From Sulfurivirga caldicuralii (GTDB taxonomy: Bacteria; Pseudomonadota; Gammaproteobacteria; Thiomicrospirales; Thiomicrospiraceae): a DNA stretch of 64,000 nucleotides. The position numbers were made by a program, and so were the translations under genes. The stretch covers positions 124,001 to 188,000 of the forward strand of contig NZ_FSRE01000002.1 in NCBI RefSeq assembly GCF_900141795.1. The letters are read 5' to 3'. Every line of letters starts with the position of its first letter. Position 1 is the first letter of the stretch. The notes beneath the pieces were generated by a model, which had not been told where the DNA came from, ran no database searches, and saw only the letters and a list, made by a program, of their open reading frames with translations. Positions 1-64,000 of the stretch are shown here, piece by piece.

Positions 1-1271
1 TGGGCGTGGGTGCGTCTCGCGTGCGCGACCTGTTCGAGCAGGCCCGTGCCAACGCGCCCTGCATCATCTTCATCGACGAGATCGATGCGGTGGGTCGCAG
101 CCGCGGTGTCGGCATTGGCGGCGGCAATGACGAGCGTGAGCAGACCCTGAACCAGCTGCTGGTGGAAATGGACGGTATTGAGGGCAGCGAAGGTATTATC
201 GTTATCGCCGCGACCAACCGTCCCGATGTCCTGGATCCGGCGCTGCTGCGTCCGGGTCGTTTCGACCGTCAGGTCACGGTTGGTCTGCCGGATGTGCGCG
301 GCCGTGAACAGATCCTCAAGGTGCACATGCGCAAGATTCCGGTGGGCGAGGATGTGGATCCTGCGGTTATCGCGCGGGGGACGCCCGGTTTCTCCGGCGC
401 TGATCTGGCCAACCTGGTGAATGAGGCGGCACTGATCGCGGCCCGTGAAAACTCCGACAAGGTCTACATGCGCCACTTCGAAAAGGCGAAGGACAAGATC
501 CTCATGGGCGTGGAACGCAAGACCATGGTCATGAGCGAGGAAGAGAAAAAGCTTACGGCCTATCACGAGGCGGGGCATGCCATTATTGGCTATCTGATGC
601 CCGAGCATGATCCGGTGTACAAGGTCAGTATCATCCCGCGCGGCAAGGCGCTGGGTGTGACCATGTATCTGCCGGAAGAGGACAGCTGGAGCTATTCCAA
701 GACCAAGCTGGAAAGCCAGTTGTGCTCCCTTTATGGTGGACGCATAGCGGAAGAGTTGATTTTTGGTCCGGAAAAGGTCACCACGGGCGCCAGCAACGAT
801 ATCGAGCGAGCCACCAAGCTGGCGCGCAACATGGTAGCGAAGTGGGGGCTGTCCGAGCGCCTCGGTCCACTGCTCTACGAAGAGGAAGAACAGAATGGTT
901 TCCTCGGCAGTGGTGGTATCGTGAGCTATGTATCCGATGAAACCAAGGAGCTGATCGACGAAGAGGTGCGGCGCATCATCGACACCAACTATGCGCGTGC
1001 CAAGAAGATCCTTGAGGACAATATGGACAAGTTGCACGCCATGGCACAGGCCCTGCTCGAATACGAGACCATTGATGCCGAGCAGATCAAGCGCATTATG
1101 GAGGGCAAGGACCCGGGTCAGCCCAAGGACTGGCAGGACAGTCAGGACAAGACGCCACCCGCTGAGACGGCACCTGCTGACACCTCGGCAGAGGCGACCG
1201 AGTCAAAGGGGGATGCCGACAAGGATGCGCCGAGCGGTGCAATTCCGGATGGCGCACCGAAGTTGCAGTAG
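1..1271 (+). CDS. ftsH: ATP-dependent zinc metalloprotease FtsH (5' truncated)
   Basis: Membrane-anchored AAA+ protease that degrades misassembled membrane proteins and regulators. The gene is cut by the window edge: the reading frame is open from base 3, and the GTG at 6 is an internal valine, not a start. Missing are the two N-terminal membrane helices, the periplasmic domain and the Walker A loop. Visible are Walker B ([11 protein letters not shown], bases about 63-95), the second region of homology ([20 protein letters not shown]), the zinc site HEAGH (bases 564-578), and the downstream Asp ligand context [12 protein letters not shown]. The C-terminal tail is Pro/Ala/Asp-rich and likely disordered. 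A terminator follows, so folP is probably a separate unit or reached only by read-through. Confidence 0.97.
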
Positions 1272-1296
1272 TGCGATAAGATAGCGATTTTTTGAG

Positions 1297-1320
1297 CCCC
1301 TGCCGAGCAGGGGTTTTTTT
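1297..1320 (+). terminator. Rho-independent terminator after ftsH
   Basis: A 7-bp stem (CCCCTGC at 1297-1303 with GCAGGGG at 1307-1313) and a CGA loop are followed by seven T residues (1314-1320). It lies 26 bp after the ftsH stop. Confidence 0.85.
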
Positions 1321-1382
1321 ATGTCTTGCCGCTTTATTTTAGGTATGACTTGGTTCAGCTAAACGGGTCGAGGAGGAATGTC

Positions 1383-2213
1383 TTGAATCGCTTTCAGGCA
1401 CTGTTGCGGAGTGAACCGCTTGATCGTGCGCTGGTCATGGGTATTCTGAACGTGACGCCAGACTCCTTTTCGGACGGTGGTCGCTGGACCCACGAGGCGG
1501 CGATTCGCCAGCATGCGACCGAAATGGCTGCCGCTGGGGCTGACCTGATCGATATTGGTGGCGAGTCAACCCGCCCTGGCGCTGAACCGGTTTCGCTCGA
1601 GGAGGAGTTGGCGCGTGTTATTCCAGCCATCAAGTGGGTGCGTGCGGAAACGAATCTGCCCATATCCGTGGATACCAGCAAGCCGGAGGTGATGGCGGCT
1701 GCGCTGGAGGCCGGTGCAGACATGATTAATGATGTAAATGCCCTGCAGGCACCGGGGGCACTGGATGTTGTGCGTGAAGCAATGGTGCCTGTTTGTCTGA
1801 TGCACCGACAGGGCACGCCGCAGACCATGCAGGACAATCCGGTCTACACGGATGTGGTGGCTGATGTGGAAGCCTTTTTGCTTGCCCGGGCGCAGGCGGT
1901 GCAGGCGGAAACCGGTCTGGATTCCAGTGCCATCTGGCTTGACCCCGGGTTTGGCTTTGGCAAGACGCTTGAGCACAATCAGGCACTCTTTTCGGAACTG
2001 GATACCCTGGTCGACAGCGGCTATCCGGTGCTGGTGGGTGTATCGCGCAAGCGCATGATCGGCGAGCTGCTGGGTGGCGCACCGATCGAAGAGCGAGTGT
2101 GCGGCAGCGTTTCAGCTGCGGTGTTGGCAGCCTTGAAGGGCGCGAGCGTGGTACGGGTTCATGATGTTAAAGAGACAGTCGATGCACTGACGGTTGCAAT
2201 GGCACTGCTATGA
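1383..2213 (+). CDS. folP: Dihydropteroate synthase
   Basis: Condenses 6-hydroxymethyl-dihydropterin pyrophosphate with p-aminobenzoate to give dihydropteroate in folate synthesis; it is the sulfonamide target. Family motifs in order are MGILNVTPDSFSDGG, DIGGESTRPGA, SVDTSKP, LDPGFGFGKT and GVSRKRMIG. The TTG at 1383 is chosen as start because AGGAGG (1371-1376) lies 6 bp before it. The frame continues upstream to a TTG at 1326 with no ribosome site. From 1383 the protein is 276 aa, normal for the family. The stop overlaps the glmM start by 4 bp, as in the conserved folP-glmM pair. Confidence 0.95.
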   Translation: MNRFQALLRSEPLDRALVMGILNVTPDSFSDGGRWTHEAAIRQHATEMAAAGADLIDIGGESTRPGAEPVSLEEELARVIPAIKWVRAETNLPISVDTSKPEVMAAALEAGADMINDVNALQAPGALDVVREAMVPVCLMHRQGTPQTMQDNPVYTDVVADVEAFLLARAQAVQAETGLDSSAIWLDPGFGFGKTLEHNQALFSELDTLVDSGYPVLVGVSRKRMIGELLGGAPIEERVCGSVSAAVLAALKGASVVRVHDVKETVDALTVAMALL

Positions 2214-3538
2214 GTAAACAAACAAAGCGTTTTTTCGGCACGGACGGCATCCGCGATCGCGTTGGCCGAGGCATGATCCGGCCAGATAAGGTATTAAAGC
2301 TGGGCTGGGCAGTTGGCCATGTGCTGCGGGAACAGGGCGGCCGGCAGGTGCTCATTGGCAAGGATACGCGCATTTCCGGCTATATGTTCGAGTCGGCCCT
2401 GGAAGCCGGCCTGATTGCGGCGGGTGTGGATGTGTTGCTGACCGGGCCCATGCCGACACCAGCCATAGCCTATCTTACGCGCACCTTCAGTGCGGACATG
2501 GGCATCGTGATCAGTGCCTCGCACAATCCGCATCATGACAACGGCATCAAGTTCTTCGATGCTGACGGCCAGAAGGTGGCCGATGAGGTAGAGGAAGCCA
2601 TCGAGGCGGCTTTTCATCATGACCTTAAGATGGTTCCCTCCGAAGCCCTGGGCAAGGCATCGCGTATTGATGATGCGCCAGGCCGCTATATCGAGTTTTG
2701 CAAGAGTACCTATGACGCCCCCGTCGGGCTCAAGGGCCTGCGCATTGTGCTGGACTGTGCCAATGGTGCCACCTATCACATCGCTCCCAGCGTGTTTTCC
2801 GAGCTGGGTGCCGAGGTGGATGCCATCAACGTTTCGCCCGACGGGCTCAACATCAATGCCGGCTGTGGCGCGACGGACCTGATCATGCTGCGCCAGCGCG
2901 TAAGGGAGGCTCAGGCCGATCTCGGCATCGCCTTTGATGGAGACGGCGACCGCGTCATGTTCGTGGACAGTGAGGGCGAAGTCTTTGACGGGGATGATGT
3001 GCTTTATCTGCTGGCGACTGGGCAGAGCGAGCGCCCCCAGGGGGTGGTGGGCACCGTCATGACCAATATGGCCATTGAGCAGGCGTTGGCCGAGCAGGGG
3101 ATCAAGCTGGTCAGAACGCCGGTCGGGGACCGTCATGTGATGGCCGCATTGAAGGAACGGCGCTGGTGCTTTGGTGCCGAACCGTCCGGGCATGTACTGT
3201 GCATGCATCGTCTGACAACCGGTGATGGCATTATTGCCGCTTTGCAGGTGCTGGCTGTCCTGCAGCGTACGGGCACGCGACTGCAGGACTGGCGGGTCAA
3301 CAAGTTTCCAAACGTGCTCAGGAATGTCCGCTGTGATGATCCCTCCATTCTGGAAACCACGGCGTGGAAGGAGCGGCTCGCTGAGGCTCAAGCCCTGCTC
3401 GGTGAGCAGGGGCGCATACTGGTGCGTCCGTCCGGAACCGAGCCCCTGATCCGGGTGATGGTGGAGGCGCAGGATGCGGCTCAGGCCGAGGCGTTGGCAC
3501 AGGCCCTTGCAGAGTGGCTTGAAACAAAAAATTCATGA
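2210..3538 (+). CDS. glmM: Phosphoglucosamine mutase
   Basis: Interconverts glucosamine-6-phosphate and glucosamine-1-phosphate, feeding UDP-GlcNAc for peptidoglycan and lipopolysaccharide. At 442 aa it has the full four-domain alpha-D-phosphohexomutase layout: substrate start FFGTDGIRDRVG, phosphoserine loop ISASHNPHHDNG near residue 100, metal loop DGDGDR near residue 245, sugar-binding GAEPSGH, and phosphate-binding RPSGTEPLIRVM near the C terminus. Its ATG overlaps the folP stop (ATGA), pointing to translational coupling. Confidence 0.97.
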   Translation: MSKQTKRFFGTDGIRDRVGRGMIRPDKVLKLGWAVGHVLREQGGRQVLIGKDTRISGYMFESALEAGLIAAGVDVLLTGPMPTPAIAYLTRTFSADMGIVISASHNPHHDNGIKFFDADGQKVADEVEEAIEAAFHHDLKMVPSEALGKASRIDDAPGRYIEFCKSTYDAPVGLKGLRIVLDCANGATYHIAPSVFSELGAEVDAINVSPDGLNINAGCGATDLIMLRQRVREAQADLGIAFDGDGDRVMFVDSEGEVFDGDDVLYLLATGQSERPQGVVGTVMTNMAIEQALAEQGIKLVRTPVGDRHVMAALKERRWCFGAEPSGHVLCMHRLTTGDGIIAALQVLAVLQRTGTRLQDWRVNKFPNVLRNVRCDDPSILETTAWKERLAEAQALLGEQGRILVRPSGTEPLIRVMVEAQDAAQAEALAQALAEWLETKNS

Positions 3539-3540
3539 AT

Positions 3541-3578
3541 TTGTCAAGATTGTAATCGCTGCAATCTACATATAAGAT
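3541..3578 (+). promoter_or_regulatory. Possible promoter for tpiA-secG
   Basis: The 71-bp gap between glmM and tpiA is AT-rich, unlike its surroundings. It holds TTGTAA (3550-3555) and TAAGAT (3573-3578) with a 17-bp spacer, and an overlapping TATAAG at 3571-3576. The match to a sigma-70 promoter is only moderate. Confidence 0.3.
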
Positions 3579-3609
3579 TATCGGGATTTGCTGAATAACG
3601 GAGCGGACG

Positions 3610-4377
3610 ATGCGCAAGCCTTTTGTTGCAGGGAACTGGAAGATGCATGGCAGCAAGGCCATGATTGCGAGTTTGATCAATGATCTCTCCCGGGCGTGGC
3701 AACAGGGTGACAAGGTGGATGTCGCGGTATGCCCTCCGTTCGTTTATATCGATTACGTGCAGCGTACGCTGAACAATCCTGCCATCAAGGTAGGTGCGCA
3801 GAACATGGCGGCTGAGCCGGAGTACGGCGCCTTCACGGGTGAGGTATCTGCGCCCATGCTCAAGGAGTTCGATTGCCGTTACGTCATTCTCGGCCATTCC
3901 GAGCGTCGCAGCCTATTTGGCGAAGATGACGATCTGATCGCCCGCAAGGTTGAGGTGGCGCTGAATGCACGACTGACCCCTATTCTGTGTGTGGGTGAAA
4001 CCCTAGAGGAGCGTGACGCCGGGATTACCGAGCAGGTCATCGAGCGTCAGCTGCAGGCAGTAATTGACCGTGTTGGCGGTGACGCCTTTGCTGATATTGT
4101 GGTGGCATATGAGCCGGTTTGGGCGATCGGCACCGGCAAGACGGCATCCCCTGAGCAGGCGCAGGCAGTTCATGCCTTTATTCGTGATAAAATTCGCCTT
4201 CTTTCAGCCGAGGCGGCGGATGACATGATCATTCAGTACGGTGGTAGCGTAAAGCCCGGGAATGCAATGGAACTGTTTTCCCAGCCGGATATCGATGGTG
4301 GCCTGATTGGCGGCGCGTCTCTGGTGGCGGACGATTTTCTTGCCATCTGTAATGCTGCAGCAACTGCAAAAGGGTAA
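3610..4377 (+). CDS. tpiA: Triosephosphate isomerase
   Basis: Interconverts dihydroxyacetone phosphate and glyceraldehyde-3-phosphate in glycolysis, gluconeogenesis and the Calvin cycle. The 255-aa TIM barrel shows the catalytic Lys in AGNWKMHG, the catalytic His in ILGHSERR, the catalytic Glu in [12 protein letters not shown], and the phosphate-binding [14 protein letters not shown] precedes the ATG at a good distance. It sits between glmM and secG, an order known from other gammaproteobacteria. Confidence 0.97.
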
Positions 4378-4379
4378 GC

Positions 4380-4706
4380 ATGTTTAACATTATTTTGACA
4401 ATCCACCTTCTGGTGGCACTCGCCATTATCGGCCTCGTGTTGATCCAGCACGGCAAGGGGGCTGATGCGGGTGCCAGCTTTGGAGGGGGGTCATCGCAGT
4501 CCGTGTTCGGGAGTCGTGGTGCTGCTACGTTTCTGTCGCGTCTGACTGCGATCATGGCAACGGTATTCTTTATCACCAGCATTACGCTGGTGTACATCAC
4601 GGGTCATCAGACACGTGAATACAAGAGCGTAATCGAAAAGGTACAGCAGCCTGCTACCCAGGATGCGGATGTGCCTGCTGTACCGGCACCGAAGGTGCCC
4701 GAATAA
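4380..4706 (+). CDS. secG: Preprotein translocase subunit SecG
   Basis: Small accessory subunit of the SecYEG protein-export channel in the inner membrane. At 108 aa it has two hydrophobic segments (about residues 3-20 and 52-74) joined by a Gly/Ser-rich loop ([18 protein letters not shown]), the SecG hallmark, and a polar C-terminal tail. It starts 2 bp after the tpiA stop with AAGGG just upstream, so it is co-transcribed with tpiA. Confidence 0.93.
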
Positions 4707-4713
4707 GAAATTT

Positions 4714-4798
4714 GCCCAGGTGGTGGAATTGGTAGACACGCCATCTTGAGGGGGTGGTGGCGAAAGCCGTGCGGGTTCGACTCCCGCCCTGGGCACCA
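4714..4798 (+). tRNA. tRNA-Leu (anticodon GAG)
   Basis: An 85-nt class II tRNA with a 7-bp acceptor stem (GCCCAGG/CCTGGGC), anticodon stem CCATC/GGTGG around loop TTGAGGG (anticodon GAG at 4748-4750), a short variable arm, GTTCGA in the T loop and an encoded CCA. It lies directly after secG, where E. coli has leuU, its GAG tRNA-Leu. No terminator separates it from secG or from nuoA. Confidence 0.97.
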
Positions 4799-4836
4799 TA
4801 TTTGACCCACTGGGTCGCTTAAATCAGGAGGTTGCA

Positions 4837-5193
4837 ATGCTGGAGAACTACCTCCCCATACTTGTGTTTGTCGTGCTCGGCATTCTCTTTGGTGTGGGTC
4901 CCATTGTTGTCGGTTACCTTCTGGGACCGCAAAAGCCGGATGACGAGAAGCTGTCTCCCTACGAGTGTGGTTTTGAAGCATTCGAAGACGCACGCATGAA
5001 ATTCGATGTGCGTTTCTATCTTGTTGCGATTCTCTTCATTATCTTTGACCTCGAGATCGCATTCCTCTTCCCATGGGCTGTTGTGCTGGACGAGATCGGC
5101 ACCTTTGGTCTGGTGAGTATGGCCGTTTTTCTGGCGTTGCTCGTGGTGGGGTTCATCTATGAATGGCGCAAGGGGGCTCTGGAATGGGAGTAG
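4837..5193 (+). CDS. nuoA: NADH-quinone oxidoreductase subunit A
   Basis: Membrane-arm subunit of complex I near the quinone site. The 118-aa protein has three transmembrane segments (about residues 6-28, 62-82 and 90-112) and the conserved PYECGFE motif in the first loop. AGGAGG (4826-4831) lies 5 bp before the ATG. It is the first gene of a complete nuoA-N operon, and NuoC and NuoD are separate, unlike the fused E. coli form. Confidence 0.97.
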
Positions 5194-5660
5194 AAGGCGT
5201 TCTCAAGGAGGGTGTCGTTACCACCACGGCGGACAAGCTGATCAACTGGGCGCGTACCGGCTCCCTGTGGCCCATGACGTTTGGGCTGGCATGCTGCGCC
5301 GTCGAGATGATGCATGCGGGTGCATCCCGTTACGACCTCGACCGTTTTGGTGTCATCTTTCGACCCAGTCCGCGCCAGTCGGATGTCATGATCGTGGCCG
5401 GCACGCTGGTAAACAAGATGGCGCCGGCCCTGCGCAAGGTTTATGACCAGATGGCAGAACCCCGTTGGGTTATCTCCATGGGGTCCTGTGCCAATGGCGG
5501 TGGTTATTACCACTATTCCTACTCTGTCGTGCGCGGCTGTGATCGAATCGTTCCCGTGGATGTGTATGTGCCAGGCTGTCCGCCAACCGCGGAGGCGCTG
5601 CTGTACGGCATTGTGCAGCTGCAGCAGAAGATCAAGCGCACCAATACGATTGCGCGATAA
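5184..5660 (+). CDS. nuoB: NADH-quinone oxidoreductase subunit B
   Basis: Carries iron-sulfur cluster N2, the last electron carrier before quinone. Cluster ligands appear as the tandem Cys pair in GLACCAVE, the Cys of MGSCA and the Cys of VPGCPP. The ATG at 5184 is taken as start: AGGGGG (5171-5176) is 7 bp upstream, and the resulting 158-aa protein begins MGVEG. The in-frame ATG at 5163 lies inside nuoA and lacks a ribosome site. It overlaps the nuoA stop by 10 bp. Confidence 0.96.
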
Positions 5661-5669
5661 GGATTGGCC

Positions 5670-6344
5670 ATGAAACAGTCATTGTTGGATCTGCAGACCC
5701 AGTCACGCGAAGCCCTTGGCGATGCCATCGAAAAGGATGTCATTGCGCTGGATGAGTACACCATTGAGGTGGATGCAACGCGCTGGCACGAGGTGGCCTT
5801 GGCATTGCGCGACACGCTTGGTTTTGAGCAGCTGATCGATCTGTGCGGTGTTGATTATGTGGCGTGGAAGCGAACCAACTGGGAAACGCTGGAGGCGCCA
5901 AACGAAGGCTTCAGCCGTGGCGTCTTCGACTTTGAAGAGGTGGTCAGCGAGCTGCCACTGGACATGCCTCGTCGCTTTGCGGTTGTCATGCATCTGCTCT
6001 CCGTGCAGCATAACCGTCGCATTCGTGTGCGCGCCTTTATCGAAGATACACAGCAGCCCGAGATCGATTCTGTGGTTGATGTGTGGTCTGCGGCCAATTG
6101 GTTCGAGCGTGAGGCCTTCGATCTGTTCGGCATCATCTTCAGGGGTCATCCCGATCTGCGTCGCATCCTGACCGATTACGGCTTTATCGGCCACCCCTTG
6201 CGCAAGGATTTCCCGCTGACCGGTCATGTGGAAATGCGTTACGACCCGGAAAAGGCACGTTGTGTCTATGAGCCGGTTTCCATTGAAAACCGCGTTAATG
6301 TGCCCCGGGTTATTCGCCATGAACCGGTCGGTGAAGAAGGATAA
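5670..6344 (+). CDS. nuoC: NADH-quinone oxidoreductase subunit C
   Basis: 30-kDa-type subunit of the complex I hydrophilic arm, packing against NuoD and NuoB. It shows the family core from [12 protein letters not shown]-like sequence (here [12 protein letters not shown]) through [13 protein letters not shown] to [11 protein letters not shown]. The ATG at 5670 has AAGGA (5659-5663) 6 bp upstream, giving 224 aa; the upstream in-frame TTG at 5664 is less likely. Confidence 0.96.
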
Positions 6345-6349
6345 GCGTC

Positions 6350-7603
6350 ATGGCAGAAATCAAGAACTACACTCTTAACTTTGGCCCGCAGCACCCCTCT
6401 GCGCACGGTGTGTTGCGCCTGATTCTCGAGTTGGACGGTGAAACGGTTGTCCGTTCGGATCCACACATTGGCCTGCTCCATCGCGGTACGGAAAAGCTGG
6501 CTGAGTACAAGCCGTTCAACCAGTCCATCGGCTACATGGACCGTCTCGACTATGTATCCATGATGTGTAACGAACACGGCTATGTACTGGCCATTGAAAA
6601 GCTGCTGGGCATTGAAGTGCCCGAGCGTGCTCAGTATATCCGCGTCATGTTCGACGAAATCACCCGTATCCTCAACCACCTGTTGTGGGTTGGGGCGCAT
6701 GCCCTGGATATCGGTGCCATGACCGTGTTCCTGTACGCATTCCGCGAGCGTGAAGACCTGATGGACTGCTACGAGGCCGTCTCCGGTGCTCGGCTGCATG
6801 CCACCTATTACCGCCCGGGTGGAGTCTATCGCGATCTGCCTGACAGCATGCCCAAGTACAAGCCATCCAAGTGGCGTTCTGAAAAGGAGCTCAAGCGCCT
6901 GAACGAGACGCGCGAGGGCAGCCTGCTTGATTTTCTCGAGGCCTTTACGGAGCGCTTCCCGGGCTACTTGGATGAATATGAAACCCTATTGACGGATAAC
7001 CGCATCTGGAAGCAGCGCACCGTCGATATTGGTGTGGTTTCGCCGGAGCGTGCTCTGCAGCTCGGCTTTACCGGGCCCATGCTGCGAGGCTCGGGCATTG
7101 CCTGGGACCTGCGCAAGAAGCAGCCGTACGAAGTGTACGACAAGCTTGATTTCGATATTCCTGTGGGCAAGAACGGTGACAGCTACGACCGCTATCTGGT
7201 GCGCATGGCCGAAATGCGCGAGTCCAACAAGATTATCAAGCAGTGCATCAAGTGGCTGCGTGAAAATCCCGGTCCGGTAATGGCGGAAAACCACAAGGTG
7301 ACGCCGCCAAGCCGCGAGGCCATGAAGACCAATATGGAAGCCCTGATCCACCACTTCAAGCTGTTTACCGAGGGTTATAGCGTGCCGGAAGGTGAAGCCT
7401 ATGCGGCGGTGGAGCATCCGAAAGGAGAGTTTGGCATCTATCTGGTTTCGGACGGCGCTAACAAGCCCTATCGCCTGAAAATCCGTGCCCCGGGCTTTGC
7501 ACACCTCGCATCTCTGGATGAGATGTGCAAGGGGCACATGATTGCTGACGTGGTCACCATTATTGGTACGCAGGATATCGTATTTGGGGAGATCGACCGA
7601 TGA
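6350..7603 (+). CDS. nuoD: NADH-quinone oxidoreductase subunit D
   Basis: 49-kDa-type subunit forming much of the quinone-binding cavity. At 417 aa it has the full family length. Visible are [14 protein letters not shown] at the N terminus (quinone-site His), [23 protein letters not shown], and the C-terminal [24 protein letters not shown] precedes the ATG. It overlaps nuoE by 4 bp. Confidence 0.98.
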
Positions 7604-8094
7604 AAGACACCGACTTCAAGGTGATCAAGGGAGAGGTCAAGGAACGGATTGACCGCTGGATCTCCCATTATCCGGCCGACCAGCGTCAGTCTGCTGTCAT
7701 GCCGGCCCTGCGCATCGTTCAGGAGGTGAATGGCGGCTATCTGACACCGGAGCTAATGGACGAAGTAGCGGCCTATCTGGGCATGCAGCCGGCAGCCGTT
7801 TATGAGGTGGCGACTTTCTACTCCATGTACGAGCACCAGCCAGTGGGCAAGCACAAGATCTGTGTATGCCACAACATCAGCTGTCTGCTCCGTGATGTGG
7901 ACGATTTGATCGAATATCTGAAGGAAAAGCTGGGTGTGGATATTGGCGAGGTGACCCCGGATGGACGTTTCTCCATCAAGAAGGTGGAGTGTCTGGGCGC
8001 CTGTGGCGAAGCACCGGTGGCCATGATTGGCAAGGAATACTACGGCAATCTGACCCGCGAACGGTTGGATGAACTGCTGGAAAGCCTGGAGTAA
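7600..8094 (+). CDS. nuoE: NADH-quinone oxidoreductase subunit E
   Basis: 24-kDa-type thioredoxin-fold subunit holding the [2Fe-2S] cluster N1a. Ligands are seen as CHNISC (standing for the CxxxxC pair) near residue 88 and CLGAC near residue 130, the usual C-x4-C...C-x3-C pattern. It has 164 aa, and its ATG overlaps the nuoD stop. Confidence 0.97.
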
Positions 8095-8097
8095 GTT

Positions 8098-9384
8098 ATG
8101 GCGTCTATCCCATTGAACGAATGCTGCTACCGTCTCAATCACCTGGACAAATCCTGGGACATCGAGACCTACATGGCCAATGGTGGTTATGAAGTCTGGA
8201 AAAAGGTGCTGGCCGGTGAATTGACGCCTCAGGAAATCATCGATGAGGTGAAGGCGTCCAATATCCGCGGTCGCGGTGGTGCAGGCTTTCCCACGGGCTT
8301 AAAGTGGAGCTTCATGAACCGCTACGCACCGGGTCCGAAATACATCCTGTGTAATTCTGACGAAGGTGAGCCGGGCACGTTCAAGGACCGCGACATCCTG
8401 CGCTATAACCCCCATCAACTGGTGGAGGGCATGATGATCGCGGGCTACGTCATCGGGGCCAATACGGGCTACAACTACATCCGCGGCGAATTCTGGGAAC
8501 CTTACAAGCGCTTTGATCAGGCGGTGCAGCAGGCATATGAGGCCGGACTGCTGGGCAAGAACATTCTTGGATCCGGCTGGGATTTTGACCTCTACACTCA
8601 TCTGGGGGCAGGTGCTTACATCTGTGGCGAAGAAACGGCACTGATTGAGTCCATCGAGGGCAAGAAGGGTCAACCGCGCTTCAAGCCGCCATTCCCGGCC
8701 AGTTTCGGTCTGTACGGTCGCCCGACTACCATCAACAATACGGAAACCCTGGCGTCCATTCCCATGATTCTGGCGAAAGGGGGCAAGTGGTTCGCCGATC
8801 TGGGTGTGCCGGGCGCGGGAGGGACAAAGATTTTCTCCGTCTCCGGTCATGTGGAGAAGCCTGGCAACTATGAGATTCGCATGGGCACGCCATTCAAGGA
8901 CCTTCTGGCGCTGGCTGGCGGCGTCTGGAAAGGCCGCAAGCTGAAAGCGGTTATTCCGGGCGGATCCTCTACAGCCGTTCTGCCGGCGGAAAAGGCGCTG
9001 GAAATGAACATGGATTACGACTCCATTGCCAAGGCGGGCTCCTTCCTGGGCGCCGGCTCCGTCATCATCATGGATGAAACGACGGACATGGTGAAGGCGC
9101 TGGATCGTCTCACTTGGTTCTACTATGAAGAGTCGTGCGGGCAATGTACCCCCTGCCGCGAGGGAACCGGTTGGATGCACCGCGTTGTTCACCGCATCTA
9201 CACCGGTAAGGGTCGTCCTGAAGACATCGACATGCTCAAGGATGTATCCGGCAAGATCATGGGGCGCGTGATCTGCGGCTTGGGTGATGCGGCAGCCATT
9301 CCTGTTGCCAGCTTCCTGGAGCACTTTGAGCACGAATTCAGACACTATATCGAGCACGGTTGCAGCATTTATGACCGGGCATAA
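8098..9384 (+). CDS. nuoF: NADH-quinone oxidoreductase subunit F
   Basis: NADH-binding, FMN-containing subunit where electrons enter complex I. At 428 aa it contains the FMN/NADH loops [10 protein letters not shown] and [27 protein letters not shown], and the N3 [4Fe-4S] ligands [12 protein letters not shown] plus the distal Cys in [11 protein letters not shown]. It lies 3 bp after nuoE. Confidence 0.98.
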
Positions 9385-9399
9385 GCTGGATGGCACGCT

Positions 9400-11682
9400 A
9401 TGATTAAGATCGAAATTAACGGCCAGATTGTTGAAGCCCATGAAGGGGATATGCTCATCGACGTTGCCGATGAGGCGAAAATCCCCATTCCGCGTTTCTG
9501 TTATCACAAGAAACTCTCCATTGCTGCCAACTGCCGCATGTGCCTGGTGGAGGTGGAAGGTGCGCCCAAGGCGCTGCCTGCGTGCGCTACGCCCGTCACC
9601 GATGGCATGAAGGTGCATACACGCTCGCCCAAGGCACGCGCCGCTCAGAAGGCGGTCATGGAGTTTCTGCTCATTAACCACCCGCTGGATTGCCCCATCT
9701 GCGATCAGGGTGGGGAATGCGAGCTGCAGGACGTGGCGTTCGAGTATGGCAACGACGTGGGCAAGTATTCGGAAGCTAAGCGCGTCGTGCCCGATCACGA
9801 TGTGGGCCCGCTGATCGCGACCGACATGACGCGCTGCATTCACTGTACCCGCTGCGTGCGTTTCGGCCAGGAGATCTCCGGTCTCATGGAACTGGGCGCT
9901 GTGGGCCGTTCCGAATGGATGGAAATCACCACCTATGTGGGCAAGTCCATTACCTCGGAGATTTCCGGCAACATTATCGACCTGTGTCCGGTCGGGGCGT
10001 TGACTTCCAAGCCGTTCCGCTTCAAAGCGCGTGCGTGGGAAATGGTGGCGCATCCTTCTATCGCGGCCCACGACAGTCTGGGTTCGCATATCGAAGTACA
10101 TACCTATCAGGACAAAGTGATGCGTGTGGTGCCTCGGGATAACGAGGCCATTAACGAAACCTGGCTGTCCGACCGTGATCGCTTTGCCTACGAGGGCATT
10201 AACAGCCAAGATCGTCTCACCGTTCCCCTTGCCAAGTCAAAAGGGCAATGGGACGAGCAGGAATGGGAGGATGCGCTCAATCAGACGGTCGAACTGCTGA
10301 AACCCCATCTCAATAATCCGGATACCGTGGGCGTGCTGGTATCACCCAATGCGACGGTGGAGGAGCTCTACCTGTTGCGCAAGCTCCTGCATGCTCATGG
10401 TGTGAAGGACATTGAAACCCGCCTGCGCCAGATTGATTTCCGCCTTGATGAGGCGGCAGGCAAGCCTGTTGCGCCAGGTCTGGTCAATACGCTGCCGGAA
10501 ATCGAAGCCATGGAGAGCGTATTGCTGGTGGGCAGCAACCTGCGTTATGAAATCCCACTGCTGAATTTGCGTGTCCGCAAGGCACAACTGGAAGGCGCAC
10601 GCGTGCGAGTCCTAAACGTGGCGGATTACCCCTTTACCTTTGACCTTGAGGATAAGGTGATCGCCGATCCTCAGGCGCTGGTCGACACTCTGAAGGTGCT
10701 GGTGCGTGCGGCGGCCGAACTGAAAGGAACAGAAATCCCGGCGGGTGCAGAGGATGCCGTTGTTAGCGAACAGCATCAGGCCTGGGCAAAAGATCTTGTT
10801 GAAAGTGGCAAGGCCACCATTATGGTGGGCGCCATGGCGCAACAGAGCCCGCTCTATGCCGACTTTGTGCTCTGGTCTGCACGCCTGGCCGACCTGACCG
10901 GGGCAACGATCAATGTGGTGCCGCAAAGTGCCAATGAAGTGGGCGCCTATCAGGTGGGCGCCGTACCTGCAAATGGCGGCAATATCGATTCCATGCTTGC
11001 AAGCGACAAGAAAGCGTGGATTGTGGTGGGTATCGATCCAGAACTGGACACCGTTTATGGTGCACGCCTCAAACAGGCGCTGGATCAGGCTGACACGGTC
11101 ATCAGCCTGACGGCTTATGACTCCGAGTATCTGCGGTCCGTGAGCGACATCATGCTGCCGATCGCCGTGCATACGGAAACGGCGGGCACCTTTGTGAACG
11201 CAACCGGCGATTGGCAGTCGTTCAAAATTGCCTCAGCAGCACCGGGTGATGCCAAGCCGCTGTGGAAGATTCTGCGCGTACTGGGCAATCTGCTGGATAT
11301 GGACGGGTTCGACTATGTCCATGCAGATGAAGTGCTTGAAGAGGCGAAAGCCCAAACGCAATCGCTCGGCTCGGTTCAGGGCGATCTCGCTATCCCAGCG
11401 CGTACCTGTGACAAACCGGTCGTGCTGGGAGAGTGGTCGCTGTACAGCGTTGATCCGATCGTGAGACGCAGTGAGCCGCTGCAAAAGGCGGCGGGTGCAG
11501 CTCGACCGGTTGTGCGCAGCGCCATTGAGGCTGATGAAATCGTTCTGAATACGCCGGCAGGGCCGATTACGCTGCCGAACGAATACGACGAGTCCGTGGC
11601 ACCCGGTGTGGTGCTGGTGCCCATGGGACTTTCCGAAACCGCTGATGTTACACTGACGGATGTCAGTGTGGCGGCATCCTGA
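9400..11682 (+). CDS. nuoG: NADH-quinone oxidoreductase subunit G
   Basis: Largest hydrophilic-arm subunit. The N-terminal ferredoxin-type domain binds N1b (RFCYH...CRMCLVEVEG...CATPV). It is followed by the His/Cys motif HPLDCPICDQGGEC (N5) and the N4 site CIHCTRCVRFG. The C-terminal two thirds is a molybdopterin-oxidoreductase-like domain without evident cofactor function. At 760 aa it is of ordinary length. The C-terminal third is more Ala/Val-rich and looks less constrained than the rest. Confidence 0.96.
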   Translation: MIKIEINGQIVEAHEGDMLIDVADEAKIPIPRFCYHKKLSIAANCRMCLVEVEGAPKALPACATPVTDGMKVHTRSPKARAAQKAVMEFLLINHPLDCPICDQGGECELQDVAFEYGNDVGKYSEAKRVVPDHDVGPLIATDMTRCIHCTRCVRFGQEISGLMELGAVGRSEWMEITTYVGKSITSEISGNIIDLCPVGALTSKPFRFKARAWEMVAHPSIAAHDSLGSHIEVHTYQDKVMRVVPRDNEAINETWLSDRDRFAYEGINSQDRLTVPLAKSKGQWDEQEWEDALNQTVELLKPHLNNPDTVGVLVSPNATVEELYLLRKLLHAHGVKDIETRLRQIDFRLDEAAGKPVAPGLVNTLPEIEAMESVLLVGSNLRYEIPLLNLRVRKAQLEGARVRVLNVADYPFTFDLEDKVIADPQALVDTLKVLVRAAAELKGTEIPAGAEDAVVSEQHQAWAKDLVESGKATIMVGAMAQQSPLYADFVLWSARLADLTGATINVVPQSANEVGAYQVGAVPANGGNIDSMLASDKKAWIVVGIDPELDTVYGARLKQALDQADTVISLTAYDSEYLRSVSDIMLPIAVHTETAGTFVNATGDWQSFKIASAAPGDAKPLWKILRVLGNLLDMDGFDYVHADEVLEEAKAQTQSLGSVQGDLAIPARTCDKPVVLGEWSLYSVDPIVRRSEPLQKAAGAARPVVRSAIEADEIVLNTPAGPITLPNEYDESVAPGVVLVPMGLSETADVTLTDVSVAAS

Positions 11683-11694
11683 TAGGGGTCAAGC

Positions 11695-12756
11695 ATGTTT
11701 GAAACCTTACAGCACTGGCTTTCAACGTGGATGTGGGACTGGCTGGCTGTTCTGATCACCATCCTGATTCAGGCAGTCGTCATTATTCTGCCCTTGATGC
11801 TGGTTGTGGCCTACCTCACCTACGCCGAGCGCAAGGTCATTGCCTATATGCAGGTTCGTATGGGCCCAAACCGTGTTGGCCCCTATGGATTACTGCAGCC
11901 GATTGCGGATGCGGTCAAACTGCTCTTCAAGGAAGTGGTGCTGCCCAGTCAGTCGAACATCTATCTGTTCCTGATTGCACCGGTGTTGGCCATTGCCCCG
12001 GCCATCGCCGTGTGGGCCGCCATCCCCTTTGCGGAAGGTTGGGTCGTGGCAGACATTGATGCAGGCGTGCTGTATGTGCTGGCCATTTCTTCCATCACGG
12101 TATATGGTGTGGTGGTTTCCGGCTGGGCGTCCAACTCCAAGTACGCCTTCCTGGGTGCGCTGCGCTCATCGGCACAGAAGATCTCCTACGAGATCGCCAT
12201 GGGCTTCGCCCTGGTGACCGTGCTCATGGTGGCGGACACCATGAACCTGACCCAGATCGTTGAAGGGCAGAAGGGCGGCATCTGGCACTGGTACCTTATC
12301 CCGCTGCTGCCCATGTTCGTGGTCTATTTCATCTCCGGTGTGGCTGAAACCAACCGTGCGCCCTTCGACATCGCGGAAGGCGAGTCGGAAATTGTGGCCG
12401 GTTTCCACGTGGAATATTCAGGCATGGCCTTTGCGGTATTCTTCCTGGCGGAATATGCCATGATGATCCTGATTTCCTACATGACTGCGATCATGTTCCT
12501 GGGGGGCTGGTGGTCACCCTTTGAAGGCATTCCTGTCCTCGAAACCCTGTTCGCCTGGGTGCCCGGCTTCTGGTGGCTGGCTCTGAAAGTCGCTTTCCTG
12601 CTGTTTACTTTCCTGTGGTTCCGAGCCACCTTCCCGCGCTATCGCTACGACCAGCTGATGCGTCTAGGGTGGAAGGTGTTTATTCCGCTTACCATCGTGT
12701 GGGTCTTTGTCGTGATGCTGCTGCATTACTACAAGGTTGGCCCGTGGTTCAACTGA
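11695..12756 (+). CDS. nuoH: NADH-quinone oxidoreductase subunit H
   Basis: Membrane subunit linking the hydrophilic arm to the proton-pumping arm and forming the quinone entry. At 353 aa it has about eight membrane helices and the signatures [21 protein letters not shown] and [25 protein letters not shown] precedes the ATG. nuoI starts 10 bp later. Confidence 0.98.
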
Positions 12757-12766
12757 GGAACGCAGC

Positions 12767-13258
12767 ATGAGTCATACACTTCGACACTGGATCAAGACCT
12801 TCGGTCTGATTGAACTGTTCAAGGGGCTGGCGGTAACGGGCAAATACCTGTTCAAGCCCAAGATTACCGTGCGCTATCCTGAAGAAAAGACGCCCATTTC
12901 ACCGCGCTTCCGTGGTCATCATGCCCTGCGTCGCTATGAAAACGGCGAAGAGCGCTGCATTGCCTGCAAATTGTGCGAGGCAGTGTGCCCGGCCAATGCC
13001 ATCACCATCGAGTCGGAAGAGCGTGAAGACGGCACCCGCCGCACGACCCGCTATGACATTGACATGTTCAAGTGTATTTATTGCGGCTTCTGCGAAGAGG
13101 CGTGCCCTGTGGATGCCATCGTTGAGTCGCGCGTGTTTGAGTATGTGTTCTGGGAACGCGGCGAAAACATCATGACCAAGGAGAAGCTCCTTGAGTTTGG
13201 CGACAAGCATGAACAGATTATTGCAGCCGACAAGGCTGCCGATGCCAAGTACCGTTAA
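12767..13258 (+). CDS. nuoI: NADH-quinone oxidoreductase subunit I
   Basis: Ferredoxin-like subunit with two [4Fe-4S] clusters (N6a and N6b). Both motifs are intact: [12 protein letters not shown] and [12 protein letters not shown]. The ATG at 12767 is preferred, with TGAGGAAC upstream, giving 163 aa. The frame extends back to 12737 inside nuoH without a ribosome site. Confidence 0.97.
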
Positions 13259-13269
13259 GGAATGGATCT

Positions 13270-13920
13270 ATGAGCTTTGAGCAGCTGGTGTTCTATGCAT
13301 TTGCCGGGATCTCGTCCCTGGCGGCCCTGATGATGATCACGGTGCGCAACCCGGTCAAGGCCGCCCTCTGGCTGGTATTGACCTTTATCAGTGCAGCTGG
13401 CGTCTGGCTGCTGGCCGAGTCCGAGTTTCTCGGTCTGGTGCTGATTCTGGTGTACGTGGGCGCCGTGATGGTGCTCTTCCTGTTCGTGGTGATGATGCTG
13501 GACATCAATCTGGCGGAGATGAAGGAAGGCTTCGCACAATATGCCCCGGTGGGTGCGCTCGTCGCGCTGGTGGTCTTCGGTCTGATTTACCTGGTGGTCG
13601 GTCCTGAGCATTTCGGTCTCGACAAGACGGGCCTGCCGGTGACCCATGGCCCGGACTACAGCAATACCAAGGAAATTGCTGTGCCGTTGTACACCCAGCA
13701 TGCGTATGCCTTCGTACTCGCCGCAGTACTTTTGCTGGTGGGCATTGTTGCAGCCATTGCGCTGACGCTGCGCCGTCGTGGTCCCCGCGATGCCCTGTAT
13801 CAGGACATTGATGCGCAGGTTCGCGTGCGTGCGGAAGACCGCCTGACCATGGTGAAAATGGCCCCGGAGGTGGAGCCTGATGTGTCCAGCAAGAATGAAG
13901 AAGAGGAGGGCGCCAAATGA
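13270..13920 (+). CDS. nuoJ: NADH-quinone oxidoreductase subunit J
   Basis: Membrane subunit beside NuoA and NuoK with five predicted helices over 216 aa. The conserved third-helix region reads [21 protein letters not shown]. The C-terminal tail is charged, ending in a run of Glu/Lys. AAGGA lies before the ATG. It overlaps nuoK by 4 bp. Confidence 0.95.
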
Positions 13921-14222
13921 TTGCACTGTCCGATTACCTGCTGTTTGGCGCCGTACTGTTCATGATCAGCCTTGCCGGCATTTTCCTTAACCGCAAGAAC
14001 CTGATCATCATTCTGATGTGTATCGAACTGCTGCTGCTGGCAGTCAACACCAATCTGGTGGCGTTTTCCCACTATCTGAACGACGTGCAGGGTGAAATCT
14101 TCGTGTTCTTCATCCTGACCGTTGCAGCGGCGGAAGCGGCGATTGGTCTGGCGATTCTGGTACTGGTATTCCGTCACCGCAAGCACATTACGGTTGACGA
14201 TCTCGATCAACTCAAGGGGTAA
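13917..14222 (+). CDS. nuoK: NADH-quinone oxidoreductase subunit K
   Basis: Small (101 aa) membrane subunit with three helices and the buried Glu residues of the proton path, seen in [11 protein letters not shown] and in the [12 protein letters not shown] segment. It is the MnhC/MrpC relative in complex I. Its ATG is coupled to the nuoJ stop. Confidence 0.97.
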
Positions 14223-14228
14223 GGCTGG

Positions 14229-16205
14229 ATGAGCACTTTGCATACGATTCTCACCGTCCTGTTGGTAGCACCACTGATCGGTTCGATCATTGCCGGTCTT
14301 TTTGGCCGTCAGATCGGCCGCAAGGGTGCCCACAGTGTGACCATCGCCGCTGTTGCACTGTCTACCGTGCTCGCTGCCTGGGTATTTGCCCTGTTCGTCA
14401 TTCAGGGGCACGAGCCCTACAATGCATCGCTGTACACCTGGATGATCAGTGACGGAATCAAGTTCGAGATCGGTTACCTGATCGATTCGCTGTCGGCTAC
14501 GATGATGCTGGTGGTGACCTTCGTTTCCCTGATGGTGCACATCTACACCATCGGCTACATGGATCACGACGCAGACTATCCACCGGAAAACCCGTATTAC
14601 CAGCGCTTTTTCAGCTATATCTCCCTGTTTACCTTCTCCATGCTGTCGCTGGTGATGGCGAACAACTTCCTGCAGTTGTTCTTCGGCTGGGAAGCGGTGG
14701 GCCTAGTGTCCTACTTGCTGATCGGTTTCTACATGAAGCGCGAATCGGCCATTCAGGCAAACCTGAAGGCGTTTCTGGTCAACCGGGTAGGCGACTTTGG
14801 TTTCGTACTAGGTATCGCCATTGTAGTGATGTACTTTGGCACGCTGGATTACCAGACCTTCTTTAATGGGCTGGATGCGCACAAGGATGATGTGATCGAT
14901 TTCGGTTGGGGGCCGGTGTCCATGATTACTGCGGCAACCCTGCTGCTGTTTGTGGGCGCCATGGGCAAATCCGCGCAGATGCCACTGCATGTCTGGCTAC
15001 CGGAATCCATGGAAGGTCCGACGCCGATTTCAGCCCTGATTCACGCTGCAACCATGGTGACGGCCGGCATTTTCATGGTGGCGCGTCTGTCGCCCGCGTA
15101 TGAGTTGTCCGAAGTGGCGCTGAGCGTGGTACTGCTTGTGGGCGCCATTACCGCTTTCATGATGGGGCTGCTGGGCATCGTGCAGAATGACATCAAGCGG
15201 GTTGTTGCCTACTCCACCCTGTCGCAGCTGGGCTACATGACTGCTGCCCTGGGTGTATCGGCTTATGCCGCGGGCATGTTCCATGTGATTACGCATGCCT
15301 TCTTCAAGGCACTGCTGTTCCTCGCGGCCGGTTCCGTGATTATCGCCATGCATCACGATCAGGACATCCGCAACATGGGCGGCCTGAAGAAATACATGCC
15401 GATTACCTACTGGACCATGCTGATCGGGTCATTGGCTCTGATCGGTTTCCCGGGCTTCTCCGGCTTCTTCTCCAAGGATTCCATCATCATGGCCACCGAA
15501 GCCTCGGAGCAGTTTGGTGCCGGCTTTGCTCACCTGTTGCTGGTGGCAGGCGTCTTTGTCACGGCCTTTTATACCTTCCGCATGTTCTTCCTGGTCTTCC
15601 ACGCACCGGAAAGCGAGTATGTGCGTACACACGACATTCACGAGTCGCCGAAGGTGGTGACGGTCCCCCTGATTCTGCTGTCGATTCCGGCTGTGCTGGT
15701 GGGCTGGCCCATGATCGGTCCCATCCTCTCCGGCAGCTATTTCGCAGATTCCATTTTTGTTCTGCCAGAACACGATGTCCTGCGCGAAATCTACGAGCAC
15801 CATTTCCACGGCGCGCTGAACATGGTCATTCACGGGCTGTTCACCCTGCCGGTATGGCTTTCCTTTGCAGGTGTGGCGCTGGCCTGGTACATGTACATCA
15901 AGAACCCGGCGCTGCCGGCCAGGGTACAGCAGGCGTGCCCGGTGTGCTATCGCATTCTTGAGAATGGGTATGGCTTCGACCGCTTCAACGAGATCGTCTT
16001 TGTGAACGGCTCCCGCAAACTGGGTGAGTTCTTCTGGAAGGTCATCGACCAGACCATCATTGATGGCTGGATGGTGAATGGCACTGCAAATCTGGTGGCC
16101 GTCGCCGCGCGCAACTGGCGTCAGCTGCAGACGGGCTACCTGTACCATTACGCCTTTGTGATGATTTTCGGCACCCTCATTCTGCTCCTGTGGGCATTGT
16201 GGTAA
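14229..16205 (+). CDS. nuoL: NADH-quinone oxidoreductase subunit L
   Basis: Terminal antiporter-like proton pump of the membrane arm, related to MrpA. The 658-aa protein has many membrane helices, the family core FFGWEAVGLVSYLLIGFY, the Lys-bearing KSAQMPLHVWLPESMEGPTP segment, and IKRVVAYSTLSQLGYM. The C-terminal part includes the lateral amphipathic helix and the last helix typical of NuoL. Confidence 0.97.
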   Translation: MSTLHTILTVLLVAPLIGSIIAGLFGRQIGRKGAHSVTIAAVALSTVLAAWVFALFVIQGHEPYNASLYTWMISDGIKFEIGYLIDSLSATMMLVVTFVSLMVHIYTIGYMDHDADYPPENPYYQRFFSYISLFTFSMLSLVMANNFLQLFFGWEAVGLVSYLLIGFYMKRESAIQANLKAFLVNRVGDFGFVLGIAIVVMYFGTLDYQTFFNGLDAHKDDVIDFGWGPVSMITAATLLLFVGAMGKSAQMPLHVWLPESMEGPTPISALIHAATMVTAGIFMVARLSPAYELSEVALSVVLLVGAITAFMMGLLGIVQNDIKRVVAYSTLSQLGYMTAALGVSAYAAGMFHVITHAFFKALLFLAAGSVIIAMHHDQDIRNMGGLKKYMPITYWTMLIGSLALIGFPGFSGFFSKDSIIMATEASEQFGAGFAHLLLVAGVFVTAFYTFRMFFLVFHAPESEYVRTHDIHESPKVVTVPLILLSIPAVLVGWPMIGPILSGSYFADSIFVLPEHDVLREIYEHHFHGALNMVIHGLFTLPVWLSFAGVALAWYMYIKNPALPARVQQACPVCYRILENGYGFDRFNEIVFVNGSRKLGEFFWKVIDQTIIDGWMVNGTANLVAVAARNWRQLQTGYLYHYAFVMIFGTLILLLWALW

Positions 16206-16260
16206 GCCGTTTTATACGAACACGACGCGATACAAAAATAATCTATAAGGAATGCACTAC

Positions 16261-17775
16261 ATGACAGTCGGTTATCCCATTCTGAGTACGCTGATCTGGC
16301 TGCCCATTATCGCCGGTGTGATCGTTCTGTTCGCAGGGCGAAACAATCCGCGCCTGGCCAAATGGCTGTCCCTGGCGACAGTTATCGTGACCTTCCTGCT
16401 GTCACTGCCGCTGTGGTTTGCATTCGATCGCACCACGGCAGCCATGCAGTTTGTGGAAAAGCTCGACTGGATTCCGGCCTACAACATTCAATACTTCCTC
16501 GGTGTGGATGGCCTCTCCATGCCGCTGGTCCTGCTCACCACCTTTACCCAGGTACTGGTGATTGCTTCGGCATGGGAGGTGATCAAGGAGCGCGTTGAGC
16601 AGTACATGGGTGCGTTCCTGATCATGCAGGGGCTGATGACAGGCGTTTTTGTGGCCCTGGATGCGGTGCTGTTTTACGTGTTCTGGGAAGCGCTGCTGAT
16701 CCCGATGTTCATCGTAATCGGCAAGTGGGGCGGCCCGCGTCGTGTTTATGCAACCATCAAGTTCTTCCTGTACACCTTCTTCGGCTCCGTATTCATGCTG
16801 GTGTCCTTCCTGTACATGTATTACCAGAGCGGCAGCTTCTCGATTCTCGACTTCCATACCCTGCCATTGGGGATGACGGCACAGATTCTCATTTTCCTGG
16901 CGTTCCTGATCGCCTTTGCGGTGAAAATCCCCATGTTCCCGGTGCATACCTGGCTGCCGGATGCCCACGTTGAGGCACCCACTGCCGGTTCCGTAGTGCT
17001 GGCGGCGATCATGCTGAAGATGGGGGGCTACGGCTTTGTGCGCTTCAGTCTGCCGATCACACCGGATGCGTCCATGCAGCTGGACTGGCTGGTGATTGTG
17101 CTGTCGCTGATTGCCATCGTCTACATCGGCTTCGTGGCCCTGGTGCAGCATGACATGAAAAAACTGGTGGCCTATTCCTCCATTTCTCACATGGGCTTTG
17201 TCACCCTTGGCATGTTCGTGCTGTACGACATTCTGCAGAACACGGGTACTCTGCAGGGCGCACAACTGGGGATGGAAGGCGCCATGGTGCAGATGATTTC
17301 TCACGGCTTTATTTCCGGTGCCATGTTCCTTGCAATCGGTGTTCTGTATGACCGACTGCATACCCGTGAAATCAGTGCCTATGGCGGAGTGGTCAATGTG
17401 ATGCCGTGGTTTGGCTTCTTCGCGGTGCTGTTTGCCATGGGCAATGTGGGACTGCCCGGCACCTCCGGTTTTGTGGGCGAATTCATGGTGATTCTGAGCA
17501 GCTTCAAAGCCAACCCGTGGTATGGGATTCTGGCAGCCTTTACGTTGATCATCGGTGCCGCCTATACCCTGTGGATGGTCAAGCGCGTCATCTTTGGGGA
17601 CATTCGCAACGAGGCGGTCGCCAAGATGGAAGACCTGAACAAGCGTGAATTTGCCATCATGACAGCGTTGGCTGTGGCAGTGATTGCACTGGGTGTGTAT
17701 CCCTATCCGCTGATGGATGTGATGCACGCATCGGTCGAGCATCTGATCCAGCAAGCCTTTACATCGAAACTGTAA
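16261..17775 (+). CDS. nuoM: NADH-quinone oxidoreductase subunit M
   Basis: Second antiporter-like proton pump. It shows FYVFWEALLIPMFI (membrane Glu), KIPMFPVHTWLPDAHVEAPT (pumping Lys) and MKKLVAYSSISHMGFV. An ATG at 16252 abuts AAGGA (16247-16251) too closely, so the in-frame ATG at 16261, with a 9-bp spacer, is chosen; this gives 504 aa. The 55-bp nuoL-nuoM gap is one of the longer gaps in the operon and is AT-rich. Confidence 0.96.
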   Translation: MTVGYPILSTLIWLPIIAGVIVLFAGRNNPRLAKWLSLATVIVTFLLSLPLWFAFDRTTAAMQFVEKLDWIPAYNIQYFLGVDGLSMPLVLLTTFTQVLVIASAWEVIKERVEQYMGAFLIMQGLMTGVFVALDAVLFYVFWEALLIPMFIVIGKWGGPRRVYATIKFFLYTFFGSVFMLVSFLYMYYQSGSFSILDFHTLPLGMTAQILIFLAFLIAFAVKIPMFPVHTWLPDAHVEAPTAGSVVLAAIMLKMGGYGFVRFSLPITPDASMQLDWLVIVLSLIAIVYIGFVALVQHDMKKLVAYSSISHMGFVTLGMFVLYDILQNTGTLQGAQLGMEGAMVQMISHGFISGAMFLAIGVLYDRLHTREISAYGGVVNVMPWFGFFAVLFAMGNVGLPGTSGFVGEFMVILSSFKANPWYGILAAFTLIIGAAYTLWMVKRVIFGDIRNEAVAKMEDLNKREFAIMTALAVAVIALGVYPYPLMDVMHASVEHLIQQAFTSKL

Positions 17776-17806
17776 GCCCTGACAACCGCATATTTAGGAA
17801 GCGATC

Positions 17807-19261
17807 ATGACATTTGAAGTTCCCAATCTCGCGCCTGCATTGCCTGAGATCGTTCTGCTGACGTTGACCTCGTTTCTGCTGATTGCAGACACCGTCTGGT
17901 CGAAACGCTGTGCGCACTGCACCTACTGGGCGACGCAGATCACCCTGCTTGTGGTCGGCTGGCTCATTGTGAGCAGCTTTACCACGCAGACCGTGGTCAC
18001 CTTCGATGGCAGCTTCGTGCGCGATACCCTGGCTGATGTGCTCAAGCTGTTCATCGTCGCCACCAGTATCGGCATATTCCTGTTTTCGCGTGAGTATCTG
18101 CTTCAGCAGCGCAGTTATCATGGTGAGTTCTTCGTTTTGGGTCTGTACGGTGTGCTGGGCATGTTTGTCATGGTCAGCGCCTATAACCTGATTACCCTCT
18201 ATCTTGGGCTGGAGATCATGTCGCTGGCGCTGTACGCCATGATCGCCATGCAGCGCGACTCGCAAAAGGCCTCTGAAGCTGCCATGAAGTATTTCGTGCT
18301 TGGCGCGTTGGCCACGGGCATGATGCTGTATGGCATGTCCATGCTGTATGGCGCGACCGGGACGCTGGAGCTGCCGAAGATTGCGCAGGTCATTGCAAGC
18401 GGGCATGCGGACCAGGCCGTACTGGCGTTCTCGCTGGTATTCATCGTCATCGGTCTGGCGTTCAAGCTGGGTGCAGTGCCATTCCACATGTGGGTGCCTG
18501 ACGTTTACCATGGTGCTCCCACGGCCATGACGCTCTATCTGGCGTCTGCTCCCAAGATCGCAGCCTTTGCCATGCTGTATCGCCTGCTGTGGGACGGCCT
18601 GCAGCTGGCGCTGCCGGACTGGCAGGGCATGCTGATTATCCTGTCGGTACTATCGCTGATTGTGGGTACGGTGATTGCCGTGGTGCAGACCAACCTCAAG
18701 CGCCTGCTGGCCTATTCCGGTATCAGCCACATGGGCTTTGTGCTCATGGGGGTGGCTGCAGGCGATGCGGAAGGCTTTGCTGCGGCCATGTTCTATATCA
18801 TCATTTACGCCATCACCAGCGTGGCGGCGTTCGGCATGATCATCGCCCTGGCACGCATGGGGCACGAATTTGACGAAATCGAAGACTTCAAGGGGCTGAA
18901 CCAGCGCAATCCCTGGCTGGCCGCCATGATGCTGTTCATCATGTTCTCCATGGCTGGCATTCCGCCTTTCATCGGCTTCTGGGTCAAGCTGGCGGTGATT
19001 GAAGCGGCCGTAAACGCGGGCCTGCTGTGGCTGGCCATCGTGGCAGTCATCACCGCCGTGATCGGTGCCTTCTACTACCTGCGCGTGGTCAAGGTGATGT
19101 ACTTTGATACCGTGGAGGAGAGCAAGCCCGCCGAGCCTATTACCCGTGAGCTGGGCTTTGCGGTGAGTGTCGTTTCCGGCCTGCTGCTGATTCTGGGCCT
19201 GTTCCCGTCATGGATCCTGGATCTGTGTTATCGCAGCCTTGGCGTGACGGTGGTAGGCTGA
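17807..19261 (+). CDS. nuoN: NADH-quinone oxidoreductase subunit N
   Basis: Third antiporter-like proton pump, 484 aa. Motifs include LGLEIMSLALYAMIA, KLGAVPFHMWVPDVYHGAPT and LKRLLAYSGISHMGFVL. TAGGAAG lies before the ATG. It is the last classical nuo gene, and the next ORF starts 1 bp after its stop. Confidence 0.97.
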   Translation: MTFEVPNLAPALPEIVLLTLTSFLLIADTVWSKRCAHCTYWATQITLLVVGWLIVSSFTTQTVVTFDGSFVRDTLADVLKLFIVATSIGIFLFSREYLLQQRSYHGEFFVLGLYGVLGMFVMVSAYNLITLYLGLEIMSLALYAMIAMQRDSQKASEAAMKYFVLGALATGMMLYGMSMLYGATGTLELPKIAQVIASGHADQAVLAFSLVFIVIGLAFKLGAVPFHMWVPDVYHGAPTAMTLYLASAPKIAAFAMLYRLLWDGLQLALPDWQGMLIILSVLSLIVGTVIAVVQTNLKRLLAYSGISHMGFVLMGVAAGDAEGFAAAMFYIIIYAITSVAAFGMIIALARMGHEFDEIEDFKGLNQRNPWLAAMMLFIMFSMAGIPPFIGFWVKLAVIEAAVNAGLLWLAIVAVITAVIGAFYYLRVVKVMYFDTVEESKPAEPITRELGFAVSVVSGLLLILGLFPSWILDLCYRSLGVTVVG

Positions 19262-19262
19262 C

Positions 19263-19583
19263 ATGAATCTTGAACTGGCTATTAGCCTGCTGATCGTGCT
19301 GGCACTGATCCTCGCCAACCTGCCGTGGTTGATGCGGGACCGCGTGTTCCTTGTCTTTTCACGTCACGACAAGCCATTCTGGCTGGGGCTGCTTGAGTGG
19401 GGTGTCTACTACGCCCTGAGCATGACACTGGCCCGTTTTGTAGAGTGGCGCGTCATGGGCAACCTGTCGGAACAGGGGTGGGAGTTCTGGACAACCACTT
19501 TCTTCCTGTTCATGATTTTTGCCTTTCCCGGCTTTATCGTGCGCTACAACCTGTCGCGTTATCTGCAGGCGGCCCGTTCCTGA
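19263..19583 (+). CDS. DUF2818 family membrane protein, nuo-linked
   Basis: Function unknown. This 106-aa protein has three likely membrane segments (about residues 4-22, 42-60 and 78-96) and several Trp/Arg-bearing loops. It resembles the DUF2818 family, which from memory often follows nuoN in beta- and some gammaproteobacteria. That position suggests a role in assembling or stabilising the complex I membrane arm, which is inference from context. It is followed at once by a repeat (19584) and then a terminator. Confidence 0.8.
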   Translation: MNLELAISLLIVLALILANLPWLMRDRVFLVFSRHDKPFWLGLLEWGVYYALSMTLARFVEWRVMGNLSEQGWEFWTTTFFLFMIFAFPGFIVRYNLSRYLQAARS

Positions 19584-19602
19584 GGGGGTCCCCGACTTTT
19601 TT
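19584..19602 (+). repeat. Short post-stop repeat, copy A
   Basis: Five G, T, four C, then GACTTTTTT, beginning at the base after the stop codon of the DUF2818 gene. The same sequence recurs near 27493 (reversed), 35045, 50940 (reversed, inside lpd) and, less exactly, 57371 (reversed). Its function is unknown. Confidence 0.7.
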
Positions 19603-19611
19603 CAAAGCGCA

Positions 19612-19642
19612 AAAAAAGCCCTGCGGATTTGCAGGGCTTTTT
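19612..19642. terminator. Bidirectional terminator between the nuo operon and lon
   Basis: An 8-bp stem, AGCCCTGC (19617-19624) with GCAGGGCT (19631-19638), is flanked by an A run on the left and a T run on the right. It can therefore end both the plus-strand nuo transcript and the minus-strand lon transcript, whose gene ends at 19679. Confidence 0.88.
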
Positions 19643-19678
19643 CATATCAAAACGGGCATTTTCCCCCTATTTTGAGTC

Positions 19679-22207
19679 TTAGGGCAGCTGACAGCTGCCT
19701 TCTGCAGCCAGACGTGCTTCCTTCTCCAGCCAGGCCTTCAGCGCCGGTGATTTGGCGCGGATGTTAAAGGCCAGGCGTGCCACATCGTCATAATGCCGGG
19801 CAAAGTGCACGTCCAGCCCTTCCTTCAGGTAGTCAGGCAGCTCCTCGAAGTCCTTGCGGTTGTCTTCCGGCAGAATCAGCATTTTGATGCCTGAACGGCG
19901 TGCTGCAATCACCTTTTCACGAATGCCGCCCACAGGCAGCACCTGCCCGGTCAGACTCAGCTCACCGGTCATGGCCAGCTCGTGCTGCACCGGTTCGCCC
20001 CGGGCCAGCGACAGCAGGGCGGTGGCCATGGTGATGCCGGCGCTGGGGCCATCCTTGGGCGTGGCGCCATCGGGTACGTGCAGGTGCACGAAAGCCTTGT
20101 CGAAAAACTCAGGGTCGGCCTTGTACTGCTGCAGGTGCGAGCTGATAAAGCTGTAGGCGATATTGGCCGACTCCTGCATCACCGTACCCAGCTGGCCGGA
20201 CAGCTTGAAGCCGCGGTTGAGCGTATGTACGCGCGTGGCTTCTATGGTGAGGGTGGCGCCCCCCATTGCCGTCCACGCCAGCCCGGTGACCGTACCGATG
20301 AGGCGCGGGTGTTTATCCGCATGAAACCGCGGCTGGCCCAGATAGTCCGGCAGATCGCTCACGTGGATGCGGATCGGCGGTTCGGCACCTTCCACCAGCT
20401 TCAGGGCGGCCTTGCGAATGATGCGCCCCAGCTGTTTCTGCAGGCTGCGCACACCCGCCTCACGGGCATAGCCCTCGATCACATGACGGATGGCCGCTTC
20501 GGTGATCTGCACCGACTGCCTGTCCAGTCCCGCTTCCTTGAGCAGTTTCGGCCACAGGTGATGCTTGGCGATGGCCACCTTCTCTTCGGTGATGTAGCCG
20601 GAGAGGCGAATCACCTCCATGCGGTCAAGCAGCGGTCCCGGAATGGTATCCAGCTGGTTGGCAGTGCAGACGAACAGCACGTTGGACAGGTCAAAACGCA
20701 CGTCCAGATAGTGATCGAGGAAATCGCTGTTCTGCTCCGGGTCCAGCACCTCCAGCAAAGCGGAGGCCGGGTCGCCCTGATAGCTGGCGCCAATCTTGTC
20801 CACCTCGTCCAGCATGATGACCGGGTTGGCGGTGCCCACCGTTTTCAGTGCCTGGATAAACTTGCCGGGCATGGCGCCGATATAGGTACGGCGATGACCC
20901 TTGATTTCAGCCTCATCGCGCATGCCACCCACGCTGAAGCGGTAGAACTTGCGTCCAAGCGCTTCGGCGATGGACTTTCCGATGGAGGTCTTGCCCACAC
21001 CCGGCGGGCCCACCAGCAGGATGATGGAGCCGGACACTTCGCCCTTGAGCTTGCCCACGGCGATGAACTCCAGAATCCGCTGCTTGACGTCTTCGAGGCC
21101 GTCGTGATGACGGTCGAGCACCTTGCGGGCGTGCCCAAGATCGAGATTGTCCTTGCTGTGGATACCCCACGGCAGCTGGGTAATCCAGTCGAGCCAGTTG
21201 CGCGACACCGCGTATTCGGGAGAGTGCGGGTCGAGCATGGCCAGCTTTTCCAGTTCCTCTTCCGCCTTCTGGCGAGCTTCTTCGCTGAGCTGGAGATTTT
21301 CTAGCCGTTCGCGGAACAGGTCCACGTCGGCGCTGCGGTCGTCCTTGACGATGCCCAGCTCCTTCTGGATCTCCTTGAGCTGCTGCTTGAGGAAAAATTC
21401 GCGCTGGTGCTGGCTGAGGTTTTCCTCCACCCGCTCACGGATATTGGACTGGATGCGGGTGACCTCGATTTCGTCCTTGATCAGGCGCAGCACCTTTTCC
21501 ATGCGCTCGCTCAGGTTGAGCGTTTCCAGCACGTCTTGCAACACCGGCCCTTCCGCCGTGGTAAGCGTGGCGGCAAAGTCGGCCAGCTGCGCATGGTTGG
21601 ACGGGCTGAAGCGGTTGAGGAAATAGCGCAGTTCCTCGCTGAATAGTGGGTTGAGCGGCAGCAGCTCGCGGAAAGCGTTCATGATCGCCAAGCCATACGC
21701 CTTCAGCTCGGTTTCTGAGGCGTCGTGAATGTCTTCCGGATAGCTCACCACCGCTTCAAACGGCGGCTTGTCCGTCAGCAGCTGCTCGATCTTGAAGCGG
21801 CGCAGCCCTTCCGCAATCAGCTGAATGTAGTCTTCCTTGACCTTGAGCTCGTGCACGCGGATCAGCGTGCCGATTTTGGAGAACTCCTCGGGTTTGGCCT
21901 TGAGGTTGTCTTCGCTGGTGACGAAGACCACGCCCAGCACATCCTGGCCGGCGACCTTCATCGCCTTGATGGTGTCGAACCACGCCTCCTTGTTCAGAAC
22001 GACAGGCAGCGTCTGCCCCGGGAAGAAGGGACGGTCCTTGATTGGCAGCAGAAAGATGCGCGCAGGCAACGATGCACCGGCAGGGGCGGGGTGCTGCGTA
22101 TCCTCGCTATTTTCGTCGCGCACCAGCTCTCCTTCGTGGACGGTGCCCGATTGCTGTTGTGTGTTGTCTTCTTCAGGGGGAAGTTCAAATCGGATGGTGT
22201 CTTTCAT
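19679..22207 (-). CDS. lon: ATP-dependent Lon protease
   Basis: Cytoplasmic serine protease that removes misfolded and short-lived regulatory proteins. At 842 aa the layout is an N-terminal substrate-binding domain (about residues 45-245), a coiled-coil linker, an AAA+ module with Walker A GPPGVGKTS and Walker B VIMLDEVDKIG, and a C-terminal protease domain with the catalytic Ser in DGPSAGITM and Lys in GIREKVIAA. The start ATG at 22207 has AGGGATCC upstream. A heat-shock-type promoter is visible in front of it. The first 40 residues are rich in acidic and Gln residues and are not conserved in Lon. Confidence 0.97.
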   Translation of the reverse strand: MKDTIRFELPPEEDNTQQQSGTVHEGELVRDENSEDTQHPAPAGASLPARIFLLPIKDRPFFPGQTLPVVLNKEAWFDTIKAMKVAGQDVLGVVFVTSEDNLKAKPEEFSKIGTLIRVHELKVKEDYIQLIAEGLRRFKIEQLLTDKPPFEAVVSYPEDIHDASETELKAYGLAIMNAFRELLPLNPLFSEELRYFLNRFSPSNHAQLADFAATLTTAEGPVLQDVLETLNLSERMEKVLRLIKDEIEVTRIQSNIRERVEENLSQHQREFFLKQQLKEIQKELGIVKDDRSADVDLFRERLENLQLSEEARQKAEEELEKLAMLDPHSPEYAVSRNWLDWITQLPWGIHSKDNLDLGHARKVLDRHHDGLEDVKQRILEFIAVGKLKGEVSGSIILLVGPPGVGKTSIGKSIAEALGRKFYRFSVGGMRDEAEIKGHRRTYIGAMPGKFIQALKTVGTANPVIMLDEVDKIGASYQGDPASALLEVLDPEQNSDFLDHYLDVRFDLSNVLFVCTANQLDTIPGPLLDRMEVIRLSGYITEEKVAIAKHHLWPKLLKEAGLDRQSVQITEAAIRHVIEGYAREAGVRSLQKQLGRIIRKAALKLVEGAEPPIRIHVSDLPDYLGQPRFHADKHPRLIGTVTGLAWTAMGGATLTIEATRVHTLNRGFKLSGQLGTVMQESANIAYSFISSHLQQYKADPEFFDKAFVHLHVPDGATPKDGPSAGITMATALLSLARGEPVQHELAMTGELSLTGQVLPVGGIREKVIAARRSGIKMLILPEDNRKDFEELPDYLKEGLDVHFARHYDDVARLAFNIRAKSPALKAWLEKEARLAAEGSCQLP

Positions 22208-22249
22208 GGATCCCTTGTGTTCGAGACAGATTGTTGGCTTATGGCTATC

Positions 22250-22277
22250 ATATGGGGCACATTTTCAGGAATTCAAG
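22250..22277 (-). promoter_or_regulatory. Sigma-32 (heat-shock) type promoter for lon
   Basis: Read on the minus strand: CTTGAA (22277 down to 22272), a 14-bp spacer, then CCCCATAT (22257 down to 22250). This matches the RpoH consensus (CTTGAAA, 13-15 bp, CCCCATnT). The lon ATG lies 42 bp downstream. lon is a classic heat-shock gene in E. coli, which supports the call. Confidence 0.75.
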
Positions 22278-22285
22278 GATAAGCA

Positions 22286-22837
22286 ATGTCTGAAACACCG
22301 GTAAAAATCGGCTTTGTGACCGTCTCTGACCGTGCCAGCAGCGGCGTGTACGAGGATCTGGGCGGTCCGGCCATGCAGGACTGGATTGGCAAGGCGCTGA
22401 AAACGCCGTGGCAGCCCGAGGCACGCCTGATTCCCGATGAACAGGCAGTGATCGAGGCCACGCTGAAGGAACTGGCGGACGAGGCGGGCTGCTGCCTGAT
22501 TCTCACCACCGGCGGCACCGGCCCGGCCAAACGGGATGTCACCCCCGAAGCCACCGAGGCGGTGTGCGACAAGATCCTCGACGGCTTCGCCGAGCAGATG
22601 CGCGCCGTGTCGCTGCAGTATGTCCCCACGGCAATCCTGTCACGGCAGATCGCCGGCACCCGCGGCAGCAGCCTGATCATCAACCTGCCCGGCAAGCCCT
22701 CGGCCATCGCCGAGTGTCTGGAGGCGGTCTTCCCGGCGGTGCCATACTGCATCGACCTGATCGAAGGGCCGTATCTGGAAACGAACGAGGATTTCATTCA
22801 GGCATTTCGTCCCAAACACGCCAGGAAGCCGCAGTGA
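22286..22837 (+). CDS. mog: Molybdopterin adenylyltransferase
   Basis: Adenylates molybdopterin before molybdenum insertion. At 183 aa it is a MoaB/Mog-fold protein with GFVTVSDRASSGVYED at the N terminus, the binding loop LTTGGTGPAKRDVTPEAT and NLPGKPSAIAECL. The combination with the DVTPEAT form points to Mog rather than MoaB. AAGGATA precedes the ATG and overlaps the divergent lon promoter. No other molybdenum cofactor gene is in the window. Confidence 0.88.
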   Translation: MSETPVKIGFVTVSDRASSGVYEDLGGPAMQDWIGKALKTPWQPEARLIPDEQAVIEATLKELADEAGCCLILTTGGTGPAKRDVTPEATEAVCDKILDGFAEQMRAVSLQYVPTAILSRQIAGTRGSSLIINLPGKPSAIAECLEAVFPAVPYCIDLIEGPYLETNEDFIQAFRPKHARKPQ

Positions 22838-23772
22838 CACGCATCAACTATCAGTACGATGGCCTGGAAACCATTGCCGACTTCGTGCGCTGGGGGGCGA
22901 CGCTTTTTCAGCAGGCCGGGCTCTGTTTCGGCCATGGCACCGACAACTCCTACGACGAAGCCATGTTTATGGTGTTCAGTGCCCTGAAGCTGCCGTGGGA
23001 TCTGCCGGAGCGCTACTGGCAGGCACGGCTGAGCATGGCAGAGCGTGCCCGCATCACACAGCTGTTTCAGCAGCGCATCGAAACCCGCAAGCCGGCAGCC
23101 TATCTCACGGGCGAGGCGTGGTTTGCCGGGTTGCCGTTTTACGTAAACGAGCATGTGCTGGTGCCGCGTTCACCCATTGCGGAACTGATCGCGCGCGGTT
23201 TCGATGGTTGGCTGCAGCCGGAGCGGGTCGAACGCATTCTGGACATGTGCACCGGCTCCGGCTGTATCGGCATTGCCTCTCTGCAGGCATTCCCCGATGC
23301 CCGGGTGGATCTGGTGGATATTTCCCCGGAAGCGCTGGACGTGGCACAGCGCAATATTGCGCGACATAGGGTGGAAGGGCAGGTGCGCACTATCGAGTCG
23401 GATCTGTTTGCAAACCTTCAGGGAGAACGCTACGATCTTATCGTTTCCAATCCGCCCTATGTGGATGCCATTGAAATGGCCCACCTGCCGCCGGAGTTCC
23501 AGCAGGAACCCAGCCTCGGGCTTGCGGCGGGTGAAGACGGACTGGATCTGGTGCGGCGCATGCTGGCCGAGGCGAAGGATCACCTGACCGAACAGGGGGT
23601 GCTGGTGGTGGAAGTGGGCGTGAGCTGGATGAACCTGGTGGAAGCCTATCCCGAGCTGCCCTTTTACTGGTTCGAGTTCGAGCAGGGCGGCGAAGGGGTG
23701 TTTGCCCTAAACCGCAGCGAACTGGTAGCCTTTGACGACATACTCCAACAGAGGAAGGATACCAAGACATGA
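22834..23772 (+). CDS. prmB: Ribosomal protein uL3 glutamine methyltransferase
   Basis: S-adenosylmethionine-dependent N5-glutamine methyltransferase of the HemK/PrmB family. The SAM motif is DMCTGSGCIGIA and the catalytic motif is SNPPYVD. An N-terminal helical domain (YLTGEAWFAGL...VPRSPIAEL) matches PrmB better than PrmC. The start is GTG at 22834, overlapping the mog stop by 4 bp with CAGGAAG upstream, giving 312 aa. The frame runs further back inside mog, but that part is mog read in another frame. The stop overlaps the next start (ATGA). Confidence 0.92.
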   Translation: MTRINYQYDGLETIADFVRWGATLFQQAGLCFGHGTDNSYDEAMFMVFSALKLPWDLPERYWQARLSMAERARITQLFQQRIETRKPAAYLTGEAWFAGLPFYVNEHVLVPRSPIAELIARGFDGWLQPERVERILDMCTGSGCIGIASLQAFPDARVDLVDISPEALDVAQRNIARHRVEGQVRTIESDLFANLQGERYDLIVSNPPYVDAIEMAHLPPEFQQEPSLGLAAGEDGLDLVRRMLAEAKDHLTEQGVLVVEVGVSWMNLVEAYPELPFYWFEFEQGGEGVFALNRSELVAFDDILQQRKDTKT

Positions 23773-24716
23773 AAAAAACACTGCTTGCCACGCTGATCGC
23801 CGCAGCCATGACACCGGCCGCCATGGCCGAAACCCACCATCACGGTCATGCCATCAAGGTGGAGCACGCCAAGGCGCCGCTGATCAATCTGGAGGAAGAG
23901 GCAAAAAAATACGCCGGCGTGGACACCCATGCCGCGGCGGATCACGCGAAGAAGTCAGACCATGCCGACGACAAGAAGCACGCCGCTCACAAGGCGCACT
24001 GGGGCTACAGCGGTGAAACCGGCCCGGATCACTGGGGCGACCTGGATCCCAAATACATCATGTGCAAGCTGGGCGTAAACCAGTCGCCCATCGATATTCG
24101 CGACAAGGTGGCCGTGGGTACGGTCGGGTTGCCGGGGCTGACGGTAGCCTACGGGCAGCCGCAGCTGCGCGTCATCAACAATGGTCACACCATTCAGGTG
24201 AACTATCCCATTGGAAACAGCCACATTACCGTGGGCAACCACCGCTTCGAGCTGCTGCAGTTCCACTTCCACACGCCGTCGGAGCACACCAAGGAAGGCT
24301 TCAACTATCCCATGGAGATGCACCTGGTGCACAAGGATGGTGATGGCAATCTGGCCGTTATCGGCATTCTATACAAGGAAGGCGAGCACAATGCCGAGCT
24401 GCAGAAGCTTATCGATCACCTGCCCAAGGACGTGGGCAAGGAACACCACTATAAGGGTGTGCATATTGACCTGACCAAATTCTTCCCGGCGCAGAAGCTG
24501 TTCTACAAGTACAGCGGCTCGTTGACCACGCCGCCGTGCTCCGAAGGCGTGTACTGGATGGTGTTCAAGCAGCCCATTGAGGCTTCGGCGGATCAGATCG
24601 ATGCCATGCATGCGCTGCTGCACACCAACAACCGTCCGGTACAGGGCGTGCATTCGCGCCATGTACTCAAGTCGTGGGCCGAGCCGGACATGAGTAACGA
24701 CTTCTACTATTATTGA
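23769..24716 (+). CDS. Alpha-type carbonic anhydrase, periplasmic
   Basis: Zinc enzyme interconverting CO2 and bicarbonate. The 315-aa precursor has a 20-residue signal peptide (MKKTLLATLI..., cut after AMA), then a His/Lys/Asp-rich stretch of about 80 residues, then the alpha-CA fold. Visible are HWGYSG, NQSPIDI, the first two zinc His in QFHFHTPSEH, the third in MHLVH, and GSLTTPPCSEGV. Cys residues in YIMCKLG and TTPPCSEG match the disulfide pair of bacterial alpha-CAs. It probably supplies or traps inorganic carbon in the periplasm; a SulP transporter lies about 3.6 kb away. The His-rich spacer may buffer zinc (inference). Confidence 0.95.
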   Translation: MKKTLLATLIAAAMTPAAMAETHHHGHAIKVEHAKAPLINLEEEAKKYAGVDTHAAADHAKKSDHADDKKHAAHKAHWGYSGETGPDHWGDLDPKYIMCKLGVNQSPIDIRDKVAVGTVGLPGLTVAYGQPQLRVINNGHTIQVNYPIGNSHITVGNHRFELLQFHFHTPSEHTKEGFNYPMEMHLVHKDGDGNLAVIGILYKEGEHNAELQKLIDHLPKDVGKEHHYKGVHIDLTKFFPAQKLFYKYSGSLTTPPCSEGVYWMVFKQPIEASADQIDAMHALLHTNNRPVQGVHSRHVLKSWAEPDMSNDFYYY

Positions 24717-24742
24717 TCGGCGCCACGGAGCCGATTGAGACA

Positions 24743-24767
24743 CCCTGCTAAAATAGCGGGGTTTTTT
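24743..24767 (+). terminator. Rho-independent terminator after the carbonic anhydrase gene
   Basis: A 7-bp stem with one G-T pair (CCCTGCT at 24743-24749, AGCGGGG at 24755-24761), loop AAAAT, and six T residues. It ends 18 bp before the aroC start, so aroC needs read-through or a promoter within this gap. Confidence 0.8.
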
Positions 24768-24785
24768 GTTTTCGGGAGAGCGAGC

Positions 24786-25883
24786 ATGGCAGGCAATACC
24801 CTTGGCGAACTGTTTCGCGTGACCACCGCCGGCGAGAGTCACGGACCGGCACTGGTCTGCATTGTGGACGGCTGTCCGCCGGGCATGGAATTGTCCGAAG
24901 CGGACATCCAGCCCGATCTGGACCGTCGTCGCCCTGGCAGTTCCAAGTTCACCACGCCACGACGGGAAGCCGATCATGTGAAGATTCTCTCCGGCGTGTT
25001 CGAAGGCAAGACCACCGGCACGCCTATCGCCATGGTGATCGAAAACACCGACCAGCGCTCGAAGGATTATGGCAGCATCGCGCAGACCTTCCGCCCCGCC
25101 CACGCCGACTACACCTATCTGCAGAAATACGGCATCCGTGACTACCGCGGCGGCGGGCGCTCGTCCGCACGGGAAACCGCCATGCGTGTCGCGGCCGGCG
25201 CCATTGCCAAAAAATATCTGCGCGAACGAATAGGGGTGGAGATTTTCGGTTATGTGAGTCAAATCGGCCCTGTGGCCATCGAGAAGGTAGAGCGCAGCTT
25301 TATCGATACCAATCCGCTCTTTTGTCCGGACCCGGAGGCACTGCCGAAAATGGAGCAGTTCCTCATTGACCTGAAAAAAACAGGGGACTCCATCGGCGCC
25401 AAAGTGAGCGTGGTGGCCAGCGGGGTGCCGGTGGGACTGGGCGAGCCGGTATTTGACCGCCTGGATGCCGATATCGCCAAGTCGCTGATGAGCATTAATG
25501 CAGTCAAGGGTGTGGAAATCGGCGACGGCTTTGCCGTGGTTAACCAGCGCGGCAGCGAACACCGCGACGAGATCACCCCCGAGGAAGGCTTTCTCAGCAA
25601 CCACGCTGGCGGCGTGGTGGGCGGCATCTCTACCGGGCAGGATATTGTGGCCCATATCGCCCTCAAGCCCACCTCCAGCATTACCGTGCCGGGGCGCAGC
25701 GTGACCCGCAACATGGAAGCGGTGGAGATGATCACCAAGGGGCGTCACGACCCCTGTGTCGGCATACGTGCCGTGCCCATTGCGGAGGCGCAGCTGGCCA
25801 TTGTGCTCATGGATCACTATTTGCGCCACCGGGCCCAGAATGCCGATGTTGAACCGCCCATGCCGGATCTGGCCCGGCTGTAA
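24786..25883 (+). CDS. aroC: Chorismate synthase
   Basis: Last step of the shikimate pathway: removes phosphate from 5-enolpyruvylshikimate-3-phosphate to give chorismate, using reduced FMN. Signatures include [26 protein letters not shown], the [21 protein letters not shown] loop (motif core [12 protein letters not shown]) and [16 protein letters not shown] at 24786 with GGGAGAG upstream gives 365 aa; the frame extends upstream only through the terminator hairpin. Confidence 0.97.
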
Positions 25884-25889
25884 ACGGCC

Positions 25890-27041
25890 ATGACAGCGCC
25901 ATCCGCCACACGGCAACGCGGCCATACTGACCTGGCCGCGTTTTATTTTGCCTATTTCGCGCTGCTGGGCGTGCTGGTGCCCTATACCAGCCTGTGGCTT
26001 GATGCGCAGGGGCTGGATGCCGTGCAGATTGGCGTGGTCATGGGGGCCTTTATTGGCACCAAACTCATTGCCCCGGCGCTGTGGGGATACTTTGCCGATC
26101 ACAGCGGCCACAAGGTGCGCTGGGCGCAGGCGGCTGCCGGGCTGACGGTTCTGTTTGCGCTGGGCTGGCTGGTGGCCGAACGCTTCTACAGCCTGCTGCT
26201 GGTATCCATAACCTTCAGCTTTTTCTACCACGCCATGCTGCCACAGGTGGAGGCGATCACCCTGGAGCGCCTGCACGACAAGGGCCGCTATGGTCGCATT
26301 CGCCTTTGGGGCTCGCTCGGCTTTATCGCAGCCGTGCTGGGGGCGGGGCAGTGGCTGCACTGGCAGGGGGTTGCGTGGCTGCCGTGGCTGCTGGTCATCG
26401 CAGCCGTGTTCACCTTTGCCAGCACGCTTGTATTGCGCGACAGCGCGATCCACCATGAAGAGGCGGTGGTACCGCTGGCCCCTATCCTGCGCCAGCCAGC
26501 AGTGCAGGCGCTGCTGGTCACCAGTTTTCTGGTGACGGCATCCCATGGGGTGTATTACAACTTCTATTCCATCGCCTGGAAGGAAGCGGGCTATGGCGAA
26601 TCGCTCATCAGCGTGCTGTGGGCGTGGGCGGTGCTGGTGGAAGTGGCGCTGTTTTTTGTGCTGCATCGGCTGTTTGCCCGCTGGTCAGTGCCGTGGTTGC
26701 TGCAGGTGGCCATTGCACTGACGGCGCTGCGCTGGGGGCTGAACCTGTTCTGGCCGACGCAGCTGGGCGTGCAGCTGTTTGCGCAGGCGCTGCATGCCGC
26801 CAGCTATGCCCTCTACCACGGTGCCGCCATCACGCTGATCGATCGGCATTTCCGCGGACGGACGCAAGTGCGTGGGCAGGGGCTGTATGCGGCCATCAGC
26901 CACGGGCTGGGCGGTGGCGTGGGCGCGCTGCTGGGCGGCTATCTGTGGCACTGGGGGGGTGGCACACTGGGCTATGTCGTGTCGCTGGGGCTGGCCCTGC
27001 TGGCATTATGGATTTTTCATCAATGGGGAGACCGAAAATGA
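25890..27041 (+). CDS. MFS transporter, HcaT / nucleoside-symporter-like
   Basis: 383-aa inner-membrane protein with about twelve hydrophobic segments. It resembles the MFS_1-like group that includes phenylpropionate permease Hca[21 protein letters not shown] in the first helix region, [17 protein letters not shown] as the loop 2-3 motif, and [11 protein letters not shown]. The substrate cannot be told from sequence. It starts 6 bp after aroC and its stop overlaps the gloA start, so all three may be co-transcribed. Confidence 0.85.
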
Positions 27042-27424
27042 GACTGTTGCATACCATGCTGCGCGTCGGGAACCTGGAGCGTTCCATCGACTTTTACACT
27101 AATGTGCTGGGCATGCAGCTGCTGCGCCAGAAGGATTATCCGGACGGGAAGTTTACGCTGGCATTTCTCGGTTATGGTCCGGAAAGTGAAACCTGCGTGC
27201 TGGAACTGACTTACAACTGGGGTGTGGACCATTACGATCTGGGCAACGGCTTTGGCCATATCGCCATCGAGGTGGATGATGTGTATAAAGCGGTGGAGGC
27301 GATCCGCGCACGTGGCGGCAAGATCATCCGCGAAGCCGGTCCCATGAATGCGGGCACCACCATTATTGCCTTTGTGGAAGACCCGGATGGTTATCAGATC
27401 GAATTGCTGGGCCCGCGGAGTTAA
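27038..27424 (+). CDS. gloA: Lactoylglutathione lyase (glyoxalase I)
   Basis: Converts the glutathione hemithioacetal of methylglyoxal to S-lactoylglutathione. The 128-aa protein holds the metal ligands expected from E. coli GloA: His in LLHTMLRV, Glu in VLELTYNWG, His in [10 protein letters not shown] and Glu in YQIELLG. The ATG overlaps the stop of the MFS gene. The frame runs far upstream inside the MFS gene; that part is not coding. Confidence 0.96.
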
Positions 27425-27492
27425 AAAGGCCATTTAAGGCCTCGGGAAGCCCTGTTTCCCCTGACTTTTTGCACGGCGAAAAAAATGCGCCT

Positions 27493-27513
27493 GAAAAAAG
27501 TCGGGGACCCCCT
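27493..27513 (-). repeat. Short post-stop repeat, copy B, with a partial inverted partner
   Basis: On the minus strand this reads AGGGGGTCCCCGACTTTTTTC and starts at the stop codon of the broken nnrS. A related inverted arm, CCCCTGACTTTTT (27458-27470), lies just below it, so the two can pair into a hairpin. The same stretch holds a weak stem GGGAA/TTCCC (27444-27460) that may help end gloA. Confidence 0.65.
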
Positions 27514-28086
27514 ATCCGTAGTGCCCATCCACCCGCGGGCGCAGCCAATATGGCAGATACTGGAGCGTAAACAGGCTCCAACCAAGAATCCACAGGATCA
27601 AGCTGAATTGAATCAGCAGCGTGTACGCGTAGGCCATAAAAAGCGGCCCCAGTACGCGGATAAGGGCGCTGATCAGCCCCATCTGTTTCCATTGGCGGGC
27701 ACGGACGATGGGGTAGGTTATGGCGTCTGCGGCACCCAGCCCGAACAGGCTGTCGAAGATGAAGGCCGGGATGAGGCCGCCATCGACGGCATTGGCAAAG
27801 CGCGCCGTAAGCCAGAGCAGTGCCAGCAGAGCCAATGGCCAGCGGTGCAGGGTCTGCAGGCCGGTCCAGTTGCGGATGGCGGTGAGCAGAAACCCGGTGA
27901 TGACCGCAAAGCCGAAGCCGAACACCATTTCGTGGCCGTGCCACAGGGCCGCATTGGTCCAGGCGCTGTGAAGCTGAGCGGGCAATGTCAGCGCCAGCAG
28001 CCAGGCCAAGCCCAGCAATGCAGCACTAAACTCAGCCAGTAGAAAAAAGGGCGAAACCCCAGATGGAGGAGGGCAAAACGTCCCAC
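27512..28086 (-). pseudogene. nnrS: Broken nnrS-type membrane protein gene
   Basis: NnrS proteins are haem- and copper-binding membrane proteins linked to nitric oxide stress, usually near 400 aa. Here a GTG at 28086 opens VGRFALLHLGFRPFF, a typical NnrS start. The frame is then lost at a run of six T (plus-strand A6, 28043-28048). One extra T would restore RPFFLLAEFSAALLGLAW and join the second frame (LHSAWTNAALWHGHEMVFGFG). The rest keeps WHGHEM, GFLLTAIRNWTG and the C-terminal RPRVDG, but about half of the usual length is missing from the middle. The joined protein would be 191 aa. Both defects suggest a decaying gene. A sequencing error could explain the frameshift but not the internal loss. 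Confidence 0.75.
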
Positions 28087-28115
28087 TTTTGGCTGTTTCC
28101 AGCCAAGAATGACGC

Positions 28116-28238
28116 TTATTGCTCTCGCTCTGTCTGCTTCCTGCGGCGCTTTTTCATGTACACATGCAGGCCCAGATGTGCGACGATCAGAACCACAAAT
28201 ACACCTGCCATAACGGTGCCAAGGTGATGAATCCACAT
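28116..28238 (-). CDS. Small single-pass membrane protein (40 aa), putative
   Basis: Not a recognised family. The 40-aa ORF starts MWIHHLGTVMAG, has one hydrophobic segment (about residues 7-27, rich in Val, Leu and Ile) and ends in a strongly basic tail (KKRRRKQ). GGGAG lies about 8 bp before the ATG. It sits directly upstream of the broken nnrS on the same strand and could once have been its partner (inference). It is short enough to be chance, but the hydrophobic segment, basic tail and ribosome site support coding. Confidence 0.45.
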   Translation of the reverse strand: MWIHHLGTVMAGVFVVLIVAHLGLHVYMKKRRRKQTEREQ

Positions 28239-28252
28239 GTCGGGGCGCTCCC

Positions 28253-28281
28253 TTAAATGAATAGGGGCATTCTGCTATAAT
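28253..28281 (+). promoter_or_regulatory. Likely sigma-70 promoter for the SulP gene
   Basis: A perfect -10 box TATAAT (28276-28281) with a 17-bp spacer to a weak -35 TTAAAT (28253-28258). The SulP ATG is 39 bp downstream of the -10 box. Confidence 0.5.
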
Positions 28282-28319
28282 TCGCGCCCCTTAAGAAATA
28301 AGAATTTTTTATCAAAGTC

Positions 28320-29930
28320 ATGGACAAGCAGCAGACCGAACGCAAACTGGAAAGCTTTCTGCAGCGTATGAATCTGATGGGGCCGCAAACTGACCCCCAC
28401 CAGATGCGGCGAGATATTCTCTCGGGTCTGACGGTGGCGATGGCGCTGGTGCCGGAAGCGGTGGCGTTTTCGTTTGTCGCCCATGTGAATCCGCTGGTGG
28501 GTCTGTATGCAGCCGTGATCGTCGGTTTCATCACCGCCGCGTTCGGCGGACGCCCCGGCATGATTTCCGCTGCCGCCGGTTCGCTGGCGGTGGTTATGGT
28601 CGGGCTGGTGGTACAGCACGGCGTGGAATATCTGTATGCCGCTGTGATTCTCATGGGGATCTTCCAGCTCATCATCGGCATCATGGGCTGGGGCAAGTTC
28701 ATTCGCATGGTGCCGCAGCCGGTGATGCTGGGGTTTGTAAATGGCCTGGCCATCGTGATTTTCATGGCGCAGCTGGGTCAATTCAAGGATGCCGACGGCC
28801 ACTGGCTGCAGGGTGTGCCGCTCTATATCATGCTGGGACTGGTGGGACTGACCATGGCGATCATGTACATCCTGCCGCGCTTTGTTAAGGCGATCCCAGC
28901 AGGACTGGTCGCCATTATCCTGGTGACGCTGCTGGTGGCGATCTTCAATATCGATACCAGGACAGTGGGTGATCTGGCCAGCGTGCATGGCACCCTGGAG
29001 ACGCTCATTTTTGGCGACCCCAATGACCCCCAACTGAATGGCCTGCACCTGCCCAATGTGCCCTATACCTGGGAAACGCTGTGGATCGTGCTCCCCTATG
29101 CGCTGATTCTTACCGTGGTGGGCACCACCGAGTCGCTGCTGACCATGACGCTGATCGACGATCTGACCCAGACCCGCGGTCAGGCCAACCGTGAGTGTCG
29201 TGCACTGGGGTCGGCCAATGTGGTGGCCGGCGCCTGCAGCACCATGGGCGGCTGTGCGTTAATCGGTCAGTCGCTGATCAATATCAGCTCCGGTGGGCGC
29301 GGGCGCCTGTCCGGCATCGCCGCCTCGCTGGGTCTGCTGGCGATTATTCTGGCGTTTTCGGACTATATGGAAATGGTGCCAGTGGCCGCACTGGTCGGGC
29401 TGATGTTTGTGGTGGTGATCGCCACCTTCGACTGGTCCACGCTCAACATTTTGCGCGGTATCAACAAGTATGACGCCTTTGTGGTGGTGCTGGTCACCGT
29501 GCTCACGGTTGTGTTCGATCTGGCCGTTGCCGTGGTGGCGGGCGTCATCGTCTCGGCACTGGTGTTTACCTGGCAGCATGCCCAGCGCATTGTGGTGCGC
29601 GCGGAAGAGGTGGAGGAAGACGGTCGCAGGATCAGGATCTATCAGCCGTTTGGACCGCTGTTCTTTGCTTCCGCGCCTACCTTTCTGGAACAGTTCGATC
29701 CGCAGAACGATCCCGACTGCGTGGTGATCGATTTCCGCTATTCACGCGTGTATGACCATACCGGTGTAGAGGCCATCGACAAGCTGACGCGACGCTACAA
29801 AAAACTGGGCAAGAAACTGGTGCTCAAGCACCTGAGCCCGGAATGCCGTGAACTGCTCAAGGACGCCAAGGATCTGGTGGAGGTGAATGTTTCCGAGGAT
29901 CCGCACTACCACGTATCCATTGGGAAATAA
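28320..29930 (+). CDS. SulP family anion transporter with STAS domain
   Basis: 536-aa inner-membrane transporter. It has about twelve membrane segments containing the SulP signatures DILSGLTVAMALVPEAVAFS and GVNP-like HVNPLVGLYAAVIVG, TESLLTMTLIDDLT, and a C-terminal STAS domain (about residues 430-530, with VVIDFRYSRVYDHTGVEAIDKL). SulP proteins carry sulfate, bicarbonate or other anions. In sulfur-oxidising autotrophs some are bicarbonate importers, and an alpha-carbonic anhydrase lies upstream, so bicarbonate is a reasonable guess. Sulfate cannot be excluded. Confidence 0.9.
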   Translation: MDKQQTERKLESFLQRMNLMGPQTDPHQMRRDILSGLTVAMALVPEAVAFSFVAHVNPLVGLYAAVIVGFITAAFGGRPGMISAAAGSLAVVMVGLVVQHGVEYLYAAVILMGIFQLIIGIMGWGKFIRMVPQPVMLGFVNGLAIVIFMAQLGQFKDADGHWLQGVPLYIMLGLVGLTMAIMYILPRFVKAIPAGLVAIILVTLLVAIFNIDTRTVGDLASVHGTLETLIFGDPNDPQLNGLHLPNVPYTWETLWIVLPYALILTVVGTTESLLTMTLIDDLTQTRGQANRECRALGSANVVAGACSTMGGCALIGQSLINISSGGRGRLSGIAASLGLLAIILAFSDYMEMVPVAALVGLMFVVVIATFDWSTLNILRGINKYDAFVVVLVTVLTVVFDLAVAVVAGVIVSALVFTWQHAQRIVVRAEEVEEDGRRIRIYQPFGPLFFASAPTFLEQFDPQNDPDCVVIDFRYSRVYDHTGVEAIDKLTRRYKKLGKKLVLKHLSPECRELLKDAKDLVEVNVSEDPHYHVSIGK

Positions 29931-29950
29931 GGCCTATAACATCATGAAAC

Positions 29951-29979
29951 AAAAAGCCCGGCTTGGTGCCGGGCTTTTT
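29951..29979. terminator. Bidirectional terminator between the SulP gene and trpS
   Basis: A 12-bp perfect stem (AAAAAGCCCGGC at 29951-29962, GCCGGGCTTTTT at 29968-29979) with loop TTGGT. A and T runs on either side serve both converging genes. Confidence 0.92.
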
Positions 29980-30004
29980 ATTAGGTGAGAAAATTCCTGC
30001 AGTT

Positions 30005-31009
30005 TCAGTGCGGGATAAAGCCCACGGCGTCGTGGACACGCTCGAGGGTGGGCTGTGCCATCTCCCGAGCGCGGGCAGCCCCGTCGCGCAACAGCTGCAG
30101 CAGCGCTGCCTCATCTTCGCGAATGGCCCGGAAGCGCTCCTGAATAGGAGCGATGGTGTCCGCCACCAGCTCACCCAGCTCCACCTTCAGATGGCCATAC
30201 ATCTTGCCTTCGAAGTGTTTCTCTACCGCTTCCATGGGCTGATCGCTGAAGATGCTGTATAGCGTCAGCAAATTGGAGACGCCGGGCTTGTTGTCCGGAT
30301 CGTAGCGGATCTCGTCGCCGGAGTCGGTCACGGCCTTCTTGAACTTCTTGATGATCTTTTTCGGTTCGTCCAGCAAGGAGATGTAATTGTTGGGGTTTTC
30401 GTCCGACTTGGACATCTTCTTGGTGGGTTCCTGCAGGCTCATGATGCGTCCGCCGGCGGTCTTCGGCGGGATATAGGGTTCCGGAATGGTGAAGATTTCG
30501 ACGTCGTACTTGCGGTTGAAGCGCTCGGCCAGATCCCGTGTCAGCTCCAGATGCTGCTTCTGATCCTCGCCCACCGGAACCACTTTGGTCTGATAGAGCA
30601 GGATGTCGGCCGCCATGAGCACCGGATAGTCGAACAGGCCGACGGAAATGTTTTCGCCCTGCTTCTGCGACTTGTCCTTGAACTGTGTCATGCGTGACAG
30701 TTCGCCCATGTAGGCGTGGCAGTTGAGCACCCACGCCAGCTCGCTGTGCTGTGGCACATGAGACTGGATGAACACCACGGACTTGTCCGGATCTATGCCG
30801 CAGGCGAGATAGAGCGCCACGAAGTCCAGTGAGCGCTGGCGCAGCGCCTGCGGATCCTGCGGCACGGTAATGGCGTGCAGGTCCACCAGTGAAAACAGGC
30901 ACTGATAGTCGTCCTGTAACCTGATCCAGTTACGCATGGCGCCCACGTAGTTACCGATGGTCATGACCCCTGAGGGTTGAATGCCGCTGAGAAGAACGGG
31001 TTTGCTCAT
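30005..31009 (-). CDS. trpS: Tryptophanyl-tRNA synthetase
   Basis: Class I synthetase charging tRNA-Trp. The HIGH-type motif is in [12 protein letters not shown], where TIGN replaces HIGH as usual in TrpRS, and the KMSKS loop is intact ([11 protein letters not shown]). Start ATG at 31009 ([14 protein letters not shown]) gives 334 aa, the normal bacterial length. An in-frame extension to 31129 overlaps the neighbouring gene and is not supported. Confidence 0.97.
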
Positions 31010-31043
31010 GGCGCTGCCTCGTGAAGATGAAACGGTGCGGATT

Positions 31044-31478
31044 TTACCAGATGAAGGGCAGCAGACGCTTGCTGCGGCGGCAGTAGTCGCTGTAGCCATC
31101 GACCTGCGTGCACAGCAGGCGTTCTTCATAACTGAGTTTGATCAGCAGATCGGCAATCAGTATCGCAAAAACACCCAGCCGCAGTGTGGTTGGCGTTTCT
31201 ACGACCGGCGGACTGAAGAACAGAATGATGGACAGGTACATGGGGTGTCGGATCCAGCGATAGGGCCCGTGGCACACCAGTTCGCAGTCGGGGCGAGGGT
31301 CCGGCACAATGTTGAAGCGCTGCATGGTCAGCACGCCCCAGAGGCCGACGGCAACACCGAGGCCCTGCAGGGCGAGCCCCCACAGGCTGTGGGCGAACCA
31401 GGGGCCGGTGAGCAGCAGAAGAAGGATGGCGCCAAACTGGATGGCAACCAGCGTGCGCGAGAGCAGTGGTTTTTGCAT
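31044..31478 (-). CDS. ICMT/PEMT-like membrane methyltransferase
   Basis: 144-aa integral membrane protein with three to four hydrophobic segments and the diagnostic [13 protein letters not shown] motif, followed by a C-terminal [24 protein letters not shown]. This pattern is shared by isoprenylcysteine carboxyl methyltransferase-like and phospholipid methyltransferase families, which use S-adenosylmethionine. The bacterial substrate is unknown. It lies 34 bp upstream of trpS on the same strand. Confidence 0.8.
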
Positions 31479-31481
31479 CAG

Positions 31482-31510
31482 TGATAGAATAACCGTTAAT
31501 TTTTCTATCA
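31482..31510 (+). promoter_or_regulatory. Inverted repeat upstream of pcnB
   Basis: TGATAGAA (31482-31489) and TTCTATCA (31503-31510) are perfect inverted arms 13 bp apart, ending 12 bp before the pcnB ATG. It also holds AT-rich TAGAAT, a possible -10. It may be an operator or a leader hairpin. Confidence 0.35.
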
Positions 31511-31522
31511 GGGTAGGTGCCC

Positions 31523-32968
31523 ATGCAGCGCTGGGTCAATGCAGTCAAAAAACTTTTTTCCCCTCGGAAGGATTCATCGGCGCAGGTCTCTGCCCAGAAT
31601 GCAACTGCGCCCATCCGCGTGCCGCGCAGTGAGCACAACATTTCTCGCAAGATGATCGACAAGCCGGCGCTGGATGTGCTGTATGGCCTGAAGCGTGCCG
31701 GCTATGACGCCTATCTGGTGGGTGGTGGGGTGCGCGATCTGCTGCTGGGGCTGGAGCCGAAGGATTTTGACGTGGTCACCAATGCGCGCCCTGAGGAGAT
31801 CAAGCGCGTTTTCGGGCGCAAGTGCCGCATCATTGGGCGGCGCTTTCGTCTGGCTCATGTCTATTTTGGTCGTGACAACTATGTGGAGGTGGCCACCTTC
31901 CGCGGGCAGGGGGAAGGGCAGCGCAAGACGGACGGGCAGGGCCGTATCATCTACGACAATGTGTACGGCACCCTGGAAGAGGATGTGTGGCGGCGCGACT
32001 TTACTGTCAATGCCCTGTATTACGACATTCGCAACTTCTCCATCATCGACTATACCGGTGGCCTCAATGACCTGCGCAACGGGCAGCTGCGCCTGATCGG
32101 CGATCCGGAAACCCGCTACCGCGAGGACCCGGTGCGCACTATTCGAGCAGTGCGTTTTGCGGTAAAGCTGGGTTTCAATATTGAGCCGCAAACGGAAAAG
32201 CCCCTGCGGGAAATGGGTGCTCTGCTGGCAGAAGTGTCTCCGGCGCGTCTGTTCGAGGAAACACTCAAGCTGTTTCATAACCGTCAGGCGGTGGAGGTGT
32301 TTGAAAAGCTGCGTCATTACGATCTGTTCCGCCACCTCTTTCCGGTCACGGATGCGCTGCTCGATGAAGACGAAGCAGTGGCTGCATTGGTGGTGGCCGG
32401 GTTGCAGAGCACCGAGCGGCGCCTGCAGATCGGCAAGGGGGTGAACCCGGCGTTCCTATTTGCCTTCATGCTATGGAGCGTGTTGGAGCGGCGCATGCAG
32501 CCCCTGCTGGCCGAACACAGTCCGCAGGAAGCCATGGCCAAGGCGGCGGATGCTGTCATTGCCGAGCAGATGAAGCATATTGCCGTACCGCGGCGCTTTA
32601 CCCAGCAGGTGCGCGATATCTGGCATCTGCAGCTGCGCCTGCCCAACCGCCACGGCGAGCGAGCGGCTCGCCTGATGGAGCATCCCCGCTTTCGCGCCGC
32701 CTATGATCTGCTGGGGCTGCGCGCAGAAGCCAGTGGCGATGAGGCGCTCAAGGCCCTGCATGCCTGGTGGACTGAGTATCAGGCCCTGTCGCCGGTGGAG
32801 CGTGTGGCCTTTGCCGCACAGGTGGCACGCCCCAAACGCAAGCGCAAGCGCCGTCGACGCAATCGTAACCCCTACCGCCGCCGTGCAGGCGAGGCGGGCA
32901 ATGGGGCGGCGAATGCCTCATCCGATCAGAATGCGTCGGCGTCTGGAGGCGCGGCAGGCGACGCATGA
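31523..32968 (+). CDS. pcnB: Poly(A) polymerase I
   Basis: Adds 3' poly(A) tails to RNA, promoting decay. The class II nucleotidyltransferase head shows AYLVGGGVRDLLLG, the catalytic DFDVVTNARP, RRDFTVNALYYD and REDPVRTIRAVRFAVKLGF. The tail (from about residue 445) is very rich in Arg/Lys (KRKRKRRRRNRN), typical of RNA-binding PcnB tails rather than CCA-adding enzymes. ATG at 31523 gives 481 aa; a GTG 6 bp earlier is also possible. It heads a pcnB-folK-panB-panC operon of known gammaproteobacterial type. Confidence 0.94.
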   Translation: MQRWVNAVKKLFSPRKDSSAQVSAQNATAPIRVPRSEHNISRKMIDKPALDVLYGLKRAGYDAYLVGGGVRDLLLGLEPKDFDVVTNARPEEIKRVFGRKCRIIGRRFRLAHVYFGRDNYVEVATFRGQGEGQRKTDGQGRIIYDNVYGTLEEDVWRRDFTVNALYYDIRNFSIIDYTGGLNDLRNGQLRLIGDPETRYREDPVRTIRAVRFAVKLGFNIEPQTEKPLREMGALLAEVSPARLFEETLKLFHNRQAVEVFEKLRHYDLFRHLFPVTDALLDEDEAVAALVVAGLQSTERRLQIGKGVNPAFLFAFMLWSVLERRMQPLLAEHSPQEAMAKAADAVIAEQMKHIAVPRRFTQQVRDIWHLQLRLPNRHGERAARLMEHPRFRAAYDLLGLRAEASGDEALKALHAWWTEYQALSPVERVAFAAQVARPKRKRKRRRRNRNPYRRRAGEAGNGAANASSDQNASASGGAAGDA

Positions 32969-33450
32969 GCACTGTGCAAGCCGCCATTGGTCTGGGCAGC
33001 AATCTGGGTGATCCGATTTCGCAATTGCAGGCTGCGCTACAACGGCTGCAGGCGCACGATGCGATTAGTCTGACGGCGACATCAAGTTTTTACCGCTCGG
33101 CACCCCAGGGGGATGCCGAGCAACCGGATTACGTCAATGCCTGTGCCCTGATCGAAACAACGCTGGCCCCCCATGCACTGCTGGCCGCCCTGCAGGCCAT
33201 TGAACGCGATTTGGGCAAGATCAAGCGGGGGCACTGGCAGGCGCGCGAAATCGACCTGGATCTGCTGCTGTATGGCGATGCGGTGATACAATCGGATGAT
33301 CTGACCGTGCCGCACCCGTGGCTGCATAAACGGGACTTTGTGCTGGTGCCGCTGGCGGAGATTGCCCCTGACTGGATGGTTCCCGGGAAGGGCTCCGTCA
33401 GCGAGATGCTGGCGCAGTTGCCCGATCACTTTATTCAGGAACGCCTATGA
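32965..33450 (+). CDS. folK: 6-hydroxymethyl-7,8-dihydropterin pyrophosphokinase
   Basis: Transfers pyrophosphate from ATP to hydroxymethyl-dihydropterin, making the FolP substrate. At 161 aa the signatures are GLGSNLGDP at the N terminus, FYRSAPQG, and the HPPK motif [18 protein letters not shown] followed by [23 protein letters not shown]. Its ATG overlaps the pcnB stop and its stop overlaps panB. Confidence 0.97.
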
Positions 33451-34202
33451 CCCTTGCACAACTCAAGCAACTGAAACAGAACGGCGAGAAGATCGCCTGT
33501 CTGACCGCCTATGACGCCAACATGGCCCACTGGGTGGCGCAGGCGGGGTGCGAAGTGATTCTTGTCGGCGATTCCCTCGGTATGGTGGTGCAGGGGCACG
33601 CCACGACGCTGCCGGTTACGCTTGAACAGATGGTGTATCACACCGAAATGGTGGCACGGGGTGCGCCTGATGCATGGATTGTGGCGGATGTGCCCTTCAT
33701 GAGCGATGCGACACTGGCAAAAGGGCTGGAAGCCGCTCAGGCGCTGATTCAGGCCGGTGCCAACATGGTCAAGGTGGAGGGCGGATTGCCGGTGCTGCCC
33801 CTGGTGCATCGCCTGGCTGAACTGGGTGTGCCGGTGTGCGGTCATCTGGGGCTGCTGCCACAGTCGGTGCTGCGACACGGGTATCGCACCGTGGAGGCGG
33901 ATGAAGCCCTGATTGCAGCAGCCGATGCGCTGGTACAGGCCGGTGCGGAAATGCTGGTGCTGGAATGTGTCCGTTCGGAAACGGCAGAAACCATCAGCCA
34001 CAGCCATGCCGTTCCCGTCATCGGCATTGGCAGTGGGCCGGATACCGACGGTCAGGTGCTGGTGTTGCAGGATGTGCTGGGACTGACCATCGGGCGCACG
34101 CCCTCGTTTGCGCGCAACTTTATGGCGGGTGCCGATTCGGTTCAGAGCGCCTTGCGTGCCTATGTCGAGGCTGTCAAGAACGGAACATTCCCTGAATCAT
34201 GA
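33447..34202 (+). CDS. panB: 3-methyl-2-oxobutanoate hydroxymethyltransferase
   Basis: First committed step of pantothenate synthesis: adds a hydroxymethyl group from methylenetetrahydrofolate to ketoisovalerate. The 251-aa TIM-barrel protein has [13 protein letters not shown], the Mg-binding [32 protein letters not shown], and the catalytic Glu in VLECV. It overlaps folK and panC by 4 bp each. Confidence 0.97.
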
Positions 34203-35044
34203 GCACGCAGGTTATCGAAAAGATCGAAACCCTGCAGCAGCAGGTGCGCGTCTGGAAGGCGGCCGGTGAGCGGGTGGGTTTCGTGCCCACCATGGGCAAC
34301 CTGCACGCCGGTCATCTTTCGCTGGTGGATGCGTTGATGCCGTGTTGCGACCGCCTGGTGGTCAGCGTCTTCGTCAATCCGCTGCAGTTTGGTCCCAGCG
34401 AGGATTTCGAGCGTTATCCGCGCACCTTCGATGCTGACCGCGCCGCACTGGAAGCGGCGGGTGTGGATGTCATGTTTCACCCGGCCGTGGAAGCCATGTA
34501 TCCCACCTGGCCGCAGGCGACGCGCGTACTGGCGGCCCCGGAGCTGGCAGCCCGCTGGGAAGGCGCCAGTCGTCCCGGTCACTTTGATGGGGTCGCCACC
34601 GTGGTGAGCAAGCTGTTCAATATCGTGCAGCCGGATGCGGCCGCCTTTGGGCAGAAGGACTTTCAGCAGCTGCGCATTATCGAAACCATGGTGGCCGAGC
34701 TGAATTACCCCATCGAAATCGTGCGCGTGCCCATTGCACGGGAGGCGGATGGTCTGGCCATGAGTTCACGCAATCAGTATCTGGATGCACGCCAGCGCGC
34801 CATTGCACCGCAGCTGAACGCCACGCTGACCTGGGCGGCAGCGCAGTTGCGTTCTGGTGTGGTGCCCCAGATAGTTCAGGAACAGGCGCAGGCGCGCCTG
34901 CTCAAGGCGGGGTTTGATCAGGTGGATTATTTCGCCCTGTGCGATCAGGCCACGCTGGCACCGACACAGGTGGTGGACAATGCAATCCTGTTAGCCGCTG
35001 CTCGTCTGGGTAGCACCCGCCTGCTGGACAATCTGTTGCTGTAG
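34199..35044 (+). CDS. panC: Pantothenate synthetase (pantoate-beta-alanine ligase)
   Basis: ATP-dependent joining of pantoate and beta-alanine. At 281 aa it has the ATP-binding [15 protein letters not shown] (HxGH), [30 protein letters not shown] and the KMSKS-like SSRNQYL. It is the last gene of the pcnB operon. The post-stop repeat copy C begins at its stop codon; no ordinary terminator is visible. Confidence 0.97.
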
Positions 35045-35064
35045 GGGGGGTCCCCGACTTTTTC
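35045..35064 (+). repeat. Short post-stop repeat, copy C
   Basis: GGGGGTCCCCGACTTTTTCA, starting one base past the panC stop. It is the same sequence and position relative to a stop codon as copy A. Confidence 0.7.
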
Positions 35065-35077
35065 AGGGTCGGTTTTT

Positions 35078-35446
35078 TCAGGGCTCGAAAAGTTCTACTG
35101 CGTTGCCGTCCAGATCGCGGAAAAACAGGGCCTTTCGCCCCGATTTGCTGCGCGTGAACGGAATCTGCAGCTGTTCGAGCTGTTCGGCATGCCAGGCAAG
35201 ATCATCCACGCGCAGGGCAAAGTGCATGTCACGCCCGCCGTGCGCCGGTTTTTCAGCTCCACTATAGGGATTAGGCAGCTGCATCAGGTGCAGGCTGCGA
35301 CCATCGTTCAGATCCAGCCAGTAGCCGGGAAAGCCCAGATTGGGGCGGGGCAGGGTGGTCAGTCCCAGCACCTTGTGGTAGAAGGCGTAAGCCTTTTCTG
35401 CATCGCTGACGAGAATGCTGACGTGGTCAAGTCCGATTACGGCCAT
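35078..35446 (-). CDS. VOC family (glyoxalase/dioxygenase-like) protein
   Basis: 122-aa single-unit vicinal-oxygen-chelate protein with two beta-alpha-beta-beta-beta modules. Metal-site-like residues are His in GLDHVSILV, His in MHFALRVDDL and Glu in NAVELFEP. The substrate is unknown; it is not GloA, which is encoded at 27038. Start ATG at 35446; the longer frame to 35629 runs through a dispersed repeat (35473-35740) and is not coding. Confidence 0.85.
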   Translation of the reverse strand: MAVIGLDHVSILVSDAEKAYAFYHKVLGLTTLPRPNLGFPGYWLDLNDGRSLHLMQLPNPYSGAEKPAHGGRDMHFALRVDDLAWHAEQLEQLQIPFTRSKSGRKALFFRDLDGNAVELFEP

Positions 35447-35472
35447 GCTCAAAATGCTCCTGTCATGAAAGT

Positions 35473-35740
35473 GGCACCTCCGCAAAGTTTCTGAACGGTC
35501 GCGACCATGGCGATAGGGTCTAAGGCAAGGTGTGGCGAGTGCGGCACGGTCATTCCACGTAAGCGAGCCACAACGCCGCACTGGGCCAGAGTCGCCCTGG
35601 CCCTTCGGGTTGCGGCGGGATGGCGGCATCAGCTGTGTTGCTCACTTTGGATTTGGACTCTCCAACCCTGCGGCTCGTGCCTGGTATCTGCCGTCATCGC
35701 ACCGCAACGCAAGCGCATTCAGAAACCTTGCGCAGCTGCC
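35473..35740 (+). repeat. MITE-like inverted-terminal-repeat element, copy 1 (268 bp)
   Basis: Non-coding element filling most of the 341-bp gap between the divergent VOC and dapD genes. The left end reads GGCACCTCCGCAAAGTTTC and the right end, reverse complemented, GGCAGCTGCGCAAGGTTTC; both go on TGAA, agreeing over most of 23 bp. Internal blocks (CTGAACGGTCGCGAC, GGGTTGCGGCGGGAT, AAGCGCATTCAGA-like) recur in the copies at 57115 and 62527. Reading frames through it are spurious. It encodes no transposase. Confidence 0.8.
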
Positions 35741-35747
35741 TTATAAT
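35719..35747 (+). promoter_or_regulatory. Possible dapD promoter at the end of the repeat element
   Basis: A perfect TATAAT (35742-35747) starts 2 bp after the right end of the repeat. Any -35 box must lie inside the repeat: TCAGAA at 35719-35724 gives a 17-bp spacer but is a poor match. The dapD ATG is 41 bp downstream. Confidence 0.4.
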
Positions 35748-35787
35748 AGCGTGTTATTGTTTTTATGGAATCAAGGAGTCACTGCGC

Positions 35788-36615
35788 ATGTATCAGGATC
35801 TGCAGAATACCATCGAACAGGCATTTGAAAACCGAGCCGAGTATACGCCCACCAACGCCCCGGCACAGGTGCGTGAAGCCGTCGCGGAGGCCATCAACCT
35901 GCTGGATTCCGGCAAGCTGCGCGTGGCCGAGCGCGAAGGTGTTGGCCAGTGGAAGGTCAATGAATGGCTGAAAAAGGCGGTGCTGCTCTCCTTCCGTCTG
36001 GAAGACAATCATGTAATCGAAGCCCCGGATACCAAGTATTTCGACAAGGTGCCGTCCAAGTTTGCTGACTGGAATGAAGACGATTTCCGTACCGCTGGCA
36101 TCCGAGTTGTGCCTCCTGCGATGGCGCGCAAGGGTAGCTTCATTGCCAAGGGTGCGGTGCTGATGCCTTCCTACGTGAACATCGGCGCCTATGTGGATGA
36201 AGGCACCATGGTGGATACCTGGGCGACGGTGGGTTCCTGTGCGCAGATCGGCAAGAACGTGCACCTGTCCGGCGGTGTCGGCATTGGTGGTGTGCTGGAG
36301 CCGTTGCAGGCTGCGCCCACCATCATCGAGGACAACTGCTTTATCGGTGCCCGTTCCGAGATTGTTGAAGGTGTGATTGTGGAGGAGGGCTCCGTCATTT
36401 CCATGGGTGTGTACATCGGTCAGTCCACGCGCATCTACGACCGCGAAACCGGTGAAATCCACTACGGCCGCGTACCGGCGGGTTCCGTGGTGGTGTCCGG
36501 CTCCCTGCCGTCCAGGGATGGCAGCTACAGCCTCTACTGCGCCGTGATCGTCAAGAAGGTGGACGCCAAGACGCTGAGCAAGGTGGGCATCAACGAGTTG
36601 CTGCGCGGTGTCTGA
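35788..36615 (+). CDS. dapD: 2,3,4,5-tetrahydropyridine-2,6-dicarboxylate N-succinyltransferase
   Basis: Succinylates tetrahydrodipicolinate in the succinylase branch of lysine/diaminopimelate synthesis. At 275 aa it has an N-terminal helical domain and the left-handed beta-helix of hexapeptide transferases (from about [20 protein letters not shown] on), with [14 protein letters not shown] and [15 protein letters not shown] at 35788 with AAGGAG 9 bp upstream. It starts a dapD - ArsC-like - dapE run. Confidence 0.97.
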
Positions 36616-36955
36616 GATTATCCTTTACGGCATTCCCAACTGCGACAAGGTGCGTGCCGCGCGCAAGTGGCTTGAAGAGCGGGGGGTGCTCTACCGTTTC
36701 TGGGATCTGCGCAAGGACGGGCTTGATGAAGCACTGCTGCAACGCTGGCTGCAGGCGGTGGGCCTGAAAACGCTGGTTAATACCCGCAGTGCCACGTGGC
36801 GACAGCTGGACGGGGCAGCACGTGCAGCCATTCTGAATGGTGATCTGCAGGGGCTGGCAGCGCACCCCACGCTGATTAAACGCCCCCTGCTGGATGTGGA
36901 TGGACAGATCCTGGTGGGATTTGATCCCGAACGCTGGGCGGAGGTACTGGCATGA
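36608..36955 (+). CDS. ArsC/Spx-family thioredoxin-fold protein (YffB-like)
   Basis: 115-aa protein of the arsenate-reductase-like family. It has one Cys near the N terminus ([17 protein letters not shown]) in the position of the ArsC catalytic Cys, and the downstream [22 protein letters not shown]. The gene between dapD and dapE corresponds to YffB of E. coli, whose substrate is unclear; arsenate reduction is not implied. The GTG start overlaps the end of dapD by 8 bp. Confidence 0.88.
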
Positions 36956-38103
36956 TCGATCCTGTCAAGCTGGCCCAGCACCTCTTGCGCATTCCCTCCA
37001 TTACGCCTGAGGACGGCGGCTGTCAGGAGCTGATTGCCAGTCATCTGGAAGAGCTGGACTTTTCCTGTGAGCGCATGCCGTTCGGTGAAGTGAAAAACCT
37101 GTGGGCCACGCGCCGACGCACTGGCCCCATGCTGGTGTTTGCCGGGCATACGGATGTGGTGCCGCCCGGGCCGGTGGAAGACTGGACACATCCACCGTTC
37201 GAGGCTGTTATTGAGGGTGACAAGCTCTATGCTCGCGGTGCGGCGGACATGAAAGGCAGCATCGCCTGCTTTATCGCCGCCACCACCCGTTTTCTGCACG
37301 ACTTTCCCGATACGCCGCTGTCGCTGGGGTATCTGATCACCTCCGACGAGGAAGGCCCCGCGGTGGATGGTACCGCTGCCGTGCTGCGTGAACTGGGTAC
37401 ACGCAACGAACGCTTTGAGTACTGTCTGGTGGGTGAACCTTCCAGCGTGAAGCGGGTCGGGGACGAAATCAAAAACGGCCGCCGCGGCTCCCTGTCGGGT
37501 GAGCTGACCATTCATGGCGTACAGGGGCACATTGCCTACCCCCATCTGGCTGAAAACCCGGTGCACCGTTTTGCGCCGGCGCTGCAGGCGCTGGTGTCGG
37601 AGGTATGGGATGAGGGCAATGAGGATTTTCCGCCCACATCGTTCCAGATTTCCAATATCCATGCCGGTACCGGGGCCACCAATGTAATTCCCGGGCACCT
37701 GCAGGTGTCGTTCAATTTCCGCTTTTCCACCGAGCAGACGCCCGAGTCCCTCAAGCAGCGTGTGCACGCCATCCTTGATGAGCACGGCTTGAAACATGAT
37801 CTGGACTGGTCCCTGTCGGGGCTGCCATTTCTGACGCAACGGGATGGCACACTGGTGCGCCATGTGCGCAAGGCGATTGAATCGGTCACCGGACAGATGC
37901 CATCATTGTCCACCGGAGGGGGGACGTCCGATGGCCGCTTTATCGCTCAGACAGGTGCGCAGGTGATTGAGCTGGGCCCATTGAATGCCACCATTCACAA
38001 GGTGGATGAGCATGTGGCGGTGGACGATCTGCGGATTCTCACCGAGATCTACTACCAGCTGCTGGTGAATTTCCATACCGACCTGATGGAGCAGACAGGA
38101 TGA
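36952..38103 (+). CDS. dapE: Succinyl-diaminopimelate desuccinylase
   Basis: Di-zinc hydrolase that releases LL-diaminopimelate from its N-succinyl form. The 383-aa M20-family protein shows the zinc ligands and catalytic residues in FAGHTDVVPPG, ARGAADMKGS, TSDEEGPAVDGT and VGEPSS, plus the dimerisation domain, and GGGTSDGRF with the late His in LGPLNATIHKVDE. It overlaps the upstream gene by 4 bp, and the next start overlaps its stop. Confidence 0.97.
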   Translation: MIDPVKLAQHLLRIPSITPEDGGCQELIASHLEELDFSCERMPFGEVKNLWATRRRTGPMLVFAGHTDVVPPGPVEDWTHPPFEAVIEGDKLYARGAADMKGSIACFIAATTRFLHDFPDTPLSLGYLITSDEEGPAVDGTAAVLRELGTRNERFEYCLVGEPSSVKRVGDEIKNGRRGSLSGELTIHGVQGHIAYPHLAENPVHRFAPALQALVSEVWDEGNEDFPPTSFQISNIHAGTGATNVIPGHLQVSFNFRFSTEQTPESLKQRVHAILDEHGLKHDLDWSLSGLPFLTQRDGTLVRHVRKAIESVTGQMPSLSTGGGTSDGRFIAQTGAQVIELGPLNATIHKVDEHVAVDDLRILTEIYYQLLVNFHTDLMEQTG

Positions 38104-38339
38104 ACGCAGGACACATGCCGGCATGGCTGGAGTGGAGCGTTCTGATTATCGCCGTGGGCAGCGGTGTACTGTTTGTGTACATGATGTGGCCCTATATCGC
38201 CCACAAGGAATGGAAAGAGAAGTTTTATGACAACAAGGTGGCCTGGGCGCTGATTGTGGTGTCCATACTGGCGTTTATCTTCATTATCGCCATGGGGGCA
38301 TGGGTGGATGCCTTTTTCCCGGTAGAAACCTACAAGTAG
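38100..38339 (+). CDS. Small two-pass membrane protein, unknown
   Basis: 79 aa with two hydrophobic segments (about residues 12-32 and 47-70) and a charged loop (HKEWKEKFYDNK). It is not recognised. The ATG overlaps the dapE stop by 4 bp, which favours it being translated. It is Trp- and Tyr-rich near the membrane edges, ending FFPVETYK. Confidence 0.75.
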   Translation: MNAGHMPAWLEWSVLIIAVGSGVLFVYMMWPYIAHKEWKEKFYDNKVAWALIVVSILAFIFIIAMGAWVDAFFPVETYK

Positions 38340-38371
38340 TCTCCGGCCACGTTCATCGAAGGAGTTGAAAC

Positions 38372-38851
38372 ATGAGTCAACAGGCTGATGCAGAAATCAT
38401 CAAGCAATCCGTACTGGGGCAGGACCTGTCCGATCAGGACGCCCAGCTTCTGGCGACCATTACACGCCACCAAACTCTGAATGCGGGAGATGTGCTCTAT
38501 CAGGAAGGTGATCAGGACAATACCCTGTATGTGATCGTCTCCGGAAAGGTTGCCGTGGGCAAGGATGAGGGCGGTCGCTGGGTGGACATCGCCACCCTCA
38601 AGGAAGGCGCCATCGCCGGTGAAATGGCCTTTGTGGACGGGTCGCCTCATACACTGACCCTGAAGGCACTTAAATCGACCGAGGTTATTACCATTAAGCG
38701 GGAAGATTTCGAATCGCTGGTGGAAAACGCACCGGTGACCTGCTATCACATTATGCGGGCGATCATTCGCAATGGCCACAGACTGCAGAAAGAGATGAAT
38801 GCGCGCTTTCTCGAAATGAGCCGCTTCATTCAGAATCAGTACACCATGTAA
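38372..38851 (+). CDS. Cyclic-nucleotide-binding domain protein
   Basis: 159-aa protein that is almost entirely one CRP-type cNMP-binding domain: LNAGDVLYQEGDQDNTLYVIVSGKV, GAIAGEMAFVDGSPHTLTLKA (the phosphate cassette region, with GEMAFVDGSPHT standing for the GE...RSA pattern) and ITIKREDF. There is no DNA-binding domain; the C-terminal helix carries Arg/Lys-rich heptads. The canonical Arg of the phosphate cassette is replaced (PHT), so true cAMP binding is doubtful. AAGGAG precedes the ATG. It could act as a partner protein of a signalling system; the two-component pair begins 50 bp downstream. Confidence 0.8.
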   Translation: MSQQADAEIIKQSVLGQDLSDQDAQLLATITRHQTLNAGDVLYQEGDQDNTLYVIVSGKVAVGKDEGGRWVDIATLKEGAIAGEMAFVDGSPHTLTLKALKSTEVITIKREDFESLVENAPVTCYHIMRAIIRNGHRLQKEMNARFLEMSRFIQNQYTM

Positions 38852-38862
38852 TGCATGTAATG

Positions 38863-38887
38863 AAAACCCCGCACTGCGGGGTTTTTT
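38863..38887 (+). terminator. Rho-independent terminator
   Basis: CCCCGC (38867-38872), loop ACT, GCGGGG (38876-38881) and six T residues, with a flanking AAAA. It separates the dapE group from the two-component genes. Confidence 0.87.
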
Positions 38888-38900
38888 GTGAGAGGGTTAT

Positions 38901-39512
38901 ATGGCGCAGATACTGGTTGTTGATGATGATGCAGCACTGCGCAATATGCTGGCCCTGCTGCTGGAGGGGGAGGGGCACGATGTCGCTCTGGCACGGGATC
39001 GCCACTGTGCTGTGGCACAGCTGCATCAGCACGCGTTTGACGTTGTGTTTCTGGATATGGGCATGCCGCCTCACGAGCACACATTGGAAGAGGGCCTTCA
39101 GGTACTGGACTGGCTGCAGCAGCATCCGCGTCGACTCAAAACCATCGTGCTGACGGGACAGAACCGCAGTGAATCGGCCTATGCAGCCATCCGTCATGGT
39201 GCGTTCGATTATCTTTCCAAACCCGTGGAGGAAGGGCGGCTATTGCACGCCCTCGAGCGTGCGCTGCTGTTTCTGGATAATGAACAGCGTTTGCGCAACG
39301 AAGCCGGTGAAGAGAAGCTTACGCTTACCCTGCCGGTGGGAGAAGGTGTCAAGCCGGTGCGCAATCGTGCCGAGGAGCAGTTGCTGCGGCAGGTACTGGA
39401 AGAATCGGCCTACAAAATCCATGAAACCGCCCGTCGCCTGAACCTGAATCGGGAAAACGTCTATTACCTGCTGAAGAAATATGGCATCAAGCGTCCACAA
39501 AAGGATGGGTAA
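38901..39512 (+). CDS. Response regulator with Fis-type HTH, no AAA domain
   Basis: 203 aa. The receiver domain (residues 1-120) has the acidic pocket VVDDD (8-10), phosphoacceptor Asp52 in FLDMGMP, Thr85 and Lys107 in LSKPVE. After a linker, the C-terminal 45 residues form a Fis-like helix-turn-helix (LRQVLEESAYKIHETARRL and NRENVYYLLKKYGI). The lack of the sigma-54 AAA module sets it apart from NtrC-type regulators such as PrsR, while the receiver/HTH plan resembles PrrA/RegA. It probably pairs with the kinase 6 bp downstream. Confidence 0.85.
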   Translation: MAQILVVDDDAALRNMLALLLEGEGHDVALARDRHCAVAQLHQHAFDVVFLDMGMPPHEHTLEEGLQVLDWLQQHPRRLKTIVLTGQNRSESAYAAIRHGAFDYLSKPVEEGRLLHALERALLFLDNEQRLRNEAGEEKLTLTLPVGEGVKPVRNRAEEQLLRQVLEESAYKIHETARRLNLNRENVYYLLKKYGIKRPQKDG

Positions 39513-39518
39513 GCCGTT

Positions 39519-40613
39519 ATGGAACTGACGCTGCTGTTGCCGCTTATTCTGGTGGTGGCCGGTGTCACCCTTATTGCCGCTGCCTACTACCTGCACATGC
39601 AGGCAAAGGAAGTGGAGTACCTGATTCAGCAGTTGGTCCATCTGGATGAAGATGCCCGCAATGATCCCATCGAATTCATCAAATCCACTCTGGCATGGAT
39701 GAAGCGGGCAGGCGCGGACAAACTGCATGTTCGCCTGAACTGGTTTGGTGAAGTATTGCAGCTGGGGGATACCGTATCGGGACGCTCTGCAGACCAGGAG
39801 GAAAAAGGATGCGAAGTTTTCAGCCTGGGTGAAGGCGAGCTTCAGGCAACTGTCCTGTTGTGCCCCAAAAGTTCGCTTCGTGGGGAGCGAGAAGCCCTTT
39901 TTCAGGTCGTCAAGCAGCTCTGGCTGCGCCTGCTGGCTGCGCAGCTCAATGGTCGTGTTGCCCAGTTGCATCTATCCCAACAACAGATGCAACGCTATGA
40001 AATGTTTTATAAACATGATTTGAAAAACCTGGCTCAGTTCCTTACCTTGCTGAACAGCCAGATTGATCGCTGTGATGATTCCGAGTGTGTCCTTAAGCTG
40101 GTAAACCGTTTGCGGGGTGTGCTGCCCTCGTTGGAACATCGTGCCCAGCGCATCCTGCGCTTTCTGACCCAGAAAAATATCGATACGGCTGAACAGCAGA
40201 CCTTTGCCTTGAGCGAACGCATTCAGCTGGTGGCGCGCATGGTTGATGTTCAGGTAGCTATCGAAGGTGATGCAACGCTCAAGGCTTATGAAGCGCTGTT
40301 TGAACAGGGGTTGCAGGGTGTTCTGGAGAATTTTATCCACCATGGCGAGCGCAATGAACCTGTTCGGATCTGGATCGAGGATCAGGGCGTAGGCGTGGTG
40401 ATGCGTTTGCGCGATGCTTCGATGCAACAGCCCCTTACTGCAGAACAGCGGGTGCGCATGTTCGAACCCTTCTGGACCACCAGTGAAAGTGGGCTGGGGC
40501 TGGGGCTGTATCTGGCGCGGCAGAACTTCGCCCGCGCCTGTCATGGGCGGCTGGATGCGGTTAACATGCCGGACGGCGGCTGGGCGTTCGAACTGGTGTG
40601 CCCCAAGGGCTAG
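39519..40613 (+). CDS. Sensor histidine kinase, HDLKN-type H-box
   Basis: 364 aa with one N-terminal membrane segment (about 5-25) and a region of about 110 residues without a recognised fold. The phosphoacceptor helix centres on His166 in YKHDLKNLAQF, resembling the H-box of PrsK-like kinases. The ATPase domain is partial: the N-box region reads VLENFIHHGER, the usual DxGxG after MRLRD is absent (ASMQQ), and the F-box (MFEPFWTT) and GLGLGLYLA loop are kept. It may be a weak kinase or phosphatase-biased. It is transcribed with the regulator. Confidence 0.8.
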   Translation: MELTLLLPLILVVAGVTLIAAAYYLHMQAKEVEYLIQQLVHLDEDARNDPIEFIKSTLAWMKRAGADKLHVRLNWFGEVLQLGDTVSGRSADQEEKGCEVFSLGEGELQATVLLCPKSSLRGEREALFQVVKQLWLRLLAAQLNGRVAQLHLSQQQMQRYEMFYKHDLKNLAQFLTLLNSQIDRCDDSECVLKLVNRLRGVLPSLEHRAQRILRFLTQKNIDTAEQQTFALSERIQLVARMVDVQVAIEGDATLKAYEALFEQGLQGVLENFIHHGERNEPVRIWIEDQGVGVVMRLRDASMQQPLTAEQRVRMFEPFWTTSESGLGLGLYLARQNFARACHGRLDAVNMPDGGWAFELVCPKG

Positions 40614-40619
40614 CCAACG

Positions 40620-42602
40620 TTATTTGCCGGACTGTAGGAAGTGCTCGGCGCGTTCGAGATCTTCCGGCTCGCCCACCAGTACGACCACATCCTCGTCGCG
40701 CAGGCGGGTGGCGTCTTCCGGGTTTTCGCCACGGATGTGGCCGCGTTTGACCGCCTGCACCTTGACGTTCATGTCCTGCAGATTCAGGTCGCCGATGGTG
40801 CGGCCGGTCGCGTAGCTGTCTGCCGTGAGCGGCACGGTACGGGTCAGCTTGCGAATGCCTTGATCCTTCAGGCGCGTCAGGTTGCCTTCGCCCTGATAGA
40901 AGCCTTCCAGCACTTCTTCATGGTGCTTGCGCGCTAGCTCGATGGCGTTGAGCACTTCGGTTTCGCTATGGCCCAGCTTAAGGAGAATTTCGGCGCTCAG
41001 CAGCAGGCTGGCCTCAAAAGTGTCGGAGATAACTTCGGTGGCGCCGGCCTGCAAGAATTCTTCGTAATGGCGGTCGTCGCGCAGGCGTACCATCACAGGA
41101 ATATCGGGACGCAGGCGGCGCACGGCTTCAAGGGTTTTCAGCGCCATCTGCACGTCGCCATAGGTGATGCTGACAAGGCGGGCGCGGTCGATGTGGGCCG
41201 CTTCGAGAATGCTGGGCCGTGAGCTGTTGCCGTAAAACACGGGCTCACCGGCCTGTTTGGCCAGATGCACGCGGCTGATGTCCAGATCCAGTGCAAGATA
41301 AGGCTCGTGTGCTTCCTTCAGAAAGCGTGCCGTCATCTGGCCGACCCGGCCAAAGCCGCACAGGATGACGTGGTTCTTCATCCAGTCGGTTTCTTCGCGG
41401 ATTTCTTCTTCACGGTTGACCAGTTCCTGACCATAGCTGAGATCGAGCCGTTTGGCGATCACGCCATTGAATTTGATGAGGATGGGGGCCATCATCATGG
41501 AGAGCACGGCAGCGGTCATGATCCATTGCAGTGTCAACTCATCCAGCAGGGCGTAGCTGCCAGCCAGCGTCAGCAGTACCAGGCCGAACTCGCCGACCTG
41601 ATTCAACGACAGGGCGGTGCGCAGACTGACGCCGAGCGGTTTGCGCATCAGCCAGCCGACCAGCAGAATGACGAGGGTTTTCAGCGCCATGATGGCAAGC
41701 GTGAGCGCAAGGATCCAGACGAAATTTGCACCCAATACCTTGAACGAAAGCCCCATGCCGACGGTAATGAAGAACAGCCCCAGCAGCACGTCGCGGAAGG
41801 GTCGGATGTCCGATTCGATCTGATGGCGATACTCGGTTTCTCCCAGCATCATGCCGGCAATAAAGGCACCCAGCGTCATGCTGATGCCGGCGCTTTCGGC
41901 GAGAGCCGCGGCGAGCAGGGCTACGGTCAGAACGGTGAGGGTGAACAGTTCCTCGCTGCGGCTGTGGGCCACCTCGTGAAACAGAGGGCGTAACACATAG
42001 CGCCCGGCCAACAGAAGCAGGGCGGTGACGCCCAGTCCCTTCAGCAATGACCAGGCAAGCGTGGTGGCCAGCTGGCCTTCAACTGGGTTGCCCAGTGCGG
42101 GCACCACGATGAGCAGCGGGATGGCCATCAGGTCCTGAAAGATCAGAATGCCTACGGCCGCCCTGCCATGGCGGGACTGCAGCTCACCCTGATCGGCCAG
42201 CTGCTTGATGACAATGGCGGTGGAGGAGAGTGCCAGCGCTGAGCCGATGACAAACGCCTGCGTGGTATCCAGCTCGAAAAAGACGATGGCCAACAGAAAA
42301 ATCACCAGCGTCGTCAGCACCACCTGAAGCGTACCCATGCCGAACACGTGCCGACGCAGTGCCAGCATCTGCGGCACGGAAAATTCCAGCCCGATGGAAA
42401 ACAGCAGAAAGACGATACCCACCTCGGCCAGCAGGTGAATGGTCTTGTCACTCTGTATCCAGCCCAGACCGTCCGGCCCCACCAGCATTCCCACAAGGAT
42501 ATAGCCGAGGATGGCCGGCATGTGCAGGCGGTGCGCAAGGGCGACCACCACCATGCTCACCCCAAGCAGGGCGGCGATAGCGAGGATGATGTGTTCATTC
42601 AT
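40620..42602 (-). CDS. Kef-type K+/H+ antiporter (CPA2) with RCK domain
   Basis: 660-aa inner-membrane protein. The N-terminal part (to about 380) is a Na+/H+-exchanger-like domain with roughly a dozen helices (GYILVGMLVGPDGLG, FSIGLEFSVPQM, QDLMAIPLLI, FIAGMMLGETEYRHQ). It is followed by an RCK/TrkA-N domain starting HVILCGFGRVGQ and a TrkA-C domain at the end. This is the KefB/KefC/YbaL layout; glutathione gating cannot be confirmed. ATG at 42602 overlaps the end of nadC. Confidence 0.9.
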   Translation of the reverse strand: MNEHIILAIAALLGVSMVVVALAHRLHMPAILGYILVGMLVGPDGLGWIQSDKTIHLLAEVGIVFLLFSIGLEFSVPQMLALRRHVFGMGTLQVVLTTLVIFLLAIVFFELDTTQAFVIGSALALSSTAIVIKQLADQGELQSRHGRAAVGILIFQDLMAIPLLIVVPALGNPVEGQLATTLAWSLLKGLGVTALLLLAGRYVLRPLFHEVAHSRSEELFTLTVLTVALLAAALAESAGISMTLGAFIAGMMLGETEYRHQIESDIRPFRDVLLGLFFITVGMGLSFKVLGANFVWILALTLAIMALKTLVILLVGWLMRKPLGVSLRTALSLNQVGEFGLVLLTLAGSYALLDELTLQWIMTAAVLSMMMAPILIKFNGVIAKRLDLSYGQELVNREEEIREETDWMKNHVILCGFGRVGQMTARFLKEAHEPYLALDLDISRVHLAKQAGEPVFYGNSSRPSILEAAHIDRARLVSITYGDVQMALKTLEAVRRLRPDIPVMVRLRDDRHYEEFLQAGATEVISDTFEASLLLSAEILLKLGHSETEVLNAIELARKHHEEVLEGFYQGEGNLTRLKDQGIRKLTRTVPLTADSYATGRTIGDLNLQDMNVKVQAVKRGHIRGENPEDATRLRDEDVVVLVGEPEDLERAEHFLQSGK

Positions 42603-43440
42603 TGACAATTCTCATGGAAAGGTCAATGGCGCGCACATGCTTGGTAATGGCGCCGGTGGAAATGAAATCAACCCCCAGTTTCGCCAATTGGGGTAGGGTG
42701 TCGAGCGTGACATTGCCGGACAGTTCGGTCAGCGCGCGGCCCTTGATGCGCTCAAGCGCCTCGCACACGGTGGGAATATCGAAATTGTCCAGCATGATAA
42801 TGTCGGCGCCGGCTTGCAGTGCTGCGTCCACTTCTTGCAGTGTTTCCGTTTCTACCTCTACCTTTAAGTCTGGGAACTGTGCCCGGGCCCGCTGCACGGC
42901 TGCCTGAATGCCGCCCGCTGCGGCAATGTGGTTTTCCTTCAACATGATCATGTCGTGCAGGCCAAGGCGGTGATTGTGACCGCCTCCACAGCGTACGGCG
43001 TATTTCTGCGCGAGGCGCAGACCCGGCAAGGTCTTGCGCGTGTCCAGCAGACGGGTTTTGCTGTCGCCCAGTGCCTCTACATAACGGCGTGTGACAGTGG
43101 CGGTCCCGCTGAGTGTCTGGAGAAAGTTAAGCGCGGTGCGCTCGCCACTGAGCAGGGCACGTGCCGGTCCGTGCAGTTGTACGATGGGCTGGTCGGGTTT
43201 GACCTGTGCGCCTTCGTCGACCAGCCATTCGATTTCCACTTCGTGGCTGAGCTGTTGGAAGACCTCGTCAAACCACAGACGTCCACAGATGACTGCGTCT
43301 TCTCGGCTGATGACGCGCGCTTCAGCTCGTGTCTCCGCCGGAATCAGTGCCGCACTCACATCCCCGGAGCCGATATCTTCTTCCAGTGCCAGTTGCACGA
43401 TGGGACGGATGTGTGAAGGGGTCAGCTCGAAGTGCGCCAT
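42595..43440 (-). CDS. nadC: Quinolinate phosphoribosyltransferase (nicotinate-nucleotide pyrophosphorylase)
   Basis: Makes nicotinate mononucleotide from quinolinate and PRPP in NAD synthesis. At 281 aa: EEDIGSGDVSAALIP, ERTALNFLQTLSGTAT, DTRKTLPGLRLAQKYAVRCGGG (core TRKTLPGLR), HNHRLGLHDMIMLKENH and FISTGAITKHV. ATG at 43440 gives the usual start (MAHFELTPSH); a longer frame begins at 43473 at the -10 box itself. Its last codons overlap the antiporter start. Confidence 0.96.
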   Translation of the reverse strand: MAHFELTPSHIRPIVQLALEEDIGSGDVSAALIPAETRAEARVISREDAVICGRLWFDEVFQQLSHEVEIEWLVDEGAQVKPDQPIVQLHGPARALLSGERTALNFLQTLSGTATVTRRYVEALGDSKTRLLDTRKTLPGLRLAQKYAVRCGGGHNHRLGLHDMIMLKENHIAAAGGIQAAVQRARAQFPDLKVEVETETLQEVDAALQAGADIIMLDNFDIPTVCEALERIKGRALTELSGNVTLDTLPQLAKLGVDFISTGAITKHVRAIDLSMRIVNE

Positions 43441-43471
43441 GGGAATGCCGTGTATTGTGTGAATGGACCCC

Positions 43472-43477
43472 ATTATA
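43472..43477 (-). promoter_or_regulatory. Possible -10 box for nadC
   Basis: TATAAT on the minus strand in the 47-bp gap between the divergent nadC and ampD genes, 32 bp before the nadC ATG. No convincing -35 box is seen at the right distance; it would fall inside ampD. Confidence 0.35.
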
Positions 43478-43487
43478 CTGATGCGCC

Positions 43488-44057
43488 ATGAAGACCTCTC
43501 TGGCCTTGCGCCACCATCGCCTGCAGCCTGTTCGTTGGCTGCCCAGCCCCAACCAGGATGCCCGTCCCGACGGCGTGCAGCCGCGGCTGGTTGTTGTGCA
43601 CGGGATCAGTCTGCCGCCGGGCGAGTTTGGCGGCTCCCATGTGGATGACCTGTTTACCAATCGTCTCGATCCGGCGAAGCACCCCTATTTTGCACAGATT
43701 GCGCACCTGCGTGTCTCGGCTCACCTGCTGATCGACCGTCAGGGGCGTATCACCCAGTATGTGGCCTTTAATCGTCGCGCCTGGCATGCCGGCCTTTCTC
43801 ATTGGCGTGGTCTTGAACGCTGCAATGACTTTTCCATTGGCATTGAGTTGGAGGGTGCGGACTGGCTGCCTTACACGGCCGCGCAGTACCGGTGTCTTGA
43901 GCAGGTGTTACCGCTGTTGGCGCAGGCCTATCCCATCGAAGGGATTGCGGGCCACAGCGAGATTGCGCCCGGTCGCAAGACGGATCCGGGTGCCGCGTTT
44001 GCCTGGCATCGGCTGTCGAGTCTGTTCAGGCGGTTTAACTGGCAAAGGAGGGCTTAA
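43488..44057 (+). CDS. ampD: 1,6-anhydro-N-acetylmuramyl-L-alanine amidase
   Basis: Cytoplasmic zinc amidase that cuts the stem peptide from recycled anhydro-muropeptides. The 189-aa protein shows VVHGISLPPGEFGG (first zinc His), VSAHLLIDRQGRITQYV, NRRAWHAGLS, NDFSIGIELEG, and HSEIAPGRKTDPG with the second His and zinc Asp. There is no signal peptide, so it is AmpD rather than an exported AmiD type. Confidence 0.95.
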   Translation: MKTSLALRHHRLQPVRWLPSPNQDARPDGVQPRLVVVHGISLPPGEFGGSHVDDLFTNRLDPAKHPYFAQIAHLRVSAHLLIDRQGRITQYVAFNRRAWHAGLSHWRGLERCNDFSIGIELEGADWLPYTAAQYRCLEQVLPLLAQAYPIEGIAGHSEIAPGRKTDPGAAFAWHRLSSLFRRFNWQRRA

Positions 44058-44122
44058 CCCTGTCAGCGGGCAAGCCCGCACGGGCACGATCCATCGGCTT
44101 GCTGTTGGCATGTTCGAGGGTT

Positions 44123-44335
44123 TCAAACTGGCGTTTTTGAACCAGTGTTTGTAGCGTTCGTATCCTGTTTTGGCTCGAACAGTTGGCACGGCTCGCCGGA
44201 ACTTTGCTGAACGACTATGGAAGGGAGCAGTTTCGTCTTGAAGCCGAAGGCCCGACAGCCCCGCGGCGCAGAGGGATCCCATGTGACATAAAAGTGCCGA
44301 CAACGAAAGCAGTCTATTTGTTTATTCTTATTCAT
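44123..44335 (-). CDS. Conserved small Cys-containing protein
   Basis: 70 aa, of a small family met in many proteobacteria and sometimes mislabelled uracil-DNA glycosylase. Conserved-looking elements are CFRCRHFYVTWD, GCRAFGFKTK and SSGEPCQLFEPK. The four Cys (two as CxxC) could bind a metal. Function is unknown. No clear ribosome site is seen before the ATG, which lies over a possible Fur-like box for the divergent flavodoxin gene. Confidence 0.75.
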   Translation of the reverse strand: MNKNKQIDCFRCRHFYVTWDPSAPRGCRAFGFKTKLLPSIVVQQSSGEPCQLFEPKQDTNATNTGSKTPV

Positions 44336-44339
44336 AATG
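44321..44339 (+). promoter_or_regulatory. Possible Fur-like box upstream of the flavodoxin gene
   Basis: TTTATTCTTATTCATAATG reads as three ATTATT/ATAAT-type hexamers in a row, loosely like a Fur box (three NATWAT repeats). Flavodoxin is iron-regulated in several bacteria. A TATGAT -10-like box lies at 44371-44376. The match is weak. Confidence 0.25.
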
Positions 44340-44415
44340 CAAGTTTATCGACGCTGGGCCGCTTCGGTGCTATGATTTTATCAACTCAATCAATTTACCT
44401 TATGAGGAGCACACC

Positions 44416-44949
44416 ATGACTGGAAAAGTGGGCCTGTTCTACGGCACGGATACCGGCAACACCGAGCGCGTCGCCGAACTGATCAAGGAAAAGCTGGAAG
44501 AAAAGATTGGTGAAGGGCAGGTGGACGTTTATGACGTGGCTACCGCCTCGCCAGAAGATTTCGACAAGTATCAGTACATCATTCTGGGTCAGCCCACGTG
44601 GTACTACGGCGAGCTGCAGAGCAGCTGGGACGAGTTCTGGGACGACTTCAAGAAAGTGGATTTCACCGGCAAGAAGGTGGCCTGTTTCGGGCTCGGTGAC
44701 CAGGCGGATTACTCCGAATATTTCCTTGATGCCATGGGCATGATGCACGATGTAGCGGTGGAAAATGGTGCCGAGCCGGTCGGCTACTGGCCCACGGATG
44801 GCTATGAGTTCGATGCGTCCAAGGCGGTGACCGAGGATGGCGAGTTCTTTGTGGGGCTTGCCATTGACGAGGATCAGCAGCCCGAATTGACCGAAGAGCG
44901 CGTCAGCCAGTGGGTTGATCAGATCGTGGAAGAGATGGGTCTGGCCTGA
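44416..44949 (+). CDS. fldA: Flavodoxin, long-chain type
   Basis: FMN electron carrier that replaces ferredoxin under iron limitation. The 177-aa protein has the phosphate loop FYGTDTGNTERVAE (about residues 8-21), the FMN-stacking LGQPTWYYGELQ and GLGDQADYSEYF, plus the inserted strand of long-chain flavodoxins (DGYEFDASKAV). It is strongly acidic, as usual. GAGGAG precedes the ATG, and a terminator follows. Confidence 0.96.
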   Translation: MTGKVGLFYGTDTGNTERVAELIKEKLEEKIGEGQVDVYDVATASPEDFDKYQYIILGQPTWYYGELQSSWDEFWDDFKKVDFTGKKVACFGLGDQADYSEYFLDAMGMMHDVAVENGAEPVGYWPTDGYEFDASKAVTEDGEFFVGLAIDEDQQPELTEERVSQWVDQIVEEMGLA

Positions 44950-44976
44950 TTACTTCTCACGCATCTGCAGCGTGAA

Positions 44977-45005
44977 AAAGCCCCGCCAGGTGCGGGGCTT
45001 TGTTT
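44977..45005 (+). terminator. Rho-independent terminator after fldA
   Basis: AAGCCCCGC (44978-44986), loop CAGGT, GCGGGGCTT (44992-45000) and then TGTTT. The stem is perfect at 9 bp. Confidence 0.85.
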
Positions 45006-45100
45006 ATCTGGAGATCTATCTAGAGAACCCGACTGACTTTAAATGCCTATGAAGTGCGATTCGTGATGGCTGCTAGGCTGTTCAGGCGTAGCGCCTCGTT

Positions 45101-45757
45101 TTAGCGGAAAGAGATAATCGGCCAGCCCTGTCGCTCGGCATGAGCCCGCAACCGGTCGTCCGGATCAACGACCGCAGGATTGTCAACCGCTTCCAGCAGA
45201 GGGATGTCATTGTGGGAGTCGGAATAGAACCAGCTGCCTTCCAGCGTCTCGCCATGTTCATTCAGCCACTGCTGCAGGCGTTCCACCTTGCCGTGTTGAA
45301 AGGTGGGAATGCCGACAATTTCGCCGGTGTAATAGCCGTTTTCATCCCGTTCTGGTTCGGTGGCGAGCAGATGCTCTACGCCGAGGCGCTCGGCAATGGG
45401 GCGTGTAACAAAGGCATTGGTGGCGGTGATGATCATCAGCGTATCGCCTGCCTTGCGGTGTTTCTCCAGCGCTTCAAATCCTTTGGGCAGGATAATGGGT
45501 TCGATGTATCGCTGCATGAATTCGCGATGCCACTGCGCCAGTTCCTCGGGATCGCGGCCCACGAGGGGTGCGAGCGCAAAGCGCTGGTAGGCGTGAATGT
45601 CCAGCGTGCCATTGCAGTAATCGGCGTAGAACTGGTCGTTCTGTCGTCTGTGATCAGCCGGATCCACCAGTCCCTTTTCAATGACGAACTCCCCCCACAG
45701 GTGGTCGCTGTCGCCGCCGAGCAACGTGTTGTCCAGATCGAAGATTGCCAGTGCCAT
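45101..45757 (-). CDS. HAD-superfamily phosphatase, subfamily IB (SerB-like)
   Basis: 218-aa phosphohydrolase. Motif I is [15 protein letters not shown], motif [11 protein letters not shown], motif III Lys in [10 protein letters not shown], and motif [16 protein letters not shown]. The family includes phosphoserine phosphatase and CicA-like enzymes; the C1 cap region does not allow a substrate call. ATG at 45757 with AAGGGGA upstream. Confidence 0.88.
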
Positions 45758-45839
45758 GCTGTCCCCTTGTGCTCGACCGCCCCGCACGGGTCGGATTCGT
45801 TAAAATAGCCGTAATCAAACTTTGTGATCGTGTATCAAG

Positions 45840-46361
45840 ATGCCGAATTATACCTGTCGTCAGGACGACAACTCCGTGATAGATGAACAGGGATATCGGC
45901 CCAATGTGGGCATTGTGCTGGTGAATCCGCAGGGAAAGGTGTTTCTGGGCAAGCGCGTGTATCAGGACGCTTGGCAGCTCCCGCAGGGCGGCATTCAGCA
46001 GCATGAAACCCCGCAGCAGGCGGTATTCCGTGAGCTAAAGGAAGAGGTGGGCCTCAACCCGGCCGATGTGCGTGTGCTGGGCCGTACCAGCGATTGGCTG
46101 CGCTACGAACTGCCGGCGCAGTTCGTGCGTCACCACAACGAGCCTGTGTGCATCGGCCAGAAGCAGATCTGGTTTCTGCTCGGCCTGGTGGGGCCGGAAT
46201 CGCATATCCGCTTTGATCAGGATGAGACGCCGGAATTTGAGGATTACCGCTGGGTGGACTGGTGGGTACCGGTTCAGGAAGTGGTGGAATTCAAGCGCAA
46301 TGTCTATCAACAAGCCCTGACCGAACTGGAACCCTATCTGCAGCAGTTCTGGCTGAAGTGA
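45840..46361 (+). CDS. rppH: RNA pyrophosphohydrolase
   Basis: Nudix enzyme that removes pyrophosphate from the 5' triphosphate of RNAs, triggering RNase E decay. At 173 aa: YRPNVGIVLVN, WQLPQGGIQQHETP leading into the Nudix box (GG...RELKEEVGL), LRYELP, and GQKQIWFLL. It lies divergent from the HAD gene, 82 bp apart. Confidence 0.95.
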   Translation: MPNYTCRQDDNSVIDEQGYRPNVGIVLVNPQGKVFLGKRVYQDAWQLPQGGIQQHETPQQAVFRELKEEVGLNPADVRVLGRTSDWLRYELPAQFVRHHNEPVCIGQKQIWFLLGLVGPESHIRFDQDETPEFEDYRWVDWWVPVQEVVEFKRNVYQQALTELEPYLQQFWLK

Positions 46362-46411
46362 TGGTGGTTCCCCCTGAAGGGCCGTGTCAGGGTTCGTGGT
46401 AAGATATCTTT

Positions 46412-46439
46412 TTGACAGGACACAAAAACACGCGTGTTT
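46412..46439 (+). promoter_or_regulatory. Putative promoter and 14-bp palindrome ahead of aceE
   Basis: A consensus -35 TTGACA (46412-46417) is followed by the perfect palindrome AAACACGCGTGTTT (46426-46439), which covers where the -10 should lie (TGTTTC at 46435-46440 with a 17-bp spacer, a poor match). The palindrome is a good candidate for an operator controlling aceE-aceF-lpd. It does not resemble the E. coli PdhR site. Confidence 0.4.
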
Positions 46440-46461
46440 CTGCTCAATCCGAACATTGAAA

Positions 46462-46496
46462 ATGAGCCGGCGTGCCAAACAGGGGCGCCGGCTCAT
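46462..46496 (+). other. Strong leader hairpin upstream of aceE
   Basis: ATGAGCCGGCG (46462-46472) pairs perfectly with CGCCGGCTCAT (46486-46496) around a 13-nt loop. There is no T run after it, so it is not an ordinary terminator. It ends 69 bp before the aceE ATG and would lie in its 5' leader. It could stabilise the mRNA or mask a protein site. Confidence 0.5.
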
Positions 46497-46565
46497 GTGT
46501 GATTAACCTGTCCTCATCCGGGGCAGAAGCGGGCGCCAAAAGCGCCGTGAGAACGAGGTAAGCGT

Positions 46566-49226
46566 ATGACTGACAAGTTTATCGACCAGGATCCGCAGGA
46601 AACTCAAGAATGGCTTGAAGCCCTTGAGGCCGTTGTTGAGTTTGAAGGCAGTGACAAGGCGCAGCACCTGATCAATGCCCTGATCGCCAAGGCGCGCCAG
46701 TTCGGTATCGATACACCCTATTCAGCCAATACTCCCTATATCAATACCATTCCCCTCGAACAGCAGCCCAAGTATCCCGGCGATCTGAAGCTGGAGCAGC
46801 GTCTGCGTGCCATTCTGCGCTGGAATGCGATGGCGATGGTGGTGCGTGCCAACAAGTACACCGGCGTGGGCGGTCATATTGCATCCTACGCTTCCAGCTG
46901 TACCCTGTACGAAGTGGGCTTCAACCACTTCTTCCGCGGCCCGCAGGCTGAGCAGGGGCACGACATGGTCTTCTTTCAGGGACATACGGCCCCTGGCATG
47001 TATGCACGTGCCTATCTGGAAGGGCGTCTTGACGAAGAGCACCTGAAAAACTTCCGTCAGGAAGTGGACGGCCACGGTCTCTCTTCCTATCCGCATCCCT
47101 GGCTGATGCCGGACTTCTGGCAGTATCCCACCGTATCCATGGGCTTGGGGCCTATCATGGCCATCTATCAGGCGCGCTTCATGAAATACATGCAGGCACG
47201 CGGGCTGGCCAAGACGGATCAGCGCAAGGTGTGGGCGTTCCTGGGCGATGGCGAGATGGACGAGCCGGAATCCCGCGGTGCCATTCATTTGGCCAGCCGT
47301 GAAAAGCTCAACAACCTCATCTTTGTGGTCAATTGCAACCTGCAGCGTCTTGACGGTCCGGTGCGTGGCAACGGCAAGATCATTCAGGAACTGGAAGCCT
47401 TCTTCCGTGGTGCCGGCTGGAATGTGATCAAGGTGATCTGGGGCAGTGGCTGGGATCAGCTGCTGGCCAAGGATACCTCCGGCAAGCTGATTCAGCGCAT
47501 GGGCGAAGTGGTCGATGGCGAATACCAGGCCTACAAGGCGAAGGATGGCGCCTATGTGCGCAAGCACTTCTTCGGCAAGTACTCGGAAACGGCCAAGCTG
47601 GTGGAAGACTGGACCGACGACGAAATCTTCCGTCTTACCCGCGGTGGCCACAGCCCGCGCAAGATCTATGCAGCCTACAAGGCCGCGACGGAGTCCGATT
47701 TGCCGACCGTTATTCTGGCCAAGACAGTCAAGGGCTACGGCATGGGGCCCTATGGCGAGGCGGCCAACACCACACACCAGCAGAAAAAGCTGGATATCGA
47801 CGGGCTGAAGTATTTCCGCGACCGCTTTGCCATTCCGATCTCCGACGAGCAGCTGGAGAAGGATGTGCCCTTCTACCGCCCGCCGGAAGATTCCGAGCTG
47901 ATGCAGTACATGCATGCGCGCCGCAAGGAACTGGGCGGCTATCTGCCCAGTCGCTCCAGCGAATGCGACACCTTGTCCGCGCCGAAGCTGGAGGCGTTCA
48001 AGGCGCTGCTGGAAGGCACCGGCGAGCGGGAGATTTCCACCACCATGGCGTTTGTTCGTATCCTTTCCACGCTGCTGCGCGACAAGCAGCTGAAGGATCG
48101 TATCGTGCCCATTATTCCCGATGAGGCGCGCACCTTCGGCATGGAAGGTCTGTTCCGTCAGATCGGTATCTACGATCCGGCGGGCCAGCTGTATGAGCCG
48201 GTGGACAAGGATCAGGTGTCCTACTACAAGGAATCCGAGAAAGGGCAGGTGCTGGAAGAGGGTATTAACGAAGCCGGCGCCATGTCCGACTGGATCGCCG
48301 CTGCGACCGCATACAGCAATTACGGCGTCAGCATGATCCCCTTCTACATTTTCTATTCCATGTTCGGCTTCCAGCGCATTGGCGATCTGGTTTGGGCGGC
48401 AGGCGACCTGCGCAGCCGCGGCTTCCTTATCGGGGCTACCGCAGGCCGCACTACGCTGGAAGGCGAGGGCCTGCAGCATGACGACGGCCACAACCTGCTG
48501 TTCTACGATGCGGTGCCCAACTGCCTTAGCTACGATCCGACGTTCGCCTACGAGATGGTCGTGATCATCCGCGACGGCATCAAGCGTATGTACGAAGACA
48601 AGGAAGACGTCTTCTACTACATCACCGCCATGAACGAAAACTACACCCATCCGGCCATGCCGGAAGGGGCGGAAGAAGGCATTCTCAAGGGGCTGTATCT
48701 GTTCAAGGCAGCCGACGCGAAGAAAGGGCAACCGCAGGTGAACCTGCTCGGTTCCGGCACCATTTTCCGCGAGTCCATTGCTGCAGCCGATCTGCTGCGC
48801 GATGACTGGGGCGTGGCTGCCAATCTGTGGTCAGCGCCCAGTTTCAACCTGCTGGCGCGCGATGGCAAGGAGGTGGCACGCTGGAACATGCTGCATCCGG
48901 ATGCCGAGCCGAAACAGCCGTATGTGACTGAACAGCTGTCCAAGGCTGCAGGCCCCTATGTGGCGGCGACGGACTACATCCGCGACCTGCCGGAAAAAAT
49001 CCGTGCCTTTGTGCCCGGCACGTACATCACGCTCGGCACCGATGGCTTCGGCCGCTCCGACACTCGCCAGAAGCTGCGCCGCCACTTCGAGGTGAACCGC
49101 TACTACATTGCTGTGGCCGCGCTGAAGGCGCTGGCGGACGATGGCGTGATTGAGCGCAAGGTGGTGAAGGACGCCATTGAGAAATACGGCATTGATGCGG
49201 ACAAGACCTATCCGCTCTATCTGTAA
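46566..49226 (+). CDS. aceE: Pyruvate dehydrogenase E1 component, homodimeric
   Basis: Thiamine-diphosphate enzyme decarboxylating pyruvate and passing the acetyl group to lipoyl-E2. At 886 aa it is the single-chain E1p type: GHIASYASSCTLYEVGFNHFFRG, the ThDP motif GDGEMDEPESRGAI...NCN, TVKGYGMG, DEARTFGMEGLFRQIG and FYIFYSMFGFQRIGD. GAGGT precedes the ATG. It heads aceE-aceF-lpd. Confidence 0.97.
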   Translation: MTDKFIDQDPQETQEWLEALEAVVEFEGSDKAQHLINALIAKARQFGIDTPYSANTPYINTIPLEQQPKYPGDLKLEQRLRAILRWNAMAMVVRANKYTGVGGHIASYASSCTLYEVGFNHFFRGPQAEQGHDMVFFQGHTAPGMYARAYLEGRLDEEHLKNFRQEVDGHGLSSYPHPWLMPDFWQYPTVSMGLGPIMAIYQARFMKYMQARGLAKTDQRKVWAFLGDGEMDEPESRGAIHLASREKLNNLIFVVNCNLQRLDGPVRGNGKIIQELEAFFRGAGWNVIKVIWGSGWDQLLAKDTSGKLIQRMGEVVDGEYQAYKAKDGAYVRKHFFGKYSETAKLVEDWTDDEIFRLTRGGHSPRKIYAAYKAATESDLPTVILAKTVKGYGMGPYGEAANTTHQQKKLDIDGLKYFRDRFAIPISDEQLEKDVPFYRPPEDSELMQYMHARRKELGGYLPSRSSECDTLSAPKLEAFKALLEGTGEREISTTMAFVRILSTLLRDKQLKDRIVPIIPDEARTFGMEGLFRQIGIYDPAGQLYEPVDKDQVSYYKESEKGQVLEEGINEAGAMSDWIAAATAYSNYGVSMIPFYIFYSMFGFQRIGDLVWAAGDLRSRGFLIGATAGRTTLEGEGLQHDDGHNLLFYDAVPNCLSYDPTFAYEMVVIIRDGIKRMYEDKEDVFYYITAMNENYTHPAMPEGAEEGILKGLYLFKAADAKKGQPQVNLLGSGTIFRESIAAADLLRDDWGVAANLWSAPSFNLLARDGKEVARWNMLHPDAEPKQPYVTEQLSKAAGPYVAATDYIRDLPEKIRAFVPGTYITLGTDGFGRSDTRQKLRRHFEVNRYYIAVAALKALADDGVIERKVVKDAIEKYGIDADKTYPLYL

Positions 49227-49240
49227 TAACCAATCCATCA

Positions 49241-49263
49241 GGCCGCCGACGTGCGGCCTTTTT
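49241..49263 (+). terminator. Intercistronic terminator/attenuator between aceE and aceF
   Basis: GGCCGC (49241-49246), loop CGACGT, GCGGCC (49253-49258) and five T residues. It ends 17 bp before the aceF ATG and would reduce transcription of aceF-lpd relative to aceE unless read through. Confidence 0.7.
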
Positions 49264-49280
49264 GTGCAGGAAGAATGCTC

Positions 49281-50597
49281 ATGACAGTCAAGACGATTAC
49301 GCTGCCTGATATTGGCGATTTTGATTCGGTCGATGTGATTGAGGTGCTGGTTCAGCCCGGTGACACCGTTGATGTGGACGACTCGCTCATTACGCTGGAG
49401 TCCGACAAGGCCACCATGGAAGTGCCGTCCCCCTATGCCGGCACCATTACCAAAGTGCTGGTGAAGGAAGGCGACAAGGTCAAGGAAGGTGACCCCATTG
49501 CGGAAATCGAGGTGGCCGACGAAAGTACTGAGCCAGCGCCTCAACCCGAAGCGGAAACCCCAGCTGAGCAGAAGGTATCTGCTGAGCCGGCAGCACAACC
49601 CGAACCTGCCAAGCCCGCTGCTGCAGCACCGGCGCAACCCGCCGCTGCGCAGGAAGAAGAAAAGCCGGTGAATGCCCAGCCCATGGGCGCGAAATTCCAT
49701 GCCAGCCCAGCGGTGCGCGCCTTTGCCCGTGTGCTGGGGGTGGACCTGTCCAAGGTGACCGGCACCGGTCCCAAGGGACGTATTACCAAGGAAGATATAC
49801 AGCAGTTCGTGAAATCGGTGATGGAAGGCGCGCAGCAGCTGACGCCGGCCACAGGCGGTGCCGGCATTCCGGCTATCAAGCTGCCCGACTTCAGTCAATT
49901 CGGCCCGGTGGAAGAGGTGGAGCTGTCGCGTATCAAAAAGCTTTCCGGCAAGCATCTGCACGCCTGCTGGCTGAATGTGCCCCATGTCACTCAGTTCGAC
50001 GAAGCGGACATCACCGAGCTGGAGGCCTTCCGCAATGGGCTTAAGGCGCAAGCCGAGAAGGAAGGCGTCAAGATCACGCCGCTGGTATTCATCATGAAGG
50101 CGGTGGTCGCGGCACTGAAGCAGTTCCCCAATATGAACGCATCCCTGTCTGAAGACGGCGAGCGCCTGATCGTGAAGAAATACTACAATCTGGGCATTGC
50201 CGTGGATACGCCCAATGGATTGGTCGTACCGGTAGTGCGGGATGTGGATCAGAAGGGCATTTTCGAATTGTCCCGCGAACTGATGACCCTCAGCACCAAG
50301 GCGCGCGAAGGCAAGCTCTCACCGGCGGACATGTCCGCAGGCACCTTCACCATCTCCAGCCTGGGTGGGATTGGCGGCACCAACTTTACGCCGATCGTCA
50401 ATGCCCCGGAAGTGGGCATTATGGGGGTTTCCAAGGCGAAGATGCAGCCTGTGTGGAATGGCAGCGACTTCGAGCCGCGGCTGATGCTGCCGTTCTCCGT
50501 CAGCTATGACCACCGCGTGATTGATGGTGCGGAAGGGGTGCGCTTCACCCAGACCGTGGCGCGCTATCTGAGCGATATTCGTCAACTGATTCTGTAA
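49281..50597 (+). CDS. aceF: Pyruvate dehydrogenase E2 (dihydrolipoamide acetyltransferase)
   Basis: Core acyltransferase of the pyruvate dehydrogenase complex. The 438-aa protein has one N-terminal lipoyl domain (residues 1-80, lipoyl Lys43 in ESDKATME), an Ala/Pro/Glu linker (about 81-138), the E1/E3-binding domain (about 139-176, [19 protein letters not shown]) and the catalytic domain ending with DHRVIDG (His411, Asp415). ATG at 49281 is chosen because AGGAAG (49268-49273) is 7 bp upstream; an ATG at 49275 is too close. Confidence 0.96.
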
Positions 50598-50611
50598 GGG
50601 GCGGGCTGAAG

Positions 50612-52384
50612 ATGAGCAAGATTGTGGATATTGTCCTGCCAGATATTGGTGATTTTGACGCCGTTGATGTGATTGAAGTGCTGGTTCAGCCCGGCGACAC
50701 CGTTGAAGTGGATGACTCGCTGATTACGCTGGAGTCCGACAAGGCCACCATGGAAGTGCCGTCGCCCCATGCCGGTGAAATTGTCGAGCTCACCGTCAAG
50801 GAAGGCGACAAGGTCTCCACCGGCGATGTGATCGGCAAAATGGCCCTGGCAGACAGCGAAACTGTTGAAAACAGCGAAAAAATGCCTGAAACCGCTGAAG
50901 AGCCCGCAGCGGCAGCGGCTGCCGAAAAAGCGGCCGCGCAAAAAGTCGGGGACCCCCTCCCTGAAGCGGATCAGCATGCCGAAGTGCTGGTGCTGGGCGG
51001 TGGGCCAGGTGGCTATACCGCCGCCTTCCGCGCCGCGGATCTGGGCAAGAAAGTGGTGCTGGTGGAGCGTTACCCGGTCATTGGTGGGGTGTGCCTCAAT
51101 GTGGGCTGCATTCCCTCCAAAGCGCTGCTGCACATGTCCGTGATTTTGAACGAAACCCGCGAACTGGCGGATCACGGCCTCAAGTTCGCCGAGCCGGAAA
51201 TCGATCTGGACAAGCTGCGCGACTACAAGAACGGGGTGATCAAAAAGCTCACTGGCGGACTGGCTGCACTGGCCAAGCAGCGCAAGGTGGACGTGGTGCA
51301 GGGCTACGGCCGTTTCACCAGTCCGCATACCGTCGAAGTCGAGCTGGCGGATGGTGGCACCAAGACCATTTCGTTTGACAATGCCATCATTGCCGCAGGC
51401 TCCCAGCCCATCAAGCTGCCGTTTATCCCCCACGACGACCCGCGGGTGATGGACTCCACCGATGCGCTGGAGCTGCCCGAGGTGCCCAAGCGCATGCTGG
51501 TGATCGGCGGCGGCATTATCGGCTTGGAAATGGCGCAGGTGTATGACAGCTTGGGTGCCAAGATCACCATTGTGGAGCTGGGCGACACCATTATTCCCGG
51601 TGCCGACAAGGATCTGACCAAGCCGCTGCTCAAGCGCATCAAGAAGCGCTACGAAAATATCTACCTCAATGCCAAGGTGACCAATGTGGAGGCCAAGCCG
51701 GAAGGCCTTGAAGTGACCTTCGAAGGCAAGAATGTGCCGCAGAAGGATACCTTTGACCGCATTCTGGTGGCGGTGGGACGCGCGCCTAATGGTCTCAGGA
51801 TCGGTGCCGAAAAGGCGGGTGTGGCCGTGGACGAACGCGGCTTTATCGCTGTGGACGAGCGCCAGCGCACCAATGTGCCGCACATTTACGCCATTGGCGA
51901 TATCGTCGGGCAGCCCATGCTGGCCCACAAGGCAGTGCACGAAGGCAAGGTGGCGGCGGAGGTCATCTGTGGCTTGCCGTCCGCCTTTACCCCCATGGGG
52001 ATTCCGTCCGTGGCCTATACCGATCCGGAAGTGGCTTGGGCGGGCAAGACCGAAGAGGAGCTCAAGGCCGAGGGCGTGGAATACGAAAAGGGCGTGTTCC
52101 CCTGGGCGGCGTCCGGTCGCAGCCTGAGTCTGGGCCGTGACGAGGGTATGACCAAGGCGCTGTTCGATGCCAAGACCCATCGCATTCTGGGCTGTGGAAT
52201 CGTCGGCCCCAATGCGGGCGAGCTGATTGCCGAAGCCATGCTGGCCATCGAAATGGGTGCGGACATGCAGGACATTGGGCTCACCATCCATCCGCACCCG
52301 ACACTGTCGGAAACCTTTGCGTTTGCAGCCGAGATGGCTGAAGGCACCATCACCGACCTGATCGCGCCGAAAAAGCGCAAGTAA
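50612..52384 (+). CDS. lpd: Dihydrolipoamide dehydrogenase with N-terminal lipoyl domain
   Basis: FAD enzyme (E3) reoxidising dihydrolipoyl groups with NAD. At 590 aa it is longer than ordinary Lpd because residues 1-80 form a lipoyl domain (Lys44 in ESDKATME), joined by an Ala/Glu-rich linker (about 82-122) to the enzyme. Then come VLGGGPGGYTAAFRAAD (FAD), GGVCLNVGCIPSK (redox Cys161 and Cys166), VIGGGIIGLEMAQ (NAD) and the C-terminal HPHPTLSE. Lipoyl-Lpd fusions are known in beta- and gammaproteobacteria. The linker contains a translated copy of the short dispersed repeat (50940-50958). Confidence 0.96.
   Translation: MSKIVDIVLPDIGDFDAVDVIEVLVQPGDTVEVDDSLITLESDKATMEVPSPHAGEIVELTVKEGDKVSTGDVIGKMALADSETVENSEKMPETAEEPAAAAAAEKAAAQKVGDPLPEADQHAEVLVLGGGPGGYTAAFRAADLGKKVVLVERYPVIGGVCLNVGCIPSKALLHMSVILNETRELADHGLKFAEPEIDLDKLRDYKNGVIKKLTGGLAALAKQRKVDVVQGYGRFTSPHTVEVELADGGTKTISFDNAIIAAGSQPIKLPFIPHDDPRVMDSTDALELPEVPKRMLVIGGGIIGLEMAQVYDSLGAKITIVELGDTIIPGADKDLTKPLLKRIKKRYENIYLNAKVTNVEAKPEGLEVTFEGKNVPQKDTFDRILVAVGRAPNGLRIGAEKAGVAVDERGFIAVDERQRTNVPHIYAIGDIVGQPMLAHKAVHEGKVAAEVICGLPSAFTPMGIPSVAYTDPEVAWAGKTEEELKAEGVEYEKGVFPWAASGRSLSLGRDEGMTKALFDAKTHRILGCGIVGPNAGELIAEAMLAIEMGADMQDIGLTIHPHPTLSETFAFAAEMAEGTITDLIAPKKRK
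50940..50958 (-). repeat. Short repeat, copy D, inside the lpd linker
   Basis: AAAAAGTCGGGGACCCCCT on the plus strand, the reverse of copies A and C, identical over 19 bases to copy B. It is read in frame as KVGDPL between the lipoyl and FAD domains of Lpd. Confidence 0.65.
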
Positions 52385-52407
52385 AGGCGGCGGTGCTTCA
52401 AGAGGAA

Positions 52408-52433
52408 TAAAGCCGCCGCCTGGCGGCTTTTTT
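52408..52433 (+). terminator. Rho-independent terminator after lpd
   Basis: AGCCGCC (52411-52417), loop GCCT, GGCGGCT (52422-52428) and a run of six T. It ends 13 bp before the next gene's start. Confidence 0.85.
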
Positions 52434-52446
52434 ATGAGTGTTGTCT

Positions 52447-53349
52447 ATGGAAAACCTGACCCTGGTGGCTCTGTGTGTACTCATTGGCCTGCTGCTGCAG
52501 CGGGTGCATGTGTTCAAGGCAGCGCATGAAGTCCTGAATGCCTGGGTCATCTGGGTCGCACTGCCGGCGGTCATTCTGCATTATCTGCCGTTGCTGGCGT
52601 TCGATCAACGCCTGCTGGGGCTGATTCTGATCCCCTGGGTAACGCTGGCGCTGATTGCCGGGCTGGTGCTGTGGCTGGGTCGGCAGCTGGGCTGGTCGCG
52701 CAATACCATCGGGGCACTGCTCATGCTGGCGCCGCTGGGCAATACCTCCTTCCTTGGCATTCCCATGCTGCAGGCATTGCTGGGTGATCAGAGCATTCCC
52801 TATGCGCTGGTGTACGATCAGGCCGGTTCGTTTCTTGCAGTGGTCCTGTATCTGCCCTTTGTGGCGGCTTTTTACGCCGGCGATGGGGTATTCAGCTGGG
52901 GCAAGGTGCTGCGCAAGATGATCACGTTTCCCCCGATGATCGCAGCGTTGGTTACCTTTGCCACCTGGTCGTTGGATCGCCCTGTATGGCTGGAAGCCAA
53001 TCTGATTCGTCTGGCCGACACGCTGGTGCCCGTGGCGATGGTGGCCGTAGGGCTGCAGCTGAAGCTCAGCCTGCCGCAGGGACTGGGGCAGCCGTTTGCC
53101 GTGGGCATGCTGCTGAAGATGGGGTTGATGCCGCTTCTGGCATTATGGCTAATCCAGCTGCTGGACATGCGTGGCCTGCCGGCGCAGACGGCCCTACTGG
53201 AAGCGGCCATGCCCACCATGATTACCGCCGGGGTGGTGGCTGCCAGCCACAACCTGCAGCCACGCCTTGCTGCGGCCATGGTGGGGTGGGGCGTGCTCGT
53301 CTCGTTTGTAACCCTGCCGCTGTGGTCGCTGGTCGCCCAACAGCTCTAG
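52447..53349 (+). CDS. AEC family (auxin-efflux-carrier-like) transporter
   Basis: 300-aa membrane protein with about ten hydrophobic segments in the two-repeat layout of the AEC/BASS fold. Features are a first helix MENLTLVALCVLIGLLLQ, the conserved LAPLGNTSFLGIPML (Asn in the first repeat) and LVPVAMVAVGLQL plus EAAMPTMITAGVVA in the second. The substrate is unknown; relatives move organic acids or malonate. ATG at 52447 is preferred over the GTG at 52438; neither has a strong ribosome site, and the lpd terminator is immediately upstream. Confidence 0.85.
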   Translation: MENLTLVALCVLIGLLLQRVHVFKAAHEVLNAWVIWVALPAVILHYLPLLAFDQRLLGLILIPWVTLALIAGLVLWLGRQLGWSRNTIGALLMLAPLGNTSFLGIPMLQALLGDQSIPYALVYDQAGSFLAVVLYLPFVAAFYAGDGVFSWGKVLRKMITFPPMIAALVTFATWSLDRPVWLEANLIRLADTLVPVAMVAVGLQLKLSLPQGLGQPFAVGMLLKMGLMPLLALWLIQLLDMRGLPAQTALLEAAMPTMITAGVVAASHNLQPRLAAAMVGWGVLVSFVTLPLWSLVAQQL

Positions 53350-53353
53350 CGAC

Positions 53354-54625
53354 TTACGCTTGCCAGTCCGGCAGGCGTTTGGGCAGTGCGGCCAGATGCA
53401 GGGGATAGAGGTCAGGCAGCCCATCGCGCCAGTTAATGGGATGTTCACCCTGAATCAGTTCGCGCACATAGGCCTTGCCGGCTTCCGTCGCCCCGTAGCC
53501 ATCATCCGTAATAAATTCGTCCGGCACGGTCTTTTCCAGATCGGCGATCTTTTCCAGCGAACAGGACTCAAACCGCCACGTGAAGGGCTTTTCGCCGGTC
53601 TTGACCACAATGGGCAGCACGCCAGCTTCACCTCGCACAGCGGCCTCTACGCTGGCCTTGCCGGCATCATACGCCAGCGCCCAGTCCACGCTTGAAACCA
53701 GGTGCGCCGCACTGCGCTGCAGATAGTCGGGCACCGCGGCGTGGATCTTGGTATCCAGGTCCCGGCGCAGTTCATCGGCCAGCTTGATGGCCGCGCCGCC
53801 CATCTGGCTCCAGCCCATGTGTTCCCGATTGGGTCGCGCCACGGCGTAAAACTGGCCATCGGCCGTCTTGATGCCTTCGCCCACGATGACGACACAGTAT
53901 CCGTGTTCGGCGATGCAATGGCGAATGCGCTTGAGCGTTTGCGCATAATCGAACACGCGTTCCGGAAAAAGAATGAGCAGGGGCAGCTCCGGCAGCCGGT
54001 CCTGAACCAGTGCTGCGGACAGGGCGATCCAGCCGGTATGGCGCCCCATGGCTTCCATGAGGAAGACCCTGGTGCTGGTGGGGTACATGGCGCGCAGATC
54101 CAGAGCGGATTCCAGCAGGCTGGTGGCGAAAAACTTGGCGGTGGAGCCATAGCCAGGCGAACAGTGGGTCAGCGCCAGATCGTTGTCAATGGTCTTGGCG
54201 ACGCCGATGACATTGAGTTCATGGCCGTGCTGGGCGCAATAGTCGGCCACTTTCTGCGCCGTGAGCATGGAACCATTGCCACCGTTGTAGAAGAAATAGC
54301 GGATATTCCAGGCCTTGAGCACCTGAAAGACACGTTCGTACTGAGCCGGATTCTCTTCGATAGGGTCCAGGTCAAAGCGGCACGCCTGCAGAGCCCCACC
54401 AGGCAGCTGCTTCAGGCGCTGCAGTTCCCAGTCGCTCACGGCACTGAGATTGACCAGATTCTCTTTCAGTACGCCGAGAATGCCGTTGCGGGCGCCATAC
54501 AGGGTGCCGAAGGTATCGGGATGCGCGCGCACGGTTTCAATAACGGCAGCCATGGAAGTGTTGATGACAGCCGACACGCCGCCGGCCTGGGCGTAAAGGG
54601 CGTTAGGTCTTGAAGATGGGGTCAT
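53354..54625 (-). CDS. 6-phosphofructokinase, likely pyrophosphate-dependent
   Basis: Phosphorylates fructose-6-phosphate. The 423-aa PFK-fold protein shows YNGGNGSMLTAQ in place of the ATP-PFK GGDGS loop and VAKTIDNDL, with Lys where ATP-PFKs have Gly (GTIDND). Lys at this position is a hallmark of pyrophosphate users, while Gly after GGN resembles the ATP type. MEAMGRHTGWIAL follows. Reversible pyrophosphate PFKs are common in autotrophic and methylotrophic gammaproteobacteria that lack fructose bisphosphatase. ATG at 54625; it overlaps the end of rnd by 23 bp. Confidence 0.88.
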   Translation of the reverse strand: MTPSSRPNALYAQAGGVSAVINTSMAAVIETVRAHPDTFGTLYGARNGILGVLKENLVNLSAVSDWELQRLKQLPGGALQACRFDLDPIEENPAQYERVFQVLKAWNIRYFFYNGGNGSMLTAQKVADYCAQHGHELNVIGVAKTIDNDLALTHCSPGYGSTAKFFATSLLESALDLRAMYPTSTRVFLMEAMGRHTGWIALSAALVQDRLPELPLLILFPERVFDYAQTLKRIRHCIAEHGYCVVIVGEGIKTADGQFYAVARPNREHMGWSQMGGAAIKLADELRRDLDTKIHAAVPDYLQRSAAHLVSSVDWALAYDAGKASVEAAVRGEAGVLPIVVKTGEKPFTWRFESCSLEKIADLEKTVPDEFITDDGYGATEAGKAYVRELIQGEHPINWRDGLPDLYPLHLAALPKRLPDWQA

Positions 54626-55742
54626 GGGGCACCTTGAGGGTATCGTGTTCAAGTGTGAGGGGGGTGCCGGTGCGCAGTCGCCGCAGCGGATCGCCTACCA
54701 GCAGACGGCGCCAGCCGCGATCCAGCGGTGACGGCTGCTGGCGCAAAAAGGCGAGCAGATGGCTCTGCAGGGTATTGGGGCTGAAGCCAAACGTAAGCGC
54801 CTGCTGCTCGATTACGGCACGGCCGAGCAGTTGCAAAACGCTTTCCTGCGCCGTGGGTTTGGGGGCGCGCGCAGATTGCTTTTCCCAGGTATTTTCCGCA
54901 AAGACGCGGTCGATTTCGGCGATGATCTGGGGCCCCCAGTCGGTGATCTGCGGCTTGAGCAGGCCCGGCACGTTCTTGAGCTTGTCCAGCGAGGCGGGCG
55001 GCCGTTTGGCCAGTGCCAGCAGCGCATCATCCCCGATGACCCAGCGGCGCGGCAGATTGTGCTGCTGTGCGGTGCGCTCTCGCCAGGCCGCAAGGTGGCG
55101 CAGCAGGGTTTGCTGCTTGGCGGAGAAATGCCGCCCACCACTGAGGCGCTGCCAGGCCGTTTCGGGGTTACCGGCATAAGTTTCCGGCTTGAGCAGATCG
55201 GAAAAGTCTTCCTCCAGTGCGGCTATGGCGGCATCAGAAAGAGGAGCCGTCAGCTGCGTATGCAGCGGCAGCAGGTAGCGCACGTCATTGGCGGCATAGG
55301 TCTGCTGTTTTGCATTGAGTGGGCGGCGACACCAGTCGGTGCGGGTGGCGTCTTTTGGCAGCTTCACGTCGCAAAAATGTTGCACCAGCTGGGCCAGTCC
55401 GCTCTTGTCGCCGAGGCGATGCAGCAGCGCGGCAATCTGGGTGTCGAACACCGCCGCAGGCAGGCGGCCGGACGCTTGATACAATACCTCCAGATCCTGC
55501 CACGCCGCATGCACCACTGTGGTGATGCCGGGGGTGGTCAAAGTCTCCCACAAGGGCTCAAGCGGGCACTTCAGCGGGTCGATCAGCGCAATCTCGCCAT
55601 CCTCCCGCGCCAGCTGAATCAGGCACAGGCGCGGATAGTAGGTGTCGGTGCGCAGAAACTCCGTATCCAGTCCGAGGCGTGCCGGGGGCTGGACAGGGGC
55701 AAGAAAGGACTTCAGGTCGGCTTCGTGCTCGATCCACTGCAT
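54603..55742 (-). CDS. rnd: Ribonuclease D
   Basis: 3'-5' exoribonuclease for tRNA and small RNA maturation. At 379 aa it has the DEDDy nuclease domain: LGLDTEFLR (Asp and Glu), VVHAAWQDLEVL (Asp) and YAANDVRYLLPL (Tyr and Asp), then HRDC-type repeats (WRERTAQQHNLPRRWVIGDDALLALAK). Only 17 bp separate its start from the divergent mpl start, so the promoters must lie within the neighbouring genes. Confidence 0.94.
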   Translation of the reverse strand: MQWIEHEADLKSFLAPVQPPARLGLDTEFLRTDTYYPRLCLIQLAREDGEIALIDPLKCPLEPLWETLTTPGITTVVHAAWQDLEVLYQASGRLPAAVFDTQIAALLHRLGDKSGLAQLVQHFCDVKLPKDATRTDWCRRPLNAKQQTYAANDVRYLLPLHTQLTAPLSDAAIAALEEDFSDLLKPETYAGNPETAWQRLSGGRHFSAKQQTLLRHLAAWRERTAQQHNLPRRWVIGDDALLALAKRPPASLDKLKNVPGLLKPQITDWGPQIIAEIDRVFAENTWEKQSARAPKPTAQESVLQLLGRAVIEQQALTFGFSPNTLQSHLLAFLRQQPSPLDRGWRRLLVGDPLRRLRTGTPLTLEHDTLKVPHDPIFKT

Positions 55743-55759
55743 GAAAAAGGTTCCGGAAA

Positions 55760-57115
55760 ATGAGAATCCATATTTTAGGCGTTGGCGGCACCTTTATGGG
55801 CGGGCTGGCACAGATTTTACAGGGGCTTGGACATCGGGTCACCGGCTCGGATGGCCCGCTGTATCCGCCCATGAGCGACCAGCTAGCCCAGGCTGGTATC
55901 GAGGTGTTCGGCTACGGAGAGCATGGCTGGATGTCGCCGGAACCGGATGTGGTGGTTATCGGCAACGCCTTGTCGCGTGGGCATGTGGATGTGGAAGCCG
56001 TGCTGAACCGCGGCTTGCGTTACACCTCGGGGCCGCAAATACTCAGCGAACTGCTGCTGCAGGATCGCTGGGTGGTGGGCATCGCCGGCACCCATGGCAA
56101 GACCACCACCTCCAGCATGGTAGCGTGGATTCTGGAATATGCGGGGTTGGCGCCCGGTTTCCTGATTGGCGGCGTACCGGAGAACTTCGGCCGATCCGCT
56201 CAGGTGGGGCAGGCGCCCTTTTTCGTGATCGAGGCGGATGAATACGACACCGCCTTTTTCGACAAGCGCAGCAAGTTCGTGCACTATCGTCCGCGCACCT
56301 GTGTCATCAACAATCTCGAGTTTGACCACGCCGATATCTTTGCGGATCTGCAGGCCATCCAGTGGCAGTTTCATCAACTGGTGCGTACCGTGCCGGGCAA
56401 TGGCCTGATTATTACGCCAGCCAATGAACCGGCCATAGACGAGACGCTGGCCATGGGGTGCTGGACGCCGGTGGTGCGCTGGGACGAGCGTCTGCAGGTG
56501 ATGCCGCTGGCTGAGGCAGGGTGGGAATTTGCGGTGCTGGATCGAGGCCAACAGGTCGGTGTGGTGCGCTGGCCATTGACCGGGGAACATAATCTCGCCA
56601 ATGCGGCCGCGGCGCTGCTGGCGGCTGAACATGCGGGCGTGCCACTGCCACTGGGGGTAGAAGCGCTGAACCACTTCAAGGGGGTGCGTCGGCGTCAGAC
56701 GCAGGTGGGCGAGACGGCAGGCGTGCGTATCATCGATGACTTTGCCCACCACCCCACCGCCATTGCCACCACGCTGGCGGGGCTTAAGGCGACGTTGCAG
56801 CCCGGCCAGCGCCTGCTGGCGGTGTTCGAGCCACGTTCCAATACCATGCGCATGGGTGTGCATGCAGCCCGCCTGCCCGAGGCCTTTGCCCCGGCGGATG
56901 CGGTATTTGCCTTTATCGACCCGGCCTGGGCCTGGCAGCTGCCGCCCTTTGCCGTGCCGCTTGCGACCGCGCCGGATTACGACACGCTGCTTAAGCAGCT
57001 GCTGGACGCCGTGCAGGTCGGTGATGTGGTGGTTTTCATGTCCAATGGGGCGTTTGGCGGCCTGCAGCAGGCCTTTTTGCAGGCGCTGCGCGAACGGGAA
57101 AAAAGCAAAGGATAG
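55760..57115 (+). CDS. mpl: UDP-N-acetylmuramate:L-alanyl-gamma-D-glutamyl-meso-diaminopimelate ligase
   Basis: Murein-recycling ligase that reattaches the recovered tripeptide to UDP-MurNAc. At 451 aa it resembles MurC: HILGVGGTFMGGLAQ (Rossmann, GTFMG as in Mpl), the ATP loop GIAGTHGKTTTSSM, VIEADEYDTAFFDKRSKFVHY and FAHHPTAI. It works in the same pathway as AmpD at 43488. Repeat element copy 2 begins at the last base of its stop codon. Confidence 0.95.
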   Translation: MRIHILGVGGTFMGGLAQILQGLGHRVTGSDGPLYPPMSDQLAQAGIEVFGYGEHGWMSPEPDVVVIGNALSRGHVDVEAVLNRGLRYTSGPQILSELLLQDRWVVGIAGTHGKTTTSSMVAWILEYAGLAPGFLIGGVPENFGRSAQVGQAPFFVIEADEYDTAFFDKRSKFVHYRPRTCVINNLEFDHADIFADLQAIQWQFHQLVRTVPGNGLIITPANEPAIDETLAMGCWTPVVRWDERLQVMPLAEAGWEFAVLDRGQQVGVVRWPLTGEHNLANAAAALLAAEHAGVPLPLGVEALNHFKGVRRRQTQVGETAGVRIIDDFAHHPTAIATTLAGLKATLQPGQRLLAVFEPRSNTMRMGVHAARLPEAFAPADAVFAFIDPAWAWQLPPFAVPLATAPDYDTLLKQLLDAVQVGDVVVFMSNGAFGGLQQAFLQALREREKSKG

Positions 57116-57367
57116 GCACCCCCGCAAAGCCTCTGAATGATCGCGACAGTGGCGATTATGGTTCAAGGCGAGGCGTGGTGAGCGAAGCATGATGAGTCCA
57201 TGTGAGCGAAGCACAACGCTGCATTGCACCAAAATCGTCCTGTCCCTCCGGGTTGCGACGGGACGGCAAGATTTCAGTGAAGCGCCTTTAGACGACATTC
57301 TGATCAAGAGTGCTTGTCGCGGACAAACCAGCAATGCGAGTGCATTCAGAGGTTTTGTGGGGGTGCC
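57115..57367 (+). repeat. MITE-like inverted-terminal-repeat element, copy 2 (253 bp)
   Basis: Fills the gap between the converging mpl and epmC genes. Left end GGCACCCCCGCAAAGCCTC and right end reverse complement GGCACCCCCACAAAACCTC, both continuing TGAA, match at 21 of 23 positions. It shares internal blocks with copies 1 and 3 (TCGCGAC, GGTTGCGACGGGA, GTGCATTCAGAG) but is more diverged in the middle. No coding content is seen. Confidence 0.82.
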
Positions 57368-57370
57368 TGT

Positions 57371-57387
57371 AAAGTCGGGGACACCCT
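57371..57387 (-). repeat. Short post-stop repeat, copy E (variant)
   Basis: On the minus strand AAGGGTGTCCCCGACTTT, a few bases after the epmC stop. It differs from copies A-D by GTG in place of GGG and a shorter T run, and lies 3 bp from the right end of MITE copy 2. Confidence 0.5.
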
Positions 57388-57390
57388 TGT

Positions 57391-57927
57391 TCAGCGGTTG
57401 TCCAGCGTGAACTCGTCCGACTTGAGGGGACGATCGGGCCGATAGTGATCCTTCAGCACCTGCGACCAGCGGGCTGCGCGGGCGGGCAAGCCATTTTCCA
57501 GATAGGCATGCACCTGTTTCAGCACGGCCTGCTTGAAGGCGGGTGACGGACCCACGCCGCCGTCCAGATTGTCGGCACTGAAGTGAAAGTGGAAATCTGC
57601 ACTGGCGGAAAAAATCCACTCCAGCGCCTGCGGCTTGACCTCCACGCGCTCGAATTCTGCCTGCTCTTGTTCGCTGCGACCATCCGGCTTGTACCAGTAG
57701 CCGTAATCTTCCAGCAGACGCCGTTCAGGACCGGCCACGCACCAGTGGGCGATCTCATGCAGGGCGCTGGCGAAAAAGCCATGGGCAAAGATGATGCGGT
57801 GATAGGGGCACGCGGCATCAGCCGGGCGATAGATGGGCTCGTCCTCGCAACAGATCAGGCGGGTGTTTTCGCTGGCTGCAAATGTGTCGTCAAACAGGCG
57901 GATCAGCGTCTGAATGTCGTGTTTCAT
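57391..57927 (-). CDS. epmC: Elongation factor P hydroxylase
   Basis: Hydroxylates the beta-lysyl-lysine of EF-P. The 178-aa protein shows EPIYRPADAACPYHRIIFAHGFFASALHEIAHW, with the HExxH metal motif (LHEIAHW), EDYGYWYKPDGRSEQEQ and VEVKPQALEW, close to E. coli EpmC (YfcM). ATG at 57927; the frame runs further into hemL but that is not coding. EF-P and its lysyl-transfer enzymes EpmA and EpmB are not in this window. Confidence 0.9.
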   Translation of the reverse strand: MKHDIQTLIRLFDDTFAASENTRLICCEDEPIYRPADAACPYHRIIFAHGFFASALHEIAHWCVAGPERRLLEDYGYWYKPDGRSEQEQAEFERVEVKPQALEWIFSASADFHFHFSADNLDGGVGPSPAFKQAVLKQVHAYLENGLPARAARWSQVLKDHYRPDRPLKSDEFTLDNR

Positions 57928-57929
57928 GG

Positions 57930-57955
57930 AAAAAGGGGCGCCATTGCAGGCGCCC
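57930..57955 (-). terminator. Rho-independent terminator after hemL
   Basis: Minus strand: GGGCGCC (57955-57949), loop TGCAAT, GGCGCCC (57942-57936), one more C and then TTTTT (57934-57930). It separates hemL from epmC, whose ATG is 3 bp further on. Confidence 0.8.
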
Positions 57956-57967
57956 GGAGGTGTTGTG

Positions 57968-59266
57968 TTATACGGGAGATTCGTTTTCGAAGGCCTGGAA
58001 ACAGCGACGTGCTGCGGCCAGGGTGGCTTCCAGATCTTCGTCCGTGTGCGCGGCTGATACGAAGCCGGCTTCAAACGCGGAGGGCGCCAGATAGATGCCC
58101 TCGTCCAGCATCATGTGGAAGAAACGCTTGAAGTGCTCGATGTCGGAGCGTACCACCTGCTCAAAGCGCGTAATGGGCGCCTCGGCGGTAAAGAAGAAAC
58201 CAAACATGCCGCCCACCTGATTAGTAGTGAGGGCGATGCCCTCTTCGTGGGCCACCTGTTCCAATCCCATGGCCAGTTTTTGGGTCTTGGCTTCCAGGTC
58301 TTCAAAGAAGCCGGGCTGGCTGATGCGTTTCAGGGTGGTCAGACCCGCCGCCATGGCCAGCGGATTGCCGGAAAGAGTGCCGGCCTGATAGACCGGGCCC
58401 GTCGGTGCCAGCTGGGACATGATCTCGCGCTTGCCGCCCAGGGCGCCCACAGGCATGCCGCCGCCGATAACCTTGCCAAAGGTGGTCAGGTCAGGGGTGA
58501 TGCCGTAGCGGCCCTGTGCGCCGGTCAGACCAACGCGGAAGCCGGTCATCACCTCATCAAAGATCAGAATGGCGCCGTGGGCATCGCATACCTGGCGCAG
58601 GGTCTCCAGAAAACCGGGCACGGGCGGAATGCAGTTCATGTTGCCGGCCACCGGCTCGACGATGATGCAGGCGATCTCGTCGCCCACCTCGTCAAACACA
58701 TTGCGAACCTGTTCGGCATCGTTGTAGGTGAGCGTCAGGGTCTGCTCGGCCAGACACTTGGGGACTCCGGGCGAAGAGGGCACGCCGTGGGTCAGTGCGC
58801 CGGAGCCTGCCTTCACCAGCAGGCTGTCGGAGTGGCCATGATAGCCGCCCTCGAACTTGACGATCCTGTCGCGGCCGGTGGCGCCGCGCGCCAGACGAAT
58901 GGCGGTCATGGTCGCTTCGGTGCCGGAGTTGACCATGCGTACCATGTCCACTGAGGGGATCAGCTCGCAGATCAGATCGGCCATTTCCACTTCCAGCTCG
59001 GTGGGTGCGCCATAGCTGAGCCCCTTTTCCGCCTGCTTCTGCACGGCTTCCACCACCTCCGGGTGGGCATGGCCGAGGATTGCCGGCCCCCATGAGCCTA
59101 CGTAATCAATATAGCGCTTGCCGTCCACATCCCATACGTAAGCCCCTTTGGCACGGTCGATGAACACAGGATCGCCTTCCACGCTGCGGAAGGCGCGCAC
59201 GGGCGAATTCACGCCACCGGGAATGTGTTGCTGGGCATGAGTAAACAGTTGATGTGAACGGTTCAT
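57968..59266 (-). CDS. hemL: Glutamate-1-semialdehyde 2,1-aminomutase
   Basis: Pyridoxal-phosphate enzyme making 5-aminolevulinate for haem in the C5 pathway. At 432 aa: [39 protein letters not shown] and the PLP Lys in [17 protein letters not shown] at 59266 with AGGAAAAG upstream; the longer frame runs into thiE. It is the last gene of the minus-strand folD operon. Confidence 0.97.
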
Positions 59267-59279
59267 GGAGCGCTTTTCC

Positions 59280-59897
59280 TCACGATTTTTGAAACAGTTG
59301 ACAGAATTGGCGTGCGGTCGCTTCGATGTCGGGTTGGGCAAACAGACCCTGAATCACAGCTACCACATCGGCACCCGCATCGATAACCACGTCCGCATTT
59401 TCGGTGGTGATGCCGCCGATGGCCACCACGGGAATGGTCAGTTCCGCCCGTGCCTGACGCAGGGTTTCCAGACTCGCCGGTTGCGCCTGCGGCTTGGTGC
59501 GGCTGGCAAAGAAGCGGCCAAAGGCTACATAGTCGGCACCGGCGTTCTGCGCCGCACGGGCTCGTGCCAGGTCGTTGTAGCAGGAGACGCCAATGAGCGT
59601 ATCAGGATCGAGCAGCTCGCGTGCCTCTTCAAGCGGCATGTCCTCACGGCCCAGATGCACGCCGTGTGCCTGCACGGCCTTGGTCAGTGCCACATCGTCA
59701 TTGACGATAAACCAGGCGCCGTAGTCGTAGCACAGGGCACGCAGTTCTTGCGCAATGCGCAGCCGGTCCCCGGCCTCATGGAGCTTGTCGCGGTATTGCA
59801 GGTAGCTGACCCCGCCGCGCAGCGCCGCTTCCACGGCCTCGAACAGCTGCTGTCCCGGTGTCAGGTATGGATCGGTAATGGCATAGAGTCCACGCAT
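59280..59897 (-). CDS. thiE: Thiamine phosphate synthase
   Basis: Joins the pyrimidine and thiazole halves of thiamine. The 205-aa TIM barrel has [37 protein letters not shown] and [10 protein letters not shown]. It is followed 13 bp later by hemL, a pairing seen in other gammaproteobacteria. Confidence 0.95.
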
Positions 59898-59919
59898 GGT
59901 TGTTCCCTCCCGGTGTGGT

Positions 59920-60405
59920 TTAACGCGGTGGCAACATGGCCCTTACGCGCGCTTCCACCTTATCGTAGTCCACTTCACCGATCTTGCGATAGACAATGTT
60001 GCCATTGGGTGCGATCAGGAATGAGGTGGGCGTCAGGCTGACGCCGCCAAAGGCCGCCGCAATCTCACCCGTACTGTCGTGTGCAAACAGGAAGGGGTAG
60101 GCGTGTGCCTTGCGGTATTTCTGCACCTGAACGATAGGATCGTAGGCCATGGCGATGGCGACGATCTGAAAATCCTTGCCCAGACGCTGCTTCATTTTCG
60201 CCAGATGAGGCATTTCCGCGATGCAGCCGGGGCAGGTGGTCGCCCAGAAATTGACCAGGGTGGGCTTACCGGGGTGGCCGAGATTCACCACTTCGCCATC
60301 CAGCGTGTTCACCTGAATGGCCGGTGCCTTGTCGTTGCCGAACAGGGTGATGCCGATCAGCGCCACCAGCACGGCGACGACTGCGGCCACCAGCAGTTTG
60401 GGCAT
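59920..60405 (-). CDS. TlpA-like membrane-anchored thioredoxin
   Basis: 161 aa. An N-terminal membrane segment (about residues 4-22) acts as anchor or uncleaved signal. It is followed by a periplasmic TlpA/ResA-type domain with the redox motif ATTCPGCIAEMP (CPGC) and the cis-Pro region in LTPTSFLI. It probably reduces disulfides in periplasmic proteins. ATG at 60405 follows AAGGGG; an alternative ATG at 60438 would overlap rpiA. Confidence 0.87.
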   Translation of the reverse strand: MPKLLVAAVVAVLVALIGITLFGNDKAPAIQVNTLDGEVVNLGHPGKPTLVNFWATTCPGCIAEMPHLAKMKQRLGKDFQIVAIAMAYDPIVQVQKYRKAHAYPFLFAHDSTGEIAAAFGGVSLTPTSFLIAPNGNIVYRKIGEVDYDKVEARVRAMLPPR

Positions 60406-60412
60406 CAGCCCC

Positions 60413-61087
60413 TTAGTCTGTGAGGACTTCGACGCCATTGGCCGTACCACACAGAAGAATGTCGGCCTTGCGCTGGGCAAACAGGCCATTGGTCACTGTA
60501 CCGACGATGTTGTTCAGCTCGCGCTCCATACCCACGGGATCCACGATTTCCAGTCCGTGCACGTCGAGAATCACATTGCCATTGTCGGTGATAAAGCCTT
60601 CGCGCCACACGGGCTCGCCGCCGAAGCGCTTGACGATTTCACGGGCCACATAGCTGCGCGCCATGGGGATGACTTCGATGGGTAGTGGGAACTTGCCGAG
60701 GATATCCACTTTTTTGGTTTCATCGGCGATGCAGACGAACTTGTCGGCCACTGCTGCCACGATCTTTTCACGCGTGAGCGCGCCGCCGCCGCCCTTGGTG
60801 AGGTGCAGGTGGCGGTCAAATTCATCGGCGCCATCCACATAAACGGAAATTTCGTCCACGCTGTTGAGATCCAGCACGGGAATGCCGTGACCCTTGAGGC
60901 GTTCGGCCGAGGCTTCGGAAGAGGCGACGGTGCCTTCGATCTTGTTTTTGATTTTCGCCAGCTCGTCAATGAAGTAGTTGGCGGTCGAGCCGGTGCCGAC
61001 ACCGATAATTGTGCCGGGAACCACATAGTCGATGGCCGCCTTGGCAACGGCCTGCTTCATTTCGTCCTGTGTCATGGCCATGGTCAT
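60413..61087 (-). CDS. rpiA: Ribose-5-phosphate isomerase A
   Basis: Interconverts ribose-5-phosphate and ribulose-5-phosphate (pentose phosphate pathway, Calvin cycle). The 224-aa protein shows [34 protein letters not shown] (catalytic Asp), [13 protein letters not shown] and [10 protein letters not shown]. Its ATG overlaps the stop of the upstream gene by 4 bp (ATGA). Confidence 0.97.
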
Positions 61088-61638
61088 TTCTCCATTGTCT
61101 GTTGATGCGGGCGATCCACGGGTGCCGGTGCAGCCGGGTTGGCGTGCATGATCACCGGCGGGGGTGCTACCTTGGGTTTCTGGGCGTCCAGTTGCGGGGG
61201 CAACTGACCGGGAACGCGGTCGTACACACGCGTAATGATGCCGCTCTGGCTCACATAGTACTTGTCGTCATACACGTGCACGATCTTGGGGGTGCGGACC
61301 CACGTGTGGCCGATGAACTTGCCCTTTTCATGCAGAGGTATACCGCGGGTCATGTACATGGCGCAGCGGGTATTGCCGTTTTCCAGCGTCTTCTGCTTGC
61401 CTTTCAGTAGATCGTCATCCTTGACGCTGAGCATGCCGCGGCGCTTGAGCTCCTTGAGCTCGGCGGCCTTTTTGTCCGCATTCTTCTGGCTGTAATAATC
61501 CACGCACAGGTTCAGGGTCTTGGCGTCACGTAGGTTGTCCGGTACGGAAAAGTCCCGCGGCGCTGCTTTTTTTTCGGCCTGTGCCAAAGCGGTGGTGCTG
61601 GCAAGCGCTGCCAGCAGAATCAGGGTCATTCGTTTCAT
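61084..61638 (-). CDS. Secreted protein of unknown function
   Basis: 184-aa protein with a signal peptide ([20 protein letters not shown], probable cut after ALA) and no recognised catalytic motif. The mature part has two Cys ([11 protein letters not shown] and NTRCAMYM), a Lys-rich middle and a Pro/Ala-rich C-terminal tail. It is probably periplasmic. It lies inside the folD-rpiA operon, overlapping both neighbours by 4 bp. Confidence 0.75.
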
Positions 61639-62495
61639 TCCATAGCCTCGCGAAGTTTATAGGCGGTCAAGGTGTTTTCCAGTAGCGTGGCGATGGTCAT
61701 GGGGCCGACTCCGCCGGGGACGGGTGTAATCCATCCGGCACGCTCACGGGCGGTTTCAAATTCCACATCGCCGACCAGACGGCCATCGTCAAGGCGGTTG
61801 ATGCCCACATCGATCACAATGGCGCCGGGTTTAATCCATTCGCCCTTGACCATTTCCGGGATGCCGACACCCACAACGAGGATTTCGGCTTCGCCAACCT
61901 TGCCGGGCAAATCCTGCGTGGCACTGTGGCAGACGGTCACGGTGGCTCGGGCGTTAAGCAGTTCCAGCGCCATGGGCACCCCAACGATATTGGACGCGCC
62001 CACGACCACGGCATTCTTGCCGCGAATGGGCTCGCCGGTTTCTGCCAGCAGTGTCATCACACCATGAGGGGTACAGGGCGCCAGTTGCGGATTGCGCGTG
62101 GCCAACCTTCCCATGTTGTAGGGGTGAAAGCCATCGACATCCTTGCTTGGGTGGATGCGCTCGATGATCTTGTTGGGGTCGATATGGTCGGGAACGGGCA
62201 GCTGCACCAGGATACCGTCCACTTCGGCATGTTCATTGAGCTGATCGATGAGTGCCAGCACTTCCTTTTCAGAGGCGTCGGCGGGCAACTCATAGGAAAA
62301 GTCGGCGAAACCGACTTCCAGACACGCCTTTTTCTTGTTGCGCACATAGACCTGTGAGGCGGGGTCTTCGCCGACCAGCACGACGGCCAGTCCGGGTCGG
62401 CGCTTGCCCTGCGCGACGAGCTGGTCCACCGTTTTTCTGATCGTGCCGCGCACCTTGGCAGCGACGGCCTTGCCATCAATGATTTTGGCGCTCAT
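61635..62495 (-). CDS. folD: Methylenetetrahydrofolate dehydrogenase / cyclohydrolase
   Basis: Bifunctional enzyme converting 5,10-methylene- to 10-formyl-tetrahydrofolate with NADP. At 286 aa: [19 protein letters not shown] (catalytic Lys region), [25 protein letters not shown] (nucleotide binding) and [19 protein letters not shown] at 62495 with GAGGGAT upstream. The longer frame to 62684 is repeat sequence. It starts the operon folD - secreted protein - rpiA - tlpA-like - thiE - hemL. Confidence 0.97.
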
Positions 62496-62526
62496 GGCAT
62501 CCCTCGTGAATTCAAATGCAGTTGTT

Positions 62527-62796
62527 GGCATCTTCACAAAGCCTCTGAACGGTCGCGACAGTGGGGATTCCGGTTCAAGACAAGGCGCACCGAACGTGGC
62601 ATGGTCATTCCATGCGAGTAAGGTGCAACGCTGCTTTGGGCCGGAATCGCCCTGTCCCTGTGGGTTGCGGCGGGATAGCGGCATCTTCTATGTTGCGCGT
62701 CTTGCCTTTGGCGCCCCAAAGGCTGCGCCGTGCGCCTTGAATCTGCCACCATCGCGTCAGCAACGCGAGCGCATTCAGAGTCTTTGCGAAGATGCC
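62527..62796 (+). repeat. MITE-like inverted-terminal-repeat element, copy 3 (270 bp)
   Basis: Occupies most of the 387-bp gap between folD (minus) and tRNA-Pro (plus). Left end GGCATCTTCACAAAGCCTC and right end reverse complement GGCATCTTCGCAAAGACTC, both continuing TGAA, agree at 21 of 23 positions. It is similar to copy 1 along its length. Frames through copies 1 and 3 give the same spurious peptide start (SRRNP, then GQGDSGP), showing the same orientation. No clear target-site duplication is visible. Confidence 0.85.
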
Positions 62797-62839
62797 TATT
62801 ATACAGGCAAGCGCATGACGGTTTTTTTGCGGCGTCAGC

Positions 62840-62868
62840 TTGACAGTGCAAGGGGCGCTTCCTACAAT
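62840..62868 (+). promoter_or_regulatory. Strong sigma-70 promoter for the tRNA cluster
   Basis: Consensus TTGACA (62840-62845), 17-bp spacer, TACAAT (62863-62868), then a GC-rich discriminator (GCGCC) as in stringently controlled stable-RNA promoters. tRNA-Pro begins 14 bp after the -10 box. Confidence 0.85.
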
Positions 62869-62882
62869 ACGCGCCACATTAT

Positions 62883-62959
62883 CGGAGTGTAGCGCAGCCT
62901 GGTAGCGCACCTGTTTTGGGTACAGGTGGTCGGGGGTTCAAATCCCTCCACTCCGACCA
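62883..62959 (+). tRNA. tRNA-Pro (anticodon TGG)
   Basis: 77 nt with CCA encoded. Acceptor stem CGGAGTG/CACTCCG, anticodon stem CCTGT/ACAGG, loop TTTGGGT with anticodon TGG (62917-62919), T loop GTTCAAATC. Confidence 0.97.
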
Positions 62960-62971
62960 ATGTCAACCGAT

Positions 62972-63006
62972 AGGGTTCTGCAAAGTTTGCTGCTTTGCAG
63001 AACCCT
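62972..63006 (+). other. 14-bp hairpin between tRNA-Pro and tRNA-Arg
   Basis: AGGGTTCTGCAAAG (62972-62985) and CTTTGCAGAACCCT (62993-63006) are perfect inverted arms with a 7-nt loop. No T run follows. It is possibly an RNase processing site of the tRNA precursor. Confidence 0.6.
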
Positions 63007-63041
63007 GTTGGGTATCCTTTCTGCCGAAAGGTCTCGAATGA

Positions 63042-63118
63042 GCGCCCGTAGCTCAACTGGATAGAGCAACGGCCTTCTAAGCCGTAGGCTGCAGGTTCGA
63101 GTCCTGCCGGGCGTGCCA
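63042..63118 (+). tRNA. tRNA-Arg (anticodon TCT)
   Basis: 77 nt with CCA encoded. Acceptor GCGCCCG/CGGGCGT (one G-T end pair), anticodon stem ACGGC/GCCGT, loop CTTCTAA with anticodon TCT (63076-63078). Confidence 0.96.
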
Positions 63119-63144
63119 TCTGGCCGCCGGCGTTGCCACAATAT

Positions 63145-63221
63145 GGTGGGTGTAGCTCAGTTGGTAGAGCCCAGGGTTGTGATCTCTGTTGTCGCGGGTT
63201 CGAGTCCCGTCACCCACCCCA
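63145..63221 (+). tRNA. tRNA-His (anticodon GTG)
   Basis: 77 nt including the extra 5' G (63145), which pairs with the discriminator C (63218) as in all tRNA-His, and an encoded CCA. Anticodon loop TTGTGAT, anticodon GTG (63179-63181). Confidence 0.97.
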
Positions 63222-63358
63222 TTTCCTGCCTGCTTCCCCGATCATCAGCTGCTGAAATAAGTCGTTTTTATCCCTTTGTGTCGGTCTTGAATACCGGTTA
63301 GGCAATGAAATCGGTATACTTGCGCCCATTGTTACAAAAGTGTCATAAAGGAGTTTTT

Positions 63359-64000
63359 ATGCTGGTGAAAAAGCGTGTCCTGGCCGCGGCGATCGGCCTG
63401 AGTGTAAGTAGTGCCACCGCCATGGCGTCCGGTTTTCAGTTGTGGGAAGAGAGTGCGAGCGGCCTTGGACGCGCGTTTGCCGGCATGGGTGCTGCCACCG
63501 ATGATGCTTCCGTGCAGTGGTACAACCCTGCGGGCATGACCGCTATCGACGGGTATCAGATTGTGGTGGGTGGACACTACATCGTCCCGTCTGCGGATTT
63601 CGATAACAACGGATCGACCGGCATTTTTGCCAGCGGCAAGGATGACAATGGTGGCAATAGCGCCTTTATCCCCAACCTGTTCTGGAAGGGGCAGTGGCAA
63701 GGATACGATCTCGGCCTGAGCGTGGTGACGCCCTTTGGTCTTGGCACCAAGTACGACAGCGACTGGCGCGGCCGCTATCTGGGTGTGGAATCGGATTTGC
63801 GCACGATTAATATCAATCCCAGCATTGCCCGTAAGATGGGTGACTGGTCGTTTGGCGTGGGCATCAGTGCGCAGTATATGGAAGCGAAACTGACCAAGCG
63901 GATTTTGCCTTCTGCTGTGTTACAAGGGTTGGGATATCCGGCACTTACTGCAAATGCGGTGGGAGATGGTACTTCAGAGCTCAAAGGTGATTCGTGGGCG
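63359..64000 (+). CDS. FadL/OMPP1-type outer-membrane protein (3' truncated)
   Basis: Outer-membrane beta-barrel for long-chain fatty acids or other hydrophobic compounds. The window holds the first 214 codons. AAAGGAG (63348-63354) precedes the ATG. A 23-residue signal peptide (MLVKKRVLAAAIGLS..., cut after AMA) is followed by SGFQLWEESASGLGRAFAG and the WYNPAGMT motif that marks the FadL family, then SDWRGRYLGVES. The substrate cannot be given. Confidence 0.92.
   Translation, partial: MLVKKRVLAAAIGLSVSSATAMASGFQLWEESASGLGRAFAGMGAATDDASVQWYNPAGMTAIDGYQIVVGGHYIVPSADFDNNGSTGIFASGKDDNGGNSAFIPNLFWKGQWQGYDLGLSVVTPFGLGTKYDSDWRGRYLGVESDLRTININPSIARKMGDWSFGVGISAQYMEAKLTKRILPSAVLQGLGYPALTANAVGDGTSELKGDSWA

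Follow-up and report, generated by a model that had tools for sequence, protein, structure and literature searches.

The repeat and its neighbouring genes

The window, by which we mean the whole stretch of 64,000 nucleotides that was analysed, contains four copies of a short repeat within one mismatch of a 19-mer (19584-19602, + strand; 27512-27494, - strand; 35046-35064, + strand; 50957-50939, - strand; the last base differs in the latter two), whereas 100 dinucleotide shuffles give 0 matches. Pfam backs the names that an earlier note on this DNA had given to the neighbouring genes, namely DUF2818, NnrS (partial), PanC, EpmC and the lipoyl-bearing Lpd. Copies had been reported at the stop codons of DUF2818, the nnrS fragment and panC, and all three are found there; the further copy reported in lpd is also present, antisense to that gene. 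The cores are listed below, G001 and G003 denoting two genomes of the same genus whose versions of the repeat (dialects) are described further on.

19584..19601, + strand: core copy 1, exact 18-mer, 0 nt past the DUF2818 stop codon
27495..27512, - strand: core copy 2, exact 18-mer, overlapping the last stop-codon base of the nnrS fragment; G003 dialect at the syntenic place
35046..35063, + strand: core copy 3, exact 18-mer, 1 nt past the panC stop codon; G001 dialect at the syntenic place
50940..50957, - strand: core copy 4, exact 18-mer, antisense in lpd, within the linker that joins the lipoyl and redox domains

A variant at epmC (57386-57369, - strand), which the earlier note had grouped with these, matches 15 of 18 bases and keeps an 11-base block, but it lacks the second T tract and continues into a different repeat, and we do not count it as a copy. 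The NnrS fragment itself (27512-28018, - strand), with the motif copy at its stop, has its best-matching stretch between positions 23 and 136 of the 371-position profile. The window also contains a different dispersed repeat, ~275 nt long and not tied to the 17-mer described below, at positions 35470-35745, 57115-57368 and 62526-62797; it has 11 BLAST matches in 455 kb including the query, the others being 59-78% identical.

Abundance and sharpness of the core

The genome analysed (G000) comprises 1,673,283 bases in 7 contigs, and mismatches were counted in a 455-kb sample consisting of contig C5 and the window. The earlier note had taken the repeat to be more widely distributed, and the count bears this out: the 17-mer GGGGTCCCCGACTTTTT has 136 exact copies in its own 1.67-Mb genome (61 + 75 by strand), a core density of ~81 per Mb with enrichment in intergenic space, and the exact 18-mer has 129 (57 + 72 by strand), compared with 0 matches in that genome for the reversed control pattern of the 17-mer. 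The 17-mer is thus over-represented on both strands far beyond chance, as is expected of the uptake sequences known as DUS and USS. The copies are also sharply defined. In the 455 kb, 37 places match the 18-mer exactly, 5 with a single mismatch, 0 with two and 3 with three, while the reversed 18-mer gives 0, 0, 0 and 1 matches in the same classes; four of the five single-mismatch copies differ at the first base only, so that 41 of the 42 copies are identical over 17 bases. A three-mismatch relative of the motif at C5:386552 (- strand) retains the second T tract and could be a copy that has decayed.

None of 56 related genomes, including three of the same genus, contains an exact copy of the 17-mer, and a viral collection contains no exact 18-mer. 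A 20-mer spanning part of the copies gave two single matches, both in unrelated organisms, in a species collection from which the source genome was possibly left out.

Placement relative to genes and spacing

Genes in the 455 kb were called with a simple codon-model caller, and the 42 copies there were scored for placement. Intergenic space holds 24 copies (3.8 expected), genes hold 17 and a single copy overlaps a stop codon; a repeat run of the gene caller gave 25 and 17 instead. Ten intergenic copies begin 0-12 nt past a stop codon in the orientation of the gene, which together with the stop-overlapping copy places 11 of 42 at stop codons, and convergent gene pairs flank 12 of the 24 intergenic copies (p = 3e-4). 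The suggestion that the repeat follows stop codons therefore stands for these 11 copies, within a marked intergenic excess, and does not extend to the 17 inside genes. Of the latter, 15 are antisense (p = 0.002) and 2 are sense. Because 13 of the 15 antisense copies use the KVGDP frame, protein tolerance can explain the antisense bias.

The spacing sample comprised 97 of 100 listed exact places (three on C3 were dropped) and the five one-mismatch copies on C5, with C7 partly covered. The resulting 98 gaps are even, with a mean of 12.3 kb and a CV of 0.66, compared with 0.98 in simulations. Gaps shorter than 5 kb number 9 of 98 against 32 expected, and 0 of 20,000 simulations were equally even. 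Neighbouring copies have the same orientation in 44 of 98 pairs.

The largest motif-free stretch among the listed places, G000:C7:196310-259928 (63.6 kb), has no copy with up to three mismatches inside it. It carries RuBisCO, DabA, rpoBC and ribosomal-protein genes and no obvious prophage, and the next copy begins immediately at the stop codon that closes the final co-directional gene.

Dialects in sister species

Dialect words were defined as words over-represented in stretches of the same-genus genomes. These are ACGGGGTCTCCCCCATTTTTGC in G001 and GGGGTCCCCC in G003, the latter with 7 copies in 214 kb. The G001 dialect ACGGGGTCTCCCC has 176 copies in G001 and 43 in G002, and 0 in both the source genome and G003; among 31 further genomes, one has a single copy. 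The words of the source genome, of G001/G002 and of G003 thus differ from one another, forming lineage-specific dialects such as characterize DUS and USS.

The dialects occupy corresponding places. Through interspecies alignments that are only about 64-79% identical, 53 sites of the source genome were projected and the relative's word was sought within 150 nt, two sites being counted in both genomes. The G001 word was found at 10 of the 16 sites projectable onto G001 (202/4351 at random), and the G003 word at 5 of the 11 projectable onto G003 (69/3861 at random). In total the relative's dialect lies at the syntenic place in 15 of 27 projections, with the same orientation in 15 of 15, and no relative's motif lies within 150 nt in the remaining 12 of 27 (G001 and G003 combined). 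The lpd linker illustrates the exchange: G001 has its own dialect there, G002 a one-base variant of that dialect and G003 a variant of the G003 word. Of 13 pairs aligned with small gaps, 5 of which lack the relative's motif, none shows a clean insertion of element length; the net length difference is at most 20 nt in 10 of 13 (range -66 to +52), and identity is 0.51-0.67.

In G001 and G002 the dialect also forms tandem clusters of up to four copies, mostly ~83-211 nt apart (e.g. G001:C62:54083-54395), unlike the source genome, in which copies are almost all single.

A helically phased A/T arm

Alignment of 59 copies of the source genome on the core places A/T peaks at about +13.5, +29, +43, +55, +65, +76, +86, +96, +107, +116 and +126, and the downstream arm has a period of 10.25-10.5 bp over about 110 bp. 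Between +36 and +100 its power reaches 0.712, which is 8 times the 99% level obtained by permutation (0.089). In G001 (37 copies) the power is 1.227 compared with 0.142, and the peaks coincide with those of the source genome from +58 on, at an offset of 3-4 bases, whereas closer to the core the two genomes differ; the 8 copies of G003 are too few for an arm test. Upstream of the core the periodic signal is small (0.031 in the source genome and 0.058 in G001, with permutation fractions of 0.027 and 0.010), and the coherence of phase is 0.82 downstream compared with 0.37 upstream. The phase over +50..+125 is correct in 42 of 42 copies, among them all 17 genic ones, a count that is flattered by the derivation of the reference phase from the same 42 copies; 31 of the 42 exceed the random 95th percentile. 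The putative arms of the window copies, each given the extent of the average over copies, are:

19602..19715, + strand: putative arm of copy 1
27381..27494, - strand: putative arm of copy 2
35064..35177, + strand: putative arm of copy 3
50826..50939, - strand: putative arm of copy 4

Helical phase is also seen between copies. In G001 and G002, 50 spacings of same-orientation tandem copies fit 10.3-bp steps (R 0.68), and with the 100-106 nt bin removed the fit is 0.57, narrowly above the null 99.9% level of 0.562. The phased arm and the species dialects are findings beyond the first reading of this DNA.

A palindrome in other genera of the family

Among 32 genomes from other genera of the family, 16 (e.g. 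G006, G008, G012 and G035) carry 93 to 688 copies of the 12-bp palindrome ACCAGGCCTGGT and the other 16 carry 0 to 25, compared with 0 or 1 in 21 genomes of other families. The places of the palindrome fall in genes in 25 of 27 cases in G008, 9 of 18 in G006 and 10 of 20 in G009. Arms are present on both sides in G006 (0.316 compared with 0.089, the 30 rows representing ~15 places read on both strands), and G008 and G009 do not reach the permutation level. A common origin of the palindrome and the motif described here is unsupported, because the palindrome is absent from the lpd linker in the seven genomes examined. Stretches of about 75-80 kb from G004 and from G005 yielded no comparably strong word.

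A possible self-DNA tag

Our preferred reading, to which we give a probability of roughly 0.45 on the sequence evidence, is that the repeat forms the core of a ~140-bp species-specific self-DNA tag with an extended bendable arm, most likely a DNA uptake sequence in a gammaproteobacterium capable of natural transformation. The sharpness of the copies and their concerted replacement between species favour a driving process such as biased uptake, which the available portions of PMC1626085 and PMC3630211 describe for USS and DUS. In such a system a surface receptor of a type IV pilus/ComEC uptake machine would recognise the core, and bending of the adjoining DNA along the phased arm would allow a loop to be pulled in. 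Recurrent uptake and recombination of tagged self DNA would keep the copies alike, while a changed receptor preference would shift them together. On this view, copies would lie next to stop codons and in convergent intergenic regions only because core and arm find free room there.

The source genome encodes the competence machinery that this reading calls for, with ComEC (801 aa), DprA and three T2SSE ATPases, called PilB- and PilT/PilU-like here on the basis of their size and adjacency. PF03772 is present in G003 and in 18 of 18 other family genomes examined, and was not found in G001 and G002; the ComEC pieces of G001 lie on two contigs, consistent with an assembly gap that divides the gene. 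No PilB-like T2SSE scored above the cut-off in G001-G003. Prepilin-like proteins occur in the source and sister genomes and are at most candidate receptors.

The missing PF03772 and PilB-like matches in the sister genomes count against an uptake tag, as do the 12 projections without a relative's motif. The density is low, and it is not obvious how the tandem copies of G001 and G002, set in 10.3-bp steps, would improve uptake. The copies are, moreover, much sharper than those of DUS, and the available portions of PMC1626085 and PMC3630211 make no mention of an arm with some ten phased turns in USS or DUS.

The source genome also encodes two RuBisCO large chains and DabA, with carboxysome-like neighbours recognised by eye, features that together with the small genomes suggest the Thiomicrospira group. 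The literature searches returned no paper joining 'Thiomicrospira' with 'DNA uptake sequence', and none on such a repeat in the group among the matches listed.

Alternative explanations

The main rival, which we consider possible, is a sequence-specific wrapping site, where DNA gyrase or a nucleoid protein would bind the core and wrap the phased arm, the sites setting out evenly spaced topological or nucleoid domains of ~12 kb. Wrapping of DNA at gyrase sites is described in the available portions of PMC6379681, PMC10052514 and PMC12393610, and the first two give 10.75-bp periodic arms for the E. coli gyrase motif and a requirement for the right arm in the Mu SGS. The helically phased arm expected of a strong gyrase site is present here, and the length of this arm, together with the phased tandem copies of the sister species, argue for wrapping as at gyrase sites. 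Also in its favour are the strength of the arm in both genomes, its correct phase in every copy including those in genes, the even spacing and the bias towards convergent genes. When phage Mu is scanned with the arm profile, the Mu gyrase site ranks 4, 8 and 14 of 73,228 in three versions that start the profile at +36. In three others that start it at +18 the ranks are only 58, 165 and 257 of 73,192, which counts against wrapping, and the comparison as a whole is suggestive at most. The degeneracy of the gyrase motif also speaks against wrapping, since the core described here is invariant within each genome and replaced whole between species, as does the palindrome of the other genera, which is without an arm in G008 and has no significant arm in G009. 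The broader proposition, that these are chromosome-wide, evenly spaced wrapping elements of invariant core and ten-turn arm, with cores replaced in concert at fixed places between sister species and co-evolving quickly with their reader, strikes us as rather unlikely.

Spread through copying, as a REP-like repeat or some other small mobile element, is improbable, although the many identical copies, the intergenic bias and the tandem clusters of G001 and G002 are what such an element would leave. The earlier note had linked similar motifs to REP-associated transposases, but Y1_Tnp (PF01797) is found in 0 of the 4 genus genomes (G000-G003), whereas with the same search 17 of 35 genomes, as well as the controls, are positive. 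Syntenic places in the sister species hold another dialect, the 13 aligned pairs show no clean element-length insertion (one differs by +52 nt), and the genic copies do not agree with the extragenic position of REP elements. That the repeat serves as a compact terminator of transcription or marks the mRNA 3' end, as also put forward in the earlier note, is very improbable, for although the copies at stop codons, the T tracts, the rarity of sense copies in genes and a terminator-like hairpin overlapped by the panC copy (35054-35072; only one of the four window copies) would suit it, the genic copies are mostly antisense and the arm is kept, the RNA folds of the window copies are unremarkable against shuffles (z 1.55, 0.44, -1.61 and -0.24) with no convincing stable hairpin before a U run, and a separate, ordinary-looking terminator-like hairpin (19618-19642, by reading) follows the DUF2818 copy.

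What probability remains beyond the uptake, wrapping, mobile-element and terminator readings is an unassigned rest. Under either the uptake or the wrapping reading, the phased arm offers a quantitative property open to checking. Supercoil or nucleoid domains could be studied at the copies, as evenly spaced and sequence-defined natural sites, if the repeat is a wrapping site; as an uptake tag, it would make dialect shifts testable at syntenic sites.

Comparison with known systems

Like the Mu SGS and the E. coli gyrase motif, the repeat has a helically phased bendable arm beside a core, and the Mu cut site (17879) lies just past a gene end (17859), comparable to the copies at stop codons. The gyrase motif, however, is degenerate and symmetrical, whereas the core described here is invariant and has dialects. 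With REP/BIME elements and their RAYT the repeat shares a GC-rich, partly palindromic sequence, an intergenic bias and tandem arrangement in sister species; it differs in the lack of a Y1 transposase in the genus genomes, in its genic copies and in having no notable hairpin.

As a putative uptake tag, the repeat is best set beside the two families of uptake sequences. The neisserial DUS itself was rejected, there being only 4 copies of GCCGTCTGAA in 455 kb and no DUS-like density. Neisseriaceae DUS have species dialects, according to the available portion of PMC3630211, and resemble the repeat as dialects of a very abundant, sharp sequence. The repeat is the sharper, with a perfect to single-mismatch ratio of 37:5, compared with 1:1.15 and 1:1.45 for perfect against single-mutant copies in two Neisseria genomes, as given in that portion; its core also lacks CTG, and it has an arm. 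The USS of Pasteurellaceae, which the available portion of PMC1626085 describes as a core with AT-rich segments, with subclade dialects and not arising as insertions, is similar in its sharp core beside AT-rich segments, its lineage dialects and its genic and intergenic positions, and possibly in its origin other than by insertion. It differs in core sequence and core length (17 bp here compared with 9) and in having two AT segments in place of about ten phased turns, and the repeat, at the density given above, is sharper. Since by reading neither the CTG core of DUS nor the GCGGT core of USS is present in the cores of the source genome and G001, the repeat belongs to neither known family, even if it is functionally alike. 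If it is an uptake tag, it would represent a further lineage beside the Pasteurellaceae and Neisseriaceae, the families discussed in the cited papers, with dialects within one genus.

Follow-up and report, generated by a model that had tools for sequence, protein, structure and literature searches.

The sequence located at positions 62527 to 62796 (plus strand) of the window, by which we denote the whole stretch of 64,000 nucleotides that was analysed (contig 6, 124001-188000, of an assembly comprising 1,673,283 bases), is a complete two-armed copy of a non-autonomous DNA transposon of the MITE type. It belongs to a genuine family whose members in the window have inverted ends matching at 20 to 21 of 23 positions, a length of 253 bp to 270 bp and no transposase gene. 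The original prediction of a non-autonomous transposon is supported by the number of copies, by their base pairing, by an empty site, by target duplications of 4 bp and by insertion sequences with matching ends in a relative. MITE status is in itself ordinary, and bacterial MITEs are usually described species by species, as deletion remnants of one insertion sequence. Beyond this, several kinds of transposon ends seem to be carried by one and the same structured core. We consider it likely that the family is explained as a whole by a MITE which would be mobilised in trans by an IS5-type enzyme and which would harbour a structured arm module that is recognised as such and acquires new ends.

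Window copies and the architecture of the core

The three elements predicted in the window prove to be placed exactly. They align over their full length with a mean column identity of 82%, share one orientation and, as had been claimed, carry no gene. The inverted ends of about 23 bp that had been ascribed to them were recovered by direct reading, with 21 of 23 matching bases in copies 2 and 3, as predicted, and 20 of 23 in copy 1. Copy 3 (270 bp), defined by the alignment, its fold and arm-model matches, is located between folD (minus strand) on one side and, downstream, a neighbourhood of three tRNA genes with tRNA-Pro at 62883. Its left terminal inverted repeat, GGCATCTTCACAAAGCCTCTGAA (62527-62549, plus strand), is complementary at 21 of 23 positions to the right one (62774-62796, minus strand; read from the sequence). 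Within these ends, a bulged hairpin arm (62559-62656, plus strand), which was part of the training set of the arm covariance model R2 and is matched by it with 78.1 bits (E 1.1e-20), is accompanied by a second arm in inverted orientation (62665-62762, minus strand; R2, 75.5 bits, E 6.4e-20).

Copy 1 (35473-35740, plus strand, 268 bp) is likewise two-armed and lies between a divergent minus-strand gene and dapD (NCBIfam). Model R2 matches its left arm (35505-35601, plus strand) with 41.1 bits (E 1.5e-9) and its right arm (35610-35707, minus strand) with 39.4 bits (E 4.8e-9). Immediately beyond its right end follows a TATAAT hexamer (35742-35747, plus strand), the presumed -10 box of dapD. Copy 2 (57115-57367, plus strand, 253 bp) has mpl (plus strand) on one side and the gene for EpmC (minus strand) on the other. 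Its left arm (57147-57244, plus strand; R2, 62.4 bits, E 6e-16) belonged to the training set as well, while the right arm is degenerate and not matched by R2. The claim that all three copies are intergenic applies to copies 1 and 3. Copy 2 reaches one base into mpl: the stop codon TAG of this gene (57113-57115) takes its G from the first position of the inverted repeat, and the insertion hence sits precisely at the end of the gene. One further match of the arm model, on the minus strand at 53206-53292, is weak (18.8 bits, E 0.0077) and probably due to chance.

The core is composed of two inverted copies of the bulged hairpin arm around a small central hairpin, CCCTTCGGG, and the ends form an enclosing stem. 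Fold z-scores amount to -3.15 for copy 1, -7.10 for copy 2 and -7.75 for copy 3. With the complete alignment as input, RNAalifold failed to recover the left arm; the structure used here is that of a single-sequence fold, which was then tested against slid and shuffled controls. Pairing, for which selection had been suspected, is strongly supported by this comparison: in the copies of the genome under study (n=16) 84.2% of the cells are paired, compared to 36-40% with slid partners, and in a broad set of 71 arms from 38 loci the value is 85.8% (35-41% slid), with 1006 double-change cells against 319 after shuffling. Arms compared across genera gave 76.6% paired cells and a covariation score of 0.596 (0.180 shuffled), in a set which was picked from folds and is biased to that extent. 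The stems vary freely but keep their pairing, in contrast to the internal loop, CAAGGC / CAACRC, which hardly changes. On its 5' side the 71 arms agree in C (69/71), A (70/71), G (70/71), G (69/71) and C (66/71), on its 3' side in A (65/71), A (70/71), C (70/71) and G (70/71). Since left arms align with reverse-complemented right arms, the element represents an inverted pair of one unit. Such an inverted pair, spaced by 5-8 bp, is present in most loci, and other loci contain a single arm in an element of about 160 bp.

The observation that the two ends co-vary within a copy could be reproduced, with GGCATCTTC at both ends of copy 3 and GGCACCCCC at both ends of copy 2. This fits selection for pairing, from which, as far as the ends are concerned, gene conversion or template switching is not separable.

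We would like to mention a second repeat in the window, AAAGTCGGGGAC (longer form AAAAAGTCGGGGACCCCC), of which there are five copies (19588-19599, 27497-27508, 35050-35061, 50942-50953 and 57371-57382) compared to 0.15 expected. One of them begins 4 bp past copy 2 of the MITE, and at other places (loci L005 and L010) the repeat likewise flanks MITE copies.

Genomic copies, target sites and related insertion sequences

Three copies within one window had been taken to imply many in the genome and, indeed, a BLAST search of the genome with copy 3 as query yields 27 matches, and a profile built from 16 full copies yields 27 distinct strong places. The remaining profile matches are mostly the same places on the opposite strand because the element is quasi-palindromic. 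Genome-wide, both orientations occur. In three congeneric genomes we found no match, one match and one weak match, respectively; as the family is nearly absent there, its expansion is recent or lineage-specific. A pattern of the own-type ends found no match in a scan of 84,980 genomes other than the one under study. Forms with internal deletions exist in this genome (70 bp at C6:403937-404006, which is merely two bare ends, and about 95 bp at C4:60859) and in the relative G012 (48 bp and 155-160 bp, with the ends kept).

Evidence for mobility is provided by the flanks. Exact target duplications of 4 bp surround 4 of 20 copies in the genome under study, compared to 0.21 expected, and 5 of 8 copies in G012, compared to 0.14 expected (permutation p <0.0002 in both cases), while flank repeats of 2, 3, 5 or more bp do not exceed chance in either set and none of 5 bp is present. 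The duplications include CTTA, TTAG, TTAT, TCAG, ATTA, GAAT and AATA and fit YTAR, the 4-bp target typical of the IS5 group, in part. An empty site, too, had been named as a check and was found in the sister species G001 at the dapD promoter. There, the interval between a glyoxalase-like gene and dapD measures 72 bp and contains the same TATAAT but no element, whereas at the dapD site of the window the flanks sum up to 73 bp, to which the 268 bp of copy 1 are added. An outward TATAAT within 25 bp is present at 5 of 40 element ends, compared to 2 of 1396 control windows (controls that include coding DNA), which suggests that insertion beside promoters is common.

A transposase gene with the same ends, named as a further check, was found in the relative G076 and not in the genome under study, where a search confined to Pfam DDE_Tnp_1 returned no transposase of that family. 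At least three insertion sequences (995-1259 bp) are present in G076, a member of the related genus g6. Their ends read GGGAACCTCGAATAACC or differ slightly from it, and GGGAACCTCGAATAACC is identical at 16 of 17 bases to the class-A MITE ends GGGCACCTCGAATAACC of the same genome. The intact one encodes an IS5-family transposase of 350 amino acids (NF033581, E 7.8e-81). None of these matching-end insertion sequences shows an intact 4-bp duplication of its own. In G012, which also belongs to genus g6, 88 ends of the form GGGCACCTCGATTAACC are present at no more than one mismatch. The MITE shares its ends with such insertion sequences (NCBIfam NF033581 group) but differs from them in that they are autonomous by virtue of their DDE transposase and lack the arms. 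From the similarity of the ends we infer mobilisation in trans by an IS5-type enzyme, most strongly for G076. The ends of the family in the genome under study have only GGCACCTC and an AACC(T/C)CTGA-like stretch in common with the insertion-sequence ends of G076 and, because this similarity is limited, the label "IS5-derived" is applied here by extension. In the G076 insertion sequences, a palindrome, ACCAGGCCTGGT, is located just within the right end; it is shared by G012 DNA (L110, L118, L120, L094) and may constitute a separate signal.

Spread of the arm, its different ends and competing explanations

The arm covariance model, which was built from 27 arms, matches 137 of 369 genomes of the class (108 of 271 genera) and 118 of 398 genomes of the phylum, many of the latter in one family of another class. 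Among the matches listed, the exact arm pattern occurs in Stutzerimonas, Gilvimarinus, Microbulbifer, Marinobacter, Thioalkalivibrio, Candidatus Thiodiazotropha, Salinisphaera and Rhodocyclales. It is also present, among the matches listed, on a contig filed under a Bifidobacterium breve MAG (L217, CAMDLG010000088.1), which is probably a binning contamination from a proteobacterium. Three element types were sought in a plasmid collection, without a match.

In relatives, the same architecture is found with other sequences and other ends, namely of the GGGCACCTC, GGGTCTGTTGACAATTC, GGAATCTCTGATTAA and GTGTAGCTTCC types, and the terminal repeats fall into unrelated classes. Most of the observed elements of the GGGTCTGTTGACAATTC type have TA on either side. 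The core of the G022/G061 elements matches the core studied here at the level of sequence (E ~1e-33) while the ends differ. One chromosome, that of G016, contains two-armed elements with the unrelated end classes GTGTAGCTTCC and GGAACCTCTGATTGAATC (L060, L076) and thus shows directly that one core can occur with different ends. No earlier description of this core, of a core shared between different ends or of end swapping was found in the open literature, to which the search was confined, and novelty is therefore provisional.

Mechanistically, an IS5-type DDE transposase acting in trans would bind the terminal repeats and cut out or copy the element, insertion would take place at AT-rich 4-bp targets, often beside promoter -10 boxes, and the transposase would by now be missing from the genome under study or be present in unrecognised form. 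The arm would be read by a factor of the host or of transposition. The form that is read would more likely be DNA (a cruciform, or a single strand during replication) than a single RNA strand, and the module may have spread through Pseudomonadota by taking the ends of different insertion-sequence families.

Some of these observations could also arise in other ways. Were the family an ordinary MITE which arose when one insertion sequence lost its internal part, the similar cores elsewhere would be separate, convergent hairpins caught by a covariance model which rewards any perfect hairpin of the right size. Covariance models do reward any complementary pair, and hairpin folding is common among MITEs (PMC10969869), but pairing does not demand the near-invariant loop bases which 65-70 of the 71 arms have in common, nor does convergence readily account for the inverted order of two closely spaced arms in most loci or for the agreement of the G022/G061 core, which is detected by sequence alone. 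Moreover, more than 230 genomes remain without a match in each of the two surveys, that of the class and that of the phylum, and we consider convergence very improbable. It could further be argued that ends and arms remain complementary through template switching or gene conversion, acting between the inverted repeats during replication, instead of through selection on structure. Template switching is known to act on long inverted repeats, the ends co-vary within copies, and mismatches in the genome under study are without strand bias, all of which this explanation accommodates. Conversion between the arms would, however, erase the mismatches of the internal loops, and as these loops not only persist but form the best conserved columns, we regard it as unlikely that such a process is responsible.

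The original prediction had also named a structured RNA element. In this reading the element would be, first and foremost, a regulatory RNA with a structure of its own or an RNA-processing site (an RNase III substrate, an attenuator or an sRNA), and its dispersal by transposition would be secondary. In its favour, the RNA folds of the window copies are very stable, covariation is strong, the internal loops are conserved, and Correia elements are cleaved by RNase III (PMC10969869). In addition, G.U exceeds A.C in the broad arm set (153 versus 73, or 111 versus 73 without one conserved pair), although the model used to choose and align this set rewards G.U, and the set receives contributions from both arms and thus from opposite strands. 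In the stems of the genome under study, in contrast, G.U and A.C are equally common (123 versus 111, p 0.47; by helix 20/21, 57/51 and 46/39), which would not be expected if one RNA strand were selected. Together with the bias of the broad set, this equality favours recognition as DNA. Furthermore, the element is quasi-symmetric between strands, which fold alike, so that the same RNA motif cannot be formed by both of its arms, and genomic copies occur in both orientations. Rfam identifies only tRNAs in the window, nothing in 14 related loci and nothing for copy 3 at E up to 1. The reading as an RNA is thus unsupported in this genome and, in our judgement, distinctly unlikely.

Correia elements and other known repeats

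One of the known repeats close to the family is the Correia element (CREE / NEMIS) of Neisseria. Like the family, it is a short MITE of intergenic regions; its inverted ends measure about 25 bp and its core is palindromic, and a copy from N. gonorrhoeae contains the blocks CAAGGCG, CGCAGG and GCAACRCMG in this order with 22 of 22 bases matching. None of 20,000 Markov simulations reaches this value, in a test whose blocks were taken from the arm consensus and whose gap limits were set with Correia in view. In contrast to the element described here, Correia possesses a single arm region, a length of 155 bp, a longer apical part and ends TATAGTGGATTAAC with TA termini, while the present element exhibits ends GGCACCTCCGCAAA and a 4-bp duplication in place of Correia-type ends and a TA target. 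The arm covariance model does not match Correia, be it with filters on or off, and an ungapped arm profile responds weakly, with 45 of 2000 shuffles scoring as high. A phage collection contained no match to Correia. Correia thus looks like a putative relative of the element. Binding of IHF, outward promoters and processing by RNase III have been described for Correia (PMC10969869).

QMITE1 and QMITE2 of Coxiella, ERIC and MITEAba12 are, by description, similar to the present family in being repeated, gene-less, bounded by terminal inverted repeats, capable of folding and located near genes (PMC5896051, PMC10969869). Duplications of 7-11 bp for QMITE2 and of 2-4 bp for QMITE1 are given for Coxiella, and AAGGC is absent from the sequences printed in the text of that paper (PMC5896051). 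Integron attC sites were considered as well and rejected on reasoning, since the arm base has GTT outermost, opposite to the arrangement in attC as it is generally known. REPINs consist of two inverted hairpin units which form one mobile unit, as is the case for the element described here; they are linked to RAYT (Y1) transposases and lack DDE-type inverted ends and target duplications. The inverted ends and 4-bp duplications of the present element set it apart from REPINs. Uptake repeats of the DUS type known from Neisseriaceae are not among the frequent words of the window.

More tentatively, and with a probability that in our view falls somewhat short of even, the bulged arm, single or as an inverted pair, may define a passenger superfamily across Pseudomonadota which would comprise more than 100 genera and of which the Correia element of Neisseria would be an early-described member. 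Such a superfamily would repeatedly acquire the ends of different insertion-sequence families and would be kept by selection on a recognition site in the internal loop for a conserved host or transposition protein. If this is true, many unannotated repeats, possibly Correia elements among them, join one superfamily, and two questions become directly accessible to a test, namely for what reason bacterial MITEs fold and by which protein the fold is read. For annotation, the arm model itself is a practical tool. As a minor observation, two sequences deposited as plasmids in PLSDB (L152, NZ_CP119140.1, and L153, NZ_CP119142.1) are assigned to N. gonorrhoeae and, with about 2.17 Mb, are of chromosome size; each of them contains at least 40 Correia copies.
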